64,000 nucleotides of DNA from contig NZ_JARZHF010000008.1 in assembly GCF_029891575.1 (NCBI RefSeq), positions 1-64,000 of the forward strand, written 5' to 3'. The notes beneath the pieces are model-generated. The model saw nothing but the letters and a program-made list of their open reading frames with translations, was not told the origin of the DNA and did no database searches. Source of the DNA: Salipaludibacillus daqingensis. GTDB lineage: Bacteria > Bacillota > Bacilli > Bacillales > Salisediminibacteriaceae. Shown here piece by piece: positions 1 to 64,000 of the stretch. The first letter of the stretch is position 1. Every line of letters begins with the position of its first letter. Both the position numbers and the translations under genes were made by a program.

Positions 1-192
1 TTGAATGGAATCCAACACTTCGCTTTGAAGAGGTTGCAACTCCTTTTCTTGTGTTAAAGACGTATAAACTTGTCGGATATAAAAGTTGGTTGTGTTATGC
101 ATGTTCTTGGCACGTTGGCACATCTCTTGAAAATATTCGTGCATTCGGTGTCCTTTTTTGACACAAATTTGCATGGTTTTGTAGTTTGCCAT
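1..192 (-). CDS. tnpB: TnpB/OrfB-type transposase, N-terminal part only (runs off the left edge)
   Basis: The reverse strand reads from an ATG at 192 to the window edge without a stop, giving 64 residues that begin MANYKTMQICVKKGHRMHEY. This basic, helical start resembles the N-terminus of IS200/IS605/IS1341-group TnpB proteins, which are RNA-guided nucleases carried by these transposons. A G-rich ribosome-binding site (GGGGGGTG) lies 8 bases before the ATG, so the start is well supported. The RuvC catalytic residues and the zinc finger, which lie further along in the family, are outside the window, so whether the gene is intact cannot be judged. No tnpA is visible on the near side. Assignment rests on the N-terminal pattern only. 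Confidence 0.75.
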   Translation of the reverse strand, partial: MANYKTMQICVKKGHRMHEYFQEMCQRAKNMHNTTNFYIRQVYTSLTQEKELQPLQSEVLDSIQ

Positions 193-538
193 TTGATTTT
201 CACCCCCCAAACATAAGTTCTAATACGTTTATATTACCCAAAAAATTATAAAAATTCTAGTACCAAAACCGCCAATTCACCTCCCACCTAAAATTCTATC
301 GAATTTTTGAGGAAGGAGTCCTCTTGGCTTTTATGATAGAAACTATTTTGTTAGCAAATGAGTTATTCGTACGTATAGTTTCGGCTCATCTGTGGAAAAC
401 TGTGGAAATCGTTTATTTTGGAAACATTTGGAGCTATTTCTCAAAAAAAAGATAGCTGCATATTTACTTAGGTCACTCATTTACAAATCAATTATGAAAA
501 ATGAAATGGGAGATCTTTTACGAAAAGAGGGGCGCGGC
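193..538. other. Non-coding stretch between tnpB and pbpG; probably holds the transposon's left end
   Basis: No gene is supported here. Two small hairpins lie side by side: AAAATTC/GAATTTT (290-307, 4-nt loop) and GAGGA/TCCTC (309-323). IS200/IS605 elements carry subterminal hairpins and lack terminal inverted repeats, so these are candidates for the element boundary, but the exact end cannot be fixed without a copy from elsewhere in the genome. The open frame that continues upstream of pbpG from 392 lacks a ribosome-binding site and is not used. Confidence 0.35.
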
Positions 539-2653
539 ATGGAACTTAGAACAAGAACGGCGTATCAGAAGCGCCGACGAATATGGAAAAAGGTTATTTG
601 GACTGGCGTGTTATCGGTCTTTTTTGGCTTTTTAGCACTAAGTACCCTCGTTTTTTATGCGCATCAAATGGAACCGCCTTCGCTAACGGTACCCGAAACG
701 ACCGTCGTTTATTCTGCCAATGACGAGCGAATTGGCGAGTTTCATCAAGGGGAACATCGGTATTGGATTCCCATTGAAAACATGGGTGATCCGATTGTTG
801 AGGCGACGTTAGCGATTGAAGACCGTCGATTTTACGAGCATTATGGTTTTGATCCGATACGAATTACTCGGGCGATCTTAACGAATATTCAATCGGGTTC
901 GAGAGCGCAAGGGGCAAGTACGATTACACAGCAGTATGCGCGAAATTTATTTTTATCTCATGATAAAACGTGGTTACGTAAGTGGAATGAAGCTTTATAT
1001 GCGCTACGGTTAGAGCTTCATTACTCGAAACAAGACATTCTAGAAGGATATTTAAACACGATTTATTACGGTCATGGGGCGTATGGAATTGAAGCAGCTT
1101 CCAACCTGTATTTTCAAAAAAGTGCCGAAGATTTGAGCTACAGTGAAGCGGCGATGCTCGCTGGTATTCCAAAAGGACCGAGCGTCTACTCTCCTCTCGT
1201 CAACGAAGAACGTTCGATGCAAAGACAAAACATTGTGCTTCAATCGATGAAGGAGAACGGAGCCATCTCAGGAAATCAACTTCTTGCATTTCAGAAGGAG
1301 ACACTTGATTTTTCCCCAGAGCAAGAAATACAAGGAAAACGAGCGGCACCTTATTTTCATGACGCGTTACGGTCATGGCTCACGGAGGAATATAGCTTGG
1401 ATGCAAGCGTTATCGATAGCGGGGGGTTAGACATTCATACGACGTTAGACACGAATTTGCAAAAACAAGCGGAAGAGATCATTAGGAAATCGTTTCAAGA
1501 CGAGGATGAATTGGAAACGGCGTTAGTCGCGATTGATCCTCGAACCGGCGATGTTCGGGCACTTGTTGGTGGGAAAAATTATCAGGAGAGTTCGTATAAT
1601 CGAGCGGTACAGGCGAAACGTCATCCTGGGTCGGCGCTGAAACCATTTTTGTACTACGCAGCGTTAGAGCATGGGCTCCGTCCGAATTCGATGTTGAAAA
1701 GTGAAGAGACGACGTTTGTATTTGACGAAGGAAGACAAGAGTATTCTCCAAGTAACTACAATCATCGTTACGCAGATGATTATATTACGATGCTGCAGGC
1801 GTTAGCGATCTCAGACAATATTTACGCGATGAAGATACATTTTTTATTAGGGTTTGAAGATCTACAGGAAAAGGCCGCTCGTTTCGGAATCGAAAGTCCG
1901 TTAGAAGCGGTGCCTGCGTTGGCTCTTGGATCAAGTGACGTCGGAGTGATGGAATTAGTCAATAGCTACAGTCCGTTTGCCAATGGTGGATACCGCGTTC
2001 AGCCTCGATTTGTCGAAAAAATTGTTGATCGGGATGGAAACGTTATTTTTGAAGAGGAAGTCGAGCGTTCGCAAGATTTGAACCCTGCATATACGGCAAT
2101 AATGACCGATATGATGAAGGGAATGTTTGAGCCGGAATTAAGCTCGAGTTACGGAGCAGTCACCGGTGGAAGTATTGCTGATGTGGTTGATCGCCCTGTT
2201 GCTGGGAAAAGTGGGTCTACGTCTTCTGATAGTTGGATGATCGGTTACACTCCGCAACTCGTGTCTGGTGTATGGACGGGTTACGATGATTCTCGCGAGT
2301 TAGATAATGGGGATTCTTACCATTCAAAAGAAATTTGGGCGTCATTTATGAAAGAAGCGTTGAAAGATGATTTAAAGTTAACCTTTCAGGTTCCAAAAAA
2401 TGTGACGGAAGTGGACATCAATCCGTTCAACGGCTTGCTTGCTGATGAAGGTTCCCCTGTCAGTCGACCAACGTTGTTTTTTAACGGGACGGAACCTACG
2501 GAATATAGCTCAAGTGAGAGGAAAGAAACAGAGGAAGAGGAGAAAGAAGAGACAAACGATCACGTTGATGAGGAGAAATACGAACAATTTAAGAAACGAG
2601 AAGAAGAAAAAAAAGAGAAATGGCTAGATCGTCTGGTCGATTGGTTTAACTAG
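539..2653 (+). CDS. pbpG: Class A penicillin-binding protein (transglycosylase/transpeptidase), PbpG-like
   Basis: Bifunctional peptidoglycan synthase that polymerises lipid II and cross-links stem peptides outside the membrane. The start is the ATG at 539, preceded by an AGAGGGGCG site; the frame is open 49 codons further up but without a site. The 704-residue protein has a basic cytoplasmic tail, one membrane anchor (about 19-41), a glycosyltransferase domain with catalytic Glu94 in AIEDRRFYEHYG, and a transpeptidase domain with Ser365 in the SALK motif, an SDN motif and KSG in place of KTG. The C-terminal ~50 residues are a highly charged Glu/Lys tail. Length fits the PBP2c/2d group (about 700) and not PBP1 (over 900). 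Neighbours ywhD and ywhB match the B. subtilis ywhE (pbpG) locus, which supports PbpG, a sporulation-linked synthase there. Confidence 0.88.
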   Translation: MELRTRTAYQKRRRIWKKVIWTGVLSVFFGFLALSTLVFYAHQMEPPSLTVPETTVVYSANDERIGEFHQGEHRYWIPIENMGDPIVEATLAIEDRRFYEHYGFDPIRITRAILTNIQSGSRAQGASTITQQYARNLFLSHDKTWLRKWNEALYALRLELHYSKQDILEGYLNTIYYGHGAYGIEAASNLYFQKSAEDLSYSEAAMLAGIPKGPSVYSPLVNEERSMQRQNIVLQSMKENGAISGNQLLAFQKETLDFSPEQEIQGKRAAPYFHDALRSWLTEEYSLDASVIDSGGLDIHTTLDTNLQKQAEEIIRKSFQDEDELETALVAIDPRTGDVRALVGGKNYQESSYNRAVQAKRHPGSALKPFLYYAALEHGLRPNSMLKSEETTFVFDEGRQEYSPSNYNHRYADDYITMLQALAISDNIYAMKIHFLLGFEDLQEKAARFGIESPLEAVPALALGSSDVGVMELVNSYSPFANGGYRVQPRFVEKIVDRDGNVIFEEEVERSQDLNPAYTAIMTDMMKGMFEPELSSSYGAVTGGSIADVVDRPVAGKSGSTSSDSWMIGYTPQLVSGVWTGYDDSRELDNGDSYHSKEIWASFMKEALKDDLKLTFQVPKNVTEVDINPFNGLLADEGSPVSRPTLFFNGTEPTEYSSSERKETEEEEKEETNDHVDEEKYEQFKKREEEKKEKWLDRLVDWFN

Positions 2654-2672
2654 ACGATCCCTTCTAAATATA

Positions 2673-2724
2673 GACAGAAAAACAGACGAAAGGGACTGAG
2701 TCCGCCTTCGTCTGTTTTCCTGTC
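2673..2724 (+). terminator. Intrinsic terminator after pbpG
   Basis: A long stem pairs AAAACAGACGAA with TTCGTCTGTTTT, extended by outer GACAG/CTGTC. The U tract is short and partly inside the stem, so strength is uncertain. Confidence 0.6.
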
Positions 2725-2898
2725 TTAGACTATATTAAGTGTGTGAATTTCAGTGTACAAAAATTACCTTTATCTAGCAATAGGGATTTGATAAGTTCAC
2801 ACTTTATTCACAATTTCATTTAAGCCTGAATGTGATTCGCTTTAGCGATTCGACATTTCCGTGAAACTGCTTATCCCCGATCCCGATAATAAGGAATA

Positions 2899-3435
2899 CT
2901 ATTCCACCGTTAAATCTTGTTTCAACTGATCATCTGCTCGTTCCCACATGCCTTCGTTGAAATTCTCAAGGAAGTCTTTTAAGATTCCTTTTGAGCGGTC
3001 ATCCATTTGCGAAACGATAATTTTACGCTTTAATGATTTATCCATGTGATTCACGTGTTCAGGAAGACTTTTATATCCGCGACGAATTTCACGGTCCACA
3101 GTCATCTCACAAGCCGTCACACCAACATAGGCTGGTCCACCTTTGATCGGTTCCACCGTTACCCACACAAGCCAGAACGGGCGACCATTCGGGACTTCTT
3201 CTTTCGTTTTTAAAAACTTAATGCCTTTTTCAACTGCACTTCGGGCATGAAGCGCTCCCATGTCAACCTCAGCAGTTCCTTCATCCACATCAACAAAAAC
3301 AGGTGTAATATTGTTTAAATTCAATGTTCCGACACCGTAACCACCGTGTCCGTCTGTCGAGTCTCCACTTAAGATGTTAAATCCTTTACTCATTTTTTTG
3401 ATTTTTTCATTTTTTTGCTTATCTGATTCGTTCAT
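2899..3435 (-). CDS. ywhD: YwhD family protein, function unknown
   Basis: A 178-residue soluble protein matching the YwhD family of Bacillaceae: a lysine-rich start, then GFNILSGDSTDGHGGYGVGT, a conserved Asp/Glu-rich strand segment and the ALHARSAVEKGIKFL helix. The biochemical role of the family is not known. The start ATG at 3435 follows GGTGAGGG at suitable spacing. It lies tail-to-tail with pbpG and near ywhB, as in B. subtilis, so the identification is supported by synteny as well as sequence. No signal peptide or membrane segment is seen. Confidence 0.85.
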   Translation of the reverse strand: MNESDKQKNEKIKKMSKGFNILSGDSTDGHGGYGVGTLNLNNITPVFVDVDEGTAEVDMGALHARSAVEKGIKFLKTKEEVPNGRPFWLVWVTVEPIKGGPAYVGVTACEMTVDREIRRGYKSLPEHVNHMDKSLKRKIIVSQMDDRSKGILKDFLENFNEGMWERADDQLKQDLTVE

Positions 3436-3828
3436 CGACTATCCCTCACCTTCACTCATATCATCGTTATTTTCAAGCTACTTGCCTACGATTTCTTATT
3501 ATCTAACACGTTTCCATCGCTAAGGGGTTTGTTCTCCCTGCGTTTATACTTTATACTGCTTAAGGTTTTCTGAAACACCTGTTACGATCCTAACGTTAGT
3601 TTATCATACTATGTTTTTAAGATGCACAAGTTACAAACCGAGAAAATTCCGTTTTTTAAAGGAAAAATGACGAGACGTGTGGAAATTATTCTGTGAGGGA
3701 AATTCACCCGCCGTATAACGAAAGACTTTGTGATACGATAAGGTTGGTCATAGCACTTCTTAAAAAAATATGACAAGACTTATCGCAACAAAGTGAGCAA
3801 AATGAATGATGCGAAAGGAGATTATACA
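3436..3828. other. Divergent intergenic region between ywhD and ywhB
   Basis: About 390 bases that must hold the promoters of both flanking genes. I see no convincing paired -35/-10 hexamers, no riboswitch-like conserved core and no repeat. Confidence 0.4.
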
Positions 3829-4014
3829 ATGCCAATCGTAACAGTGAAAATGTTAGAAGGTCGTGATGACGAGCAAAAACGCGCCCTCGTCGAAAAAGTG
3901 ACGGCAGCAGTTTGTGAAACAACAAATGCACCAGCAGAAAGAGTGTCTGTGGTTATCGAAGAAATGTCACCAAACAACTTCGGCGTAGCCGGTACACGCG
4001 CTAGCGACAAATAA
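3829..4014 (+). CDS. ywhB: 4-oxalocrotonate (2-hydroxymuconate) tautomerase family protein, YwhB-like
   Basis: A 61-residue protein starting MPIVTVKMLEGRDDEQKRAL. Removal of the initiator Met would expose Pro1, the catalytic base of the 4-OT family, and a conserved Arg follows in the first helix. Length is exactly that of the family (about 60). The start is fixed by AAAGGAG eight bases before the ATG; the in-frame upstream ATG at 3793 lacks a site. B. subtilis YwhB has promiscuous tautomerase activity and its true substrate is unclear, so no pathway is assigned. Synteny with ywhD and pbpG supports the name. Confidence 0.9.
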   Translation: MPIVTVKMLEGRDDEQKRALVEKVTAAVCETTNAPAERVSVVIEEMSPNNFGVAGTRASDK

Positions 4015-4023
4015 ACAAATAAG

Positions 4024-4069
4024 GACTCCTCAAAGTAGCGATTAGGTTACTTTTGAGGAGTCTTTTTTT
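4024..4069. terminator. Strong terminator after ywhB
   Basis: GACTCCTCAAAGTA pairs with TACTTTTGAGGAGTC, followed on the + strand by seven Ts. On the other strand it lies immediately after the stop of the convergent gene at 4068, so it could serve both. Confidence 0.9.
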
Positions 4070-4418
4070 ATGTTAATTCTGCGATGGCGAGCTGCAAACA
4101 TTTCTGATAAAAATCAAATCGTTCATTTTTTTGATATTGCTCTAACTCTTCATCGATCCACTGAAAACTCAACGTTAACATTTCGCCCGGCACGTCTCTT
4201 GTGACTAGAACTTGGTGAAGCCATAAGGCGTAGTCTATGAAAATTTGTTCATTTTTTAATAGATAGGCGTTTTTCAAATAATTCAAGTGGTGCATCAAGT
4301 CTTGTTTCGTATGCTTTCGACCTCTGTCTCCGAATACCGCTAATTCTTCGCCATGCTCAGTGTAAAACCTTTCTGTTAACTGATCAGCTAGAGCTTCTTC
4401 GTTTAATTCTGCACTCAT
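4068..4418 (-). CDS. Uncharacterised 116-residue protein in the ywfO-ywgA operon
   Basis: I do not recognise this protein. It is predicted soluble and helical, acidic, rich in Glu, Leu and aromatic residues, with repeated heptad-like stretches (for example HHLNYLKNAYLLKNEQIFID) and no Cys pair, signal peptide or membrane segment. It is the third gene of a compact set (ywfO, ywgA, then this gene 15 bases after the ywgA stop), so it is probably co-transcribed and co-regulated with them. The helical pattern with a central ALWLHQVL segment recalls small helical-bundle or N-terminal sensory modules, but that is only a resemblance. Confidence 0.75.
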   Translation of the reverse strand: MSAELNEEALADQLTERFYTEHGEELAVFGDRGRKHTKQDLMHHLNYLKNAYLLKNEQIFIDYALWLHQVLVTRDVPGEMLTLSFQWIDEELEQYQKNERFDFYQKCLQLAIAELT

Positions 4419-4433
4419 CCGTCATCGCCCCCT

Positions 4434-4943
4434 TTAATGCGTTGTCGCTGCTTCGGATAGCTGGTCTATGTATGCGTAAGCTTCTTCCATGTCTTGGTTT
4501 GTATAGTTTTGTTTTGCTTTAAATTTAAAAACTTTCGTCTCTACTTCTTCACGTGGTAAATCGTCAAAATATAAAATAGTCGATACCAATTCAAGAAATT
4601 TAGCACTTTGCTCATTCATTTGAAGCAACATTTCACTCACATCTGGAAAATCCAACGACATCATTGCTAAAAAGGCGTCTCCTTTTTCCGATAGCTCGTA
4701 ACGATACTGCTGGTAGCCGGCTTTCTTTTCTTTCACTTCCGAGACAAATTGGAGCTGGCACACTTCCTCCATTCGAAGCGAAAGCTCCTCGGAGTAAGGT
4801 CCGAACATGTGCAACTGATATTTTTCATAAAAAGGCACGTTCATCTTTTGCGCAATATAGACCATCTTCTGCAATTTTTTCCGGCCAACAATCTCACCAG
4901 TTTGTTTAAATAATGCCAGTAATTTGGCATGTTCGTTAAGCAT
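4434..4943 (-). CDS. ywgA: YwgA family protein
   Basis: A 169-residue protein matching the YwgA family. The N-terminal part (KLLALFKQTGEIVGRKKLQK, then FGPYSEEL) has the look of a winged-helix-like module as seen in YwgA and in some antitoxin/phage relatives; the C-terminal half is helical. The function in B. subtilis is unknown. The start at 4943 lies 3 bases downstream of the ywfO stop, so the two are very probably translated from one message and may be functionally linked. Confidence 0.82.
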   Translation of the reverse strand: MLNEHAKLLALFKQTGEIVGRKKLQKMVYIAQKMNVPFYEKYQLHMFGPYSEELSLRMEEVCQLQFVSEVKEKKAGYQQYRYELSEKGDAFLAMMSLDFPDVSEMLLQMNEQSAKFLELVSTILYFDDLPREEVETKVFKFKAKQNYTNQDMEEAYAYIDQLSEAATTH

Positions 4944-4946
4944 CTG

Positions 4947-6257
4947 TTACCCCTCCTGACTCATAAGTAAAGACATAATTCTGCGCTTTTCTTCTGGAAA
5001 CGTTGATTCATCTTCAAGCAGATCTTTCGGGAAGTACAATTTATGATCCGTTCGTTTCTTACCAGAAATCGCTTCAACGACGTCTGATTGACGAGAAAGT
5101 TCCTTTAGTTCCCCATTTGGCATTAATAAGTGAATAGGCACTCGTTCATCTTTATCCTTTTCACCTGGACGATAAAAATCATATGGCAAGTCAGAAGAGG
5201 AATCGATGACAAGATAATAGTCCGGATTCAGACCGATTTTTTCGAAAAGTTGTTTCAACTCTGGCCATATAACCATCTGCTTGCCAGGATCGCACTCCAC
5301 GTATTTAAATAGTCGCCGGTTCATAAACCGCAGACATAGATCGCTTAAAATCGGATCATCTTCCTCCTCCCACGCTTGAAAATAATAGAGAATAATCGAT
5401 TCATCCAATTTCAAATAATCCTTCAGCGTCACATGATCATTGAACATCGACTTGAAGTGAGTTGGTGTGATTTTAAATGGATAGTCGTCGGCAAGAAGCT
5501 CTTTCGCTCGGTGAAGAATCTTGCTTAGAATCACTTCCGCACTTCGCGTCACCGGATGGAAATACACTTGCCAGTACATTTGATACCGACTCATAATGTA
5601 ATCTTCCACGGCGTGCATGCCGCTATGTTTGAACACCGCCTGGTCTTCCATCGGTCGCATCACGCGAAGGAGCCGCTCCATGTCAAACTGCCCGTAGCTG
5701 ACACCTGTGTAAAACGCATCGCGGAGCAAATAATCCATCCGGTCCGCATCAATCTGACTGGAGATCAGGCTGACCAATAGCTTGTTATCGTAGGTTTTTG
5801 CAATGACATTAGCTACTTTTGTTGGAAAGTCTTTCCCCATTTTTTGTAAAACGGCGTTTATTTCTGTATCACCAAGGATAATATGCCTTGTCCATTTTTC
5901 GTGATCCATATGGAATACTTTTTCGAATGAATGAGAAAATGGTCCGTGCCCCACGTCGTGAAGGAGCGCTGATGCTAAACAGACAAGACGCTCATCTGGA
6001 TCCCATTCGCTTTTTTTCTGTAAGTTTTCCACCATTCTTCTCATCACTTCATACACACCGAGGGAATGATTAAATCGTGTATGCTCCGCACCATGAAACG
6101 TGAGAAACGTCGTTCCTAGCTGGCGTATTCTCCTCAACCGCTGAAATTCCTTCGTGCCAATAAGCTCCCAAATGAGCTCATCATTCACATGAATATACCG
6201 GTGAACGGGATCTTTGAAGACTTTCTCTTCTGTTAGCTTTCCGTCTAGCCTTTTCAT
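4947..6257 (-). CDS. ywfO: HD-domain phosphohydrolase, YwfO-like
   Basis: A 436-residue protein of the HD superfamily. The metal-binding HD signature is complete: FNHSLGVYEVMRRM supplies the first His, LASALLHDVGHGPFSHSFE supplies the His-Asp pair and later residues, and IDADRMDYLLRDA the last Asp. Relatives are dGTPase-like nucleotide phosphohydrolases; B. subtilis YwfO has been linked to nucleotide hydrolysis, so a dNTP-type substrate is the best guess. It heads the ywfO-ywgA-unknown operon. Cytosolic; no membrane segment. The start ATG at 6257 follows GGAAGGGGC. Confidence 0.88.
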   Translation of the reverse strand: MKRLDGKLTEEKVFKDPVHRYIHVNDELIWELIGTKEFQRLRRIRQLGTTFLTFHGAEHTRFNHSLGVYEVMRRMVENLQKKSEWDPDERLVCLASALLHDVGHGPFSHSFEKVFHMDHEKWTRHIILGDTEINAVLQKMGKDFPTKVANVIAKTYDNKLLVSLISSQIDADRMDYLLRDAFYTGVSYGQFDMERLLRVMRPMEDQAVFKHSGMHAVEDYIMSRYQMYWQVYFHPVTRSAEVILSKILHRAKELLADDYPFKITPTHFKSMFNDHVTLKDYLKLDESIILYYFQAWEEEDDPILSDLCLRFMNRRLFKYVECDPGKQMVIWPELKQLFEKIGLNPDYYLVIDSSSDLPYDFYRPGEKDKDERVPIHLLMPNGELKELSRQSDVVEAISGKKRTDHKLYFPKDLLEDESTFPEEKRRIMSLLMSQEG

Positions 6258-6410
6258 TCAGGTCTAGCCCCTTCCTCTATTTATGACACTACTGTTATTT
6301 ATCTGACTTTATTATACAAGACATACAGGGGGAATAAATAGCATGATTTTTTGATGGGATTTTAATTTTTTCGATAAGCAGGTTTTATAATTGGAAATAA
6401 TTTGCTTGAG

Positions 6411-6522
6411 CGCGCGCATATTGCTGATTTACGCGCGCTCCCTCTCGAATTCCGCGCGCACACGACGACTTTCCGCGCGCTTCCCCCTATTTTCCGCGCC
6501 CGACCCTTAATTACCCGAGCCA
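6411..6522. repeat. Six-unit tandem repeat, exact 21-bp period, CGCGCGC core
   Basis: CGCGCGC occurs at 6411, 6432, 6453 and 6474, degenerates to CGCGCCC at 6495 and to CGAGCCA at 6516: six positions exactly 21 bases apart, each followed by 14 bases of mostly unrelated, AT-richer sequence. It lies in the gap upstream of ywfO. The GC content stands out sharply from the flanks. An open frame through it would read as Ala-Arg-rich heptads, which I take as an artefact of the period. Confidence 0.9.
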
Positions 6523-6540
6523 CTTCTCGATTTTTTTCAA

Positions 6541-6575
6541 AAATAAAAATGCAGAGACCCTCATTTGGGCTCTGC
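6541..6575 (-). terminator. Terminator after the small DUF1450-like gene
   Basis: On the minus strand, GCAGAG.CCC pairs with GGG.CTCTGC, followed by ATTTTTATTT. Confidence 0.8.
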
Positions 6576-6613
6576 ACGTATCTTTCTTTTCTATTATTGC
6601 CACTTATTGCTCA

Positions 6614-6835
6614 TTACTTCATCCGTTTTTCCACTTTTTGCAACAATTGATCCTCATCCATGGCGGAAACAGCCCGTTCATTCACAAACACGAACACCTT
6701 TTTCCGACCTGGGCCACAGTATGACTGACAAGCGATGTCAATCTCTGCTTCAGGATCGAGCTTCTTCAATTTTGGAACTAATGTTTTACTATTTGTGGCC
6801 TGGCAGTCGTCACAAATGCTAAACTTATTTGCCAT
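6614..6835 (-). CDS. Small DUF1450-like, thioredoxin-fold-like cysteine protein
   Basis: A 73-residue protein with CDDC at residues 7-10 and a second Cys pair in CQSYCGP near the middle, a spacing typical of DUF1450/YuzB-type proteins, which look like shrunken thioredoxin or [2Fe-2S] ferredoxin folds. Function is unknown; metal or redox binding is inferred from the four cysteines. I chose the ATG at 6835 because AAGGATG and GGTGGG lie just before it, whereas the in-frame ATG at 6847 has its site touching the start. It is a single-gene unit divergent from lipL. Confidence 0.7.
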
Positions 6836-7046
6836 TTCCCACCACATCCTTTATTCGGTCGACAATATCGACCAATCTATTTTTAATGTTTGATCTCTCT
6901 TCATGACGCACACCCTGTTTAGAAGGGGCTACTGGAGTATTTTACAACTATCTGTTTACTAAATGCAAGAGGTTTCGCTAAAACAGTTTCTAGAAATATG
7001 ATATAATTTTCACGGTTTGAAAAGAGATCGTAGAGGAGCTCAAACG

Positions 7047-7892
7047 ATGACTATACAACAATTACTCTACCGGAAAAAGTGGTTGTTTTTTGATCAATCT
7101 GTATCCGGTTTAGCCATGAATCCCATCCACTCGTTTGCAATGGATGACACACTATGCCGTCGGGTTGGCGAACAAGATGGTACTGGCATTGCCCGTTCGT
7201 GGGTCCACGATAAAACTGTAGTTCTTGGCATTCAAGACAGTAGATTGCCGTTTATAAACGATGGCGTCCAATTTTTAACAGAAAAAGGATATCAAGTCAT
7301 TATCCGAAATTCAGGCGGATTAGCTGTTGTCCTCGATCCTGGAATATACAACTTATCGCTCGTTTTTCGAGAAGATAAAGGGCTGTCGATCGATCGAGGG
7401 TATGATCTGATGGTTGCTTTTACCCGTTCGATTCTAAACGAGCTGAATGAAAACATCGTCGACGGGGAAATCAAAGAGTCCTACTGTCCAGGTCGCTATG
7501 ATTTAAGTGTCCACGGCCAAAAATTCGCAGGCATTTCGCAACGACGCATTCGCGGTGGCGTCGCTGTTCAAATATACCTTGCCATGAATGGGAGCGGTTC
7601 TGAGCGGGCGAAACTGATTGAGGAGTTTTACCGACGAGCTGTGAACGGTGCACCAACAAAGTACGAATACCCGCGCATTGTCCCTGAAAAAATGGCTTCG
7701 TTAGAGGAATTATCAGGTCACCCTTTCACATCAGAAACGTTAAACCACCGAACACTTCAACAGTTGCAACAACAAAGCGATCAATTAGCTATGTACGAAC
7801 TAAACGAGGAAGACTGGGAACGCTACGAGTACAATTTAGCTCGTATGGTGAAACGAAACGAAAAAGTCTCTCCTCTCGATGAAGAAAATTGA
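7047..7892 (+). CDS. lipL: Octanoyl-[GcvH]:protein N-octanoyltransferase LipL
   Basis: A 281-residue protein of the lipoate-protein ligase fold that, in Bacillus, moves octanoyl groups from GcvH to E2 subunits of 2-oxo-acid dehydrogenases (amidotransfer step of lipoate assembly). Family features seen: RNSGGLAVVLDPG (the RRxxGG-like substrate loop), the YCPGRYDLSVHGQKFAGISQRR segment that carries the acyl-thioester Cys (the Cys of YCPG) and the conserved Lys. The start at 7047 follows GAGGAGC; a TTG ten codons upstream lacks a site. A TATAAT at 7002-7007 is the likely -10. Location between ywfO and pta matches B. subtilis ywfL. Confidence 0.9.
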   Translation: MTIQQLLYRKKWLFFDQSVSGLAMNPIHSFAMDDTLCRRVGEQDGTGIARSWVHDKTVVLGIQDSRLPFINDGVQFLTEKGYQVIIRNSGGLAVVLDPGIYNLSLVFREDKGLSIDRGYDLMVAFTRSILNELNENIVDGEIKESYCPGRYDLSVHGQKFAGISQRRIRGGVAVQIYLAMNGSGSERAKLIEEFYRRAVNGAPTKYEYPRIVPEKMASLEELSGHPFTSETLNHRTLQQLQQQSDQLAMYELNEEDWERYEYNLARMVKRNEKVSPLDEEN

Positions 7893-7988
7893 CTAGGATA
7901 TTTTTTGGAAAAGAATGATATTCTAGCCAAGTGCAATGCATGGGAGATGCTACAATCTCATACAAACAATGCCGTGTCTTTTCAGAAG

Positions 7989-8014
7989 AAAAACGCCTCC
8001 ATTTAGGCGTTTTT
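7989..8014. terminator. Bidirectional terminator between lipL and ku
   Basis: AAAAACGCCT pairs with AGGCGTTTTT around a 6-base loop; A and T runs flank both sides. The ku stop codon lies inside the loop/stem. Confidence 0.85.
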
Positions 8015-8842
8015 CTTTATTTGTGCCGTTGATTTTTTTCGAGTTGTTGTTTTTGGTTTCGGTTTCTTTTTTGTTTTGTCGATGGATGCCTGCAAAGCTG
8101 ACATAAGGTCTGTGACATTTGACGCTTCTTGTTTCTTTGCATCTTTTGTTTCTACCGTTCCCTTTCCCGTTCGTTTTTCTTCAATTAAATCCATCAAGGC
8201 GGTTCGGTAATCGTCGTTGTATTTTTCGGGATCAAACGTCGTCGTTAATTGTTTAATGAGCATCAGAGCCGTATCCAACTCTTTTTTCGTGACGTTTTGT
8301 TTTTCTGGAACGGCCACATCCCCGGCATTTCGCACTTCATCTGGAAAATGAATCGTCTCCATGAGCAACGTATTTTCGTATACTCGTACGACAGCCAACT
8401 GTTCCTTTGATCGAATCATAATTTTCGCCACGCCAATTTTCCCTGAGTCTTCCAACGCTTGACGTAACAGGATATACGCCTTCCCACCTCCTGTGTCGGG
8501 AGCGAGAAAATAACTTTTTTCGAAATAAATTGGATCAATTTCATCAAGCTTGACGAAATCAATAATTTCCATCGACTTGTCTTCCTTTTCTTTCTTCAAC
8601 TTTTCTAAATCTTCCTCATCAAGCACGACAAACTTATTTTTTTCATATTCATACGCCTTCACAATGTCTTCGTTCTTCACTTCTTTGTCGCATCCAGGAC
8701 ATGTCTTTTGATACGAAATCGGCGTATGACATTCTTTATGAATTTGCCTCAGTTTAATATCTTTGTTTTCCGTTGCGGTGTGAAGTTTGACGGGAATATT
8801 GACAAGTCCGAAACTGATGCTCCCTTTCCATACTGTATGCAT
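8003..8842 (-). CDS. ku: Non-homologous end-joining protein Ku
   Basis: A 279-residue bacterial Ku homologue (B. subtilis YkoV). It opens MHTVWKGSISFGLVNIPVKL, the typical Ku start, keeps the CHTPISYQKTCPGCDKEV cysteine/histidine region, and ends in a basic Lys/Thr-rich tail (KKKPKPKTTTRKK) of the kind that recruits LigD and binds DNA. Ku homodimers encircle DNA ends and recruit LigD. AGGTGA five bases before the ATG at 8842 favours this start over the ATG at 8851, which would have no spacing. It is divergent from ligD with about 205 bases between them. Confidence 0.93.
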   Translation of the reverse strand: MHTVWKGSISFGLVNIPVKLHTATENKDIKLRQIHKECHTPISYQKTCPGCDKEVKNEDIVKAYEYEKNKFVVLDEEDLEKLKKEKEDKSMEIIDFVKLDEIDPIYFEKSYFLAPDTGGGKAYILLRQALEDSGKIGVAKIMIRSKEQLAVVRVYENTLLMETIHFPDEVRNAGDVAVPEKQNVTKKELDTALMLIKQLTTTFDPEKYNDDYRTALMDLIEEKRTGKGTVETKDAKKQEASNVTDLMSALQASIDKTKKKPKPKTTTRKKSTAQIKKNA

Positions 8843-9047
8843 ACCATTCACCTACTTTTTCTAGCTCTGTTCAATCTAACGTTGTGCCCCCTACTCCAAC
8901 TATTCTTTCTTCTGGCCTTAACAAGCAGGGTACAGCCAACATTGATCATAAACAGACCTTTTTTGTTAATGTGCAACCTTTCTTACGTGATTATTCGCGG
9001 ACCGTTTGGAAAGAATAATGGAAAAACGTTTGCGAGGTGAGGTTAGT

Positions 9048-10862
9048 ATGAAGCCAATGAAGATGACTGCCGTTGATGATTTCCCTAAGAAATCAGGCTG
9101 GATTTATGAAACGAAGTTCGATGGTTTTCGCTGTTTGCTCGTTTGGAAAACGACGACGCCTGACCTTCTAAGCATGTCAGGGAAAAAACTTAATGATACG
9201 TTTCCGGAAATCGTTGAGTTTTGCGAGATGATTTATGATGACGTTCATCCCTTTCTTCCTCTCACATTTGACGGGGAGCTCGTATACCTTGAAAACTCGT
9301 ATAAAAGTCGATTCGCAACCGTTCAGCGGCGAAGTCGAATGGGCCAATCAGTGGAAAAGTATGCAAAGTTGTTGCCTTGTCACTTAGCGATTTTCGATCT
9401 ATTACACTTTAAAGGTGATGACCTAACGGGCGAACCGTTAACGAAGCGAAAAAGCCATCTTCAGACATTTTGTAAAAAAACGGAACTGCCCCTATCCATC
9501 AATGATAAAGATGAACGACGTCTTCAAGCGGTGGATAATACACCATTTTTTGATAAATTATGGAAAAATATTCAGGTGAACCACGGAGAAGGAGCAATCG
9601 CGAAACGAAAATCGAGCCATTGGAAGGAAGGGACAAGAAGTACCGATTGGTTGAAAAAGAAGTATTGGCGAATTGTCACGGTTATTGTAACGAACTACGA
9701 TCCTAAAAACGGATACTTCGCAGGTTCTGTTTTTCAAAACGATCGTCTCGTTGACGTTGTTCATTTTCGCCACGGTTTTCAAGAAGAAGAGGAGAAAACG
9801 CTAATTGCCTTATTTCAGAAAAACGGAGCGAACATCGACGGCATTTGGACGTTGCCTCCATCCATCTGTGTGGACGTTGCTTGTATTGATTTTGATGGGA
9901 AACATATTCGAGAACCGAGATTTGCTTCGTTTCATATAGATGGAGATCCCAACGATTGCACTTGGAAAACGATGCAGCGACAACTGATGCCGCTCCCTGA
10001 TAATGTTGAAATAACAAGTGCTGATAAACCGATTTGGCCATCAAAAAACATCGTGAAAGACAATTACCTTATCTACTTACAAACATTGGCACCTCTCCTT
10101 CTGCCCCATTTAAACAAACGTTTACTTACCGTGATTCGTTTCCCTCACGGAGCTGCTTCTGGTGAGCATTTCTATCAAAAAAATTGTCCTGACTATGCCC
10201 CATCGTTTGTCGAAACAGAACAGGTCGACGACATCAATTACATTATATGTAATCAAGTGGAGACCCTTCTTTGGCTTGGAAATCAGCTAGCTTTAGAGTT
10301 TCACACACCATTTCAAACGATCGATACGCTTGATCCAACGGAAATCGTTTTTGATTTAGATCCTCCTTCCGAAAATGAGTTTTCATTAGCGATCGAGGCC
10401 GCTTTAAGCATGAAAGAGGTTTTGGATCAATTTAACCTTTCCTCTTTTATTAAAACGTCTGGTAGAAAAGGATTACAAGTATACGTACCCTTGCCGATAA
10501 ACCGTTTTTCCTACAAGGAAACTCGCCGATTCACATCGTTTGTTTGCCAGTTTCTTTGCGAGCAAAAACCGGAGTGGTTTACGACCGAACGTTTGAAAAA
10601 AAATCGACGCAATCGTCTTTATCTAGACTATATTCAGCACGACGAAGGAAAAACGATTATCGCTCCCTACTCGCCTCGCGGAACAAAAGATGGACTAGTA
10701 GCGACACCTCTATACTGGGAAGAAGTAACATCTTCCTTAAGTCCTCATCACTTTTCTTTGCCTGCTGTCATAGGGCGAGTGAAAGATAAAGGCGACCCGT
10801 TCCGAACGCTTCGCCACGTTGATAATGAGGAGGCATTAAAACGAGTGTTACAAGAGCTGTAA
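9048..10862 (+). CDS. ligD: ATP-dependent DNA ligase LigD (ligase plus polymerase domains)
   Basis: A 604-residue two-domain enzyme of bacterial non-homologous end joining. The N-terminal ATP-dependent ligase domain has the nucleotidyl lysine Lys23 in ETKFDGFRC and conserved FDGELVY and GEGAIAKRK motifs. From about residue 320 comes the primase/polymerase domain (DKPIWPSKN, then VFDLDPPSE with the metal-binding Asp pair, and KTSGRKGLQVYVPL). There is no nuclease domain, as in B. subtilis LigD (about 611 residues). GAGGTGAGG places the start at the ATG at 9048. With Ku it can repair breaks when no sister chromosome is present, for example in spores. Confidence 0.94.
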   Translation: MKPMKMTAVDDFPKKSGWIYETKFDGFRCLLVWKTTTPDLLSMSGKKLNDTFPEIVEFCEMIYDDVHPFLPLTFDGELVYLENSYKSRFATVQRRSRMGQSVEKYAKLLPCHLAIFDLLHFKGDDLTGEPLTKRKSHLQTFCKKTELPLSINDKDERRLQAVDNTPFFDKLWKNIQVNHGEGAIAKRKSSHWKEGTRSTDWLKKKYWRIVTVIVTNYDPKNGYFAGSVFQNDRLVDVVHFRHGFQEEEEKTLIALFQKNGANIDGIWTLPPSICVDVACIDFDGKHIREPRFASFHIDGDPNDCTWKTMQRQLMPLPDNVEITSADKPIWPSKNIVKDNYLIYLQTLAPLLLPHLNKRLLTVIRFPHGAASGEHFYQKNCPDYAPSFVETEQVDDINYIICNQVETLLWLGNQLALEFHTPFQTIDTLDPTEIVFDLDPPSENEFSLAIEAALSMKEVLDQFNLSSFIKTSGRKGLQVYVPLPINRFSYKETRRFTSFVCQFLCEQKPEWFTTERLKKNRRNRLYLDYIQHDEGKTIIAPYSPRGTKDGLVATPLYWEEVTSSLSPHHFSLPAVIGRVKDKGDPFRTLRHVDNEEALKRVLQEL

Positions 10863-10877
10863 ACAAAACACAAAAAA

Positions 10878-10901
10878 AGCACACCAAATCAGTGGTGTGC
10901 T
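10878..10901. terminator. Bidirectional terminator between ligD and pta
   Basis: AGCACACCA pairs with TGGTGTGCT around a 6-base loop, between convergent genes; an A run lies on the left side (T run for the minus strand). Confidence 0.85.
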
Positions 10902-10915
10902 CGACTAATAAACTC

Positions 10916-11893
10916 TTATTCTGTTACCCCTTGCATCGCTGTGATCAGGGACAGCTTGTATACATCTTCTGCGTTACAACCACGAGATAAATCGTTCACT
11001 GGTTGATTCAACCCTTGTAGGATTGGACCAATCGCTTCGAAGTTGCCAAGACGTTGTGCCATTTTGTAGCCAATGTTGCCTGACTCCAACGTTGGGAAGA
11101 TAAACGTGTTTGCTTCGCCGTTTAATGGAGAATCTGGCGCTTTTTTCTTCGCTACGCTTGGTACAAATGCCGCATCAAATTGAAATTCACCGTCTAATGT
11201 TAATTCCGGCGCTTTTTCTTTCGCGATTCTCGTCGCTTCCACAACTTTTTCCGTTTCAGGGCTAACTGCCGACCCTTTTGTTGAGAAGCTGAGCATGGCG
11301 ACTTTAGGATCAATTCCGAAAACTCTCGCTGTTTTTGCTGCTTCAATAGCTGTTTCTGCCATATCATTGCTATCTGGAGAAATGTTGATCGCACAGTCAC
11401 CAAAAATATAGCGCTCGTCATTTCTTACCATGACAAACACTCCAGACGTTTTTTTCACGCCTTCTTTCGTTTTAATGATTTGCAAGGCAGGACGAACCGT
11501 ATCACCTGTTGCATGTGCCGCTCCACTCACAAGACCTACCGCTTCCCCCGTGTATACAAGCATCGTTCCAAAATAGTTAGGCGTTTTTAAAATTTTCACC
11601 GCTTCTTCTTTTGTATTTTTCCCTTTTCGGCGCTCTAAAAATGCATCAACAAGTTTATCAAAGCCAGCGTAAGTTTCTGGGTTATGAATCGTTAAACCGG
11701 ACACATCTAATTTAAGGGCCGCTGCCTTCGCTTTGATTTCATCTTCATTGCCAACCAAAATAGGCTCCAAAATTCCTTCTGCTTTCAATCGAACCGTTGC
11801 TTCTAAAATACGTTCATCCGTTCCTTCTGGAAAAACAATGGACGGATTACTTGCTTTTACTTTTTCAGCTATCGCTGTAAACATATTGCTCAC
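10916..11893 (-). CDS. pta: Phosphate acetyltransferase
   Basis: Interconverts acetyl-CoA and acetyl phosphate, the first step of overflow acetate formation with acetate kinase. The 325-residue protein is the short, single-domain Bacillus type (about 323), with FPEGTDERILEA at the start, the SGAAHATGDTVRPALQ active-site region and the C-terminal ANTFIFPTLESGNIGYKM segment. The start is a GTG at 11893, seven bases after AGGAGG. Location between lipL and hemQ agrees with the B. subtilis order. Confidence 0.95.
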   Translation of the reverse strand: MSNMFTAIAEKVKASNPSIVFPEGTDERILEATVRLKAEGILEPILVGNEDEIKAKAAALKLDVSGLTIHNPETYAGFDKLVDAFLERRKGKNTKEEAVKILKTPNYFGTMLVYTGEAVGLVSGAAHATGDTVRPALQIIKTKEGVKKTSGVFVMVRNDERYIFGDCAINISPDSNDMAETAIEAAKTARVFGIDPKVAMLSFSTKGSAVSPETEKVVEATRIAKEKAPELTLDGEFQFDAAFVPSVAKKKAPDSPLNGEANTFIFPTLESGNIGYKMAQRLGNFEAIGPILQGLNQPVNDLSRGCNAEDVYKLSLITAMQGVTE

Positions 11894-12138
11894 AGGAATT
11901 CCTCCTTTATTACTCGCTACTTTATAGGATAACCTTTATTGATCAAAAAATAAATTGTAGAAACCTTATCTGGTGAAAGTCTTAATTTTCAGAATCAGAT
12001 TTCGAGCTCTTTTTTACCAAGCTCTGAACCTTGACAACACAAGGTTCATCCATAAAAACAGTGTTGTAATATAACAATGTTCGACAATTATTTACCTACT
12101 TACAACGGCTAATGGTGTCTGACAGATCGAATTTTCAA

Positions 12139-12185
12139 TTGCATTCCCCGTCATTCATTAAGTATAATGAATGAATAATCACTCA
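12139..12185 (+). promoter_or_regulatory. Sigma-A-like promoter overlapped by a FadR-type operator
   Basis: TTGCAT (12139-12144), an 18-base spacer and TATAAT (12163-12168). Just over the -10, TGAATGAATAATCACTCA (12168-12185) is one base away from the B. subtilis FadR operator pattern TGAATGA-N4-TCATTCA. In addition a perfect 10-bp inverted repeat, TCATTCATTA / TAATGAATGA, spans 12151-12174. The leader to the next gene is long (about 245 bases). The match of operator type and downstream fatty-acid genes supports the call. Confidence 0.65.
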
Positions 12186-12418
12186 TTTTTATATTTGGCT
12201 CTGTTATTGAACACGTTTTCGTTATCACTCTCCGTAAAAATTTAGACACATTTTCAAAAAAATATAGTAGATCATTTAACAACAACTAAAATGATCACTC
12301 TGACACCGTTCCATGGTGATGTTAAACACCAACATGAAACGGCAGCAGTCATATGTTACGGAGAATGCTTCAAAAATGACGGGAACGCGTTTTCTAATAA
12401 CGCCTGAAGGGGGAACTT

Positions 12419-14347
12419 ATGGGTTGCGAAGAGTTGTATAAACCGTTGAAAGTGAACCAATTGACGTTAAGAACAAGAGTTATCATGGGTTCTATGCACG
12501 TAGGATTAGAAGGATTGGACAATGGGATTCACAAACTAACCGAGTTTTACAAAAGACGAGCGAAGTATGATGTTGGGTTGATCGTTACTGGAGGTGCTGC
12601 AGTTAATCCAGAAGGAAGCGGTGGCCTTGATTTCATGTCGATTTATCAAGAGGATGACGTAGACCGATGGAAGCCGATGACACAAGGCGTTCATGACGAA
12701 GGTGGAGCTATTGCCTTACAGTTGTTTCATGCTGGTCGTTATGCATATAAAGCGATGACAGGTGTCGACCCCGTCGCCCCCTCTGCCATTCAATCGCCGA
12801 TAAATCCAGATAAACCGGTAGCGCTGACACATGAAGAAATCGAGCGGACGATTGATGATTTCGCGCAAGGAGCGAGACGAGCGAAAGAAGCTGGTTTTGA
12901 TGCGGTGGAAATCATGGGGTCTGAAGGTTATTTAATTAATCAATTCGTCTCCCCTGTCACGAACCAACGAACGGATGAATGGGGTGGCTCATTTGAAAAT
13001 CGTCTAAAGTTTCCGTTAAAAATCATGCGAGCAGTAAGGGAAGCGGTCGGACCCGACTACCCTGTATTATTTCGCATGTCCGGCATGGATTTGATCGATG
13101 AAAGCACAACAGAGGAAGAAACACTTCACATGGCGCGAGAAATCGAAAAAGCGAGTGCCGACATCATCAACGTTGGGATTGGTTGGCACGAGTCGAAAGT
13201 ACCGACGATTTCAATGAAAGTTCCACGAATGAAATTCGTTCCCGTAGCAGAAAATATTGCCACACAGGTGAGCGTTCCCGTTGTGGCAAGTAACCGTATC
13301 AATGATCCACGGGATGCAAACAATATTTTAAAAGAAGGAAACGTTCAGCTCGTTTCAATGGCTCGCCCATTTTTGGCGGATCCTGCCATTATTTCGAAAG
13401 GAAAAGAGGAACGCTACGACGAAGTGAACACGTGTATTGCTTGTAACCAAGCTTGTCTTGATCACGTGTTTGAAGGAAAAGCGGCGACGTGTCTCGTAAA
13501 CCCTGAAGCAGGACGAGAAACGGAATTGCTCATGATTAAAACGGATCAACCAAAAAAGCTAGTCATCATCGGCGCTGGTCCTGCGGGATTGGAAACAGCT
13601 CGCGTTGCTGCTGAGCGAGGACATTCGGTCACACTCGTTGATGAGAAAAATGAAATTGGCGGGCAGCTGAATTATTCCAAAAAAATTCCTGGTAAACAAG
13701 AGTTTTACGAAACGCTTCGTTACTACAGAGTACAGCTAGAATTATTAGGTGTAGATGTGCAACTCGGCAAGCGATTAGATGAAAACGATCCTCTGTTGCA
13801 ACAAGCAGATGACGTGATTATCGCCACTGGCATTGTCCCTCGTATCCCCGAAATCGATGGTGTCAACGATGAGCAAATTTTATCGTACCGCGATGTGTTT
13901 GAAGGGGTATCCGAAACTGGAAAGAATGTCATCATCGTTGGTGGCGGCGGGATTGCTTGCGATTTAGCGTTATTTTTAAAAGAAAGAGGGGCTGAAGCCA
14001 TCACGTTGTTACAGCGAAGTAAATCCTTCGCTCGCGGTATCGGTAAAACGACGCGTTGGGCAACGATCATGGAGTTGAAGCTGTTAGGAATCAAGATGGT
14101 CGGGGGCATTGAAACGTATCAACACGTCGATGGTCAGTCGGTGTCGTTTACGATCAACGGCGAAGAGAAAACCATCTCCGCTGACTCCGTTGTTCTTGCT
14201 GCCGGCCAGCTGATCAACGACGACTTAGCCAGTGTCCTTCGCGACAAAGGTAAATCCGTACACATTATCGGCGGCGCAAAAGACGCGCTCGGGCTCGATG
14301 CAAAAAAAGCGATCTATGATGGCGCAATTCTAGCACGGGAACTATAA
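12419..14347 (+). CDS. 2,4-dienoyl-CoA reductase-type NADH:flavin oxidoreductase (FadH-like)
   Basis: A 642-residue enzyme built like E. coli 2,4-dienoyl-CoA reductase: an old-yellow-enzyme TIM barrel binding FMN (about 1-330), a [4Fe-4S] motif CIACNQAC...C with C-x2-C-x3-C-x11-C spacing (about 340-360), then an FAD/NAD(P) Rossmann half starting KKLVIIGAGPAGLETA. The family removes double bonds from unsaturated acyl-CoA or related enones. The start ATG at 12419 follows AAGGGGGAA. An enoyl-CoA hydratase follows 15 bases after the stop, so the two form a beta-oxidation operon, probably repressed by FadR through the upstream operator. Substrate within the OYE family is inferred from this context. 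Confidence 0.85.
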   Translation: MGCEELYKPLKVNQLTLRTRVIMGSMHVGLEGLDNGIHKLTEFYKRRAKYDVGLIVTGGAAVNPEGSGGLDFMSIYQEDDVDRWKPMTQGVHDEGGAIALQLFHAGRYAYKAMTGVDPVAPSAIQSPINPDKPVALTHEEIERTIDDFAQGARRAKEAGFDAVEIMGSEGYLINQFVSPVTNQRTDEWGGSFENRLKFPLKIMRAVREAVGPDYPVLFRMSGMDLIDESTTEEETLHMAREIEKASADIINVGIGWHESKVPTISMKVPRMKFVPVAENIATQVSVPVVASNRINDPRDANNILKEGNVQLVSMARPFLADPAIISKGKEERYDEVNTCIACNQACLDHVFEGKAATCLVNPEAGRETELLMIKTDQPKKLVIIGAGPAGLETARVAAERGHSVTLVDEKNEIGGQLNYSKKIPGKQEFYETLRYYRVQLELLGVDVQLGKRLDENDPLLQQADDVIIATGIVPRIPEIDGVNDEQILSYRDVFEGVSETGKNVIIVGGGGIACDLALFLKERGAEAITLLQRSKSFARGIGKTTRWATIMELKLLGIKMVGGIETYQHVDGQSVSFTINGEEKTISADSVVLAAGQLINDDLASVLRDKGKSVHIIGGAKDALGLDAKKAIYDGAILAREL

Positions 14348-14362
14348 CTTGGAGGGATGACG

Positions 14363-15097
14363 ATGAACACCGTTTTATATGAAGTGAATAACCACGTGGC
14401 AACGATCACAATGAACCGTCCACACGTCCGTAACGCAATCAATGAAGAAATGCACGAAGACCTCTTCAACGCCTTTCAAGAGGCGCGACGAGATAATGAA
14501 GTGAAAGTTATCTTATTCACAGGGACAGAGGGTTCTTTTTCAAGCGGAGCCGACTTGAAAAGCATTCCCATCGATCAAATGGAAACGTTCGATCATGGGG
14601 AATATTTAGAGCGAACTTACAACAAACTAGTCGTCCTTATGAATGAAATTGAAAAACCAACCGTTGCCTACTTGAACGGGACCGCTGTCGGGGCCGGCCT
14701 AAGTCTAGCTCTCGCATGTGATTTCCGTTACGCTTCTTCTGATGCAAAAATCGCGCTTAGCTTTCTACAAATTGGTTTAACACCTGACGCAGGAGCTTCG
14801 TACTTTTTACCGCGATTAATCGGGTTAGCGAAAGCGATCGAACTCGGTTTAGGACAACCGATCACCGCTGAAGAAGCCCTTCGAATCGGATTAATTACGA
14901 ATATCGGTGATCCACATCCGTTTGTAGAAGCATTAAAACAAGTGCCAAATCCCGCCTACGGTTGGATGAAGAAAAACATGAAAGCTGGTTTTGAAGTCAC
15001 GCTTCAAGGAGTCCTTCATTCCGAAATTGAGGGCCAACGAGCAGCAGGAAAGTCCGAAGACCATTTAAAAGCCGTCCAGTCGTTTTTGAAAAAATAA
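14363..15097 (+). CDS. Enoyl-CoA hydratase/isomerase (crotonase family)
   Basis: A 244-residue crotonase-fold protein. Seen: RPHVRNAINEEMHEDL, the oxyanion-hole strand SSGADLK, the GTAVGAGLSLALACDFR helix and GLTPDAGASYFLPRL. The Asp in LTPDAG replaces one of the two catalytic Glu of classical hydratases, a pattern common in PaaG/MenB-like isomerases and other crotonases, so hydration versus isomerisation is open. GGAGGG at six bases makes the ATG at 14363 the start rather than the ATG at 14357. Second gene of the FadR-type operon. Confidence 0.85.
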   Translation: MNTVLYEVNNHVATITMNRPHVRNAINEEMHEDLFNAFQEARRDNEVKVILFTGTEGSFSSGADLKSIPIDQMETFDHGEYLERTYNKLVVLMNEIEKPTVAYLNGTAVGAGLSLALACDFRYASSDAKIALSFLQIGLTPDAGASYFLPRLIGLAKAIELGLGQPITAEEALRIGLITNIGDPHPFVEALKQVPNPAYGWMKKNMKAGFEVTLQGVLHSEIEGQRAAGKSEDHLKAVQSFLKK

Positions 15098-15129
15098 CGA
15101 CCGAATCTGTCTTGTCGAACGGTTACTTT

Positions 15130-15163
15130 GGCGTGTCCATTTGGGCACGCCGTTTGGTTTTTC
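15130..15163 (+). terminator. Terminator of the fatty-acid operon
   Basis: GGCGTGTCC pairs with GGGCACGCC (one wobble), 4-base loop, then a T-rich tail. Confidence 0.8.
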
Positions 15164-15182
15164 TTGGATAGGCTTGTATAAT
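15154..15182 (+). promoter_or_regulatory. Sigma-A-like promoter of hemQ
   Basis: TTGGTT (15154-15159), 17-base spacer, TATAAT (15177-15182). It overlaps the tail of the preceding terminator and lies about 65 bases before the hemQ start. Confidence 0.65.
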
Positions 15183-15248
15183 GGAAGAAGTGTGGTTGAA
15201 TGCTTAATGAACATGATAATATTAGAAACTGAAACGGAGTGATTGTAC

Positions 15249-15992
15249 ATGGCCGAACCGGCAAAGACACTAAATGGATGGTACGTATTGCATGATTTTC
15301 GCAAAATGAACTGGGTGGAATGGAAAAAGATTTCAACCGATGAACGAGAATCGATCATCGCTGAATTTCTAAAAATGGTCAAAAAATGGGACGTGACGCA
15401 GTCTAAGTTTGAGGGGAGCCACGGTCTTTATACAATCGTTGGTCAAAAAGCAGACTTCATGATCATGTTATTGCGTCCGACAATGGATGAGTTAAGCGAA
15501 TTGGAGACGGCATTTAACAAAACTCGTTTAGCTGAATTTACGATTCCTACATATTCCTACGTGTCTGTGGTGGAATTAAGCAATTATTTATCTGATGATA
15601 AAGATCCGAATCAAGACCCTGAAATTCAAGCTCGTTTGAAACCAATTTTACCGAAATGGAAGTATGTGTGCTTCTATCCGATGGACAAGCGTCGCCAAGG
15701 GAATGACAACTGGTATATGCTCCCAATGGAAGAGCGACAAACGATGATGCGCAGTCACGGTATGATTGGGCGCAGCTATGCTGGGAAAGTACGCCAAATC
15801 ATTTCTGGATCTGTTGGTTTAGACGATTGGGAGTGGGGCGTGACATTGTTCGCTCACGATTCCCTCGAGTTCAAAAAACTCGTTTACGAAATGCGCTTTG
15901 ACGAAGTGAGTGCTCGCTACGGTGAGTTTGGAACTTTCTATGTAGGTTCATTGCTCGACGACGAAAAAATCAAACCATTTTTATATATTTAA
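15249..15992 (+). CDS. hemQ: Coproheme decarboxylase (chlorite-dismutase fold)
   Basis: Last enzyme of the coproporphyrin-dependent haem pathway of Gram-positives: converts iron coproporphyrin III to haem b using peroxide. The 247-residue protein carries Tyr143 in FYPMDKRR (the radical-forming Tyr of the family) and His170 in [10 protein letters not shown] (axial haem ligand). GGAGTG before the ATG at 15249 fixes the start. Position after pta matches B. subtilis ywfI (hemQ). Confidence 0.95.
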
Positions 15993-16009
15993 GTGTGACG
16001 AAGTGACGA

Positions 16010-16035
16010 AGCCAGGCTTGTGCCTGGCTTTTTTT
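16010..16035 (+). terminator. Terminator after hemQ
   Basis: AGCCAGGC / GCCTGGCT with a 4-base loop and a run of seven Ts. Confidence 0.95.
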
Positions 16036-16132
16036 CGTGCCCTTCCTCTTCCAAATCTCTTCCTCCTCTTATGGACACATTTTTTATTTTCTACATTTCT
16101 CCTATCGATCTCCCTTCATCATATATTCATTG

Positions 16133-16160
16133 TCATAGCCCAAAAACTTACGCATACAAT
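16133..16160 (+). promoter_or_regulatory. Candidate sigma-E (sporulation) promoter of cwlJ-gerQ
   Basis: CATACAAT at 16153-16160 is a full match to the sigma-E -10 consensus (CATACAmT). TCATAGC at 16133-16139, 13 bases upstream, partly matches the -35. cwlJ and gerQ are mother-cell genes in Bacillus, so a sigma-E site is expected. Confidence 0.6.
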
Positions 16161-16246
16161 GTCATTAGCATGGGTGATCGCCACTCATTTGAAAAAAGAT
16201 TCAATGCTAGCGATGTTCGACGCACTGACGTAAAGGGGGTGGGTAG

Positions 16247-16678
16247 TTGGCTGTTATCAAAGCTAGATCACAAGATATTGACTTACTTGCGCGACTCATG
16301 CGCGCGGAAGCGGAAGGTGAAGGAGAACAAGGCATGCTTAGTGCTGGAAACGTCATGGTAAATCGTGTTCGAGCCGTTTGTCTCGATTTCGAGGATATAA
16401 GAACAGTACCCCTTATGGTTTTCCAATCTCCAGGTGGGTTTGAAGCAACACAAAAAGGTTATTTTTATCAAGGTGCTCGCGAGAGAGAAAGACGCTTGGC
16501 AAGAAAGCTTGTTCAAGGAAAACGATATGTCCCAGGAGAGTTTGACCTTTGGTTTTTCCGTCCAGACGGTCCGTGTCCAGCACAATGGTGGGGACAATGG
16601 AATTCAGGAAGATTCAAACTACACTGCTTTTATTCTCCATTACCCAGTGAGTGTCCATCTGTTTACACTGTTTACTAA
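16247..16678 (+). CDS. cwlJ: Spore cortex-lytic cell wall hydrolase CwlJ
   Basis: A 143-residue hydrolase of the SleB/CwlJ family that degrades cortex peptidoglycan during germination. It contains the family start DLLARLMRAEAEGEGEQGML (Glu catalytic candidates in AEAEGE), the NVMVNR segment and the C-terminal WWGQWNSGRFKLHCFYSP block. No signal peptide or repeat domain, as for CwlJ (SleB is longer and secreted). The start is a TTG at 16247 preceded by AAAGGGGGTG. gerQ follows after 26 bases; GerQ is needed for CwlJ to assemble in the coat, and the two are co-transcribed here. Confidence 0.92.
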   Translation: MAVIKARSQDIDLLARLMRAEAEGEGEQGMLSAGNVMVNRVRAVCLDFEDIRTVPLMVFQSPGGFEATQKGYFYQGARERERRLARKLVQGKRYVPGEFDLWFFRPDGPCPAQWWGQWNSGRFKLHCFYSPLPSECPSVYTVY

Positions 16679-16704
16679 ACCGAGTTTTTTAGAGGAGTGA
16701 TTTC

Positions 16705-17319
16705 ATGTATTCTCAACAAGGTTCCCCTTATGGCGGGGGTCAAGATCATCCAACTGAAGGTCAAGAGTTGGAGCGACATCACCATCACCAAATGCCTATG
16801 TACCAACAGCAACCTATGATGCATCATCAAATGCAACCTCAGCCTCAACACATGCAACCTATGCACCACCAAATGCACCAACCGATGCAACATCAACAAC
16901 ATATGCAACATATGCAACAACCGATGCAACATCAACCTTTTTTACCTGGAACGCCGATGCCACCACCGCCGCAGTTCACGATGCAGCAGCCTCCACGACC
17001 TCAAATGCCTGATATAGAAGGTATGCTGCCAATAGAAATGTCGTATATCGAAAATATACTTCGACTCAATCGGCAGCGTGTAGGAACTTTCTACATGACG
17101 TATGAAAACAATGAAAAATGGAACGCAAAAATCTTTAAAGGCGTTATCGAAGCTGCAGGACGAGATCATATCATCATTAGCGATCCTCAAACAGACAAAC
17201 GGTACTTACTATTAATGGTGAACTTGGATTACGTTACGTTTGATGGAGAAATTGAATATGATTATCCATTTAATGATATCGATCCAGGAGAAGCGTTAGC
17301 TACTTATCCCCCTAGATAA
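16705..17319 (+). CDS. gerQ: Spore coat protein GerQ, with an unusual His/Gln/Met/Pro-rich front half
   Basis: A 204-residue protein. Residues 106-204 are the conserved GerQ domain (LPIEMSYIENILRLNRQRVG, then the strand-rich KGVIEAAGRDHIIISDP region). Residues 1-105 are low complexity, dominated by Gln, His, Met and Pro with a run of four His. B. subtilis GerQ is cross-linked into the coat by transglutaminase through lysines near its N-terminus; here the first lysine is residue 138. The start follows GAGGAG. It is required for CwlJ localisation in B. subtilis, and the cwlJ-gerQ operon structure supports the same role. Confidence 0.93.
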   Translation: MYSQQGSPYGGGQDHPTEGQELERHHHHQMPMYQQQPMMHHQMQPQPQHMQPMHHQMHQPMQHQQHMQHMQQPMQHQPFLPGTPMPPPPQFTMQQPPRPQMPDIEGMLPIEMSYIENILRLNRQRVGTFYMTYENNEKWNAKIFKGVIEAAGRDHIIISDPQTDKRYLLLMVNLDYVTFDGEIEYDYPFNDIDPGEALATYPPR

Positions 17320-17328
17320 ACACACAAC

Positions 17329-17362
17329 AAGCTTAGAGATCTTCCATTCTCTAAGCTTTTTC
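17329..17362. terminator. Terminator after gerQ
   Basis: AAGCTTAGAGA / TCTCTAAGCTT, 8-base loop, followed by a short T run. It lies between convergent genes. Confidence 0.9.
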
Positions 17363-17380
17363 ATCGTATGAATCTCCTTG

Positions 17381-18139
17381 CTATTTTTTCACCCAATACT
17401 CGCTGCAATCTCTACTTCTATCCATAAACCCGTACTCAATTAAATAACGCCTTACCGTCACATAATCAGCATAAACAGCCTTGAGCTTTTCGTTTACTTC
17501 TTTTTCTTTATAGATATTTTTTGCGTCAAATCTGTTCATCATATGCTGAAGAACAATAATTTTTCGCTTCTCTTTACTAGGAAAACTCTCTAACGGACCG
17601 TTTAACCCTTCCTTGAAGTACGTTTTTAATACTTTATCTTTCTCTTCCACTGTTGTTGCGTAACGTTCATCCACCATTTTTGCCCCCTTATGGACTGGAA
17701 TCAAATCGTGCACGTCTTGTTTCTCATGTTTCAGCTCATTCATGATCGTTAAAAATACTTTTGCTTGTTTCTCTTTTTCTCTGAATTTAAATCGATAATT
17801 TCGGATTGTAGATGTGCTACCGCCTATTTCTTTTGCAATTTCTTTATCCGTTAACCCTTTCTTGAAAAAACGAAGAACATCTTTCTGATGGTCTGATAAA
17901 CCTGTGTACTTCTTGTCCATCGAAAGTAAATAATCAAAAACAGAATGATGCTCCTCTCTGATATGATGGACGATTGCTTTTTTTGCCTCATAAAACGTTC
18001 CTGTTCTTTCAAAAATCACACCGTCTTCAAACCGTTCATCACACATCAAACAAACATATTCCTCCGTTACCGAATCATAGACAAATCCCTTTGACAATTC
18101 TTCTACAGATGCGTCCCAAAACTTCTCTTCATCAGCCAT
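17381..18139 (-). CDS. LuxR-type HTH regulator with an N-terminal zinc-finger-like motif and DUF2087-like C-terminus
   Basis: A 252-residue predicted regulator. Residues about 28-65 contain CLMC...HHIREEHH, a Cys2-His2-like arrangement that could bind zinc. Residues about 80-120 (LSDHQKDVLRFFKKGLTDKE then IAKEIGGSTSTIRNYRFKFR) are a LuxR/GerE-type helix-turn-helix. The C-terminus (GPLESFPSKEKRKIIVLQHM to VRRYLIEYGFMDRSRDCSEY) matches the DUF2087 fold found in several Firmicutes regulators. Target genes are unknown. It stands alone, convergent with gerQ. Confidence 0.8.
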   Translation of the reverse strand: MADEEKFWDASVEELSKGFVYDSVTEEYVCLMCDERFEDGVIFERTGTFYEAKKAIVHHIREEHHSVFDYLLSMDKKYTGLSDHQKDVLRFFKKGLTDKEIAKEIGGSTSTIRNYRFKFREKEKQAKVFLTIMNELKHEKQDVHDLIPVHKGAKMVDERYATTVEEKDKVLKTYFKEGLNGPLESFPSKEKRKIIVLQHMMNRFDAKNIYKEKEVNEKLKAVYADYVTVRRYLIEYGFMDRSRDCSEYWVKK

Positions 18140-18233
18140 ATAATAAACAAACCTTTCTTTTGTTTTTATTTATATAAACATAATATCATTTCGTTTATGA
18201 ATTTACAAATGAACTTATGAAATTATGTTAAAA

Positions 18234-18264
18234 AACGCATGAGGTTTATCATACCTCATGCGTT
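18234..18264 (-). terminator. Terminator after ywdK
   Basis: AACGCATGAGGT / ACCTCATGCGTT with a 7-base loop; the minus-strand product is followed by TTTT. Confidence 0.85.
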
Positions 18265-18322
18265 CCGTAAAACGATATTCATCATGTCTACCAATTGATT
18301 CGTTCCTTATTCCTTACATTGT

Positions 18323-18694
18323 CTACTCTGACCAAGCGGCGATAAATAATAATGCCCATCCTACTAGGAAAGCGACTCCTCCGATTGGTGTAATGGCACC
18401 AAGAACGCGAATACCAGTTAAACTTAATGCGTAAAGACTTCCAGAAAACAAAATAATTCCGACGAAAAACGCCCATCCAGCACCATGAACCAATCCTGTC
18501 GCAGATAAATACCTCGTTAAAATCGCTACAGCGATGAGAGCGACGGCATGAATCATATGGTATTGCACACCTGTTTCAAATGTTTGCACGTAACCATTTG
18601 ATTCCAAACGGTCTTTTAACGCATGTGCACCGAAGGCTCCTATGGCAACAAATAAAAAAGCATTTAAGCTCCCTAATAATAAAAATAATTTCAT
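18323..18694 (-). CDS. ywdK: DUF423 membrane protein YwdK
   Basis: A 123-residue integral membrane protein with four predicted helices. The motif GAFGAHALKDRL after the first helix and FETGVQYHMIHAVALIA before the second are the hallmark of DUF423/YgdD proteins, whose function is unknown. Presence next to gerQ follows the B. subtilis ywdK-ywdL order. The start at 18694 follows GGAAGGGGAAG. Confidence 0.9.
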   Translation of the reverse strand: MKLFLLLGSLNAFLFVAIGAFGAHALKDRLESNGYVQTFETGVQYHMIHAVALIAVAILTRYLSATGLVHGAGWAFFVGIILFSGSLYALSLTGIRVLGAITPIGGVAFLVGWALLFIAAWSE

Positions 18695-18927
18695 TTTTCT
18701 TCCCCTTCCAAACTGTTAATGATTGCTTCATTATTGGTAACGGACAACTTTATTTTAAAATCTATGCGATGTCCGCTACAAGTGAGTGTCCTATTTAAAA
18801 TAATAAACGATGAAAGACCTCCACTCGCTATTCTGCGGACGATTATGGTGTGAAAATATTCTCATGTACTCCCCAAAATAGAGTGACATCTTATGTACAT
18901 GGAAAAGCATACCATATATTTAAACAG

Positions 18928-18977
18928 ACAGAAAAGGGACTTGTTTCTCACATATGTAAGAAACTTTCCCTTTTCAG
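18928..18977 (-). terminator. Large hairpin after the small gene at 18984-19286
   Basis: Two stacked stems: GAAAAGGGA / TCCCTTTTC outside and GTTTCT / AGAAAC inside. The minus-strand T tract is imperfect, so termination is likely but not certain. Confidence 0.6.
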
Positions 18978-18983
18978 TATTAG

Positions 18984-19286
18984 TTACCGATTTTTAGCAA
19001 AGACACGAATCGCAGCTTCCACTCTTTCCGCTTCCGACTTATCTGAACAATGAATCATAATGTGGTCCCCTTCGACATCCATTTGGACATCGTGAAACCC
19101 TTGTTTATCTAAAAAATCTAATATATCCGTGGCATCTTCTTGGTCCGTGTACAATGTATTTTCACCAACATACTCCCCATTAACAAACATTTCGTACCGA
19201 TCTTCGTTCATTTTGGCGTCCCCTTCATTATTTCCTAAATATCGAAAAAAGATCGGCACTCCAATCACGCCACTATTTTGCAACAT
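18984..19286 (-). CDS. Small uncharacterised protein (100 residues, or 75 if the internal start is used)
   Basis: I do not recognise a named family. The C-terminal part reads MNEDRYEMFVNGEYVGENTL then a two-helix, two-strand pattern ending in KSEAERVEAAIRVFAKNR, compatible with a small alpha/beta fold. Two starts are credible: the ATG at 19286, six bases after GGAGGG, and an in-frame ATG 25 codons later with GGGG eight bases upstream. The extra 25 residues are hydrophobic (SGVIGVPIFFRYL). I give the longer form because its site is stronger. Standing alone, downstream of a large hairpin. Confidence 0.65.
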   Translation of the reverse strand: MLQNSGVIGVPIFFRYLGNNEGDAKMNEDRYEMFVNGEYVGENTLYTDQEDATDILDFLDKQGFHDVQMDVEGDHIMIHCSDKSEAERVEAAIRVFAKNR

Positions 19287-19362
19287 ATGCTTCCCTCCAA
19301 TTATAAATGATTAAACTTATTTGTAGGATGGCATTTTGTTGCAAAAATATGTGTGCTATCCT

Positions 19363-19392
19363 TTGCAACCTCGAGGGTACGTCTTTTATAAT
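19363..19392 (+). promoter_or_regulatory. Sigma-A-like promoter of the GNAT gene
   Basis: TTGCAA (19363-19368), 18-base spacer, TATAAT (19387-19392), about 32 bases before the start codon. Confidence 0.7.
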
Positions 19393-19424
19393 CATGACAT
19401 CAGCTCAAAGGAAGGACGTTCGAT

Positions 19425-20048
19425 ATGAGTCAACATACTTTTATACGTTCTTATACAATCAATGATTTTGATAGCTTATTACTCATCCAAAAAGAAGCAT
19501 TTCCACCTCCGTTTCCAGAAGATTTATGGTGGTCAAAAGAACATATTAAAGCTCACGAAGAAACATTTCCTGAAGGCGCAATGCTTGCTGACCAAAATGG
19601 AGAACCTGCCGGATCAGCCACGTCGTTGATTATCAATTATGACGGTTCCCCTCATACGTGGGAGCAAATCGCTGATGATGGATATATTAAACGAAGTCAC
19701 ATTCCAACTGGAGATACTCTTTATGGGATTGATGTGTGCGTTCGTCCTCGTTTTCGTGGGAAGGGTGTAGCTAAAGCACTCTACGATGCAAGAAAACAAC
19801 TCGTTATTGATTTAGGATTAAAACGTTACATCGCCGGGTGCCGTATACCTGATTACCATCATCATGCAAAAATAATGTCAGTCGATGAGTATGTAGCAAA
19901 AGTTTCATCAGGAGAGATAAAGGATCTTGTCCTCTCATTTATGCTCGCTCAAGGACTCCAGCCTATTCAAATTATGCCTGACTATGTTGACGATGAGGAA
20001 TCGTTAAACTACGCGGTGATTGTTGAATGGAAAAACCCTACAATCTAA
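19425..20048 (+). CDS. GNAT family N-acetyltransferase
   Basis: A 207-residue protein with the acetyl-CoA binding signature RPRFRGKGVAKALYDARK (R-x-x-G-x-G/A) at about 112-129, preceded by the DVCVRP strand. The N-terminus (FIRSYTINDFDSLLLIQKEA) and the FPPPFPEDLWW segment fit GNAT proteins that accompany or resemble the N-terminal domain of nitrilase-fused acetyltransferases; the substrate is not known. AAGGAAGG precedes the ATG. Confidence 0.85.
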   Translation: MSQHTFIRSYTINDFDSLLLIQKEAFPPPFPEDLWWSKEHIKAHEETFPEGAMLADQNGEPAGSATSLIINYDGSPHTWEQIADDGYIKRSHIPTGDTLYGIDVCVRPRFRGKGVAKALYDARKQLVIDLGLKRYIAGCRIPDYHHHAKIMSVDEYVAKVSSGEIKDLVLSFMLAQGLQPIQIMPDYVDDEESLNYAVIVEWKNPTI

Positions 20049-20116
20049 CATTTAATTGTTTAGCGCTGCGCTTGTTTTAGTGGAGACCAACCCCTTCGAC
20101 CAGCACCCCGAGCTCT

Positions 20117-20580
20117 CTTGTGACCGTGTTTCACCTGAATCAGGTTGCTTCTGTCACAAGACGCTCTCTCTTGTGACCGTCTTTCATCATAATCCGCTCA
20201 TGTCTGGCACAAGACGCCCTCTCTTGTGACCGTCTTTTACCAAAATCAACTCGCAACGGTCAAAAGCGCCCTCCTCTTGTGACCCTCTTTCACCATAATC
20301 AGCTCATGTCTGGCACAAGACGCCCTCTTGTGACCGTCTTTTACCAAAATCAACTCGCTTCGGTCACAAGATGCTCCCTCTTGTGACCGTCTTTTACCAT
20401 AATCCGCTCATGTCTGGCATAAGACGCCCTCTCTTGTGACCTTCTTTTACCAAAATCAACTCGCTTCGGTCACAAGCGCCCTCCTCTTGTGACCTTCTTT
20501 CATCATAATCCGCTCATGTCTGGCACAAGACGCTCTCTCTTGTGACCGTCTTTTACCTAAATGAGCTTGCTTGTCTACCC
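20117..20580. repeat. 53-bp tandem repeat array, nine units in two alternating subtypes
   Basis: CTTGTGACC recurs at 20117, 20170, 20223, 20276, 20327, 20380, 20433, 20486 and 20539: seven steps of 53 and one of 51. From the second unit on, units strictly alternate between an A type (core ATAATCCGCTCATGTCTGGC) and a B type (core AAAATCAACTCGCTTCGGTC), making a 106-bp higher-order period. B units carry an inverted repeat CTTGTGACC / GGTCACAAG. The array fills the gap between two convergent genes. No ORF is conserved through it. The same family recurs at 50297-50805. Confidence 0.95.
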
Positions 20581-20596
20581 ATACTTACATAAATAC

Positions 20597-20625
20597 AAAA
20601 AATGCACCTCCCAATGAGAGATGCA
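20597..20625 (-). terminator. Terminator after ywdI
   Basis: On the minus strand TGCATCTC pairs with GAGGTGCA (one G-T), followed by TTTTTT. Confidence 0.8.
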
Positions 20626-20638
20626 CTTATCTTAATAA

Positions 20639-21034
20639 TTAAAAATCAAACAAACTGTCGCTATCTGGCTCATTGCCTTCATCGTAAATCGGTTCGTTAC
20701 CTTTGGAGCGCGACGTCTTCCCTTGGGTCGGATTCTTTCCCTTTGTAACAGCTGTAGACTGTTTTTGTCCGCTTTTTGTATCATCTAATCCTTCTGACAT
20801 GATTGCTGTCATATCTTCCATAGATGCTCTTTGAACCTTTCCGGGCGACTGCAAGGAAGAACCTTCCGAATCGAGCAATAAATCACAATACGTTTTCAAC
20901 GCTTGCGCATGCTCACGATACGAAGCAGGCGAAGCTGAGCTTCCAGAACCAGCATCCGATCTATCTAGCGACTGTTTCAATCTAACAAGCTCCTCTTCCA
21001 TTTTGCGAATGACGAGCTTTGCAGGGATTTCCAT
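20639..21034 (-). CDS. ywdI: YwdI family protein
   Basis: A 131-residue soluble protein. Its N-terminal helix (EIPAKLVIRKMEEELVRLKQ) and the SYREHAQALKTYCDLLLDSE segment match the YwdI family of unknown function; the rest is a polar, low-complexity Ser/Gly/Lys tail ending in EGNEPDSDSLFDF. The start ATG at 21034 lies six bases after GGGGGAG. Position agrees with the ywdI-ywdK neighbourhood of B. subtilis. Confidence 0.8.
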   Translation of the reverse strand: MEIPAKLVIRKMEEELVRLKQSLDRSDAGSGSSASPASYREHAQALKTYCDLLLDSEGSSLQSPGKVQRASMEDMTAIMSEGLDDTKSGQKQSTAVTKGKNPTQGKTSRSKGNEPIYDEGNEPDSDSLFDF

Positions 21035-21136
21035 CACTCACTCCCCCTTTCGATCGTTATATATTTGTTACCACTCATCGACCATTTTCAATCCGAACTT
21101 CTGACCTTCATGGACACAGTCATACGTCCTAAACGT

Positions 21137-22927
21137 CTATTTCTTTGTTAACTCCATAAACGTATCTAAGTCTTGTTTCAAGAAATCAATCGCAGACTGC
21201 CAAAACTCAGGTTTCGTTAAGTCCACATCGAGATGTTTTTTCGCTAACTCTTCCACTTCTAGACGACCTGTATCACGAAGAAGCTCAATATATTTTTCCT
21301 CGAAAGCCGCTCCTTCTTCCGCCGCCTTCGCATAAATTCCCATGCTGAATAAATATCCAAACGTGTACGGAAAGTTGTAAAATGGCACGCCAGTAATATG
21401 AAAATGAAGTTTCGATGCCCAAAAACTTGGTGAATACTCTCCAAGAGAATCACAGTAAGCCTCTTTTTGCGCCTCCACCATCAACTCATTCAAGCGGGTC
21501 TTGCTAACAAGGCCGCTTTTTCGTTCTTCATAAAAACGCGTTTCAAACAAATATCTCGAATGAATATTCATGAAAAAGGCGACACTTCGATTTAATTTAT
21601 CATCTAATAGCTGAATTTTTTCTTCGTCTGTCTTCGCCGTTTTTACCGTTGCATCGGCCACGATCATTTCCGCAAACGTCGATGCTGTTTCCGCCACGTT
21701 CATCGCATATCGTTGCGAAAGTTGCGGCAAGTCATTCATCACATGCTGGTGGTAGGCATGTCCAAGCTCATGAGCGAGCGTCGCCACATTAGACGCCGAA
21801 CCATCATACGTCATGAAAATTCGCGATTCCTCTTTTAATGGAAAACTCGTACAGAAACCACCTGGACGTTTCCCATCACGACTTTCCGCTTCGATCCATC
21901 TCTCATCAAACGCTTTTTGCGCAAACGCCGCCATCTTCGGACTAAACGCTCCGAACTGTTCCACGATCATTTCCGCCGCATCATCATAGCTTACTTCTGC
22001 TACATTTTCGGTAAGCGGCGCACTAATATCATAGATATCCAGCTTTTCTAAGCCTAATAACTCCGCTTTTCGCCCCATGTAATCAACGAAACCTTGTTTG
22101 TTTTTCGTAATTGTTTCCCACATCACGTCCAACGTTTCCTGCTTCATACGATTAATCTGGAGTGGCTCTTTCAATACCTGATCCCAACCGCGCGCTTCGT
22201 AAGTTTCCAGACGAAAGCCAGCTAAATGATTCAACGTATTTGAGAAAACCTCAGACTCCCCGTCCCAAGCTTCTTCAAAACGCTCAAACACATGCTTACG
22301 CACATCGCGATTTTTATCAGAAAGTTTATTTGACGCCTGTCCCACAGACAACGACTTCGTTTCGCCATTCTCTTCAATAGCCACTTTCATTCGACCAACA
22401 ATCACATTGTACATGTCGCCCCAAGCCTGATACCCATCAACAGACAAACGTTGGATCAACTTTTCCTTATCTGCAGGCAGCTTTTCTTTCGCATTTTTGC
22501 GACGCTCATTTAAATTGAATAAAATATCCTTCATATCATTTTGTCCAACAAACGCATCCCACTGCGCATCATTAAACGCCAACAACTGCTCATCAATCGA
22601 CGTCATGATCGACGAGTACTTTGTCGACAACTGCTTGACCTTACCACCTAACAACTTCGCTTGATCATCATTTACGTCCTGAGCCGTCAAACAGCTAATA
22701 AACGCCCCCGCCTCGCGAGCCTTCTTCCCAACCTCTTGCGCCTCATTCACAAACGACGCCCAAACAGCAACATCCTCATTGTTCACTGCCTGCGCCTTGT
22801 CCAAATCCTCTTGAAACACATTCAACTCAGACTCTAACTTCCCCAAATGCTCATGAAACTCCTTCGATTCACTTCCTCCGGGAAAAATCGTGTCCAAATT
22901 CCATACCTCACTATATTTTAAAGCCAT
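21137..22927 (-). CDS. M3-family oligoendopeptidase (PepF-like)
   Basis: A 596-residue zinc peptidase. The active-site helix LAHELGHAYHQHV (HExxH) is complete, followed by the AETASTFAEM helix carrying the third zinc ligand Glu. Length and pattern fit the shorter pepF/M3 clade (about 595), which cleaves short peptides in the cytosol. I place the start at the ATG at 22927 (GCGAGG upstream); the frame is open 16 codons further but without a site. It may complete peptide breakdown together with the opp/ampS genes elsewhere in the window. Confidence 0.9.
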   Translation of the reverse strand: MALKYSEVWNLDTIFPGGSESKEFHEHLGKLESELNVFQEDLDKAQAVNNEDVAVWASFVNEAQEVGKKAREAGAFISCLTAQDVNDDQAKLLGGKVKQLSTKYSSIMTSIDEQLLAFNDAQWDAFVGQNDMKDILFNLNERRKNAKEKLPADKEKLIQRLSVDGYQAWGDMYNVIVGRMKVAIEENGETKSLSVGQASNKLSDKNRDVRKHVFERFEEAWDGESEVFSNTLNHLAGFRLETYEARGWDQVLKEPLQINRMKQETLDVMWETITKNKQGFVDYMGRKAELLGLEKLDIYDISAPLTENVAEVSYDDAAEMIVEQFGAFSPKMAAFAQKAFDERWIEAESRDGKRPGGFCTSFPLKEESRIFMTYDGSASNVATLAHELGHAYHQHVMNDLPQLSQRYAMNVAETASTFAEMIVADATVKTAKTDEEKIQLLDDKLNRSVAFFMNIHSRYLFETRFYEERKSGLVSKTRLNELMVEAQKEAYCDSLGEYSPSFWASKLHFHITGVPFYNFPYTFGYLFSMGIYAKAAEEGAAFEEKYIELLRDTGRLEVEELAKKHLDVDLTKPEFWQSAIDFLKQDLDTFMELTKK

Positions 22928-23020
22928 GATAAAACCTCGCTTTTTAGAATGGTTCATGCGCTGATATTCGTGCATGTTGATCGTAGCTTCTTTACGTGAC
23001 GTCTCTTCGATACATCTCGC

Positions 23021-23695
23021 TTACGCTTTGAGTATATGTCCTACATGATTGATTAAATCAGACTCATAAATATGAACACCTGAGGTATCCTTCTGAGCAA
23101 CAGCATGCATCCCCGCTGAAACATAGGATCCTTTCACAGGTCTGTACTTTTTAAATTTCCCCTTCATCACATAAGACAAAGGTTTACTTAGCCACTCTGC
23201 TGATTTTTCTCCAGCACGAAATTCATACCTTTCCCCAATGAGAAGAGACGGGCGGAAAATATGTAACGAAGGTAATTCTAAGTTGATCAATCTCTCTTCC
23301 AACGTGCCTTTCACAACATTATAGAAAAAACGGGAATCACGATCTGCCCCCATCGCAGTGACCACGAGGAATTTATCTACTCCGTTCTCTTTAGCCTTTT
23401 CTGCCAACTTCACTGGATACGTATAATCTACTTTTATAAATGCTTCTTTTGTTTTCGCCTGCTTCATTGTCGTCCCGAGCGTCACAAAGACATCATCCAC
23501 ATCTTTAAAGACATCGTCCACTTCATCTAAATCATCAAATTGTACAAGGTGTTCTTTGACGAGAGGGTGTTTATGAAACGGACTCTTTCGCCTCGTCAGA
23601 ATATGGATCTCGTCATAATGCTGACTATTGATTAGCTCTTTCACTACATGTCGACCAACTAATCCGGTCGCACCTGCTACTATCGCTTTCTTCAA
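23021..23695 (-). CDS. NAD(P)-binding Rossmann oxidoreductase of the TIP30/HTATIP2-like SDR group
   Basis: A 224-residue protein with AIVAGATGLVGRHVVKEL (GxxGxxG nucleotide loop) and later TLGTTMKQAKTKEAF, VTAMGADRDSRFFYN and FRPSLLIGER, the pattern of atypical SDRs related to TIP30. Substrate unknown. The start is placed at a TTG at 23695 because AGAGGTGG lies six bases before it; the ATG 14 codons upstream (23737) has no site. Confidence 0.78.
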   Translation of the reverse strand: MKKAIVAGATGLVGRHVVKELINSQHYDEIHILTRRKSPFHKHPLVKEHLVQFDDLDEVDDVFKDVDDVFVTLGTTMKQAKTKEAFIKVDYTYPVKLAEKAKENGVDKFLVVTAMGADRDSRFFYNVVKGTLEERLINLELPSLHIFRPSLLIGERYEFRAGEKSAEWLSKPLSYVMKGKFKKYRPVKGSYVSAGMHAVAQKDTSGVHIYESDLINHVGHILKA

Positions 23696-23839
23696 TTCTG
23701 CCACCTCTTTCTTAACTTTCAACTCTGTTGAAGCCATTTATTTCGATAAACTTAACAGTTTCAATGTACCACGTATGGCCAAAAAAATGAAACGATTCAG
23801 GAAATTAACGGAACGAATTTCCACAGAAAGGCATATGTA

Positions 23840-23871
23840 AAGCCCTTGGTGTAAATCCATACCAAGGGCTT
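23840..23871 (-). terminator. Hairpin after the histidine kinase gene
   Basis: AAGCCCTTGGT / ACCAAGGGCTT, 10-base loop; weak T tract on the minus strand. Confidence 0.6.
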
Positions 23872-23914
23872 GCATCAATCATATTAAATACGAAGCTACT
23901 ATCTTCTTTTACTA

Positions 23915-26086
23915 TCATTGCACTGATTCCAACACTTTCACAGGAATGGAGATTGTGAAACTTGTGCCTTGATTCGTCTCAGATGATACATTGATCGTTC
24001 CATCCATTTCTTCAATGACACGATAACTCGTCGTTATTCCAAGCCCTGTCCCTGTTTCTTTTGTTGTGAAAAATGGCGTGCCTAATTTTTCCATCGTGCT
24101 CGAATTCATACCAATTCCAGTGTCTTGAATTTGTATCACGACACGCTGCTCAGATGGAGAGTAACCATCTTCTAATCGCGTTCGAATATTCATTCTCCCT
24201 CCATCAGGCATTGCTTCAATACCATTTTGGATCAAGTTAATAAACACTTGCTTTAGTTTATTAACGTTTACTTCCATATCCGGAATATCTCCTTGGAAAA
24301 ACGTTTCTAAATCTATATGATTCTTTTTCATTTGTGATTCTTGTAAAAGGATAATATCTTTCAAGATTCTTTCTACGTTTGCTGTTGTTTTTTCTTCTTT
24401 CGGATTAGGGTTAGCAATATTTAACAATTCGTTCATGATCTTGTTGACACGATCAATTTCTTCAATGACAAGAGGATAATGCTTTTGGTTTTCTTCAGAA
24501 CTTCTTTCCTTAAATAGCTGAATAAAGCCTTTGATGGTTGTTAATGGATTGCGAATCTCATGTGCAAATCCTGCAGACATCTCTCCCACAACTTTTAATT
24601 TTTCCGAGCGCAGTAGTTCTCTCTCCATTTGACGCTTCTCCGTTAAATCATAGAAAACGATAAGCATCTCTTTTTTCGTTGGTTCCTCTTCCATTGTAGG
24701 TAGATTAGAAACACTTAAAAAGTACGTTCTAAGTTCTCCATCACACTGGCACTCCATTTCAAATTGGCAACTATCTTCCATCGTTTCTAAAAGATGATCA
24801 ATGTCCCCACTTTTCACAAATGATGCAAACGGTTTGGAATATGTCATCACTTCATCGACCGTTGTACCGATGACGTAATTTTTATCTCGTTGAAATACTT
24901 CTTCGCACATCCGATTAAATAATGTGATGCGCTTTGTATTTCGGTCGATTGCTAGCACACCATTGTCTGTCGCTTCTAAAACCATCGTCGATTTTTTATG
25001 CGAATTTTCTCTTTGCTCTAGCTGCCTTGTCATATGATCAAACGTGGCGTTTAAATGATTGACTTCCTCATATGCATTCACATATTTTCTATCGTGGCCA
25101 CCACCACTAGCAAAGTTTCTCGTCGTTTCCACTAGTTGCTGAACAGGTTGTACTAAGTAAGCCGATAATCGATAAACGGCAAATAACAAAAATAGCAAAA
25201 TAACCCCGTAAGATATGATATATTTCATGAGCAAATTATTTAATGAAGCGTAAAGCTCTGATTCCTCAACGGAAACACCCACATACCATTCATGATGAAA
25301 CTCAGGAAATGACTCGATTTTTGAGAAAGAATGTACTTCTCCATCGATCATCTTTGTAATTTCACGGTCGTCGACCACTTGATCAATGGACTTTTTCGTA
25401 ACACCTTGTTCATCAAAGTAATTCAATTCAAGAATATGTTCTTCCTCAGGATGAGATATCACCGTGCCTTCCTCGTTTAATAGAAAAGCATATCCTCCCC
25501 ATCCTGTTTCTTGCTGTTCACTTGCATAACCTTCTAACATGTCTTCAAGTGATTCCAAATTAAATGAAGGGGAAATAACCCCTGTTACATTCTGTCTTCT
25601 GTCATAAACAGGAGCAGCAATGACTAGAACAGGTTCGTCTAAGATGGTCGAATAATAAATGTCCGACATAAATGTTTTTCCTTCCATTGCTTGTGAGAAC
25701 CAAGGACGATCGCTAAGGTCATGCCCAACCACTTCATTTTCTGTGTCACCAATGACAATCCCTTCATCATCGATGAGATACGTATCGTAATAAATAGTAT
25801 GAATGTCTAAAAAATAATACATTTGATCTCTAATATCTAACAAAGAACTAGATGGATTCATCATCACTGGATTTCGTGACAAGTATTCCGCGTCATTTAC
25901 TCGCTCTTCTAAAAAACGAGAAATATCCGCTGCTATATTTGAACTTTGCATGGATAATGACTTCTCCGCATGATTAGTCATCTCTTGTTTTTGTGCTGTA
26001 TAACTTATAAAACCAACCACTAACATCGGAACGAAAGCAATCAGTATAAAAAACACTAATAGTTTTGATCGTAATGTGTGAAACAT
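23915..26086 (-). CDS. Membrane sensor histidine kinase (dCache-HAMP-PAS-HisKA-HATPase)
   Basis: A 723-residue sensor kinase. Membrane helix at about 8-30, extracellular double-Cache-type sensor (DIHTIYYDTYLIDDEGIVIG and RPWFSQAMEGKTFMSDIYYS are Cache hallmarks), second helix at about 290-310, HAMP linker, PAS domain (about 365-470, LEATDNGVLAIDRNTKRITL), the phospho-acceptor His in GFAHEIRNPLTTIKGFIQLF, then ATPase boxes NLIQNGIEAM, DTGIGM and GTGLGI. It resembles the KinB/KinE-type or NtrB-like kinases of Bacillus. No response regulator gene is adjacent, so it is an orphan and its partner cannot be named. Confidence 0.9.
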   Translation of the reverse strand: MFHTLRSKLLVFFILIAFVPMLVVGFISYTAQKQEMTNHAEKSLSMQSSNIAADISRFLEERVNDAEYLSRNPVMMNPSSSLLDIRDQMYYFLDIHTIYYDTYLIDDEGIVIGDTENEVVGHDLSDRPWFSQAMEGKTFMSDIYYSTILDEPVLVIAAPVYDRRQNVTGVISPSFNLESLEDMLEGYASEQQETGWGGYAFLLNEEGTVISHPEEEHILELNYFDEQGVTKKSIDQVVDDREITKMIDGEVHSFSKIESFPEFHHEWYVGVSVEESELYASLNNLLMKYIISYGVILLFLLFAVYRLSAYLVQPVQQLVETTRNFASGGGHDRKYVNAYEEVNHLNATFDHMTRQLEQRENSHKKSTMVLEATDNGVLAIDRNTKRITLFNRMCEEVFQRDKNYVIGTTVDEVMTYSKPFASFVKSGDIDHLLETMEDSCQFEMECQCDGELRTYFLSVSNLPTMEEEPTKKEMLIVFYDLTEKRQMERELLRSEKLKVVGEMSAGFAHEIRNPLTTIKGFIQLFKERSSEENQKHYPLVIEEIDRVNKIMNELLNIANPNPKEEKTTANVERILKDIILLQESQMKKNHIDLETFFQGDIPDMEVNVNKLKQVFINLIQNGIEAMPDGGRMNIRTRLEDGYSPSEQRVVIQIQDTGIGMNSSTMEKLGTPFFTTKETGTGLGITTSYRVIEEMDGTINVSSETNQGTSFTISIPVKVLESVQ

Positions 26087-26231
26087 TCTTTATGTCCCCT
26101 TATATATCTATCAATTTATTTAACTATATTTAATCATTAAAGTACTATTGGTATAAATGCCTCTAATATTGTAGGGCATTGCATGTGAAAATTAACGCTA
26201 GTCAGTAACAGAACGTTAAAATGAAAGTTAG

Positions 26232-26267
26232 GTCGAGTAAATGCGACATATTTCGCACGAACTCGAC
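26232..26267. repeat. Two-tier inverted repeat upstream of the histidine kinase
   Basis: GTCGAGT / ACTCGAC outside and TGCGA / TCGCA inside, separated by symmetric 3-base gaps. It lies in the 379-base gap 26087-26465, which otherwise holds only the terminator of the downstream gene. It has no T tract, so a protein-binding site or RNA structure is more likely than a terminator. Confidence 0.5.
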
Positions 26268-26422
26268 ATACTCATTATAACGGTCTTTAAAGTGAAAGGA
26301 TAGAGTTTTTGTAATGAAATTGAAATATTCGCGTTTGAAATATATGTAAAGCGGGAATAAGTAGGGATCTTTCTGCTTTTCTTAACTTCTTACATCTAAA
26401 AATTAATTTCGTTCACAAAAAA

Positions 26423-26446
26423 AACCTACTTCAAAAAAAGTAGGTT
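26423..26446 (-). terminator. Terminator after the YkwC-like gene
   Basis: AACCTACTT / AAGTAGGTT with A and T runs on both flanks. Confidence 0.85.
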
Positions 26447-26465
26447 TTTTCTCATTCCCTTATTT

Positions 26466-27341
26466 TCATCCATAGGTCGTATAGTATTTATACAGTGCTT
26501 GCGTGCCAGAGTCACCTTCTCCTTTATCGGCTAACTCTTGATACAGTTTTTTCGCGACGACAAGACCTGGGGTTTTCAATCCTAATTCTTCGGCAGATTC
26601 AATCGCAATGGTCATGTCTTTAATGAAATGCTTCATATAAAAGCCAGGAGCAAAGTCACCTTTAATCATACGTGGAGCTAGCTTAGACATAGAAAAGCTA
26701 CCTGCAGCGCCCGTTTCAATGGATGCTAACACTTTTTCTTGATCGAGCCCTGCTTTTTTGGCATATGCCATCGCTTCACTCACACCCATCATCGTGCCAG
26801 CAATGGCAATTTGATTGGCCATTTTCGTAAACTGTCCAGCTCCAGCTTCTCCTTGAAGACGTACGTTCGTGCCCATTAATTGAAATATTGGCTGCATCTG
26901 CTGAAATGCCCCTTCTTCGCCACCAACCATGATTGTTAAATTAGCATCACGAGCGCCAATGTCGCCACCTGATACTGGTGCATCAAGGGCGTGGATTCCT
27001 TTTTGTTTTGCTTCATCAAAAATATCATGAGCTAAACCAGGTTTTGATGTGGTCATATCAATAACAAACGTCCCTTGTTTCGCTTGTGCTAATATACCGT
27101 TCTCTCCCTGGTATACTTCCTGCACATCGTGAGGATAACCGACAATGGTAATGACGATGTCCACTGCTTTCGCTAACTCTCCGACTGTGTTACACCAATT
27201 CGCACCTTCCGCAAGTAACTCATCCGCTTTTTGTTTTGTCCTAGTATAGACGTAAAGTTCATGACCGCCTTCCATGAGGTGGCGTGCCATACTCTTTCCC
27301 ATCACACCTGTTCCGACAAAACCGATTCTTCTTTTCGTCAT
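26466..27341 (-). CDS. Beta-hydroxyacid dehydrogenase (YkwC-like)
   Basis: A 291-residue member of the 3-hydroxyisobutyrate dehydrogenase family. Seen: RIGFVGTGVMGKSMARHL (NAD(P) loop), DAPVSGGDIGARDANLTIMV (substrate-binding signature) and GAGQFTKMANQIAIAGTM with the catalytic Lys of the KMANQ motif. Exact substrate unknown; the sequence is close in pattern to B. subtilis YkwC. AGGAGTG six bases before the ATG at 27341 sets the start. Located after an aldo/keto reductase on the same strand (76-base gap). Confidence 0.87.
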   Translation of the reverse strand: MTKRRIGFVGTGVMGKSMARHLMEGGHELYVYTRTKQKADELLAEGANWCNTVGELAKAVDIVITIVGYPHDVQEVYQGENGILAQAKQGTFVIDMTTSKPGLAHDIFDEAKQKGIHALDAPVSGGDIGARDANLTIMVGGEEGAFQQMQPIFQLMGTNVRLQGEAGAGQFTKMANQIAIAGTMMGVSEAMAYAKKAGLDQEKVLASIETGAAGSFSMSKLAPRMIKGDFAPGFYMKHFIKDMTIAIESAEELGLKTPGLVVAKKLYQELADKGEGDSGTQALYKYYTTYG

Positions 27342-27417
27342 TTTAAACACTCCTTATCGATTGCGCTTCCGTCTTCCTATTCCCTTAGGACCCAATGAAA
27401 ATGCCACGCTCCGTTCA

Positions 27418-28245
27418 TCAGTCAAACGCATTTGGGTCAGATCCAAATCGTTCCTCTACGTCATAATTGTTCAATTCCGTCATCTCTTCACCCGTTAACG
27501 TAAAGTCGAACACGTCAATGTTCGCTCTTATCCTCTCTGGAGTCACCGATTTCGGAATCGTTACAACCTGTTTTTGCAAATCCCAGCGAATGAGAATTTG
27601 TGCCGGACTCTTCCCATATTTTTCCGAAAGCTTAACTAATAAAGGGTCATCGAACTTTCTCCCTCTTGTTAATGGACTCCACGCTTCTAGTTGAATGTTA
27701 TTTTCTTTGCAAAAGTGGTGAAGTTCCGGTTGCTGCAACCATGGATGATACTCCACTTGATTAACCATCGGGACGATCTTGGCGTCTTTTAGAAGTTCAT
27801 TCAAATGGCGAACTAAGTAGTTACTTACTCCGATCGCCCGAACCTTTCCTTCTTCATACAATGTCTCCAATGCTCGCCACGTTTCTTTGTGCTTTCCTGT
27901 CACTGGCCAATGAATTAAATAAAGGTCGATCACGTCCACACCTAGTTTTTTCCGGCTTTCCTCAAACGCCGCCAGCGTTTCCTCATACCCGTGACGATCG
28001 TTCCACACTTTTGACGTAAGGAAAATATCGTCACGAGGAACACCGGATTCCGCGATCGCTTGCCCTACCCCTTCTTCATTGTCATAAAAAGCAGCGGTAT
28101 CAATGCTACGGTATCCTGCTTTAAGTGCAGCATCTACTGCTTGAACGACCTCGTCTCCTTTATCGACTTTGTAAACACCTAAGCCGACCCAAGGCATGTG
28201 CACCCCATTATGTAACACCGTTGTTGCATGTTTATCGTTCATCAT
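27418..28245 (-). CDS. Aldo/keto reductase
   Basis: A 275-residue (beta/alpha)8 NADPH reductase of the YtbE/YvgN type that reduces small aldehydes. The catalytic tetrad is visible: Asp in SIDTAAFYDNEEGVG, Tyr in the same segment, Lys in TSKVWNDRHG and His in LYLIHWPV. The NADPH-binding IPKSVTPERIRAN motif is also present. AGGAGG precedes two adjacent ATGs. ung lies 19 bases upstream on the same strand, so read-through from the repair genes is possible. Confidence 0.9.
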   Translation of the reverse strand: MMNDKHATTVLHNGVHMPWVGLGVYKVDKGDEVVQAVDAALKAGYRSIDTAAFYDNEEGVGQAIAESGVPRDDIFLTSKVWNDRHGYEETLAAFEESRKKLGVDVIDLYLIHWPVTGKHKETWRALETLYEEGKVRAIGVSNYLVRHLNELLKDAKIVPMVNQVEYHPWLQQPELHHFCKENNIQLEAWSPLTRGRKFDDPLLVKLSEKYGKSPAQILIRWDLQKQVVTIPKSVTPERIRANIDVFDFTLTGEEMTELNNYDVEERFGSDPNAFD

Positions 28246-28264
28246 GATTTCCTCCTTATTGTTT

Positions 28265-28939
28265 CTAAACTCGGACCGGTAATTGCCAATCCACTTCTTT
28301 TACACCGATACTATTTAAAAACCGATTTGCTTTTGAAAAAGGGTTACTACCGTAAAATCCTCTATGCGCAGAAAACGGGCTCGGATGTGGGGATTGGATA
28401 ATATAGTGATGCTTATTGGTCACCAATTCCCCTTTCTTCTGTGCGTGTTTGCCCCATAATATAAATACAACGGGTTGTTCTCTTTCGTTTAAGCGGTGAA
28501 TCACTTGATCGGTAAACGTTTCCCAGCCTTTTCCTTGGTGGGACTGAGGTGTTTTCTCTCGCACCGTTAATACGTTGTTAAGTAACAATACACCTTCTTC
28601 TGCCCACTTCTGTAAAAATCCATGTTCTGGAATATCACAACCAATATCTGCTTGAAGTTCCTTATACATGTTTTTTAAAGAAGGTGGTACTTTCACACCA
28701 GGTTGCACAGAAAAACTCAATCCATGCGCCTGTCCTGCTCCGTGGTATGGGTCTTGCCCGATGATGACAACTTTTGTTTGCTTAAATTCCGTGCTATGTA
28801 ACGCATTAAAAATATCATCCATTGGAGGATATACGACCTGTTCTGTATATTCTTTTTTTAAAAACTCACGTAGCTGTAAATAATAAGGTTTTTCAAATTC
28901 ATCTATTAACTGTTCCTGCCAATCATTTTTCAATGGCAT
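28265..28939 (-). CDS. ung: Uracil-DNA glycosylase
   Basis: Removes uracil from DNA in base-excision repair. The 224-residue protein has the water-activating motif [18 protein letters not shown] and the C-terminal [11 protein letters not shown] loop with the catalytic His. Length is normal (about 225). A TTG one codon upstream (28942) is seven bases from GGTG and is an equally possible start. It follows alkD closely, so both repair genes form one unit. Synteny: B. subtilis ywdG (ung) also lies near sacA. Confidence 0.95.
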
Positions 28940-28957
28940 CAACGTAAATCACCCCAC

Positions 28958-29635
28958 CTATACTTTTTCGCGATGAATATGCTTTAATCCTTCCCTCACA
29001 CTCAAACTAGAAAGGTCCGTTTTTTCGATAAAGCGCTTAACGGACTCCGGATTTGTTTTCGAATATTCCCGGAGTGCCCAACCAATTGCCTTTTGAATAA
29101 AAAACTCGTTGTCAGAGCTATTTTGTTTGATAATCTCATAGAGTCGCTCTTCATCTGTCGTATGTTTATATTTTAGTTGATATAATATTGCCGTTCTTCT
29201 TAGCCACATGTTGTCATGATTTTTCCAACTAGACATCGTTTGTTCGGTTAGTTCTAGTTTGTCATGTAAGAACGGTCCAATAATGTTTGTTGCAAGGGTA
29301 TCAACACTATCCCACCAAGCATTCGTAGTTACTAATTCCTCTAGCAAAACAACGTGGTCTTCTGTTAACCACTTCGGTCTTTTCGCTAACACAGACAAAA
29401 CCGCATAATGATATTCGCGATAAGGCAATGACCACGCTTCTCTTATGAAAGATATCGGTAGCTCCTTTTCTTGTAAAATAGTTGTTTCATGATAGAATTT
29501 TTTTAATAAAATTTTTCTCTCTGGTGTTTTGATACCGAGAAATGAAAAATGATGTTTCATATACTTCTCCATCGGTTTTGCCTGCGCCTCGTCTTGATGT
29601 TTCGAAAAAATTTCTATTAACTTTTCCGTATACAT
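28958..29635 (-). CDS. AlkD-type DNA alkylation repair protein (HEAT-like repeats)
   Basis: A 225-residue all-helical protein of the AlkD/AlkC HEAT-like glycosylase family, which removes bulky cationic alkyl bases. Family features: PERKILLKKFYHE, the REYHYAVLSVL and NAWWDSVDTLATNIIGPFL helices (the Trp and Asp of WWDSVD are the catalytic pair in AlkD) and WLRRTAILYQLKYK. It is immediately followed by ung (about 18 bases), forming a base-excision repair pair. Gene symbol left empty because family members differ in substrate. Confidence 0.87.
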   Translation of the reverse strand: MYTEKLIEIFSKHQDEAQAKPMEKYMKHHFSFLGIKTPERKILLKKFYHETTILQEKELPISFIREAWSLPYREYHYAVLSVLAKRPKWLTEDHVVLLEELVTTNAWWDSVDTLATNIIGPFLHDKLELTEQTMSSWKNHDNMWLRRTAILYQLKYKHTTDEERLYEIIKQNSSDNEFFIQKAIGWALREYSKTNPESVKRFIEKTDLSSLSVREGLKHIHREKV

Positions 29636-29703
29636 AGATTCTCCTCTTTTCCATTTCTGTCTTTTATGGCATAATAATAAGGACTTTAGTTTGTATATTA
29701 GGT

Positions 29704-29732
29704 TTGACTTTATGAATCTTTCATACTATATT
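29704..29732 (+). promoter_or_regulatory. Sigma-A promoter of cheY
   Basis: TTGACT (29704-29709), 17-base spacer, TATATT (29727-29732). No sigma-D (TAAA / GCCGATAT) site was seen, unlike many motility genes. Confidence 0.7.
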
Positions 29733-29778
29733 CAAAGACAATGCGTAGCACAATCGTGTGACAGGAGGATACGTTGAA

Positions 29779-30141
29779 ATGACTAAATTATTAATTACTG
29801 ATGATGCCGCTTTCATGAGAATGACGCTTAAAAAGATGGTGACAGATGCCGGGTATGAAGTAGTAGCTGAAGCAGAAAACGGTCAAAAAGCCGTTGAATT
29901 ATTTGACGAACACCGTCCAGATTTAGTAACAATGGATATCACAATGCCAGAAATGAATGGCATTGAAGCGTTAGAAAAAATCAAGGCAATCGACCCTAAG
30001 GCTAAAGTGCTAATGTGTTCAGCCATGGGCCAACAAAACATGGTAGTGGATGCGATCCAAAAAGGTGCCATTGACTTCATCGTTAAACCTTTTGATGAAC
30101 ACAGAATCAAAGAAGCATTAGAGAAAGCGATAAGTAGATAA
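29779..30141 (+). CDS. cheY: CheY-type single-domain response regulator
   Basis: A 120-residue receiver domain with no output domain. The acidic pocket Asp8-Asp9, phospho-acceptor Asp53 in VTMDITMPEMNG, Ser81 in MCSAMGQQ and Lys103 in IVKPF are all present. It closely follows the pattern of B. subtilis CheY (including DDAAFMRM and MCSAMGQQ), which in that species lies in the large fla/che operon. Here it stands alone, with AGGAGG upstream of the ATG. A chemoreceptor gene lies about 3 kb away. It may be a second CheY or a relocated one. Confidence 0.88.
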   Translation: MTKLLITDDAAFMRMTLKKMVTDAGYEVVAEAENGQKAVELFDEHRPDLVTMDITMPEMNGIEALEKIKAIDPKAKVLMCSAMGQQNMVVDAIQKGAIDFIVKPFDEHRIKEALEKAISR

Positions 30142-30153
30142 AATGATTAACAC

Positions 30154-30184
30154 AAAAAGCAGCGCGTGTTGTGCGCTGCTTTTT
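30154..30184. terminator. Terminator after cheY
   Basis: AAAAAGCAGCGC / GCGCTGCTTTTT, 7-base loop; symmetric, serves both directions. Confidence 0.95.
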
Positions 30185-30227
30185 GTCATCCATACAAACG
30201 CAGGTACTCATTATTTCTATTTCATTA

Positions 30228-31676
30228 TTAAGCTAGATGCCATGTTTTTACGTGCATCGTAGTTGGTTCAGAACTTCGAATTGTGACAGATTGATTTGAC
30301 GGATCAGGAAAGATTCTTGCTGTAAACACTTCTTCCCCGTCATTCACAAAAATCTCAATTGACGAATGGTCTAAGTAAATATGCAGTTCGTCTAATAAAT
30401 CAACTCTGCACTGTCGTTTTTCTGTTTCCCACGTTTTCACATGGGTTCTTTCGAGCGTGATGAGTTGCTCTTCTTTGTCATAAACGAGGCGTGTACCTCC
30501 ACGAAAGGTCCACTGGCATTTATCTGAAATGGATTCTAATCCATTAAACGATAATTCCAAGGGTGCTGCTTGCTTTTCTTCCAATATTGTCTCTTCGTTA
30601 TACACAGTGATGGTTTCGTCCAACCCTTGCGATTGACGTAGCTGTTGAAGTTCCTCTATCGGTTTTTGAATGAGTTTTCCCTCTTCATGACGAAGCTCTC
30701 TTGGAATCGTCAAACAATGGACCCACCGATTTGCAATTGTCGGATGATCCTCTTCGTTTTGTTCCGGTACCCCCATCCAACCAACTAAAATCCGTCTACC
30801 TTTTTCATCTACCGTTGTTTGTGGTGCGTAAAATTCAAAACCGCGATCTAATTCTCTGAATTCTCCATGATGAAAAATCGGCTGTTCTAAGTTTGTTTCT
30901 CCAATGAAATACCCAGCTTGATACACATTCTGATAGAACATTCCTTCTGGCTCAAGACCTTGTGGAGAAACGATGAGCACATCTTTTTCGTCAAGGGAAA
31001 AAAGGTCAGGACATTCCCACATATAGCCAAATGATTTCATGAAGCCAATGCCAGCTCCTGCAATTGGTCCTTTTAATTCCCAAGCTTTCAAGTCATCAGA
31101 CGCATATAATAACGCTTGTCCTTGCTCATCTGCTGTCTGTGCCCCAATAACGAGGTACCAGCGACCATTTTCTTTCCACACTTTTGGATCGCGTATGTGG
31201 GCTGTATATCCTTCAGGCATCTCGTCAATTACTGGGCCATGTTTTTCAAAGTGGACGCCATCTTCAGAAGTTGCAAGACATTGATAAGAGTGACGATTCC
31301 CTTGTTCATCTTTGACGTTCCCAGTGTAAATCAACGCAAGTTTTCCGTCATAATCTACCGCGCTACCAGAGTAACAACCATTTTTTTCGTACCATTCACT
31401 TGGCGCAAGAGCAATTGGTTCTTCCTTCCAGTTCACCATATCGGTAGAGGAATAGTGGCCCCAAAATTTTGCTCCGTGCCCTGTTTCAAACGGATTCCAC
31501 TGGTAAAACATATGATATACGCCATCCCATTGGATCCAACCGTTTGGATCGTTTAGCAAACCAACCGGCGGCATCAAATGAAAGGACTGCCTGTAAGGAT
31601 CGGCCTTCACTTGTTGTTCATATTTTTTCACTTCTGCATAGGCTCGCTCTTGCAGGTTCTTATCTGATTCCGTCAT
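30228..31676 (-). CDS. sacA: Sucrose-6-phosphate hydrolase (GH32)
   Basis: Splits sucrose-6-phosphate into glucose-6-phosphate and fructose in the cytosol. The 482-residue protein has the GH32 nucleophile Asp43 in LLNDPNG, the RDPK transition-state motif, and the acid/base Glu in WECPD, then a beta-sandwich module. No signal peptide, as expected for the intracellular enzyme. AGGAG is 11 bases before the ATG, a long spacing. It follows the fructokinase gene by 28 bases, forming a sucrose-use operon; no PTS or sucrose transporter is in the window. Confidence 0.92.
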   Translation of the reverse strand: MTESDKNLQERAYAEVKKYEQQVKADPYRQSFHLMPPVGLLNDPNGWIQWDGVYHMFYQWNPFETGHGAKFWGHYSSTDMVNWKEEPIALAPSEWYEKNGCYSGSAVDYDGKLALIYTGNVKDEQGNRHSYQCLATSEDGVHFEKHGPVIDEMPEGYTAHIRDPKVWKENGRWYLVIGAQTADEQGQALLYASDDLKAWELKGPIAGAGIGFMKSFGYMWECPDLFSLDEKDVLIVSPQGLEPEGMFYQNVYQAGYFIGETNLEQPIFHHGEFRELDRGFEFYAPQTTVDEKGRRILVGWMGVPEQNEEDHPTIANRWVHCLTIPRELRHEEGKLIQKPIEELQQLRQSQGLDETITVYNEETILEEKQAAPLELSFNGLESISDKCQWTFRGGTRLVYDKEEQLITLERTHVKTWETEKRQCRVDLLDELHIYLDHSSIEIFVNDGEEVFTARIFPDPSNQSVTIRSSEPTTMHVKTWHLA

Positions 31677-31704
31677 GAGAATGCAAACTCCTTTAATGTA
31701 AAAT

Positions 31705-32658
31705 TTATAATGTGCTAATTTTTGTTTTCACTTCTTCTAGTGTCGGCAGTGCTGTCATCGCACCTTTAGTTGATGCTGCTAACCCACCAGAAACGGAGGC
31801 AAATTGTGCCATTTTTTTCAGTTCATCTGTCGTTAATTCAGACACTGATTTATCTAACAAATGAAGTTGATAAAGGATCCCTGATACGAACGCGTCTCCT
31901 GCACCCGTCGTATCGACTGCTTTCACCTTCATTGCTTCCACTTTTACAGGCTCTTGCCCTTGTAAAAATATATGACTCCCTTCTGATCCTAACGTAATAA
32001 AAATAAGTGGAATTTTGAACTCATTGAGCTTTTTCACACCTGCTTCAATGTTTGCTTCTCCAGTAATGAATTCTAGTTCCTCTTCTGATATTTTTAAAAC
32101 GTCTGCTTCTCCAAGCATACTGCGTATTTCTTCTTTCGCTTCGGTTTCGTTTTTCCAAAGACCTAAACGAAGGTTCGGATCATAAGAAACAATCAATCCT
32201 TTTTCTCTCGCAAGCTTAACGGCTTTTTTAGTGGATGACTTGGACGGTTCACTAATAAGACTAATGGAGCCGAAGTGAAGTAAATTATGCTCGTTAAACA
32301 ACGCTTCATCTACTTCGTTTTCTTCCAAAAAGCGATCCGCACTAGGGTCAATATAAAATTCAAAACTACGTTCTCCACCTTCACCTAATGTGACAAATAC
32401 GACGCCTGTGCGTGTATCGTTCGTAAACGTCATCGCGGAAGTGTCCACGCCATACCCTTTTAAAGTCGCTTCAAGGAAACGACCTAAAACATCGTCTCCA
32501 ACTTTTCCTAGAAAAGTGGACTTTGCTCCTAATCTAGCTAGTCCTACAGCTACGTTTGCTGGCGCACCACCTGGACTTTTTTGAAATGTCTCATTGTTAT
32601 CGTCTAAAGGAATAAAATCGATTAATGCCTCACCTAAACTTATGATACCTTTTTTCAT
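31705..32658 (-). CDS. PfkB-family fructokinase
   Basis: A 317-residue ribokinase-fold kinase; in this context it phosphorylates the fructose released by SacA. Family features: GEALIDFIPL at the start, GGAPANVAVGLARLG (first signature) and the DTTGAGDAFVSG anion-hole motif with catalytic Asp. AAGGAGG before the ATG at 32658 sets the start; 14 upstream codons in frame have no site. First gene of the fructokinase-sacA operon. A scrK-type role is inferred from the neighbour. Confidence 0.9.
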   Translation of the reverse strand: MKKGIISLGEALIDFIPLDDNNETFQKSPGGAPANVAVGLARLGAKSTFLGKVGDDVLGRFLEATLKGYGVDTSAMTFTNDTRTGVVFVTLGEGGERSFEFYIDPSADRFLEENEVDEALFNEHNLLHFGSISLISEPSKSSTKKAVKLAREKGLIVSYDPNLRLGLWKNETEAKEEIRSMLGEADVLKISEEELEFITGEANIEAGVKKLNEFKIPLIFITLGSEGSHIFLQGQEPVKVEAMKVKAVDTTGAGDAFVSGILYQLHLLDKSVSELTTDELKKMAQFASVSGGLAASTKGAMTALPTLEEVKTKISTL

Positions 32659-32715
32659 TCTAATGTCCTCCTTGAGTCTATGTATTCTTTGATAAATCAC
32701 AGTTAGTCTGCCTCT

Positions 32716-32744
32716 ATTATACGTATCCTACCACGAAACGACAA
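32716..32744 (-). promoter_or_regulatory. Sigma-A promoter of the fructokinase-sacA operon
   Basis: On the minus strand TTGTCG (32744-32739), 17-base spacer, TATAAT (32721-32716). An imperfect palindrome ACGTG...CACGT around 32760-32780 upstream might be an operator, but it matches the CcpA cre consensus poorly. Confidence 0.65.
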
Positions 32745-32832
32745 CGCTATGAAGAGGAAACGTGCATGTTTTCACGTGTCCGTATTTTAAACAGCTTTTG
32801 TTACCTTTTTCTGTAATAGCTTGGCTTTGGGA

Positions 32833-32938
32833 ACTAGACGCCTCAACTACTGACCCTTATAGCCGATTTCGCGCTCTTATTGGTCACTAGTCACCTCAAC
32901 TACTGACCCTTACTCATCCTTTCAGCGCCGCATTGGTC
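32833..32938. repeat. Two-unit 53-bp tandem repeat with a different sequence from the other arrays
   Basis: Two consecutive units of exactly 53 bases begin ACTAG at 32833 and 32886 and end TTGGTC; both share CTCAACTACTGACCCTTA, and the middles differ. GACC and GGTC sit in the same relative places as in the CTTGTGACC...GGTCACAAG repeats at 20117 and 50297, suggesting a divergent relative. Lies between the sucrose operon promoter and the chemoreceptor terminator. Confidence 0.85.
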
Positions 32939-32941
32939 ACT

Positions 32942-32979
32942 AAAAAATCAAAAAGCCCCTCTTCAACAAGACGAGGGGC
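32942..32979 (-). terminator. Terminator after the chemoreceptor gene
   Basis: GCCCCTC / GAGGGGC with a T-rich minus-strand tail. Confidence 0.9.
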
Positions 32980-33000
32980 CAAAGAAATATACTCTTATCA

Positions 33001-34998
33001 TTACACTTTAAATCGACTAGTTTTTTCCTGCAAACCTGAACTTAAATCATTCAAATGTTCAGATGTTGTTCCAACAGTTTCAATTGCCTTCGTTTGTTCC
33101 GTGGAAGATGCCGATACTTCTTCTGCTGTTGCCGCTGCTCCTTCCGATACTTGAGCGATACTTTTCATTGTAGAAACAATTTGTTCTTTTTGATCGTTAA
33201 CTCCTTTTAAATCAACCGTTAATGAATCAAGCGACGTCGTTAACGTTTCAATGTAACGAATAATTGATGTGAAGGACTCATGCGTGTCTTCCACTGCTTT
33301 TTGCTGATCGTCACTCATATGATTCGCTTTTTCCATTGATGATTCTACCCGCTTCGTCTCGCCTTCCACTTCAGAAATCGTTCCACGAATTTTTTCGGTA
33401 GCATTAATCGACTGTTCTGCTAACTTTCGCACTTCATCAGCCACAACAGCGAATCCTTTCCCGTGTTCGCCTGCTCTTGCTGCTTCAATACTCGCATTTA
33501 AGGCCAGTAAGTTTGTTTGATCAGCAAAGTCAGAAATTGTATCAATGACTCCGCTAATGTCGGTTACTTTCTTTGTAAGTTCACGAATCGCAACGTCCAC
33601 TTGAGAGAACACTTGTCGCGAGTTAGTCGTTCTTTCTTCTAAGACTTTCATTTGTGATAACCCTTGTTCATTCGCTGTTTTCATATCAGAAGACAGTTCA
33701 TTCATTTGGTTCGTCTGTTTTGACGCTTGATCTACTTGGTTAGCGAGTAACTGCATTTGTTTGTTCGCTTCTTCTATATCTTCTGCTTGTTTAGATGCTC
33801 CTTCTGCTACCTCATTTACTGCGGAAGACATATCATCACTCGTAGCTAATGTTTCTTCTGAGACGGCGCTTAGTTCCTCCGCCATCACTTTGCAATCATT
33901 TGCCGATCCTTGAATCGATCCGATCAATTGCCTTAACTCACCGCTCATATGGTTAACGGATACCCCAAGTTGGCTCAGTTCATCTTTTCCTTTTATGTCT
34001 AAGTCGGAGGAGAAGTCGCCATCTGCCATTTGACTTACTTTTTGATTTAACTGGCGAATAGGGTGTGTTAATTTGCTTGCCACAACATACGAAGCAACAA
34101 TCGCCATAAGAACAGCAATTACGGAAACAATTAAAAACGTATTTCGTGTATTCGTCAGTTCGGCATACAAATCACCATCATTATAAATGGACATCACTTT
34201 CCAGTTATAGCCGTCGATTTCATCAAAATAAATCGTTTGACCTCCTGATTGGAGGGAGCCAGCATCACTTGATGCAAAGGCAGCACCGAGTTGAGTATCT
34301 TCTGTCGCATTTGTACCGACTTGCGCTGAATCTGTATGAGCAATAATTAATCCTTCACTATCAACTAGTGCCAAATCTCCGTTATAACCTACCTCTGTTG
34401 ACTCTAACAAAGACACCATTTCATCCAAGGAAATATCGATTGCTTGAACACCTAACACTTGATTACCATTGTTTGACACAACCGATTGGGCCACGGTAAT
34501 AACTAATTCTTCCGTATCTACGTCAATGTATGGAGCAGTCCAGATTACTTCTCCTTCTTGTTCCAATGCATCTTCGTACCAAGGCCGCTCTCTAGGATCA
34601 AAACCATCTGGCAAATCAATGACCGGTGTCGTCAGCATTTCCCCTTGCTCACTACCAATATACGTTAATTGAGCACCTGCTTCTTGTCCCATAAATGTTT
34701 CGTGACTTGTTTGTAAGCTATTCCAATTTTCATTTTGATCAGCTGTTGTCCCATCCCCTTGTAAATAATCAATCGTCCGTTCATCTTCCGCCAACATTTT
34801 AACGGTTAGCTGATATTTGTCTAGAAATGTTTCAATAAATCGATCCACATCTTGCACGGTTGACGTCGCATTTTCCTCTACTGAACTTTCTATTCCCGTA
34901 CTTAATTGGTAATAGATAATTAGTGAAGTCAATAACATCGTGACAACAATTAATCCCCCGGTAAAAATAACGAGTTTCCCTTTAACAGACTTAAGCAA
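33001..34998 (-). CDS. Methyl-accepting chemotaxis protein (dCache type)
   Basis: A 665-residue chemoreceptor. Membrane helix about 10-32; an extracellular double-Cache ligand-binding region ([40 protein letters not shown]); second helix about 275-297; HAMP; then a long coiled-coil signalling domain with the hairpin tip [20 protein letters not shown] and [10 protein letters not shown]. Cache receptors in Bacillus often sense amino or organic acids; the ligand is unknown. I use the TTG at 34998, eight bases after AAGGTG; the GTG at 35007 has its site touching the start. The orphan cheY is about 3 kb away. Confidence 0.9.
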
Positions 34999-35302
34999 TC
35001 CCACCACACCTTTTTCATCATGACTTTATAACTATATTTCATATATTATCTATGAGTAGATACTTTTTCTCAAGTGGTTTTTATAAAGTAAATAATATTA
35101 CACAAAAAATTGAGAATTATCTGGAAAATTTAACTAGATGGATTCTTAGTTACCTTCCTAATGTCTTTCTCTGGTATGTTAGAATACTCGATAAACATTG
35201 TTTTTAGATAAAGGCAAAAAGGGACTTGAATTCTAGTAAGACGCATTTCCTGTTACAATGAAAGAACCTAGAGGAATTTCTGCAACATGAAAGGATGACA
35301 AG
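34999..35302. other. Divergent intergenic region, chemoreceptor / ATP-grasp gene
   Basis: About 300 AT-rich bases. A sequence at 35115-35129 matches the CodY box in 12 of 15 positions, too weak to call. No clear promoter pair or RNA element seen. Confidence 0.3.
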
Positions 35303-36259
35303 ATGACTAAAGTATATATTCTTCACGAAAACGACGAATGGACGAAACCACTTATGGCTGCGTTGGAAGAGTTGAACGTGCCACATGAAGGCTGGCATTT
35401 AGATGAAGGAATCGTCCCTTTAGATGAAACACCTCCAGAAGGCATTTTCTACAATCGAATGAGTGCGTCCTCTCATTCTCGGGGACACCGCTATGCTCCT
35501 GAATTGACTGACGCTTTGATTAACTGGCTAGAAAGTCACGGACGTAAAGTGTTTAATAACCTTCGCGCTTTGCAATTAGAAGTAAGTAAAGTCGCTCAGT
35601 ACGAAGCTTTAAAAAAATTTGATATCCTCGTTCCACGAACAACCGCTGCCGTTGGGAATAAATCGTTAATGAAAGCGGCTGAAAATTTTTCGACACCTTT
35701 TATTACGAAGCACAACCGTGCTGGTAAAGGTTTAGGTGTTCATCGCTTTGATCATATAGATGCACTGAAATCAGCAGTTAAAACTAACGACATCGAAGCT
35801 TCTGTCGATGGTATTATGCTTCTTCAGCAGTATATTGATGCTCCGGATTCAACGATTACTCGCTGTGAATTTGTCGGTGGAAAATTCCTTTATGCTGTTA
35901 AAGTCGATACGTCAGAAGGCTTCGAACTTTGTCCTGCAGAAGCTTGTGAAATCGGCGATCAGTTCTGTCCGACAGATGGTTCTGATCGTTCAGAAGTAAA
36001 AAATGAAACGCGCCCCAAGTTTGAAATCATTGACAACTTCTCGAGCCCTTTAATTGAAAAATACGAAAAATTCTTAGCAGCAAATGGTATCACATTTGCT
36101 GGTATTGAACAGATTACCGATAGCCAAGGAAGAACGTATACGTATGACGTGAATACAAATACGAACTATAACCCTCAAGCAGAAGATGCTGCCGGGATCC
36201 ATGGTATGAAAGAAGTTGCGAAGTTCTTAAAAAGACAACTCGAAACAAGTCTTGTATAA
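35303..36259 (+). CDS. ATP-grasp enzyme of the RimK/glutathione-synthetase-like type, substrate unknown
   Basis: A 318-residue protein. The ATP-grasp fold is visible: PFITKHNRAGKGLGVHRF (the Lys and glycine-rich loop over ATP), LLQQYID (adenine-binding hinge) and, near the end, FAGIEQ...YTYDVNTNTNYN, the acidic/amide residues binding Mg2+. The N-terminal ~110 residues form the pre-ATP-grasp domain with YNRMSASSHSRGHRYAPE. Family members join a carboxylate to an amine or peptide. Next come yojF and bshB2 on the same strand (200-base gap), so a link to thiol metabolism is possible but unproved. AAGGATGACAAG precedes the ATG. Confidence 0.83.
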   Translation: MTKVYILHENDEWTKPLMAALEELNVPHEGWHLDEGIVPLDETPPEGIFYNRMSASSHSRGHRYAPELTDALINWLESHGRKVFNNLRALQLEVSKVAQYEALKKFDILVPRTTAAVGNKSLMKAAENFSTPFITKHNRAGKGLGVHRFDHIDALKSAVKTNDIEASVDGIMLLQQYIDAPDSTITRCEFVGGKFLYAVKVDTSEGFELCPAEACEIGDQFCPTDGSDRSEVKNETRPKFEIIDNFSSPLIEKYEKFLAANGITFAGIEQITDSQGRTYTYDVNTNTNYNPQAEDAAGIHGMKEVAKFLKRQLETSLV

Positions 36260-36458
36260 TAGAGGATAAACAAAGTCGAGATCTCTTTGAGAGAATACAT
36301 TGAATGCCATGTAAATCAAGTGCTCGCTTACAGGCAATTTGCGAGACTCAGGCTGACTTTTCGGCTACCCTAGCTAGAAAATTGTAATTTCTTTTTTAAT
36401 AGTTGGGTGAGCGTAGTGAATCTCGTAACTAATTTTTTATCGTAAAGGAGGATGGCTA

Positions 36459-36809
36459 ATGAAACCTATTGATCGACAACTTGTCCAACATCACCTTTCA
36501 GACTTAGCTGGTGAAGCATTATATATTCATCTAGAAACAACAAATGGCGCTTATGCATCTCATAAAGATCAATCATTCTTCTCTGCTGGAGCATTTATTA
36601 GAAATGTTCAATTAACATTTTTGCAAGGTAAAATTACTGGAAAAGGCCCTTTTCGCATGGGACTTGAAACGGAACAAGGGTGGCTTTATGCGGAAGGTTT
36701 AACGGATTGGGAAATAGATGATGAAGATAGACTTCTATTCGCCGGACACGACTCTACAGGTAAACTTGCTATTGCATTGGAAATGGGCAAAAAACCGTTT
36801 CCTAAGTAG
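36459..36809 (+). CDS. yojF: YojF family protein (DUF1806)
   Basis: A 116-residue protein matching YojF, a small beta-rich family found next to bshB2 in Bacillus; function unknown. Seen: ALYIHLETTNGAYASHKDQS, GAFIRNVQLTFLQGKITGKG and GLETEQGWLYAEGLTDWEID. AAAGGAGG before the ATG is strong. The pairing with bshB2, 78 bases downstream, follows the yojF-yojG order and suggests a helper role for the deacetylase. Confidence 0.9.
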   Translation: MKPIDRQLVQHHLSDLAGEALYIHLETTNGAYASHKDQSFFSAGAFIRNVQLTFLQGKITGKGPFRMGLETEQGWLYAEGLTDWEIDDEDRLLFAGHDSTGKLAIALEMGKKPFPK

Positions 36810-36887
36810 AGGACCACGCGAATATTTACGCACCATGATGGATGAAAACGGCTGATTTTTTGATGAAAGAAGAAAGGAAGTGATTGG

Positions 36888-37547
36888 ATGGAACAGCATG
36901 TTCTAGTGATTCTCCCCCATCCAGATGATGAAGCATTTGGGGTAGCTGGGACGATCCTTTCCCACACTCAAGCAGGTACACCAGTATCATATGTATGTTT
37001 GACCCTTGGTGAAATGGGCCGAAATATGGGGCGCCCTTTGATAGCTAATCGAGAAACTCTCCCAGACATACGTAAAAATGAATTACATGAAGCATGTCGT
37101 CTGCTAGGTATTGAGGATTTAAGAAGATTTGGAATGCGAGATAAAACAGTTGAATTTGCAGATCAAGACGCATTACAAAGTCGTTTATTTGATGTGATTG
37201 ATGAGATTAATCCATCGTTAATCATCACGTTTTATCCAGGTTACGCAGTACACCCGGATCACGATGCAACGGGTGCAGCAGTGATTCAAGCTGTTCGACG
37301 ACTTCCTGAAGGAGACCGTCCAACAGTCCATGCGATAGCTTTTGCGGAAGGTAGTGAACAAGCATTAGGAGAACCTGATGTTGTTCATGACATTTCCCCT
37401 TATTACGACCAAAAAATGAACGTCATTGAAGCTCATCAGTCGCAAACTGCTGGTGTCATAGAAACGATGAAGCAACGTATGTTAGAAGAAGATGAAACGG
37501 TGCGTCAGCGAATGTTAATCGAACGATTTTGGACATTTCCAGTTTAG
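36888..37547 (+). CDS. bshB2: Bacillithiol biosynthesis deacetylase BshB2
   Basis: A zinc LmbE/PIG-L family deacetylase (219 residues) that releases acetate from GlcNAc-malate in the second step of bacillithiol synthesis. The zinc motif PHPDDEAFG (His, Asp-Asp) near the N-terminus and the third ligand His in YAVHPDHDATG are present. BshB1 is not in the window. GAAGG precedes the ATG. Close to yojF as in B. subtilis yojF-yojG. Confidence 0.93.
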   Translation: MEQHVLVILPHPDDEAFGVAGTILSHTQAGTPVSYVCLTLGEMGRNMGRPLIANRETLPDIRKNELHEACRLLGIEDLRRFGMRDKTVEFADQDALQSRLFDVIDEINPSLIITFYPGYAVHPDHDATGAAVIQAVRRLPEGDRPTVHAIAFAEGSEQALGEPDVVHDISPYYDQKMNVIEAHQSQTAGVIETMKQRMLEEDETVRQRMLIERFWTFPV

Positions 37548-37615
37548 GTCGGATAGACTTCTTGTTTCATTTACTTGGGTTTCCTTCATTCAATTATCTA
37601 ATTAGATAACATAAT

Positions 37616-37645
37616 AAAAGCACCGTGCATACACACGGTGCTTTT
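37616..37645. terminator. Bidirectional terminator between bshB2 and the convergent membrane-protein gene
   Basis: AAAAGCACCGTG / CACGGTGCTTTT, 6-base loop. Confidence 0.95.
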
Positions 37646-38162
37646 ATACGTTTTCATTCTTTTTCATCTTATCGTATTTATACGGTAAGGACTCTCCACT
37701 TTTTTCCGTTAGCATTAGTTTCACTTTTTCTGGCTCCGAAACAGAAAATTGAAACATCCTGTGTTTATTTGGAAAACGAACGGTTAACTCTACAAACTGC
37801 CCGTCAAACTGATGCCTCACGATACGCTTTGCATCAAAGATCGTTTTAATTTTATTCCACGTTGGAACAAATAATACGAATCCTTCTGTAAAAACGATAA
37901 AACCTTTTCGTTCTGGACCATGCATCACAGCATGAACAATGAGGCTACTCTTTTCTTCTACCATCTTCTCTGCTTTTTGCTCCGCTATTTTAATGATTAA
38001 CGCATCATAACCAATAGTAAAAAGTACTGCTAAAAAGATGCTAAATAAACTATAACCAATCCCTGAATCCCACATAATTAGTGGACCTAACAAACCAAGC
38101 AATAAAACCGATAATACATAACGAGTATACCTACCTGCAAATGGACTTGAATGTCTGACCAT
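37644..38162 (-). CDS. Uncharacterised small membrane protein with a C-terminal PH-like soluble part
   Basis: A 172-residue protein with two N-terminal membrane helices (about 15-32 and 36-55) and a ~110-residue soluble, strand-rich C-terminal domain (SSLIVHAVMHGPERKGFIVF, FVLFVPTWNKIKTIFD, FVELTVRF, MFQFSVSEPEKVKLML) that reads like a YcxB-like/PH-type fold. I do not recognise a named gene. It stands alone, convergent with bshB2. A good ribosome-binding site (AAGGAGG) lies before the start. Confidence 0.75.
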   Translation of the reverse strand: MVRHSSPFAGRYTRYVLSVLLLGLLGPLIMWDSGIGYSLFSIFLAVLFTIGYDALIIKIAEQKAEKMVEEKSSLIVHAVMHGPERKGFIVFTEGFVLFVPTWNKIKTIFDAKRIVRHQFDGQFVELTVRFPNKHRMFQFSVSEPEKVKLMLTEKSGESLPYKYDKMKKNENV

Positions 38163-38496
38163 CGTCTAACACCTCCTTAAAAATAGAATAGAATCTATCT
38201 ACGTAAACTTTTTTCAATGGTTGATTTATTATAATAAAATAACTATCGAAGTCTATCCATTAAAACTTTGAAAAGAAGTCTATAGTATAATGAATATTTA
38301 ATCCGATCAGTTTAATGAAGATAATAATTAATAAATATAACATATTTTATGAAAAAATTAAAATTACATGCCTGTTTTTTCCAAGAAACAACTTTACAAT
38401 TGAGAGAATATAGGCAAGATAGGCAAAAGAACGCTATCGAACGAAACCGTTCAATAGCGCTTTGTTTTCAAGGGTCACCTAGGTTTAATCATTCCC
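38163..38496. other. Intergenic region with an ltaS-type gene terminator
   Basis: Mostly AT-rich sequence carrying the upstream signals of the small membrane protein and, at 38425-38459, a terminator. No other structure seen. Confidence 0.4.
38425..38459 (-). terminator. Terminator after the LtaS-type gene
   Basis: CGCTAT.GAACG pairs with CGTTC.ATAGCG around an AAAC loop, then TTTT on the minus strand. Confidence 0.85.
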
Positions 38497-40344
38497 TTAT
38501 TTAATAAAGCGAAGGAGATCACCATAAATTATTTTATCAGAGTAATACAATTCGTCTTCTCCCCGATCAATTGGTTCAATACAATTATCTATCGCTAAAA
38601 GGTCACCACTATTTCGGTCAAAACATGTTTCTTTTGTATAAATTACTTCGTCTGTGATAACCGTACCATCTCTTTGAACTGCGAAATCATCTTTTTCATC
38701 TGCTAAGATGTCCCTTCCAAACATAATATGATCATCTTCTGGAAGTCCTAATAAATTTAAGAGTGTCGGCATTACATCGACTTGGCCAGATATTGTATCA
38801 ATCGTTTTTGCCTCGTCTTCCAAACCGGGAATATGGATAATCACGGGCACTCGATCAAGCTTTGTTGCTTCAGGGTCTGTTACTTCATAACCAAGAAATT
38901 CCGATAAGTCTTCGTAATGACTTTCAGCGATACCGTAGTGATCCCCATAAAGAACAAACATCGTATTTTCATACATTCCTTCTTTTTTCATTTCTTCGAA
39001 AAGCAAGCGCATCGCTTCATCGGTGTAACGAACAGTTGGAAAATACCTGCTGACAATGTCGCTTTCGGAATCAACAGGATCGATAAAGTGATCTTCTGGA
39101 TCTAACTCGTATGGGAAATGATTCGTTAGCGTTAGCATCGTTGTAAAAAACGGCTCCGGCGTTTCTTTGATCGCATCCATCGATTGTTCCACAAAGTCAA
39201 TGTCTTTAAGTCCCCATCCAACGGAGTTATCGTCTGTCACATCATAATACTCAATGTCATAATACTCGTCATAACCTAATTTATCGTACATAACGTCTCG
39301 GTTGTAAAATGTGATGTCATTTGCATGGTAGGACGAAGTATGGTATCCCCTCTCTTGTAATGCTCTTGGAAGTGGCATCAAGGCATTCTCTTCGTGAGTG
39401 TGGAAAACCGCTCCTCTTCCTAATGGATAAAGAGAATTGCTCATCATAAATTCAGCGTCTGATGTTTTCCCTTGCCCAGTTTGATCATAAACATTATCGA
39501 AATAAAAACTATCTTCGATGAGTTCATTTAGAAATGGCGTAATTTCTTCTCCATCTACTTCTTCGTTAATAACAAAGCTTTCCACAGATTCCATCGACAC
39601 CATCACAACATTCATATCCTCTGCCACACCGGTAAAGTCTTGGTTTGGCTCCTCAGCATACTTATTAAAGTGTCTTTCGATATTATCCCAATCTTCTTTA
39701 TCAGCAAAAACTGTTTGTGAATTAGTTGTCAAATGAACGTAAGCATCGTATATATAAAAATTATATACTCCAAGACTTTTAATAACATGGTCTCGGTTAA
39801 ATGAGTGTGTTCTATGCTCTGTCGTATCTATTTGGCTTGCGAAAACAATTGTACCGACAACTACTGCGATAATGGCATACTTCGATTTTGACTTTCGAAA
39901 TGGTGCTTTTTTAACTGTAAGGAATTCTGGTTTTTTTATCATCACATACCAAATTAAAATGAAGTCTACGAAAAAGAAAATGTCGTACCATTGAATTAAT
40001 TCAATAATACTCGTACTCAAATCACCCATATTACCGCTCATAACAAGCATTGGAAGCGTAATAATGTCCGAAAACTCACGGTAATGGACAGCATTAGAAT
40101 ATAAAATGACAGTCATTAATAAACTGACAGTAAAAAAGTAGGGTCTTTGAAACTTAGGTTTTAGGAGTAATCCTAGACTGAAAATAACTAATAAAAACGC
40201 TAGAGGATTTAAAGCAAATATTATCGTTTCTAAAAATTGATTCATCGTCAATTGAAATGTAAGAGTGGATACAATATATGTTTTCAACCAAAGGATCCCT
40301 AGACAAAACAACATAAATCGATGTTCATTGAAAAAAGTTTTCAT
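38497..40344 (-). CDS. Lipoteichoic acid synthase family protein (LtaS-type)
   Basis: A 615-residue membrane enzyme with five predicted N-terminal helices (to about residue 180) and an extracellular sulfatase-fold domain. The catalytic Thr lies in TGQGKTSDAEFM, metal ligands include the first Glu in VSMESVESF and the YGDHYG motif near the end. It transfers glycerol phosphate from phosphatidylglycerol to growing lipoteichoic acid. Bacillus carries several paralogues (LtaS, YfnI, YqgS, YvgJ) and sequence alone does not tell which this is, so no symbol is given. Confidence 0.92.
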   Translation of the reverse strand: MKTFFNEHRFMLFCLGILWLKTYIVSTLTFQLTMNQFLETIIFALNPLAFLLVIFSLGLLLKPKFQRPYFFTVSLLMTVILYSNAVHYREFSDIITLPMLVMSGNMGDLSTSIIELIQWYDIFFFVDFILIWYVMIKKPEFLTVKKAPFRKSKSKYAIIAVVVGTIVFASQIDTTEHRTHSFNRDHVIKSLGVYNFYIYDAYVHLTTNSQTVFADKEDWDNIERHFNKYAEEPNQDFTGVAEDMNVVMVSMESVESFVINEEVDGEEITPFLNELIEDSFYFDNVYDQTGQGKTSDAEFMMSNSLYPLGRGAVFHTHEENALMPLPRALQERGYHTSSYHANDITFYNRDVMYDKLGYDEYYDIEYYDVTDDNSVGWGLKDIDFVEQSMDAIKETPEPFFTTMLTLTNHFPYELDPEDHFIDPVDSESDIVSRYFPTVRYTDEAMRLLFEEMKKEGMYENTMFVLYGDHYGIAESHYEDLSEFLGYEVTDPEATKLDRVPVIIHIPGLEDEAKTIDTISGQVDVMPTLLNLLGLPEDDHIMFGRDILADEKDDFAVQRDGTVITDEVIYTKETCFDRNSGDLLAIDNCIEPIDRGEDELYYSDKIIYGDLLRFIK

Positions 40345-40849
40345 CTATGGTCTATCCTTTCTTGCGATTTAAGCTCTAAGGCGACGCTGTTTCGCTCCTT
40401 TTATAAACATATGAAACCTAGCATAAAATGAATACAAAACTCGTAAAATGAGATGAGCGAATAGAAGTTAATATCGTTTTTTACTGTTGACTTCACACGT
40501 ATGACGTTTACAAAAAATAATTATTAATATTATTATAGTGACTATTGATCTATCTCTCAATGCTTATGCGATATTTACAACATATTATAGATTTTTTGAT
40601 AACCTTCTATACCCTTTTTTAAACGAAGTTAATCTTATTTCTCCCATTTGCAGAAGTCGCTTAATTTGTGCAGATGGCTCTGCTTTTACTATATGAATTA
40701 TTTTTTACTATGCGATTTTTACAATATATAGGCTTTGAAATAACACTTATTATTTATTGAAATATAATAAATCTCATATCTGTATCTTACGATCACCTTC
40801 CTATAATTCGCGCTTAAAACTTTGTTCTTTAGTGTATTGCAGTCAAAAT

Positions 40850-40864
40850 AAATTTTTGAAAATT
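40850..40864. promoter_or_regulatory. CodY-like box 1 upstream of the opp operon
   Basis: AAATTTTTGAAAATT matches the CodY consensus AATTTTCWGAAAATT in 13 of 15 positions. See the second box at 40920. Confidence 0.5.
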
Positions 40865-40919
40865 AAGAATAATTGTGTTGATTTATTAACCAAAATATAG
40901 TAAATTTCTATATAAGAGT

Positions 40920-40934
40920 AATTTTCAGAAAACT
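40920..40934. promoter_or_regulatory. CodY-like box 2 upstream of the opp operon
   Basis: AATTTTCAGAAAACT matches the CodY consensus in 14 of 15 positions, about 90 bases before oppD. The surrounding 680-base gap (40345-41024) is very AT-rich and otherwise shows no clear element. CodY represses peptide transporters in amino-acid-rich conditions in Bacillus, which fits. Confidence 0.65.
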
Positions 40935-41024
40935 TTTAATCTTGTTTTTATTCCAATTCTTCTATATTAATAGAATTTCTTTTCAAGAATTTATTCCATC
41001 TTGAAAACGAATATGGAGGTCCTA

Positions 41025-42041
41025 ATGAAAAAGCCAGTTCTTGAAATAAACAATTTGCAAACACATTTCTTTACCGATCGCGGTGAAATCCCTGCTGTAG
41101 ATGATGTGAGCTTTTTTATACGTGAAGGTGAAGTTTTAGGAATTGTTGGTGAATCCGGTTGTGGAAAAAGCGTCACTTCTTTATCGATCATGGGTCTTGT
41201 CCCTAGTCCTCCTGGGAAAATTGTCGGGGGCAATATCTTGTTTAGGGAACAACACTCCACGAAAGAAGAAACAGAAAATCTCGTTAACGTTTCGTCTAAA
41301 AGAATGAGACAAATTCGCGGAAATAAAATTGCGATGATTTTTCAAGAACCAATGACATCGTTAGACCCTCTATTTAGCATTGGTTTTCAAATAACGGAAG
41401 CATTAAATAATCATCAAAATCTTTCTAAAAAGGAAGCGAGAAAAAAAGCAATCGAGATGTTAAATCTTGTTGGCATTCCAAGAGCAGAACAAATTGTTGA
41501 TGAATATCCTCATCAACTCTCAGGCGGTATGCGGCAAAGAGTGATGATTGCCATTGCCATGTCATGTGATCCAGAAGTTCTCGTTGCTGATGAACCTACA
41601 ACAGCATTGGATGTTACGATTCAAGCGCAAATTTTAGAATTAATGAAAAAACTAAATCGCGAAAAAGGAACGGCCATCCTATTGATCACGCACGATCTTG
41701 GGGTCGTTTCTGAAATGTGTGACCGGGTTTGTGTCATGTACGCCGGTAAAGTCGTGGAAGAAGGGGATGTTCGAACGATCTTAAAATTCCCAAAACACCC
41801 ATATACAAGGGGTCTTCTTCGGTCACTCCCTAAAATGCACGAAAAACAAGAACGCCTCTATTCTATACCGGGAAATGTTCCGAAACCTGGTTCTATAACG
41901 GACGGGTGCCGATTTGCTGCACGTTGCTCGGAAGTGTTTGATCGTTGTTATAAAGAAGATCCAGAACTTCTTACATTAAGTGAGGGACATACGTGTCGTT
42001 GCTTCCTCTATGAAAAGGAAGGTGACGTTCAACATGTCTAA
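41025..42041 (+). CDS. oppD: Oligopeptide/dipeptide ABC transporter ATPase (OppD/DppD type)
   Basis: A 338-residue ATP-binding subunit. Walker A GESGCGKS, signature LSGGMRQRV, Walker B EVLVADEPTTALD and the C-terminal oligopeptide-type extension with Cys residues (GCRFAARCSEVFDRCYKEDP) that holds an iron-sulphur cluster in some relatives. GGAGG five bases before the ATG at 41025 fixes the start. First gene of an operon D-F-A-B-C-ampS; it overlaps oppF by 8 bases. Whether peptides or dipeptides are carried is not decided. Confidence 0.92.
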   Translation: MKKPVLEINNLQTHFFTDRGEIPAVDDVSFFIREGEVLGIVGESGCGKSVTSLSIMGLVPSPPGKIVGGNILFREQHSTKEETENLVNVSSKRMRQIRGNKIAMIFQEPMTSLDPLFSIGFQITEALNNHQNLSKKEARKKAIEMLNLVGIPRAEQIVDEYPHQLSGGMRQRVMIAIAMSCDPEVLVADEPTTALDVTIQAQILELMKKLNREKGTAILLITHDLGVVSEMCDRVCVMYAGKVVEEGDVRTILKFPKHPYTRGLLRSLPKMHEKQERLYSIPGNVPKPGSITDGCRFAARCSEVFDRCYKEDPELLTLSEGHTCRCFLYEKEGDVQHV

Positions 42042-43032
42042 GCCACTATTAGAAGTGAAAAAACTAAAAAAATATTTTGATGTTACCGGCGGTGTTTTTT
42101 CTAGAAAAGTTGGGGATGTTAAAGCCGTTGATGATGTATCTTTCGACGTTTACCAAGGGGAAGTACTAGGTATTGTTGGCGAATCTGGATGTGGTAAATC
42201 TACCACGGGTAAAGCATTGTTACGTCTTATAGAACCTACAGAAGGTCAAGTGTTATTTGAAGGTAAAGATATTACGAAAATGAATCCGGAAGAAATGCGT
42301 AAGATGCGCAGAGACATGCAAATTATTTTCCAAGATCCTTATGCTTCTTTAAACCCAAGACATAAAGTCGAGAAAATTCTAGGTGAGCCACTCCTTATTC
42401 ATGGGATTGGTGATAAAGCTGAACGGAAAAAAAAGGTGAAAGAAATATTGGAAATTGTTGGATTGCGCGGCGAACAAGCAGCTAGCTATCCTCATCAATT
42501 TAGTGGTGGACAACGACAACGAATTGGTATCGCAAGAGCTCTGATTGTTAATCCAAAGCTAATTGTTTGTGATGAGCCTGTTTCTGCTCTCGATGTATCC
42601 ATTCAATCACAAATTTTAAATTTGATGGATGACCTCCAAGATAAATTTGGACTTACCTATGTCTTTATTGCTCATGACCTTAGTGTCGTGAAGCATATTA
42701 GTGATCGGATTGGCGTTATGTATTTAGGAAGAATGGTCGAGCTCACAAGCAATGAGCAGTTGTATGATGAACCTCTGCACCCATATACAAAATCACTGTT
42801 ATCATCCATACCTAATCCAGATCCTGATATTAAAAAAGAACGGATGATATTAGAAGGAGATGTACCTAGTCCTTCCAACCCGCCTGCAGGGTGCGCTTTT
42901 CATACTCGGTGCCCGGAATGCATGGATATTTGTCGATCTGTTCGACCAGAATTTCAAGAAGTTTCTGTTAACCATTTTGTAGCTTGTCATTTATACGAGG
43001 TTGATGGGGATAACTCCGACCAAGAACAATGA
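42034..43032 (+). CDS. oppF: Oligopeptide/dipeptide ABC transporter ATPase (OppF/DppF type)
   Basis: A 332-residue second ATPase that pairs with OppD. Walker A GESGCGKSTTGKALL, signature FSGGQRQRIGIARAL, Walker B KLIVCDEPVSALD, and a Cys-containing C-terminal tail (CAFHTRCPECMDIC). The start at 42034 lies inside the end of oppD and is preceded by GGAAGGTGA, indicating coupled translation. Operon-mate of the binding protein 50 bases downstream. Confidence 0.92.
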   Translation: MSKPLLEVKKLKKYFDVTGGVFSRKVGDVKAVDDVSFDVYQGEVLGIVGESGCGKSTTGKALLRLIEPTEGQVLFEGKDITKMNPEEMRKMRRDMQIIFQDPYASLNPRHKVEKILGEPLLIHGIGDKAERKKKVKEILEIVGLRGEQAASYPHQFSGGQRQRIGIARALIVNPKLIVCDEPVSALDVSIQSQILNLMDDLQDKFGLTYVFIAHDLSVVKHISDRIGVMYLGRMVELTSNEQLYDEPLHPYTKSLLSSIPNPDPDIKKERMILEGDVPSPSNPPAGCAFHTRCPECMDICRSVRPEFQEVSVNHFVACHLYEVDGDNSDQEQ

Positions 43033-43082
43033 CAGGATTACAAATGTAATAAAAGATTCATAAAATTTAAGGGGGAAACAGA

Positions 43083-44801
43083 ATGAAAAAGAGCTTATGG
43101 TTGCTTCTTCTCGCATTAACACTGATTGTTGTGATGGCCGCATGTGGTGGAAACAATGATCCTAATGATGGAGAAGAAAATGTTGATGCTGCGAATAATG
43201 AGGATAATATGGATGAGAACAATGGTAATAACGAAAATGATGCGAATGACGAAAATGATGGAAATGATGACGCGGCAGCTGCCGGGGACCAAACTTTAAT
43301 TTTTGCAAGAGGTGGTGATTCTCAGAGTCTGGATTTTGCAAGCGTAACAGACGGTGAGAGTTCCCGTATTACTCTTCAAATTTATGAATCTCTTTTAAAA
43401 TTTAACGAAAATTCATTTGAAGTAGAGCCTAGTTTAGCTCATGACTGGGACATCAGTGATGATGATCTTACGTTTACTTTCTATTTAGAAGAAGGTGTAA
43501 CGTTCCATGATGGCACAGACTTTAATGCTGACGCTGTCAAAACAAACTTCGATCGCTGGTCTGACCCAGACAGTGAGTTTGCATTTGCTGATGATGGTTA
43601 TGCCTATACAACTTATGGTAACCAGTTCGGTGGTTTCAAAGGCGATGATAACCATATCATTGATGAAATCAACGTTATTGATGATCATGAAATCGAATTT
43701 GTATTAAATTATCCATCTGGTGCGTTCTTGCAAAATATCGCTATGAGCTATTTTGCTATGACATCCCCTGCTGCTTTAGAAGAGTATGGTAGTGATATCA
43801 ATGAAAATCCAGTTGGTACTGGTCCGTTCAAATTTGTTAGTTGGAATAAGGACGACCGCATTGTTTTAGATAAAAATGAAGACTACTGGCAGCCAGACTT
43901 ACCTAAGCTTGATCAAGTTATCTTCCAAGTTATCCCTGATAACTCTGCTCGTTTAACTGCACTTCGTTCAGGTGAGATTGACATTATGGATGGCTTGAAC
44001 CCTGATGACTATGAAATGATTCAAGAAGAGCCTGGATTACAACCGTTTGAACGTGAAACGAATAACATTGGTTACTTAGGCTTCAATACAGACAAAGCAC
44101 CTTTTGATGATCCACTAGTTCGTCAAGCAATGAATCACGCCGTCGATAAAGAAACGTTAATTTCTCTTTTATATGCTGATTTAGCTGTACCTGCTAAAAA
44201 CATACTTCCACCAGCATACCTTGGCTACAATGATGATATTGAACCATATGAATATGATCCTGAGCGAGCACAAGAGCTCCTTGAAGAAGCAGGGTATGCC
44301 GATGGGTTTGAATTTGATTTATGGGCTATGCCTGTTGCTCGCCCTTACATGCCAGATGCTGAACGTGCCGCAGAAGTATTACAAGCAAACTTTGCTGATA
44401 TTGGATTAGAGTCAAACATCGTTACGATGGAGTGGGCTACGTATTTAGAAGAGATTGAAACAGGAGTCCAAGATGTCTTTATGCTCGGTTGGTCTGGTAC
44501 GAACGGTGACCCAGATTATTTCTTAGGAAACCTTCTATCTACAGCTACCATTCCAAGTAGTAACCAAACGTTCTATTCAAATACTGAAGTAGATGATTTA
44601 TTAGAACAAGCAAGAAGTGTTGTTGATGAAGATGAGCGTGCAGCACTTTACGAAGAAGCGCTTGCTATTATTCACGAAGATGCTCCAATGATTAATTTGG
44701 TTCACTCTACTCCTGTTTTAGCGGGTAGTGACCGTGTGCAAAACTATGTACCTCACTTATCTACAAGTGAAGCGTTAACACACGTTGAATTATCAGAGTA
44801 A
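43083..44801 (+). CDS. oppA: Oligopeptide-binding lipoprotein of the ABC transporter (SBP family 5)
   Basis: A 572-residue extracellular substrate-binding protein. Signal peptide with lipobox VMAAC; Cys21 becomes the lipid anchor. Residues 22-70 form an extremely acidic Asn/Asp/Glu linker, typical of salt- or alkali-adapted Gram-positives. The mature domain has the family-5 pattern (EPSLAHDWDISDDDLTFTFY, NPVGTGPFKFVSWNKDDRIV). GGGGGAAAC precedes the ATG. Placed between the ATPases and permeases; an attenuator-like hairpin follows, which would let it be made in excess. Confidence 0.92.
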   Translation: MKKSLWLLLLALTLIVVMAACGGNNDPNDGEENVDAANNEDNMDENNGNNENDANDENDGNDDAAAAGDQTLIFARGGDSQSLDFASVTDGESSRITLQIYESLLKFNENSFEVEPSLAHDWDISDDDLTFTFYLEEGVTFHDGTDFNADAVKTNFDRWSDPDSEFAFADDGYAYTTYGNQFGGFKGDDNHIIDEINVIDDHEIEFVLNYPSGAFLQNIAMSYFAMTSPAALEEYGSDINENPVGTGPFKFVSWNKDDRIVLDKNEDYWQPDLPKLDQVIFQVIPDNSARLTALRSGEIDIMDGLNPDDYEMIQEEPGLQPFERETNNIGYLGFNTDKAPFDDPLVRQAMNHAVDKETLISLLYADLAVPAKNILPPAYLGYNDDIEPYEYDPERAQELLEEAGYADGFEFDLWAMPVARPYMPDAERAAEVLQANFADIGLESNIVTMEWATYLEEIETGVQDVFMLGWSGTNGDPDYFLGNLLSTATIPSSNQTFYSNTEVDDLLEQARSVVDEDERAALYEEALAIIHEDAPMINLVHSTPVLAGSDRVQNYVPHLSTSEALTHVELSE

Positions 44802-44839
44802 ATAAAGTATCATTTTGAAAATTAATTTTTGAAGAAATG

Positions 44840-44913
44840 TGAGGGCAGTGTTAGAGGCATTAAATTTGGAGACTATCTCACAAAATTGGCTCTCCTGCCC
44901 TCTTTTCTTTTTT
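44840..44913 (+). terminator. Attenuator/terminator between the binding protein and permease genes
   Basis: GAGGGCAG (44841-44848) pairs with CTGCCCTC (44895-44902), followed by TTTTCTTTTTT. It lies inside the operon, so probably only part of the transcripts continue into the permeases. Confidence 0.75.
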
Positions 44914-45000
44914 AATCGACATCTATTTTTATTTTTCAATTGGCTTATTGAACTTATTTTTTTGTTTTACATATGTTGATGGAAGTTAGAGGTGAACTCT

Positions 45001-46002
45001 ATGATTGCGTATACAGTCCGAAGATTACTCATGCTTATTCCCGTTTTGCTTGGAATGTCGATTGTAACTTTTTCAATCATTCATCTCATTCCAGGAAACC
45101 CTGCTCAAGTCATTCTAGGGGATCAAGCAACGGCTACTGCAGTAGCCAATTTAGAAGAACAATTGGGATTAAACGAACCGTTCTTCGTACAATATTTTCA
45201 TTATATGCTAGATCTTCTAAGGGGCGACCTAGGTACGTCACTTCGAACGAACTCGTCCATTTCCTCTGAAATCTGGCCTCATTTAGCAGCTACAATGGAA
45301 CTGACGATATTCGCAATGGTGTTTGCGATTATAGTCGGTGTTAATGCTGGGATTATCAGTGCTTGGAAACAAAATTCTTGGTTTGACTACTTTGCAATGA
45401 TCATTGCCCTGATTGGTGTTTCCATGCCTATCTTCTGGCTTGGTCTTATGCAACAATGGATTTTCGCACAAGAATTAGGTTGGCTTCCTGCATTTGGTAG
45501 AGGGAACCCTCGAGATCCCATCGAATCGATCACTAATTTTAATATACTAGATTCAATTATTAATGGCCGAACAGATCAACTATGGACTTCTTTTAAACAT
45601 CTTGTCTTACCCGGAATTGCTCTAGGTACGATTCCGATGGCTATCATCGCCAGAATGACGCGTTCAAGTATGCTTGAAGTGCTGCGCTCCGACTATATTC
45701 GAACTGTCGAAGCAAAAGGTTCTAGACCTATTTCCGTTATATACCGTCACGGTTTTAAAAATGCTGTCATTCCTGTTTTAACCGTTGTTGGTCTTCAAAC
45801 AGGGACATTGCTTGGTGGCGCCATATTAACAGAAACGATATTTAGTTGGCCAGGCATAGGACGTTATGTTTTTGAAGCGATTGGAAATCGTGATTACCCA
45901 GTTATCCAATCTGGTATTTTAGTTATTGCCTTTATGTTTGTCATCATTAATCTTGTTGTAGACCTTCTCTACAGTTACATCGATCCTCGGATTAAATACT
46001 AA
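45001..46002 (+). CDS. oppB: Oligopeptide/dipeptide ABC transporter permease (OppB/DppB type)
   Basis: A 333-residue permease with six predicted membrane helices, starting MIAYTVRRLLMLIPVLLGMS. The coupling-helix (EAA) loop reads EAKGSRPISVIYRHGFKNAV, which contacts the ATPases. GAGGTG six bases before the ATG at 45001 sets the start. The gap to oppC is 163 bases, larger than usual, with no clear terminator in it. Confidence 0.92.
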   Translation: MIAYTVRRLLMLIPVLLGMSIVTFSIIHLIPGNPAQVILGDQATATAVANLEEQLGLNEPFFVQYFHYMLDLLRGDLGTSLRTNSSISSEIWPHLAATMELTIFAMVFAIIVGVNAGIISAWKQNSWFDYFAMIIALIGVSMPIFWLGLMQQWIFAQELGWLPAFGRGNPRDPIESITNFNILDSIINGRTDQLWTSFKHLVLPGIALGTIPMAIIARMTRSSMLEVLRSDYIRTVEAKGSRPISVIYRHGFKNAVIPVLTVVGLQTGTLLGGAILTETIFSWPGIGRYVFEAIGNRDYPVIQSGILVIAFMFVIINLVVDLLYSYIDPRIKY

Positions 46003-46165
46003 ATTGAAAAGCATTAATGCCTTGAACAGATACTAAAAAAGATGGTCTCACTCTCGCCTTTGACAAGTCGTCGATTGAAGCTATCCTAATCGCTAGGCGT
46101 CTGAATCTAGCCATAATTAAAAAAACTCTAGACTTACTTCGCCACAAAAGGAGGGAAGGAAAATA

Positions 46166-47086
46166 ATGGAAACCGTAACTCCAACAAATAAAAAGCCAAT
46201 GCCAGGTCCTGAAAGAAATGAACCAGAAATGGAAAAAATAGAAGTCGTTTCTCCTTGGAAAGATGCTTATTGGCAGCTCAAAAAAAATAAATTAGCGATG
46301 GTTGGTATTTTCATCATTATCTTCTTTATCATTGTTGCGCTTATTGCACCTTTATTAACACCTTATGCTTTCAATACGATTAGTGCCGGAGATCGTCTTT
46401 CAAGTCCCTCTGCTGCTCACTGGTTTGGTACCGATGATTTAGGGCGCGATATTTTCACAAGAATTGTGTATGGTGCGAGGATTTCTTTAATGGTTGGATT
46501 CTTTGCTGTAACTGGCGCATTAGTCTTTGGTACATTTTTAGGGATTATAGCTGGATTTTTTGGGCGTTGGATTGATATGCTTATCTCTCGAATTTTTGAT
46601 ATCATGTTAGCCTTCCCAAGTATTTTATTAGCTATTGCCATCGTCGCTATTCTTGGCCCATCATTGCAAAATGCGTTAATTGCCATTGCGATTATAAATA
46701 TCCCTATTTTCGGACGGCTTGTCCGTTCTAAAGTTATCTCGATTAGGCAAGAAGAATATATCATGGCTGCAAAAGCACAAGGGATGAAAAATGGACGAAT
46801 TCTTTTTCACCATGTCCTACCAAACAGTTTAGCACCAATCATTGTTCAAGCTACACTCGGTTTCGGTGTCGCTATTTTAGAAGCGGCAGCATTAGGCTTC
46901 CTTGGGCTAGGTGCTCAAGCACCAACACCTGAGTGGGGAAAAATGCTATCTGACTCCCGTCAATTTATTCAAAGTGCACCATGGACCGTTCTATTCCCTG
47001 GTATTTCTATTATGCTTGTTGTCCTCGGTTTTAATATGATCGGTGATGGATTGCGTGATGCGCTTGACCCTAAGATGAAAAACTAA
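46166..47086 (+). CDS. oppC: Oligopeptide/dipeptide ABC transporter permease (OppC/DppC type)
   Basis: A 306-residue permease. The N-terminal cytoplasmic tail is longer and polar (TPTNKKPMPGPERNEPEMEK), followed by the OppC-type segment SPWKDAYWQLKKNKLAMVGI and six helices; periplasmic-side motif HWFGTDDLGRDIFTRIVYGA and coupling loop AAKAQGMKNGRILFHHVLPN are typical. AAGGAGGGAAGG precedes the ATG. It completes the transporter; the M29 aminopeptidase follows 85 bases on. Confidence 0.92.
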   Translation: METVTPTNKKPMPGPERNEPEMEKIEVVSPWKDAYWQLKKNKLAMVGIFIIIFFIIVALIAPLLTPYAFNTISAGDRLSSPSAAHWFGTDDLGRDIFTRIVYGARISLMVGFFAVTGALVFGTFLGIIAGFFGRWIDMLISRIFDIMLAFPSILLAIAIVAILGPSLQNALIAIAIINIPIFGRLVRSKVISIRQEEYIMAAKAQGMKNGRILFHHVLPNSLAPIIVQATLGFGVAILEAAALGFLGLGAQAPTPEWGKMLSDSRQFIQSAPWTVLFPGISIMLVVLGFNMIGDGLRDALDPKMKN

Positions 47087-47171
47087 ATCTCTCTTTCGCC
47101 TCCCGAAGTTTCAATATAGCATTAAAACTGTTAAAATAAGGAGGACATTTGATTTTGAAAGGGAGATGACT

Positions 47172-48404
47172 ATGCAAGGACTTGAACAAAAGATTGAAAA
47201 GTACGCGGAACTCGCTGTAACTATTGGCGTAAATATTCAAAAAGGACAAACTCTTGTTATCAATGCTCCACTCAGCTCAGCTGATTTCACTCGAAAAATT
47301 GCCAAGAAAGCCTATGAAGCTGGTGCAAAAAATGTTCATGTGGAATGGAACGATGATGATTTAAACCGTCTTCGTTACGATATGGCTCCTCTTGAGACTT
47401 TCAAAGAATTTCCTGAATGGAAAGCAAAAGGTTTTGAAAAATTGGCTGAAGACGGTGCCGCTTTCATGACCATTAAAGCAACGGACCCAGATTTGCTTAA
47501 AGGCGTGGACAGCGAAAAAATCGCAGCAGCTAACAAAGCCCAAGGGCAAGCGATGGATACATTCCGAAGTTACATCCAATCTGATAAAGTAAGTTGGCTT
47601 GTCATTTCAGCACCTGCGAAAGCTTGGGCTTCTAAAGTATTCCCAGATGATTCGGAAGAAGAGCAAGAAGAAAAATTATGGGAAGCGATGTTTGAAGCCG
47701 TTCGTATTAACACGGATGATCCAATAGCTGAATGGAAGCAGCACGACAAAAATTTGCAAACAAAAGCTCAATACTTAACCGACAAAGGTTATAAAAAGCT
47801 TATTTATACAGCTCCAGGAACAGATCTTGAAATTGAACTTCCTGATAACCACATCTGGCTAGGTGGCGGTGGCCCGAGTCAAGACGGCGTTCACTTCGTT
47901 GCTAACATGCCTACAGAAGAAGTGTTTACTGCACCGAAAGCTGATGGTGTGAATGGAACCGTTTCTAATACGAAACCACTTAACTATGGTGGTAACACGA
48001 TTGACAATTTTACGTTAACGTTTAAAGACGGTAAAGTAGTGGACTTCCAAGCCAAAGAAGGCGAAGAAACGTTAAAACACTTGCTTGATACAGATGAAGG
48101 TGCCAAACGTCTTGGAGAAGTAGCACTTGTGCCTCACAGCTCACCAATTTCGCAATCTGGTATTCTTTTCTATAACACATTATATGACGAGAATGCTTCT
48201 AACCACATCGCGTTAGGAAGTGCCTACTCCACATGTGTGAAAGATGGCGCTCAAATGTCAACGAACCAATTGAAAGAAGCGGGCTTAAATACAAGTATAA
48301 CGCACGTTGACTTCATGATAGGTTCTGGAGAAATGAATATTGAAGGAGAACTAGCTGACGGAACAAAAGAACCTGTCTTTAAAAACGGTGAATGGGCTGT
48401 CTAA
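47172..48404 (+). CDS. ampS: M29-family aminopeptidase (AmpS/PepS-type)
   Basis: A 410-residue metallo-aminopeptidase. The start region QKIEKYAELAVTIGVNIQKG is the M29 hallmark, the C-terminal half carries metal ligands in LGEVALVPHSSPIS, NHIALGSAY and THVDFMIGSGEMNI. It frees N-terminal residues from peptides in the cytosol. GGGAG six bases before the ATG at 47172 favours this over the ATG at 47166. Placed at the end of the opp operon, it probably digests imported peptides. B. subtilis AmpS has the same length. Confidence 0.93.
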   Translation: MQGLEQKIEKYAELAVTIGVNIQKGQTLVINAPLSSADFTRKIAKKAYEAGAKNVHVEWNDDDLNRLRYDMAPLETFKEFPEWKAKGFEKLAEDGAAFMTIKATDPDLLKGVDSEKIAAANKAQGQAMDTFRSYIQSDKVSWLVISAPAKAWASKVFPDDSEEEQEEKLWEAMFEAVRINTDDPIAEWKQHDKNLQTKAQYLTDKGYKKLIYTAPGTDLEIELPDNHIWLGGGGPSQDGVHFVANMPTEEVFTAPKADGVNGTVSNTKPLNYGGNTIDNFTLTFKDGKVVDFQAKEGEETLKHLLDTDEGAKRLGEVALVPHSSPISQSGILFYNTLYDENASNHIALGSAYSTCVKDGAQMSTNQLKEAGLNTSITHVDFMIGSGEMNIEGELADGTKEPVFKNGEWAV

Positions 48405-48427
48405 GTGAGGTTTAGCTTTCTCTAATG

Positions 48428-48467
48428 AAACCGATCGGGTAGTAAATACTGCTTGATCGGTTTTTTT
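48428..48467 (+). terminator. Terminator at the end of the opp-ampS operon
   Basis: AAACCGATC / GATCGGTTT, with a further small inner pairing, followed by seven Ts. Confidence 0.9.
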
Positions 48468-48503
48468 GAACTGTTAAACTCTAGCAACCTTTCTCCCCCC
48501 AAC

Positions 48504-48527
48504 ATTATGCATTAAACTATGCATAAT
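48504..48527. promoter_or_regulatory. Perfect 9-bp inverted repeat upstream of the YjiH-type gene
   Basis: ATTATGCAT / ATGCATAAT, 6-base spacer, no T run after it. It lies in the 458-base AT-rich gap 48405-48862 and could be an operator. The rest of the gap shows no other recognisable element. Confidence 0.4.
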
Positions 48528-48862
48528 ATCCTCTTCTTGAAAACTAGACATATTCATCATTACCCTTTATTTAAAAGCCTTCTTTCCCTTGATTTTAATT
48601 TAAATCATCCTGTGGTTTTTTACCGTGGAGTTATATCACTATTAGATTATTTCCAGTCATTTCACGATGATAGATTAGAATAAATATTCGAAATTACTGT
48701 TGATTTATTCAATAATATAAATTAAAATTAATTTTGTTGAATAATTATAACCATTATTATGTTTGTTTTGAGACCTATCATATAAGGTCTACGTTTGTTA
48801 ATATAGCTATTTTTGCAAAATTTAAATTATTATACAATAAATATTCTATGAGGTGAAAAGTT

Positions 48863-50236
48863 ATGTCCGAACAAGATAAAACTCAACTGTCGCCAGCATC
48901 TACTTGGAAGTTTCTTATCCCTTCCATCATTGGTGTAGGGTTATTTATGACGCCCGTCCCAACGGAAGAGGGCTTTACCATACCGGTAGCTTTGCTTTCA
49001 AGTGCATTGCAAGGATTGCTCGATAATGCTCTCCCTGCAATTATGACTGTTATCATTATCCTTAGTTTTTTAGGCTCTCTTATCCATAAAGGTTTCCGTC
49101 CTCAAATAATGGACGAAAAACCCTTTTTGCGAAATCTATTTGATGTTTCCTTGTTTTGGTTCATCGTAAGATTCGTGGCCGTCATTCTGGCTGTCATGAC
49201 ATTGTTTGAATTAGGTCCGGAGGCTATTCACTCCGCTGATACAGGTGGCCTACTGCTAAGTGATCTATTACCATTACTATTTGCTATTTTCCTATTTGCA
49301 GGATTGTTTCTACCTTTGTTGTTAAACTTCGGTTTACTAGAGTTTTTTGGTAGCTTACTAACGAAAGTCATGCGCCCACTCTTCACGTTACCAGGACGTT
49401 CATCAATCGACTCCTTAACATCTTGGCTTGGTGATGGAACCATTGGTGTTGTTCTAACAAACAAGCAGTACGAAGAGGGATTTTATTCAAAGCGTGAGGC
49501 AGCAGTTATTGGTACAACGTTCTCCGTTGTTTCGATTACGTTCTCCCTCGTTGTCATACAACAAGTCGGTTTAGAAGAAATGTTTGTTCCTTTTTATGGT
49601 ACTGTCATTCTAGCTGGTGTCGTGGCAGCTTTGATTATGCCGCGGATTCCACCACTTTCTCGAAAGTCTGATGAATACGCTCGTGGGCAAAAAAATCAGC
49701 TAGATGAATCATTACCAGAGTCTTATTCAAAGCAATCGTTTGGTATTGTTAAATTTGGTTTTGATAAAGCGAAACAGCGTGCTGACCAAAATACAACAGT
49801 AGGAAAGTTCTTTAAAGATGGCGGAAAAAATGTGTTGGACATGTGGCTTGGAGTCGCACCGGTTGTTATGGCCTTTGGTACGATTGCCGTTATCATTGCA
49901 GAAAATACACCAGTATTCACTTGGCTTGGAATGCCGTTCGTCCCACTTCTTGAGTTAATGCAAGTTCCTGAAGCTGCTACAGCATCGGAGACAATCATCG
50001 TTGGATTTGCCGATATGTTCCTGCCAGCTATTTTCGCTAGCGGTATTGAGAGCGAGATGACACGGTTTATCATTGCTTGTCTATCCGTGTCCCAGCTTAT
50101 TTACTTATCCGAAGTTGGTGGCGTATTGTTAGGTTCAAAAATTCCGATTAACTTCCGAGATCTATTTATTATTTTCATTGAGCGAACACTGATTACACTA
50201 CCAATTATCGTTCTTATTGCTCATATTATCTTTTAA
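48863..50236 (+). CDS. YjiH family membrane protein (nucleoside-recognition/Gate domain)
   Basis: A 457-residue integral membrane protein with about 10-12 predicted helices. The DSLTSWLGDGTIGVVLTNKQ and EREAAVIG-like (SKREAAVIGTTFSVVS) segments belong to the Gate/nucleoside-recognition superfamily that includes YjiH and spore-maturation proteins. Transport is suspected for the family but the substrate is unknown. GAGGTGAAAAG precedes the ATG. Single-gene unit with its own terminator; the large gap upstream suggests its own promoter. Confidence 0.85.
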   Translation: MSEQDKTQLSPASTWKFLIPSIIGVGLFMTPVPTEEGFTIPVALLSSALQGLLDNALPAIMTVIIILSFLGSLIHKGFRPQIMDEKPFLRNLFDVSLFWFIVRFVAVILAVMTLFELGPEAIHSADTGGLLLSDLLPLLFAIFLFAGLFLPLLLNFGLLEFFGSLLTKVMRPLFTLPGRSSIDSLTSWLGDGTIGVVLTNKQYEEGFYSKREAAVIGTTFSVVSITFSLVVIQQVGLEEMFVPFYGTVILAGVVAALIMPRIPPLSRKSDEYARGQKNQLDESLPESYSKQSFGIVKFGFDKAKQRADQNTTVGKFFKDGGKNVLDMWLGVAPVVMAFGTIAVIIAENTPVFTWLGMPFVPLLELMQVPEAATASETIIVGFADMFLPAIFASGIESEMTRFIIACLSVSQLIYLSEVGGVLLGSKIPINFRDLFIIFIERTLITLPIIVLIAHIIF

Positions 50237-50240
50237 TGAC

Positions 50241-50280
50241 AAAACACTGCTTTGGGTGAAAATCCAAAGCAGTGTTTTAT
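50241..50280 (+). terminator. Terminator after the YjiH-type gene
   Basis: AAAACACTGCTTTGG / CCAAAGCAGTGTTTT with an 8-base loop. Confidence 0.95.
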
Positions 50281-50296
50281 TTGATTTCGTTTGAAG

Positions 50297-50805
50297 CTTG
50301 TGACCGTCTTTATCGAAATTCGCTCGCTTTGGTCACATGACGCTCTCTCTTGTGACCGTCTTTCTTCAAAATCAACTCGCTACGGTCACAAGACGCTCTC
50401 TCTTGTGACCCTCTCACCCCAAAATCCGCTCACAACGGTCACAAGCGCCCTCCTCTTGTGACCCTCTCACCCCAAAATCCGCTCACAACGGTCACAAGCG
50501 CCCTCCTCTTGTGACCCTCTCACCCCAAAATCCGCTCACAACGGTCACAAGCGCCCTCCTCTTGTGACCCTCTCACCCCAAAATCCGCTCACAACGGTCA
50601 CAAGCGCCCTCCTCTTGTGACCCTCTCACCCCAAAATCCGCTCACAACGTTCACAAGCGCCCTCCTCTTGTGACCCTCTCACCCCAAAATCCGCTCACAA
50701 CGGTCACAAGCGCCCTCCTCTTGTGACCCTCTCACCCCAAAATCCGCTCACAACGTTCACATGACGTCCTCTCTTATGACCGTCTTTCTTCAAAATCAAA
50801 CTCAT
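50297..50805. repeat. 53-bp tandem repeat array, ten units, mostly near-identical
   Basis: CTTGTGACC starts at 50297, 50349, 50402, 50455, 50508, 50561, 50614, 50667 and 50720, with a variant CTTATGACC at 50773; steps are 53 except the first (52). Units 3-9 share the core CTCACCCCAAAATCCGCTCA and differ at only one or two positions (GGTCACAAG or GTTCACAAG). Each unit has a 9-bp inverted repeat CTTGTGACC / GGTCACAAG around a 26-base loop and a 9-base linker. Edge units resemble the B type of the array at 20117. Confidence 0.95.
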
Positions 50806-50880
50806 TCGTTATAATAGAACGTCATTTCTACATTTTTTATAGCGCGTATTGTAAAATGAAATGAAAGAGGTGAATCATTC

Positions 50881-51600
50881 ATGGCAATAGATAAGCAATC
50901 TTTAAGAGAAAAGATTTGGGACAAGATGATGGAAGAAAAAGTAGGCCGGTTTCCGTTTCCTTTGAAAGGACGAATTCCAAATTTTAAGCATGCGGAAAAA
51001 GCGGCTAGTTTTGTTTTTGAAATGGAAGAATACAAAGACGCTTCTGTTGTCAAAGTTAATCCAGATTCTCCCCAACTACCTATACGTGCACAAGTAATTA
51101 AAGATGGAAAAACACTTCTCGTTCCAACCCCGCGATTAACGGACGGATTTATTCAGGTTTTACCTGAAGATGTTCCTACTGGCGAGGAAAAAAAAGCAGC
51201 TAGTTTGAAAAATATTCATCATTATGGTCACGTCATTCCATTAAAAGATTTGCCTACAGTCGACTTGCTTTTTGCTGGCTCTGTTGCTGTCCATCCAGAC
51301 GGAAGACGAATTGGGAAGGGCGAAGGTTATGCAGACCGAGAATATGCTATCTTGCGTGAATTAGGAAATCCTCCGATGCCAGTCATTGGCACGGTTCACT
51401 CGGTTCAAGTCGTGAACGATGATTTCCATACAGACGACTACGATTTAACGTTGGATTATGTTGTTACAGAAAAGGGAGTTATTGAAACTGGTGCAGGAGA
51501 TAAAAAACCATCAGGTATTCAATGGGAATTGGTTACCGATGAAGAACGGACGAAGATGCCTGTGCTCGAAGAAATTTGGCAATTAACGAACAAAAAATAA
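50881..51600 (+). CDS. 5-formyltetrahydrofolate cyclo-ligase-like protein (MTHFS/MTHFSD type)
   Basis: A 239-residue protein. Seen: SLREKIWDKMMEE at the start and, near the middle, VAVHPDGRRIGKGEGYADRE, which corresponds to the GKGGGYYDR motif of 5-formyl-THF cyclo-ligase but with GEGYAD as in the MTHFSD-like branch. It is also longer than the usual ~190 residues. A true cyclo-ligase activity is therefore doubtful; a related nucleotide- or folate-binding role is possible. GAGGTG precedes the ATG. It lies directly after the repeat array. Confidence 0.8.
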   Translation: MAIDKQSLREKIWDKMMEEKVGRFPFPLKGRIPNFKHAEKAASFVFEMEEYKDASVVKVNPDSPQLPIRAQVIKDGKTLLVPTPRLTDGFIQVLPEDVPTGEEKKAASLKNIHHYGHVIPLKDLPTVDLLFAGSVAVHPDGRRIGKGEGYADREYAILRELGNPPMPVIGTVHSVQVVNDDFHTDDYDLTLDYVVTEKGVIETGAGDKKPSGIQWELVTDEERTKMPVLEEIWQLTNKK

Positions 51601-51605
51601 ACGTC

Positions 51606-51644
51606 AAAAAGGGAGACTACCCACTGATTGGTAGCCTCCCTTTT
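51606..51644. terminator. Bidirectional terminator between the folate-ligase-like gene and ridA
   Basis: AAAAGGGAG.CTACC / GGTAG.CTCCCTTTT with one internal mismatch. Confidence 0.9.
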
Positions 51645-51660
51645 GATTGAATAGATGCAA

Positions 51661-52041
51661 CTAACCTTTTTTCGCGATGACTTCTACTTCGACTAAAGCA
51701 CCTTTTGGCATTTTTGCTACTTCTACTGCGCTTCTTGCTGGATATGGTTCTTCGAAATACGAGGCATAGATTTCATTGACCGTTACGAAGTCCTCCATGT
51801 TTTGCATGAAAATCATCGATTTAATGACATCGTTCATATCGCAGTCTGCTGCAGCTAATACCGCTTTGACATTTTTCATCACTTGGTGAGCTTGGCTCTC
51901 TAAGCCATCGACCATTTCTCCACTCGACGGGTCTAGTCCAATTTGACCAGATGTGTAAACGATGTCCCCTGTTTTTACCGCTTGTGAGTATGGTCCAATT
52001 GCTGATGGCGCCTCATTTGTTTGGATCGGTTGTTTTTTCAT
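51661..52041 (-). CDS. ridA: RidA family enamine/imine deaminase
   Basis: A 126-residue protein of the RidA/YjgF family that clears reactive enamines made by PLP enzymes such as threonine dehydratase. Family marks: APSAIGPYSQAVKTGDIVYT, SGQIG, and PARSAVEVAKMPKGALVEVE with the Arg that binds the substrate carboxylate. AAAGGATG six bases before the ATG at 52041 favours this start over 52050. It ends the pxpC transcript (16-base gap), so the two are co-transcribed. Confidence 0.93.
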   Translation of the reverse strand: MKKQPIQTNEAPSAIGPYSQAVKTGDIVYTSGQIGLDPSSGEMVDGLESQAHQVMKNVKAVLAAADCDMNDVIKSMIFMQNMEDFVTVNEIYASYFEEPYPARSAVEVAKMPKGALVEVEVIAKKG

Positions 52042-52057
52042 TTCTATCATCCTTTCG

Positions 52058-53026
52058 TTATTTTTGATGAATGGCCATGTTTAGTTTATCAAATAAATCA
52101 TTTTCATACTTAAGCCAGCGATTTCCTTCTTCTACGCTCGTTCGTTGGAAGGACAAAGTTTGACCGGGTAACAATTGAGCCACTTTCCAAAGGTCATGTG
52201 AAATGACGGTGCCAATGATAGGGTAACCGCCTGTTATTTGACGGTCGGCCATATGAACAATAGGATCCTCGTCACGAGGTACTTGAATCGCACCGAACCC
52301 TATCTCATTAGAGAACATATCAACAGAAGTATCAAATTCCAGTTTTCTCCCCTGAATTCGATACCCCATCCGGTCTGATTGTGGGGTTACTTTAAAAGAG
52401 TGTGTATAGAACGTTGATAAGGCTTCTTTCGTAAACAGAGCTTCTTGTTCATTTGGAACAACTCTTACTAAATGATGAGCTTGATAAAATGGACGGACAT
52501 TTTTGGAAAGAATCTTGCCTTTTCGTTTGGACAACTCTTTTTCTGATAGTGCCCTCCCCGGAAGTTCGCTTCCTGTTTCTAATGCTTCTCCCATTAACCC
52601 GACCACTTTTTCTTTTGGGAAAGTGGAAGTTGCAGAACTAGGGAAAATTCTCTCAGATTGAATCCCTCCAGCAATAGCTAAATACGCTCTTGCTCCATGT
52701 TTCGGTTTTCCGAATCTTAACTCTTGTCCCTTTTCCACGTATACACTAGCCCACATTGGTATTTTCTCACCATCCACCGTTGGAGACAAGTTTGCTCCTG
52801 CAACAGCCAACACCGTATTTTCAAGAAAAACTAGACTAGGTCCAACCATCGTCATTTCAATCGATGCTTCATCCCAAGCATTCCCAACGAGCGTGTTAGC
52901 CATGCGAAAAGCGTAGGGATCCATCGGTCCTGCTGGTACAATACCCTCTTGTTGGAACTCCATCCGTCCAGAATCTTGGATTGTTGTATGTAACCCTGGC
53001 TCTTCAATCTTAAACATTGATTTCAT
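52058..53026 (-). CDS. pxpC: 5-oxoprolinase subunit C-like (biotin-dependent carboxyltransferase family)
   Basis: A 322-residue protein of the PxpC/KipA family, with KIEEPGLHTTIQDSGRMEFQ, VPAGPMDPYAFRMAN and DRQITGGYPIIGTVISHD. With PxpA and PxpB, PxpC opens 5-oxoproline. Neither partner is in the window, so it may act with distant subunits or differently (KipA-like). I place the start at the ATG at 53026, which overlaps the stop of a small upstream ORF as ATGA; the longer frame from 53083 has its site only two bases away. It is followed by ridA. Confidence 0.85.
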   Translation of the reverse strand: MKSMFKIEEPGLHTTIQDSGRMEFQQEGIVPAGPMDPYAFRMANTLVGNAWDEASIEMTMVGPSLVFLENTVLAVAGANLSPTVDGEKIPMWASVYVEKGQELRFGKPKHGARAYLAIAGGIQSERIFPSSATSTFPKEKVVGLMGEALETGSELPGRALSEKELSKRKGKILSKNVRPFYQAHHLVRVVPNEQEALFTKEALSTFYTHSFKVTPQSDRMGYRIQGRKLEFDTSVDMFSNEIGFGAIQVPRDEDPIVHMADRQITGGYPIIGTVISHDLWKVAQLLPGQTLSFQRTSVEEGNRWLKYENDLFDKLNMAIHQK

Positions 53027-53187
53027 AAATGACCCACTACTTTCTTGGAAACCTGATTTTCTAAAAACAACGGTAACGTCCATAACCTTCTCTGAAAAAG
53101 TAGCAGTTGTTGTCTTTTCACTTGGGAATCATACGAGCCTAATGGTCTATCATTACAATAGATGACATCGACGGTCACTTCTATCAT
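53023..53187 (-). CDS. Small ORF (54 residues) translationally coupled to pxpC
   Basis: ATG at 53187 preceded by AGGAGG at six bases, the best ribosome-binding site in this transcript. The 54-residue product starts MIEVTVDVIYCNDRPLGSYD and has a basic, hydrophobic second half; I recognise no family. Its stop overlaps the pxpC start (ATGA), which is typical of coupled genes. It may be a real small gene, a leader peptide controlling pxpC, or what is left of a lost pxpB-like partner. Confidence 0.55.
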   Translation of the reverse strand: MIEVTVDVIYCNDRPLGSYDSQVKRQQLLLFQRRLWTLPLFLENQVSKKVVGHL

Positions 53188-53833
53188 AGGTTTCCTCCTC
53201 TACCCTTTTTCGATTCGGTATATCAACGATTTACTTTTAGTAAAGGATGAAATCTAACTTCGTAAATATTTGTTTCATTATAACAAAAGTCGAAGTAGAA
53301 ATGGAGATTTTATGAAACGAATGAATTTATTTAAGTTCTAGCACTCATTTTCCAGTGAGGCCTACCCATTTCATCCTAAAAGCTGTTTTTCTTGCTAACT
53401 TTATTTCTCTAACGTAGTTAAACTTTCTTAAGTACAAAAAAACTTTTTTGTGCTATAAATACTATTCTACCTTTAAAATACTGTTGAAATTTTTTCTGAA
53501 AAATATTTTAAAGGTAGAGTCGAAGTAGCTATTGTAACCTATGCAGTGAGAGCGCACTGAAATCGTGAAAGCGCAGGTTCTACTTTAACCTAAGGACTCA
53601 ACTTAGAAGACCCGAAATCCCTTGAACTACAAGTCATTGCCTTATCAACTTTTTCATGAATATCGTTTCGATTACCTTAAAATTTTCTTAATCCCCCATG
53701 TTCACCCAATTGGCACACCTCCACCTACGATCATCATTACCAAAACTTATCGACAACTCAAAAATCTATAGTTTCCTAAACAACAAAAAACACCTGCCTC
53801 ACTCTCACTCAGGCAGGTGTTTAAGTATTCCTT
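53188..53833. other. Long AT-rich intergenic region between coaA and the pxpC unit, with a long inverted repeat
   Basis: 646 bases without a supported gene. Contents: the pxpC upstream signals, a terminator (53784-53821), and an inverted repeat CTACCTTTAAAATA / TATTTTAAAGGTAG (53467-53480 and 53504-53517, 23-base loop) with AT-rich flanks. No protein-coding remnant is evident. Confidence 0.5.
53784..53821 (-). terminator. Terminator after coaA
   Basis: AACACCTGCCT / AGGCAGGTGTT, followed by a T run on the minus strand. Confidence 0.9.
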
Positions 53834-54790
53834 TTATACTTTCCTCATCTTAATTTCACTTACGAGGTGGTGATCCCCTTTTCGCAAAATCAAGTCGGCG
53901 CGATGACGGGTTGGAAGAATATTTTCATGAAGATTCTTTCGGTTTATTCGCTCCCAAATATCGCTAGCGGTACGATAGGCTTCCTCATCATTTAATTCAG
54001 CGTATTTTTTAAAATATGATGCTGGATTCTTAAAAGCTGTTTCTCGCAGCGTTTTGAACCGCTCCACGTACCAGTGAAGAATATTTTCTTCCGCTGCATC
54101 CACATAAATAGAAAAATCAAAGTAATCTGAAACGTATACTTGATCGCCATACTCATCATTTGGTCGCTTAGGTGGCTGGAGGACGTTAATCCCTTCGATA
54201 ATGACGATATCTGGTTGGCTTACAACTTGTTTGTCACCTGGCACAATATCGTACGTCAAATGAGAGTATACAGGGGCTTCTACTTTACTTTTCCCAGACT
54301 TTAGTTCTGATAAAAATTGCAGTAATCCATGGACATTATAGCTTTCTGGGAACCCTTTTTTGTTCATGATGCCCCGTTTTTCAAGTTCTGCGTTCGGATA
54401 GAGAAATCCGTCTGTTGTCACTAAATCAACCGTCGGATGATTATCCCACCGCGAAAGAAGCGTATGTAACACACGAGCAATTGTACTTTTTCCAACCGCT
54501 ACGCTACCTGCAATACCAATAATATATGGGACTTTTTTCTCTTGTTTTTGTAAAAAAATCGACCTGTTGCGATACAACTCTTGAGAAGCCATCGCATGTA
54601 GGTTAATGAGACGCGTTAATGGCAAATAAATATCAGCCACTTCTTGCATATTGATAACATCATTGACCCCTTTAAGTCGTTCAATTTCTTCAGGAGTCAC
54701 TTCCATCGGGTAAGATTGACGTAATTTCGCCCATTCTTCCCTCGTAAAGTTCATAAAAGGGGTTAGATTTTCTATTGTTCCCATTGACAT
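53834..54790 (-). CDS. coaA: Type I pantothenate kinase
   Basis: Phosphorylates pantothenate, the first and regulated step of CoA synthesis. The 318-residue protein has the P-loop [19 protein letters not shown], the [15 protein letters not shown] motif and the [13 protein letters not shown] segment of bacterial CoaA (about 316 residues). GAGGTG four bases before the ATG at 54790; an alternative ATG lies two codons on. It is unlinked to the other CoA genes in the window. Many Bacillus carry type III CoaX instead or as well. Confidence 0.95.
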
Positions 54791-54890
54791 AACGCACCTC
54801 GTTCAGTCTTGACTTCATTATATTGCATACGATTATTATCACTACAATGATGACGTATTCATATATTCTATCACGTTTTATCAATGGTGT

Positions 54891-54966
54891 CCTTTATTAA
54901 AAATGCCTTCGTGAAATCGCTTACCTAGAAAGACATTTCAAACCTTTCCAAATAGTAACACGAAGG
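54891..54966 (-). terminator. Terminator after the SDR gene
   Basis: GCCTTCGTG / CACGAAGGC around a 45-base loop with an inner GAAAG/CTTTC pairing, followed on the minus strand by ATTTTTAAT. Confidence 0.7.
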
Positions 54967-54992
54967 CCAAGTGTTTCTAATCGTTCCGACGT

Positions 54993-55760
54993 TTATTCTG
55001 GTGGAAATCGCATCGCCCCATCGAGTCGAATCGTTTCTCCGTTAAGCATGCAATTGGAGATGATCGATTTAACGAGCAGAGCGTATTCATCTGCTGCTCC
55101 AACCCGATTAGGAAATTGAGTGTGCATGTCTAATTCATCACGCCTTTGTTGTGGCAATGATTCATGCATCGGTGTGTAAAAAACACCGGGAGCAATTGTC
55201 ATCACTCGAATGCCATATGTGGAAAGTTCCCTTGCCAACGGCAGGGTCATCGAAACGATTCCACCTGACGCCGCGCTATATGCCGGTTGTCCAGACTGTC
55301 CTTCAAAAGCAGCAGTGGAGGCCGTATTAATAATGACTCCCTTCTCTCCTTCTTCATTCGGTTCGTTATCTTGCATAATTTCAGCTGCCAATCTTGTTAA
55401 ATTGAAACTACCGATGAGATTGACTTGAAGGATTTCTGAAAACACGTCCAAGCTATGAGTCCCTTTTTTCTTCAATACTTTCTCCGCGTGAAAAATACCT
55501 GCTGTATTGATGACGCCATGAATGTCCCCGTAGCGTTCCAGACCCCGTTCCAAGCTTTTTCTCACCTGGTACTCAGATTTGATGTCTGCCTTTTCGAAAC
55601 AAACCCGTGAACCGATATCTTCTTGGACGGACCTCCCTCGTAATTCATTTTGATCGAGAATGATAACTAGAGCACCATAGTGAATCAGCATTCGTACCGT
55701 TGCTTCGCCGAGACCTGAAGCGCCTCCAGCTACAACAAACGTGGATCCTTTCATATCCAT
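54993..55760 (-). CDS. Short-chain dehydrogenase of the type II 3-hydroxyacyl-CoA dehydrogenase kind, lacking the catalytic Lys
   Basis: A 255-residue SDR. Nucleotide loop [21 protein letters not shown] at about 85-88, active-site Ser148 in [19 protein letters not shown] and Tyr161. The family motif is Y-x-x-x-K, but here it is Tyr161-Ser-Ala-Ala-Ser165: the codon is TCA, so the catalytic lysine is absent. The overall pattern ([30 protein letters not shown]) follows HSD17B10-like hydroxyacyl-CoA dehydrogenases. AGGAGG seven bases before the ATG. Activity may be lost or altered. Confidence 0.85.
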
Positions 55761-55989
55761 TTCGCTTCCTCCTAGTTGAGCGTGCTACTCAGTTATTCTA
55801 CCAAGCCACGCTTTTCTCTTCTATACTTATATATTTACTTTTTAGTGATAAAAATCCTTCTTTCTACAAAAAATTCTCTTTTTTGACTACGTTCTACCAT
55901 TGTTTCATATTGGCGATTCAGAGAAGTGAATAAAAATAGCGCATCAACATATCCTAAACCCATGTACCATGAAGAAAGCAGGGATAAAA

Positions 55990-57504
55990 ATGTATAATCA
56001 GTTACCGAAAGAACCTTCATCTTACTGGATTGATTCAACGACATTTGATGAGACTCACTCATTAACAGAAAGCATTGAAACGGACGTTGCCATCGTTGGC
56101 GCTGGGATTACCGGAATCACAGCTGGATACTTACTCGCTAAAGAAGGATATAACGTCGTTTTGCTAGAAGCTGATCGTGTTTTTCAAGGCACAACCGGAC
56201 ACACGACTGCTAAAATCACCGCACAGCATGGAGTCATTTACGATGAATTGATCAACCATGTTGGGGAGAAAAGCGCTCGACAATACTTTGATTTCAACGA
56301 ACGCGCGAGACAATTTATTGAAACGATTGTAGAAGAAAACGAGCTTGATTGCGACTTGGAAAAACAAGATGCTATTCTTTACGCAACGTCGAGACAGGCT
56401 GAAAGAAAGTTAAAGAAAGAAATTGCCGCTTACGAAAAATTAAATATCCCTCATACGACGATGGATAAGCTTCCATTTGACGTTGATATGAAATCTGCAT
56501 TAGTAATGAAAGATCAAGCACAGTTCCATCCTCTTCACTATTTGTCTTTTTTATTACGAGAGTTTAAAAAAATGGGTGGGAAAGTTTACGAACAAACACC
56601 AATCGTCAACATGAGTGAAGGACAAACACCCATTTTACAAACTCGCGATGGTCACAATATCACAACGAACTATGCATTATCTTGCTCACACTTCCCTTTT
56701 TACGACGGGGATAACTACTTTTTTTCACGGATGTATGTGGAACGGTCTTATATTGTGGCTGTTGAAGGAAAACAGGTTGATGGGATGTATTTGAGCGTCG
56801 ATTCCCCAACACGATCGGTTCGAACGGCGACGGTAAATGGAAAACCACACCTTCTCATCGGTGGCGATGGCCACAAAACAGGACAAGGTGAACCGGTAAT
56901 GAATCACTATGAAGCGCTGCAGACGTTTGCTACAGAAGTATTTAAGGCTACATCGTTTCCATACCGTTGGTCTGCACAAGATATTTATACGTTAGATCAC
57001 ATTCCTTATATTGGACTTTTAACCGACAATTACCCTAATGCATTTTTGGCTACCGGATATCGAAAATGGGGAATGACGAGTGGAACGGGAGCTGGAATAT
57101 TGCTACGTGATTATGTGATGAAAAGAGAGACCGAAGATATGGCTTTGTTCCAACCTAATCGATTTCTCCTCGATCCAAGCTTAAAGGAATTTTTCAAACA
57201 GAACATGAATGTAGCGAAACACTTTTTTGTAGACAAAATCAAGCCGGTTGAGAAAAAATTAGAAGAAGTAAAAATTGGTGAAGGTTCTACGGTTATTAAA
57301 AATGGTAGAAGAGCTGGTGCCTACCGTGATGAGCAAGGAAAATTGCACGTTGTTGATACGACTTGTACACACTTGGGCTGTGAGGTAGAGTGGAACAATG
57401 GAGATAAAACATGGGATTGTCCGTGTCACGGATCACGATTTAGCTATGAAGGAACGGTTATCGAAGGTCCTGCCGATGAGCCATTGACTTCTTTATCGGA
57501 ATGA
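55990..57504 (+). CDS. FAD-dependent oxidoreductase with a C-terminal Rieske [2Fe-2S] domain
   Basis: A 504-residue two-domain protein. N-terminal DAO-type FAD domain (DVAIVGAGITGITAGYLLAK, then GHTTAKITAQHG) and C-terminal Rieske domain from about 410 with CTHLGC and CPCHGS (C-x-H and C-x2-H ligands), followed by GPADEPL. The combination is known in Bacillus (YhfW-like), where the function is not firmly established; oxidation of an amine or hydroxy acid passing electrons to the cluster is a reasonable guess. AGGGAT precedes the ATG at 55990; the ATG at 55969 has no site. Confidence 0.88.
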   Translation: MYNQLPKEPSSYWIDSTTFDETHSLTESIETDVAIVGAGITGITAGYLLAKEGYNVVLLEADRVFQGTTGHTTAKITAQHGVIYDELINHVGEKSARQYFDFNERARQFIETIVEENELDCDLEKQDAILYATSRQAERKLKKEIAAYEKLNIPHTTMDKLPFDVDMKSALVMKDQAQFHPLHYLSFLLREFKKMGGKVYEQTPIVNMSEGQTPILQTRDGHNITTNYALSCSHFPFYDGDNYFFSRMYVERSYIVAVEGKQVDGMYLSVDSPTRSVRTATVNGKPHLLIGGDGHKTGQGEPVMNHYEALQTFATEVFKATSFPYRWSAQDIYTLDHIPYIGLLTDNYPNAFLATGYRKWGMTSGTGAGILLRDYVMKRETEDMALFQPNRFLLDPSLKEFFKQNMNVAKHFFVDKIKPVEKKLEEVKIGEGSTVIKNGRRAGAYRDEQGKLHVVDTTCTHLGCEVEWNNGDKTWDCPCHGSRFSYEGTVIEGPADEPLTSLSE

Positions 57505-57526
57505 TGAGTTACTTTCTCATCATTTT
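57501..57526 (+). terminator. Terminator after the Rieske oxidoreductase gene
   Basis: ATGATGAG / CTCATCAT, 7-base loop, four Ts; it overlaps the stop codon. Confidence 0.75.
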
Positions 57527-57650
57527 CGGGAAAAATCTATGAAACACTGAAAGTAAAGACGATACTAATAGATTCGTCCAGCTATTTGAAGCACCGTAGA
57601 CGTCGATATCCATTCTAGCTGGATGGACTATAAGAAGGGGTTCTTATATC

Positions 57651-58820
57651 ATGAAGCAAAAAATTACTGACACGATTGAATCACTAAGCGACTCATTTTT
57701 TGAAATAAGCCAGTACATTGGTCAAAACCCTGAACTCGGCAACGAGGAAGAAAAAGCCTGCAAAGCTCTCACAGACAAGCTTTCAAACCATGGATTTACT
57801 GTGAAAACAGGGATTGTCAATCAACCGACTGCATTTGAGGCCGTTTACGATTCTGGTAAACCTGGTGCCAATGTAGGTTTTATGTGTGAATACGACGCTT
57901 TGCCTGAGCTTGGACATGCTTGTGGCCATAACCTTATAGGGACACAAGGGATTGCTGCTGCGATCGGTTTGGCTAACGTTATTCATGAGACTGGCGGTAA
58001 GGTGTACGTGTACGGAACACCTGCAGAAGAAACGAAAGGAGCGAAAGTGACGATGGCTGACGAAGGGTGCTTCGATCATTTAGATGTGGCGTTAATGGCT
58101 CACCCTTCTTCCAATTATGTAAAAAGCGGGGCTTCCTTGGCGATGGACGCGATTGCGTTTTCCTTTTATGGGAAGAGTGCCCATGCAGCTGCTGCACCTG
58201 AACAAGGTATTAACGCGTTGGATGCTGTTATTCAAACGTTCAACAGCATTAATGCCTTGCGCCAACATGTGACGCCTGATGTTCGGATTCACGGTGTTAT
58301 TCCTGAAGGGGGACAAGCTGCAAATATTGTTCCAGACTATGCGGTTGCCCACTTTTATGTCCGTTCCACGAGCCGATTGACGACCGATGCAATCACTGAA
58401 AAAGTGTCCCTTTGTGCAAAAGGAGCGGCTCTCGCTACAGGAGCTCAGTTAGAGGTTTCTAACTATGAATATTCTTACGACGAGATGATTACGAACATCC
58501 CCTTATCTGATACATTTACAGAGCAATTATTGGAGTTAGGAATTGAGCCAGATGAGATTTACGATCATGAAGGTGGAACAGGATCTCTTGATATGGGCAA
58601 TGTCAGTCACCGATGTCCGGCCATTCATCCATATATTCAAATTTCTAACCAGCCGATTAGCGCTCATACTCATGAGTTCCGTGAAGCGGCATTAAGTAAA
58701 GATGGATTCGACGGCATGATAATTGGTGCCAAAGCTCTTGCCATGACAGGATATGAAATTGCGGCAAACCCATCTCTTCGTAAAAAAGTAGCGGTAGCAT
58801 TTCAATCGCGCCATCAATAA
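57651..58820 (+). CDS. M20-family peptidase/amidohydrolase
   Basis: A 389-residue metal-dependent hydrolase of the M20D type (amidohydrolase/aminoacylase/AbgB-like). Metal-binding HACGHNLIGT, catalytic Glu pair in YGTPAEETKGAK, His in HPSSNYVKSG, and a dimerisation lid with GKSAHAAAAPEQGINALDAV. Substrates are likely N-acyl amino acids or small peptide-like amides. AAGGGG precedes the ATG. It has its own upstream region after the previous terminator. Confidence 0.87.
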   Translation: MKQKITDTIESLSDSFFEISQYIGQNPELGNEEEKACKALTDKLSNHGFTVKTGIVNQPTAFEAVYDSGKPGANVGFMCEYDALPELGHACGHNLIGTQGIAAAIGLANVIHETGGKVYVYGTPAEETKGAKVTMADEGCFDHLDVALMAHPSSNYVKSGASLAMDAIAFSFYGKSAHAAAAPEQGINALDAVIQTFNSINALRQHVTPDVRIHGVIPEGGQAANIVPDYAVAHFYVRSTSRLTTDAITEKVSLCAKGAALATGAQLEVSNYEYSYDEMITNIPLSDTFTEQLLELGIEPDEIYDHEGGTGSLDMGNVSHRCPAIHPYIQISNQPISAHTHEFREAALSKDGFDGMIIGAKALAMTGYEIAANPSLRKKVAVAFQSRHQ

Positions 58821-58917
58821 AGGGAAAGCTTAGATTCCGTGCCATTAAACTGTCAAAAATAGAGATGAACGATTATACTTTACGTATACTACGGCCAGAA
58901 TGGAAGGAGCTACTATT

Positions 58918-59280
58918 GTGAAACGTTTTAAACGAGAGGAACCACTAAGATATGAGTTTGCCAAACCATTAGATGTTAGTTTTTACATTAGTCGACTTCG
59001 TGGCGAACAATCGCAATCTTCCCGTGGCAAAGGTGTTATCCGTAACATTAGTCCTGGAGGTCTGCGCTTGGAATCAACTCTGGATCTTCCTAAAGACAAA
59101 GAAGTAGAAATTACGTTTGAATTAGATATTGCAGGCCATACGATCCAACCTATTGGCTGCATAGTTTGGAAAGAGAAGAGTTACGATCGGACAATGTATG
59201 GCGTCGACTTTGTTTCAAACGAATATGAGCAAAATATTATCCGCGCATTGAAAGATTATCCGAAAAATAGAAACAGTTAG
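58918..59280 (+). CDS. PilZ domain protein (possible c-di-GMP receptor)
   Basis: A 120-residue single-domain protein. The second PilZ motif N-x-S-x-x-G is present as NISPGG (43-48). The first motif, normally R-x-x-x-R, appears as R-x4-R (Arg6 to Arg11), one residue longer. Binding of c-di-GMP is therefore likely but not certain. The start is a GTG at 58918, eight bases after AAGGAG. A c-di-GMP riboswitch lies 4 kb away, so the second messenger is used in this strain. Confidence 0.85.
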   Translation: MKRFKREEPLRYEFAKPLDVSFYISRLRGEQSQSSRGKGVIRNISPGGLRLESTLDLPKDKEVEITFELDIAGHTIQPIGCIVWKEKSYDRTMYGVDFVSNEYEQNIIRALKDYPKNRNS

Positions 59281-59311
59281 CACTTGCGGGAGGAGCAAGT
59301 GCTCTTCTTTT
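59279..59311 (+). terminator. Terminator after the PilZ gene
   Basis: AGCACTTGC / GCAAGTGCT, 7-base loop, followed by a C/T-rich tail. Confidence 0.85.
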
Positions 59312-59340
59312 ATCACAATATATGGAGGAGTTGGTCTTAA

Positions 59341-60033
59341 GTGAAAACAATCGGACTTATTGGAGGACTTAGCTGGGAATCAACGGCTACTTATTATCGG
59401 CTCATTAACGAAATGGTCAATGAGCAAAAGGGTGACCTTCACTCAGCAAAATGTTTGATCCACTCTTTTGATTTTCAAGACATAGCCACGTTGCAACAAC
59501 AAGGCAAGTGGGACGAAGCTTCTGAAAAAATGCTGACTGCTGCCATCAAACTTGAAAGAGCTGGAGCTGACTTTCTCGTAATTTGTTCAAACACAATGCA
59601 TAAAGTTGCCGATGAGATAGAAGAACATTTAGAGATCCCTCTTCTCCACATTGCTGATGCAACTGCCGACCTTATGAAAAAGAAGGGGTTATCAAATATC
59701 GGTTTAATAGGGACATCTTTTACGATGGAACATCCTTTTTATATTGACCGTTTAGAAAAACAAGGTTTTTCAGTCATCATTCCTGAGAAGGAAAAACGTC
59801 AAAAAGTTCATGATGTCATTTTTGACGAACTATGCAAAGGGAAAATTAATGAATCGTCTAAGCGAGCTTATATCGATATCATTTATGAATTGCAGCAGGC
59901 TGGAGCCGAAGGAGTCATTCTTGGATGTACAGAAATATCCTTATTAATTCAGCAAAACGACGTAGATATTCCACTCTTTGATACAACAAAAATTCATGCT
60001 AAAGCTGCGGTCTCCTTTGCACTGAAAGACTAA
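59341..60033 (+). CDS. Aspartate/glutamate racemase family protein
   Basis: A 230-residue protein of the Asp/Glu racemase superfamily (YgeA-type), with both catalytic Cys: in VICSNTMHK (about 82) and GVILGCTEIS (about 192). IGGLSWESTATYYRLINEMV is the family start. Interconverts L- and D-aspartate or a related amino acid. Start is a GTG at 59341 ten bases after AGGAG. Also possible: a hydantoin- or malate-type relative, since the family is broad. Confidence 0.88.
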   Translation: MKTIGLIGGLSWESTATYYRLINEMVNEQKGDLHSAKCLIHSFDFQDIATLQQQGKWDEASEKMLTAAIKLERAGADFLVICSNTMHKVADEIEEHLEIPLLHIADATADLMKKKGLSNIGLIGTSFTMEHPFYIDRLEKQGFSVIIPEKEKRQKVHDVIFDELCKGKINESSKRAYIDIIYELQQAGAEGVILGCTEISLLIQQNDVDIPLFDTTKIHAKAAVSFALKD

Positions 60034-60155
60034 GAAGAAATTTTTCTTTTGCAAAACAATGTACTCTCGTTTTCTGAAATGGATGTTTAACTGAATTTTT
60101 GCAGGGAATAGTCCCTCTGTACATGATTTTCAATCATTCAAGGAGGATTTCAACC

Positions 60156-60818
60156 ATGAGTAAAAAAATATTAATGGTTTTAACAAGTCATTCGACAATA
60201 AACAATGATCAGGCGACAGGCCTTTGGTTAGAGGAATATGCAGCACCATACGTTTCGTTCATCAAAAACGGATTTGACGTAACTGTTGTAAGTATCGATG
60301 GTGGGCAAGTACCGCTCGATCCGAATAGTTTACCTGAAGAAGAAAACATAACCTGGCAAGAAGCGCAGGCGAAACTAACGAATACTGAAAAACTCTCTGA
60401 GAAACATATTAGTGGTTTCGACGCTGTTTACCTCCCAGGTGGACATGGAACGGTGTTTGACTTCCCAGAAAACGAGATGTTAAAGCGCGTATTACAAGAG
60501 CATGCAGAAGACCAAGCTGTGATTGGCTCTGTTTGCCACGGGCCAAGCGGTCTAGTCAATGTCACTTATAAAGATGGCACCCCACTCGTTCAAGGGAAAA
60601 AAGTGAGCGCATTTACAGATGATGAAGAACGTGAAATGCAGCTAGATGCTGCTGTACCATTTTTGCTTGAAACAATGTTAAAAGAAAAAGGAGCCCATTT
60701 CGTCCGAGGCGACAATTGGAGTGACTTCTCCGTTCGAGACGGCCACTTAATAACTGGTCAAAATCCAATGTCCAGTCAAAGTACTGCTGACAAAATGGTA
60801 GAAGCTTTAAAAGAATAG
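60156..60818 (+). CDS. DJ-1/PfpI superfamily protein (Hsp31/type 1 glutamine amidotransferase-like)
   Basis: A 220-residue protein. The nucleophile elbow is VIGSVCHGPSGLV with the reactive Cys followed by His; the YLPGGHGTVFDFPEN region precedes it. The pattern is that of the YDR533C/Hsp31 group, with chaperone or glyoxalase III-like activity on methylglyoxal; a glutamine amidotransferase function is not expected. AAGGAGG before the ATG at 60156 is strong; the ORF is open 19 codons upstream without a site. Confidence 0.88.
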   Translation: MSKKILMVLTSHSTINNDQATGLWLEEYAAPYVSFIKNGFDVTVVSIDGGQVPLDPNSLPEEENITWQEAQAKLTNTEKLSEKHISGFDAVYLPGGHGTVFDFPENEMLKRVLQEHAEDQAVIGSVCHGPSGLVNVTYKDGTPLVQGKKVSAFTDDEEREMQLDAAVPFLLETMLKEKGAHFVRGDNWSDFSVRDGHLITGQNPMSSQSTADKMVEALKE

Positions 60819-60837
60819 ATTCATTATATGCCGTCTG

Positions 60838-60869
60838 AAAGACTGACCTACTGTGGTCAGTCTTTTTTT
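60838..60869 (+). terminator. Terminator after the DJ-1/PfpI gene
   Basis: AAAGACTGACC / GGTCAGTCTTT followed by further Ts. Confidence 0.95.
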
Positions 60870-60892
60870 GTTGGGTTTCGTTGAATGAGTAT

Positions 60893-60927
60893 AAATAAAC
60901 CCGACCGCAATATGATATGCGGCCGGG
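60893..60927 (-). terminator. Terminator after glnS
   Basis: CCCG.CCGCA / TGCGG.CGGG, followed on the minus strand by GTTTATTTAT. Confidence 0.85.
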
Positions 60928-60939
60928 CTTACGATTGCC

Positions 60940-62589
60940 TTATAGTTTAAACGAGCTTTTTAATTCAACAATTCTGTTGAACACAAGTAGGTCTTCTGTT
61001 GAATGTTTAGGATCAACGTTGAAATAACCGTGTCTGAAAAATTGGAACTTGTCATTTGCTTTCGCTTCAGCCATGTTCGGTTCTACAAACCCTTTTGTTA
61101 TTTCTAATGAGTTTGGATTCACAAAATCGAGGAAGTCATTTCCTTCTCGTTCATCTTCAATTAAGGAATTGTATAATCGAAACTCCGCTGCTACAGCGTT
61201 TGTTGCTTCAACAAAATGAAGTGTTCCTTTCACTTTACGTCCTGTGAACCCACTTCCGCTTTTTGTTTCTGGGTCGTAGGTGCAATGAAGCTCTACAACA
61301 TTTCCTTCTTCGTCTTTGATGACGTCATTACATTTGATGAAATACGCATGTTTTAAGCGAACTTCATTTCCTGGGAAGAGTCGGAAGTACTTCTTCGGTG
61401 GATCTTCCATGAAATCATTTCTTTCAATATAGATTTCACGAGAAAATGGAATTTTTCGCATGCCCATCTCTGGGTTCTCTGGATTTACATCCGCATCTAG
61501 CCACTCCACTTCCCCTTCTGGATAATTTGTGATGACAACTTTAATTGGGTCTAATACAGACATTGTACGTGGGGCTTTTAACTTTAAATCCTCACGGATA
61601 AAGTGTTCGAGCATTCGCACATCTACAAGATTATCGGCTTTCGCAACACCAATTTCGCGGCAAAACGTTTTTATCGATTCTGCAGTGAAACCGCGGCGAC
61701 GGAGTCCTGAAATCGTCGGCATGCGAGGGTCGTCCCAACCGTCTACAAGGTTTTCGTCCACAAGCTGCTTTAATTTCCGTTTGCTTAATACGGTATTCGT
61801 TAAATTCAAACGAGCAAATTCAATTTGTCTAGGTGTTGCTTCCACCTCACTATTTTCTACAACCCAGTCGTAAAGTGGGCGCTGATCTTGGAACTCTAAC
61901 GTACAAATCGAATGCGTCACTCCTTCTATGGCATCTTCTAACGGATGGGCAAACGAGTACATAGGATAAATGCACCAAGTGTCTCCAGTATTATGGTGAG
62001 TAGCATGAGAAATACGGTAAATGACCGGATCACGCAAGTTAATGTTTGGTGAGGCCATGTTTATTTTTGCTCGAAGAACTTTTTCTCCATTGGCAAATTC
62101 ACCATTTTTCATTTTTTCAAACAGATCAAGGTTTTCTTCTACAGAACGGCTTCGTGAATCGCTTTCCTTGCCAGGTTCTGTTAACGTTCCACGGTACTCG
62201 CGAATTTCCTCTTGGGACAAGTCTTCTACGTATGCCAACCCTTTTTTAATAAGCAACACAGCTTGGTTGTACATTTCATCAAAATAGTTAGAAGCGAAAT
62301 GCAAATTCGTCCATTCATAACCGAGCCATTCAATATCTTCTTTAATGGAATCAACAAATTCCTGGTCTTCTTTTAATGGATTTGTATCGTCAAAACGAAG
62401 GTTGATTTTCCCGTTAAATTCTTTAGCTAATTCAAAGTTCAATACAATGGATTTTGCATGGCCTATATGTAAATAGCCATTAGGTTCAGGAGGGAAACGT
62501 GTGATAATTTGATCGTGTTTCTCCTTTGCTAAATCTTCTTTCACAATATGTTTAATAAAATTTGTTGTTTCGTTCGTATTTTCAGTCAT
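60940..62589 (-). CDS. glnS: Glutaminyl-tRNA synthetase
   Basis: A 549-residue class I synthetase charging tRNA-Gln directly. HIGH-type motif [21 protein letters not shown]-type [10 protein letters not shown], GlnRS-specific features such as RFDDTNP and the C-terminal anticodon-binding beta-barrels (to the end). No GluRS-like length and no YqeY extension. Most Bacillaceae lack GlnRS and instead form Gln-tRNA by GluRS plus the GatCAB amidotransferase, so this gene is unusual for the group and may have been acquired. AGAAAGGTG precedes the ATG. It lies alone between terminators. Confidence 0.95.
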
Positions 62590-62900
62590 ACAAAATCACC
62601 TTTCTCCCAGCATATTTCTACTATTATTCGTTATATCATAAATAACCAAGGATATCCATGACTCAAGACGAGTTTATTCTTATTATCGGTCATTTCTGAT
62701 TGATCATCCTTTTTTATTTTATTTTTTCCAAGGACTCCACCATTTCTCATTAATAAATACCTAATCATTTATAATTATAAATACCCATTACTTAAGGTTA
62801 TATTGATTGATAATTTATTACTTTTTTATTGAATTTTATCGTGTCACACAATAATCACTTCATTTTATTGATTACTTTATACCTACGTGATAAGTTTGAT

Positions 62901-62990
62901 GAGGTTCATTTCTCGCAAACTCATTGAAAAATGAGGACGCAAAGCTTCAGATCTAACGCCTTTGAATGGTTAAGATGGCTGAGTTGCAAA
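62901..62990 (+). promoter_or_regulatory. Cyclic-di-GMP-I (GEMM) riboswitch aptamer
   Basis: The conserved core is present in order: GCAAACTC, a short hairpin ending in ATGAGG, the hallmark GACGCAAAGC, CTAA, a variable P3 stem, then AAGATGGCTGAGTTGC. These match the GEMM-I consensus around the ligand-binding pocket, and the GCAAACTC / GAGTTGC closing helix can form. Ends are approximate. An intrinsic terminator follows about 85 bases downstream, then the decarboxylase gene. Confidence 0.9.
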
Positions 62991-63073
62991 AAACACTTTG
63001 TTTCGTCTGTACATTTTCATGAGACTCATGGACAAAGCCTAGAATTTGGTCTTATCGACCATTCTGTTTTTTC

Positions 63074-63106
63074 AACATTCCCATCTTTTATGGGGATGTT
63101 TTTTCT
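63074..63106 (+). terminator. Riboswitch expression-platform terminator
   Basis: AACATTCCCAT pairs with ATGGGGATGTT (one T-G) around a 5-base loop, then TTTT. It lies between the c-di-GMP aptamer and the decarboxylase start, so ligand binding probably decides termination or read-through; the alternative stem is not resolved by eye. Confidence 0.85.
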
Positions 63107-63187
63107 ATTAACCCTACTTCCCTTAACTCTACCATATCTTTTCAAAGAACAAATATGAAAGACTATTTAGAAAGTAGGTAAACAAAC

Positions 63188-64000
63188 ATGACAAAAATGA
63201 AAGAAATTCAATCTTTTTTTCCAAGTGAAGACGGGAATCGTGAAAGTCGAGAACACTTCATCGAACTTCTCACGTCTGTTCTAGAAAACATGGATCAGTT
63301 TAAAGATACTCATCAGGTCACCTTAGGACCTTTGAAAGAAAAATCAGCTGGTTTTTATGAAGAATTAACGAACTCCTCGGCAGTTCCACAAAAAGGTGGT
63401 AGTTTTCAAGGAATGATTGATCAGTTAACAGACCTTATGAAAGGTCACCCTTTTCAATCTCGTTATTTTTTAACGAATGTACTACCGATGGCAAGTATCC
63501 CGGGTCTTATTGGTCAGTTCACCGCTTCTTTATTAAACGGAAACAATTTATGGGATGTGTATGGACCTGCTGGAGCTGAAGCCGAGACAAAGGTCATTTC
63601 AATGATGTCCAAAATCGCAGGATATGACCATCAGCAAAGTTGGGGTTACACGACGTGGGGAGGGCAAGGCGCTGTTTTCACTGGACTTAGGTTAGCCATT
63701 GCCAAATATGCCCCTTCCGCTGTGGAAGAGGGGGTTCCTAACAACTTATACGTCTTCTCCTCTGAACAAGCTCATTATAGTTTGCTAAAGTCCGCTGAAG
63801 CAACTGGTATTGGTCGAAATCATGTCATCAAAGTGCGCACGAAACGGGATCACTCCATGGATGAAGATGACTTGCAAAAGAAAATGGAAAAAGTAATTGA
63901 AAAAGGCGGTATTCCGATTTATATCGTGGCAACAACAGGAACGACCGACAATTTTGGAATCGATAATATACAACAAATTTATGCAACGGCGACGCAAACA
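63188..64000 (+). CDS. PLP-dependent group II (aromatic/acidic amino acid) decarboxylase, N-terminal 271 residues
   Basis: Open from the ATG at 63188 to the window end with no stop. Residues 1-271 carry group II decarboxylase features: FLTNVLPMASIPGLIGQF, NLWDVYGPAGAEAETKV and the TTWGGQGAVFTGLRLAIAKY cofactor-binding loop, then VATTGTTDNFGIDN. The family decarboxylates aspartate, glutamate, tyrosine, diaminobutyrate or similar. The catalytic Lys lies past the edge. The site (GTAGGT) before the start is weak. The gene is under the c-di-GMP riboswitch, so its product amine may matter in the biofilm/motility switch. Confidence 0.85.
   Translation, partial: MTKMKEIQSFFPSEDGNRESREHFIELLTSVLENMDQFKDTHQVTLGPLKEKSAGFYEELTNSSAVPQKGGSFQGMIDQLTDLMKGHPFQSRYFLTNVLPMASIPGLIGQFTASLLNGNNLWDVYGPAGAEAETKVISMMSKIAGYDHQQSWGYTTWGGQGAVFTGLRLAIAKYAPSAVEEGVPNNLYVFSSEQAHYSLLKSAEATGIGRNHVIKVRTKRDHSMDEDDLQKKMEKVIEKGGIPIYIVATTGTTDNFGIDNIQQIYATATQT

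Follow-up and report, generated by a model that had tools for sequence, protein, structure and literature searches.

Riboswitches that bind c-di-GMP are known for the control of motility, chemotaxis and surface genes. By layout, the described system nearest to the one reported here is Bc1-mcpE of Bacillus thuringiensis and the Bacillus cereus group, in which, according to the sections of the report that describe the leader, a c-di-GMP-I aptamer and two terminators precede a chemoreceptor (MCP) gene (PMC11218506). The same sections state that Bc1 binds c-di-GMP but that neither in vivo nor in transcription assays did expression respond to the ligand (PMC11218506). Published c-di-GMP-I switches act in both directions: in the parts of PMC6366702 that deal with them, the functional switches of Clostridioides difficile are OFF switches and Bc2 is an ON switch. 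The word ‘decarboxylase’ does not occur in the main text of PMC11218506 or in the available text of PMC6366702, and the decarboxylase passages of PMC11477304, PMC13194489, PMC2864571, PMC9495176 and PMC9495366 do not concern a decarboxylase under a c-di-GMP riboswitch; in the accessible passages of the open-licence PMC literature, no report of such a target was found. Phenethylamine is treated as an infochemical in the passages of PMC7142476 devoted to it, which leave c-di-GMP unmentioned. Here we describe a locus at which a c-di-GMP-I riboswitch precedes both a decarboxylase gene and a chemoreceptor gene. Within the open-licence passages covered, the decarboxylase appears to be new as a target and the chemotaxis gene is of a known kind, and together they form an unusual, conserved two-part target.

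The locus lies near the end of a 64-kb stretch of DNA from Salipaludibacillus daqingensis (genome G000), the whole of which we refer to as the window. Across the window, the sole match at the gathering threshold (cmscan, Rfam 15) is the c-di-GMP-I (GEMM-I) riboswitch model RF01051 at 62904–62991 on the forward strand, which covers the full model (1–87) with 68.5 bits (E = 2.7e-11; gathering cut-off, 35 bits). A first-pass annotation had assigned the element to this class, and the covariance search bears out the assignment over the full length of the model. In the alignment, the conserved core formed by GCAAAC and GACGCAAAGC (the latter at 62936–62945) is intact, a GAAA tetraloop of the GNRA type caps the first hairpin, and the last hairpin contains one non-standard pair, flagged on both sides. 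Judged from its sequence, the element appears to be a real and well-formed member of a known riboswitch class. The c-di-GMP-I-GGC model RF03167 shares the Rfam clan; in clan competition three homologous leaders (G026, G412 and G241) score best there, while also passing RF01051, whereas the window aptamer scores best as RF01051.

Upstream of the aptamer, a promoter-like element (TTGATT-17-TAAGTT, with TG one base ahead of the −10 hexamer) can be read at 62868–62896 on the forward strand, with transcription predicted to start at about 62903. Its TTGATYAC start is present in the seven genus members that have the operon. A consensus promoter scan of the leader did not report this element, of which TAAGTT matches three of the six positions of the −10 consensus, and gave a different, weak site at 62658–62686. 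Downstream, on the same strand, two intrinsic terminators stand in tandem between the aptamer and the start codon, in the position of an expression platform within a 5′ leader: T1 (stem 63040–63066, a stem–loop of −7.8 kcal/mol followed by UUUUUUC) and T2 (stem 63074–63100, an 11-pair stem of −12.7 kcal/mol followed by UUUUC). The first-pass annotation was right that a terminator is present and had counted one where there are two; these are the two terminator-like sites in 62590–63250, against a mean of 0.2 (s.d. 0.5) in shuffled sequences.

The first gene of the operon encodes a PLP-dependent group II amino acid decarboxylase, as had been proposed (PF00282, 98.8 bits against a cut-off of 27); it begins at 63188 on the forward strand and is cut by the window end at 64000. 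The contig was examined from C8:60000 to C8:75000, past the window end, and the whole gene spans C8:63188–64840 and encodes 550 amino acids. The complete gene had been expected to name the substrate, and in this respect it did not deliver: six NCBIfam equivalog models match (RhbB, PanP, histidine, tyrosine, MfnA and GAD), none reaches its cut-off and the best score is 90.9 of 900 bits, so that the enzyme belongs to a subfamily that the library does not name. RhbB (DABA), PanP (aspartate), the tyrosine decarboxylases and GAD share with it the PF00282 family and the PLP lysine, histidine and aspartate, but the window enzyme falls far below all six matching equivalog cut-offs. Residues K337, H196 and D285, which, on the basis of general knowledge and alignment to PDB relatives, we take to be the PLP lysine, the stacking histidine and the aspartate at the pyridine nitrogen, are invariant in all 32 aligned homologues (32 of the 35 then available; three close loci of genus g50, L065–L067, were left out). 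The enzyme therefore looks intact, and would represent an unnamed subfamily. Among solved structures, the top profile match is 8zpi (131.5 bits), an entry titled diaminobutyrate-2-oxoglutarate transaminase, followed by GAD and others. Reading a substrate from these PDB relatives was abandoned, as the set is mixed (DABA, GAD, tyrosine and aromatic decarboxylases) and indicates no single substrate.

Beyond the window, the decarboxylase gene overlaps by 7 nt with an MCP gene on the same strand (C8:64834–66519), the start of which is preceded by GAGGTGT and the product of which carries HAMP (PF00672, 54.4 bits) and MCPsignal (PF00015, 143.9 bits) domains. The decarboxylase, put forward in the first-pass annotation as an unfamiliar target, is indeed the first gene but is not the only one, and because the operon runs on into the MCP gene, part of the target belongs to the classical chemotaxis class. 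The upstream neighbour (60940–62589), a class I tRNA synthetase (E/Q type), is divergent and the gene downstream of the MCP gene is converging, so that the leader and its two genes seem to stand alone as a transcription unit. No Pfam model scores above cut-off for the extracellular part of the MCP, and a PDB profile search with it returned artificial repeat proteins only and no natural relative. For the homologue from Lysinibacillus sp. FJAT-14745 (L027), the extracellular part was modelled from the single sequence (mean pLDDT 70); the top structural matches of this model are ligand-binding domains of chemoreceptors, the best of them, a modest one, being that of Htc10 (E = 4.7e-4, TM 0.47). 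The extracellular domain of the window MCP is probably Cache-like. A c-di-GMP-I aptamer, two intrinsic terminators and a downstream chemoreceptor gene are common to the window operon and Bc1-mcpE; as far as the latter is described in the sections cited above, its MCP gene directly follows the riboswitch, whereas here the decarboxylase comes first, and its terminators are 28 bp apart, as against 7 in the window leader.

Matches to RF01051 (7, every one above cut-off), GGDEF (20 above cut-off and 2 more below) and MCP-signal (19, in 18 genes) indicate that c-di-GMP signalling and chemotaxis genes exist in the window genome. None of its other six riboswitches has an MCP gene within 10 kb, by position. 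Four are followed by genes for a FapA/Jag_N protein, a ComEA-like helix-hairpin-helix protein, a cell-wall amidase and a LuxR-type regulator; at the remaining two, an oppositely oriented gene separates the riboswitch from a nearby sortase or glycosyl hydrolase family 4 gene. At the weakest match (L016, C1:772474–772565, reverse strand, 47 bits), a gene that is GntR-like by eye follows on the opposite strand. Within the window itself, about 4 kb 5′ of the operon riboswitch, a PilZ-domain protein (PF07238, 42.5 bits; 58900–59280, forward strand) is encoded, a possible c-di-GMP receptor.

The census of decarboxylase loci covered a family sample (35 genomes, 9 with a decarboxylase match, 10 loci), an order sample (397 genomes, 28 with a match, 24 of these new) and a class sample (398 genomes, 15 with a match, 9 new), which together hold 43 loci, from 42 genomes. 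The total of 45 includes two further records with names, Lysinibacillus sp. FJAT-14745 and the Niallia taxi NBC_Nia megaplasmid (L103). At 22 of the 45, a c-di-GMP-I riboswitch in the same orientation stands directly upstream of the decarboxylase gene or leads its cluster. Among the 43 genome loci there are 21 such leaders, against 0.062 expected by chance (calculated from 158 riboswitches in the 42 genomes and 3.2 kb of upstream sequence on the same strand); as these loci are related to one another, the 21 occurrences do not count as independent. In a tree of all 45 enzymes, built by a quick method and with several long branches, the state of the riboswitch changes at least 8 times, with gain and loss not distinguishable. 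The 23 loci without the riboswitch are L027, L060, L062–L068, L071, L073, L074, L077–L083, L115, L116, L120 and L121. At one of these, L081, a riboswitch (4629–4731, reverse strand) lies in the same orientation as the decarboxylase gene, about 240 nt beyond its stop codon, and the stretch examined shows no clear gene for it further downstream. Elsewhere, three c-di-GMP-I riboswitches occur within 15 kb around a decarboxylase–MCP pair (L114, G449 C1:3290537–3305084). A plasmid filed as Klebsiella grimontii (L104, CP079755.1 10339–25796) carries a 51% decarboxylase homologue near a Spo0E-family gene; the DNA seems to be of Bacillus type, as if the assembly were mislabelled or mixed, and the record was left out of the census.

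An MCP gene lies within about 3 kb of the decarboxylase at 40 of the 45 loci (21 of 22 with the riboswitch and 19 of 23 without), whereas an MCP within a few genes would be expected by chance in a few per cent of loci, by our estimate from the 18 MCP genes of the window genome. The five loci with no MCP in this range are L059, L071, L073, L082 and L083; the contig of L073 stops 133 bp beyond the gene. The MCP gene follows the decarboxylase on the same strand in 26 loci, with overlapping reading frames in 19 of them, precedes it in six (L069, L070, L072, L074, L076 and L122), is divergent in four (L077, L080, L081 and L084) and convergent in four (L068, L078, L079 and L120). The partners also differ in kind between lineages: some have an extracellular domain, others are a short form of about 390 amino acids and one has a PAS domain. 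That the enzyme stays constant while its partners vary argues for a functional association. As 19 of the 23 riboswitch-free loci keep an MCP, control by c-di-GMP is not essential to the pair. Where the riboswitch is present, gene order differs among clusters and the riboswitch leads throughout: it stands ahead of decarboxylase and MCP (L010 and others), MCP and decarboxylase (L122), transporter, decarboxylase and MCP (L075), or a four-gene cluster that encodes a 122-amino-acid protein, a 236-amino-acid protein, an MCP of about 390 amino acids and the decarboxylase (L069, L070, L072 and L076).

Within the genus, the riboswitch precedes the decarboxylase in all seven members that have the enzyme. 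The eighth member, G027, has no decarboxylase match, no window-like MCP after any of its 8 RF01051 matches (stretches of 6.5–7 kb) and, as best homologue of the partner MCP, a protein that is 31% identical; in this one case, the decarboxylase and its riboswitch-led MCP appear to be missing as a unit. The same genome has a c-di-GMP-I riboswitch followed by a CheX-like gene (L130; PF13690; 4164–4622, reverse strand) and a response regulator that is CheY-like by eye. Two other members, G028 and G025, carry GACCCAAAGC where the window aptamer has GACGCAAAGC. The aptamers with this core, at L056 (6784–6868, reverse strand) and L057 (2160–2244, forward strand), score 58 and 48 bits, and the decarboxylase–MCP pair is intact; the altered core is possibly the mark of a decaying switch.

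Neighbouring genes in operons other than that of the window point towards the uptake and conversion of hydrophobic amino acids. An SNF-family (PF00209) transporter gene lies ahead of the enzyme in L075, with a riboswitch, and in L068 and L079, without one. The L075 transporter, encoded by the first gene of a riboswitch-led operon, is a near full-length homologue (residues 2–444 of 451, E = 1.7e-107) of the hydrophobic amino acid:sodium symporter MhsT (PDB 4us3), the substrates of which include, in the passages of PMC9350835 that treat them, Trp, Tyr, Phe, Val, Leu and Ile. By analogy with this one homologous operon, the substrate of the decarboxylase is probably a hydrophobic or aromatic L-amino acid; the window operon has no such transporter gene, and MhsT is a pointer to substrate class only. 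Three riboswitch-led loci (L117, L118 and L119) have, about 250–540 bp 3′ of the MCP gene and on the same strand, a gene for a MatE-family exporter, which possibly exports the product. The 122- and 236-amino-acid proteins of the four-gene clusters are without significant family matches in the one or two members tested, the latter in Pfam and NCBIfam alike; inspection by eye suggested STAS and GNAT as respective labels, at the level of a guess. A place for the 236-amino-acid protein in an amine pathway found no support, its best PDB matches, one of them arylalkylamine N-acetyltransferase-like, being non-significant (E = 0.27–0.55). The L059 cluster contains a FabH-type ketosynthase.

Control by termination is likely, given a layout in which promoter, aptamer, two terminators and gene succeed one another. 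In the 3′ part of the aptamer, a candidate antiterminator, AAGAUGG (62972–62978, forward strand), complements CCAUCUU at 63081–63087 in the 5′ arm and loop of T2; the helix is predicted at −7.3 kcal/mol, and in a partial transcript with the 5′ arm of T2 made and the 3′ arm not, the predicted MFE structure pairs the two segments. With this pairing, ligand binding would favour termination. The window pairing did not surpass that of shuffled leaders, with p = 0.27 (T1) and 0.06 (T2) in a helix test and p = 0.60 (T1) and 0.43 (T2) in an accessibility test. Candidate antiterminators in other leaders, such as UAAUAAUGGG with CCCAUUAUUA (G030, G024 and G029) and GGGUUGCAG with UUGCAGCCC (G077), convinced by eye and were rejected as not clear of the shuffles. 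None of 17 terminators clearly stood out from 1,000 shuffled aptamers each (lowest p = 0.03), and the accessibility test with 120 shuffles gave p values of 0.14 to 0.66; only in G077 and G352 did the leader’s own aptamer yield the lowest value (0 of 15 other aptamers as low). When the aptamer was taken out of play, the 5′ arm became more open in 15 of the 17 terminators (16 leaders), which is the OFF sense, and G012b and G295 showed the reverse. This trend is not beyond the shuffled controls, and foreign aptamers do about as well.

Our main reading, to which we assign a probability of roughly 70%, is that the c-di-GMP-I riboswitch and its two tandem terminators control transcription of an operon of overlapping decarboxylase and MCP genes. 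In this reading, c-di-GMP would change read-through into the operon, the enzyme and one particular chemoreceptor would be produced jointly in a single c-di-GMP state, and the receptor would deal with the chemistry of the enzyme, be it substrate, product or a derivative. As a regulatory unit, the locus is well supported by what can be read in the DNA, namely the aptamer, the terminators, the gene layout, the catalytic residues and the conserved grouping; what it means biochemically is inferred. Because the shuffled controls were not beaten, we claim no direction. Our preference, without statistical support, leans towards an OFF switch in which c-di-GMP promotes termination. An ON switch, in which c-di-GMP would prevent termination and enzyme and receptor would be made in the sessile state, is compatible with the main reading and seems to us somewhat the less probable of the two directions: Bc1 turned on a reporter in Bacillus subtilis (PMC11218506) and Bc2 is an ON switch (PMC6366702), as the relevant passages of these reports have it, but 15 of the 17 terminators respond in the OFF sense, albeit within the shuffled controls. 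Another possibility is that regulation is in truth aimed at the chemoreceptor, as in Bc1-mcpE, and that the decarboxylase is an ordinary metabolic gene that shares the transcript by chance. The published sections on the Bacillus cereus group provide a precedent, a c-di-GMP-I riboswitch before an MCP gene with the same two-terminator layout (PMC11218506 and PMC6366702). We nevertheless consider it unlikely, because the decarboxylase stays near an MCP at 40 of 45 loci despite changing gene order and MCP types, because a riboswitch also leads the L059 decarboxylase cluster, where no MCP was found nearby, and because in L084 it leads a decarboxylase that is divergent from the MCP cluster.

The absence of an in vivo response of Bc1, as reported in the sections cited, is a serious warning for the window switch. 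The riboswitch might bind c-di-GMP and yet hardly regulate, or be in the course of being lost, with the operon effectively constitutive or otherwise controlled; Bc1, with no response in transcription assays either, the altered cores of G028 and G025 and the 23 of 45 loci without a riboswitch fit such a view. The window aptamer itself, at 68.5 bits with an intact conserved core, and the retention of the riboswitch before all seven decarboxylases of the genus speak against it, and we give it little credence. Glutamate and tyrosine decarboxylases have roles in acid or redox stress or in nitrogen use, and both are among the relatives of the window enzyme in profile searches. The enzyme might accordingly serve such a function, with decarboxylation consuming protons and c-di-GMP merely reporting a surface-attached state in which pH falls. 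Acid-resistance decarboxylases, however, usually adjoin an amino acid/amine antiporter gene, and none was recognised by eye directly beside the enzyme in the clusters viewed; the usual neighbour is an MCP, with an SNF-family sodium symporter in three clusters and a MatE exporter in three, and we regard a stress function as improbable.

To return to the main reading, a riboswitch-controlled operon of enzyme and receptor, the recurrence of the combination in related bacteria suggests joint control of an enzyme and a sensor by the signal that decides between swimming and settling. Because decarboxylase, MCP and riboswitch form a conserved grouping, a link between an amine product and the motile/sessile switch is a reasonable proposal. 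A more specific and speculative version, which we hold at low confidence, is that the decarboxylase yields a diffusible amine or amide and that the co-transcribed chemoreceptor detects this compound or its precursor, under c-di-GMP control; in other lineages, the same module would take in neighbours such as an importer of hydrophobic amino acids, a MatE exporter or additional enzymes. If this were true, a second messenger would set both the sending and the detection of a chemotactic cue as cells choose to swim or settle. The grouping of decarboxylase and chemoreceptor under one switch recurs in several genera of Bacilli, which makes the operon a candidate, open to test, for direct control of a metabolic cue by a second messenger. 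The partner enzyme’s substrates, amines and amides may help to identify the ligand of an orphan chemoreceptor, and the grouping in turn may give a clue to what an unnamed decarboxylase subfamily does.
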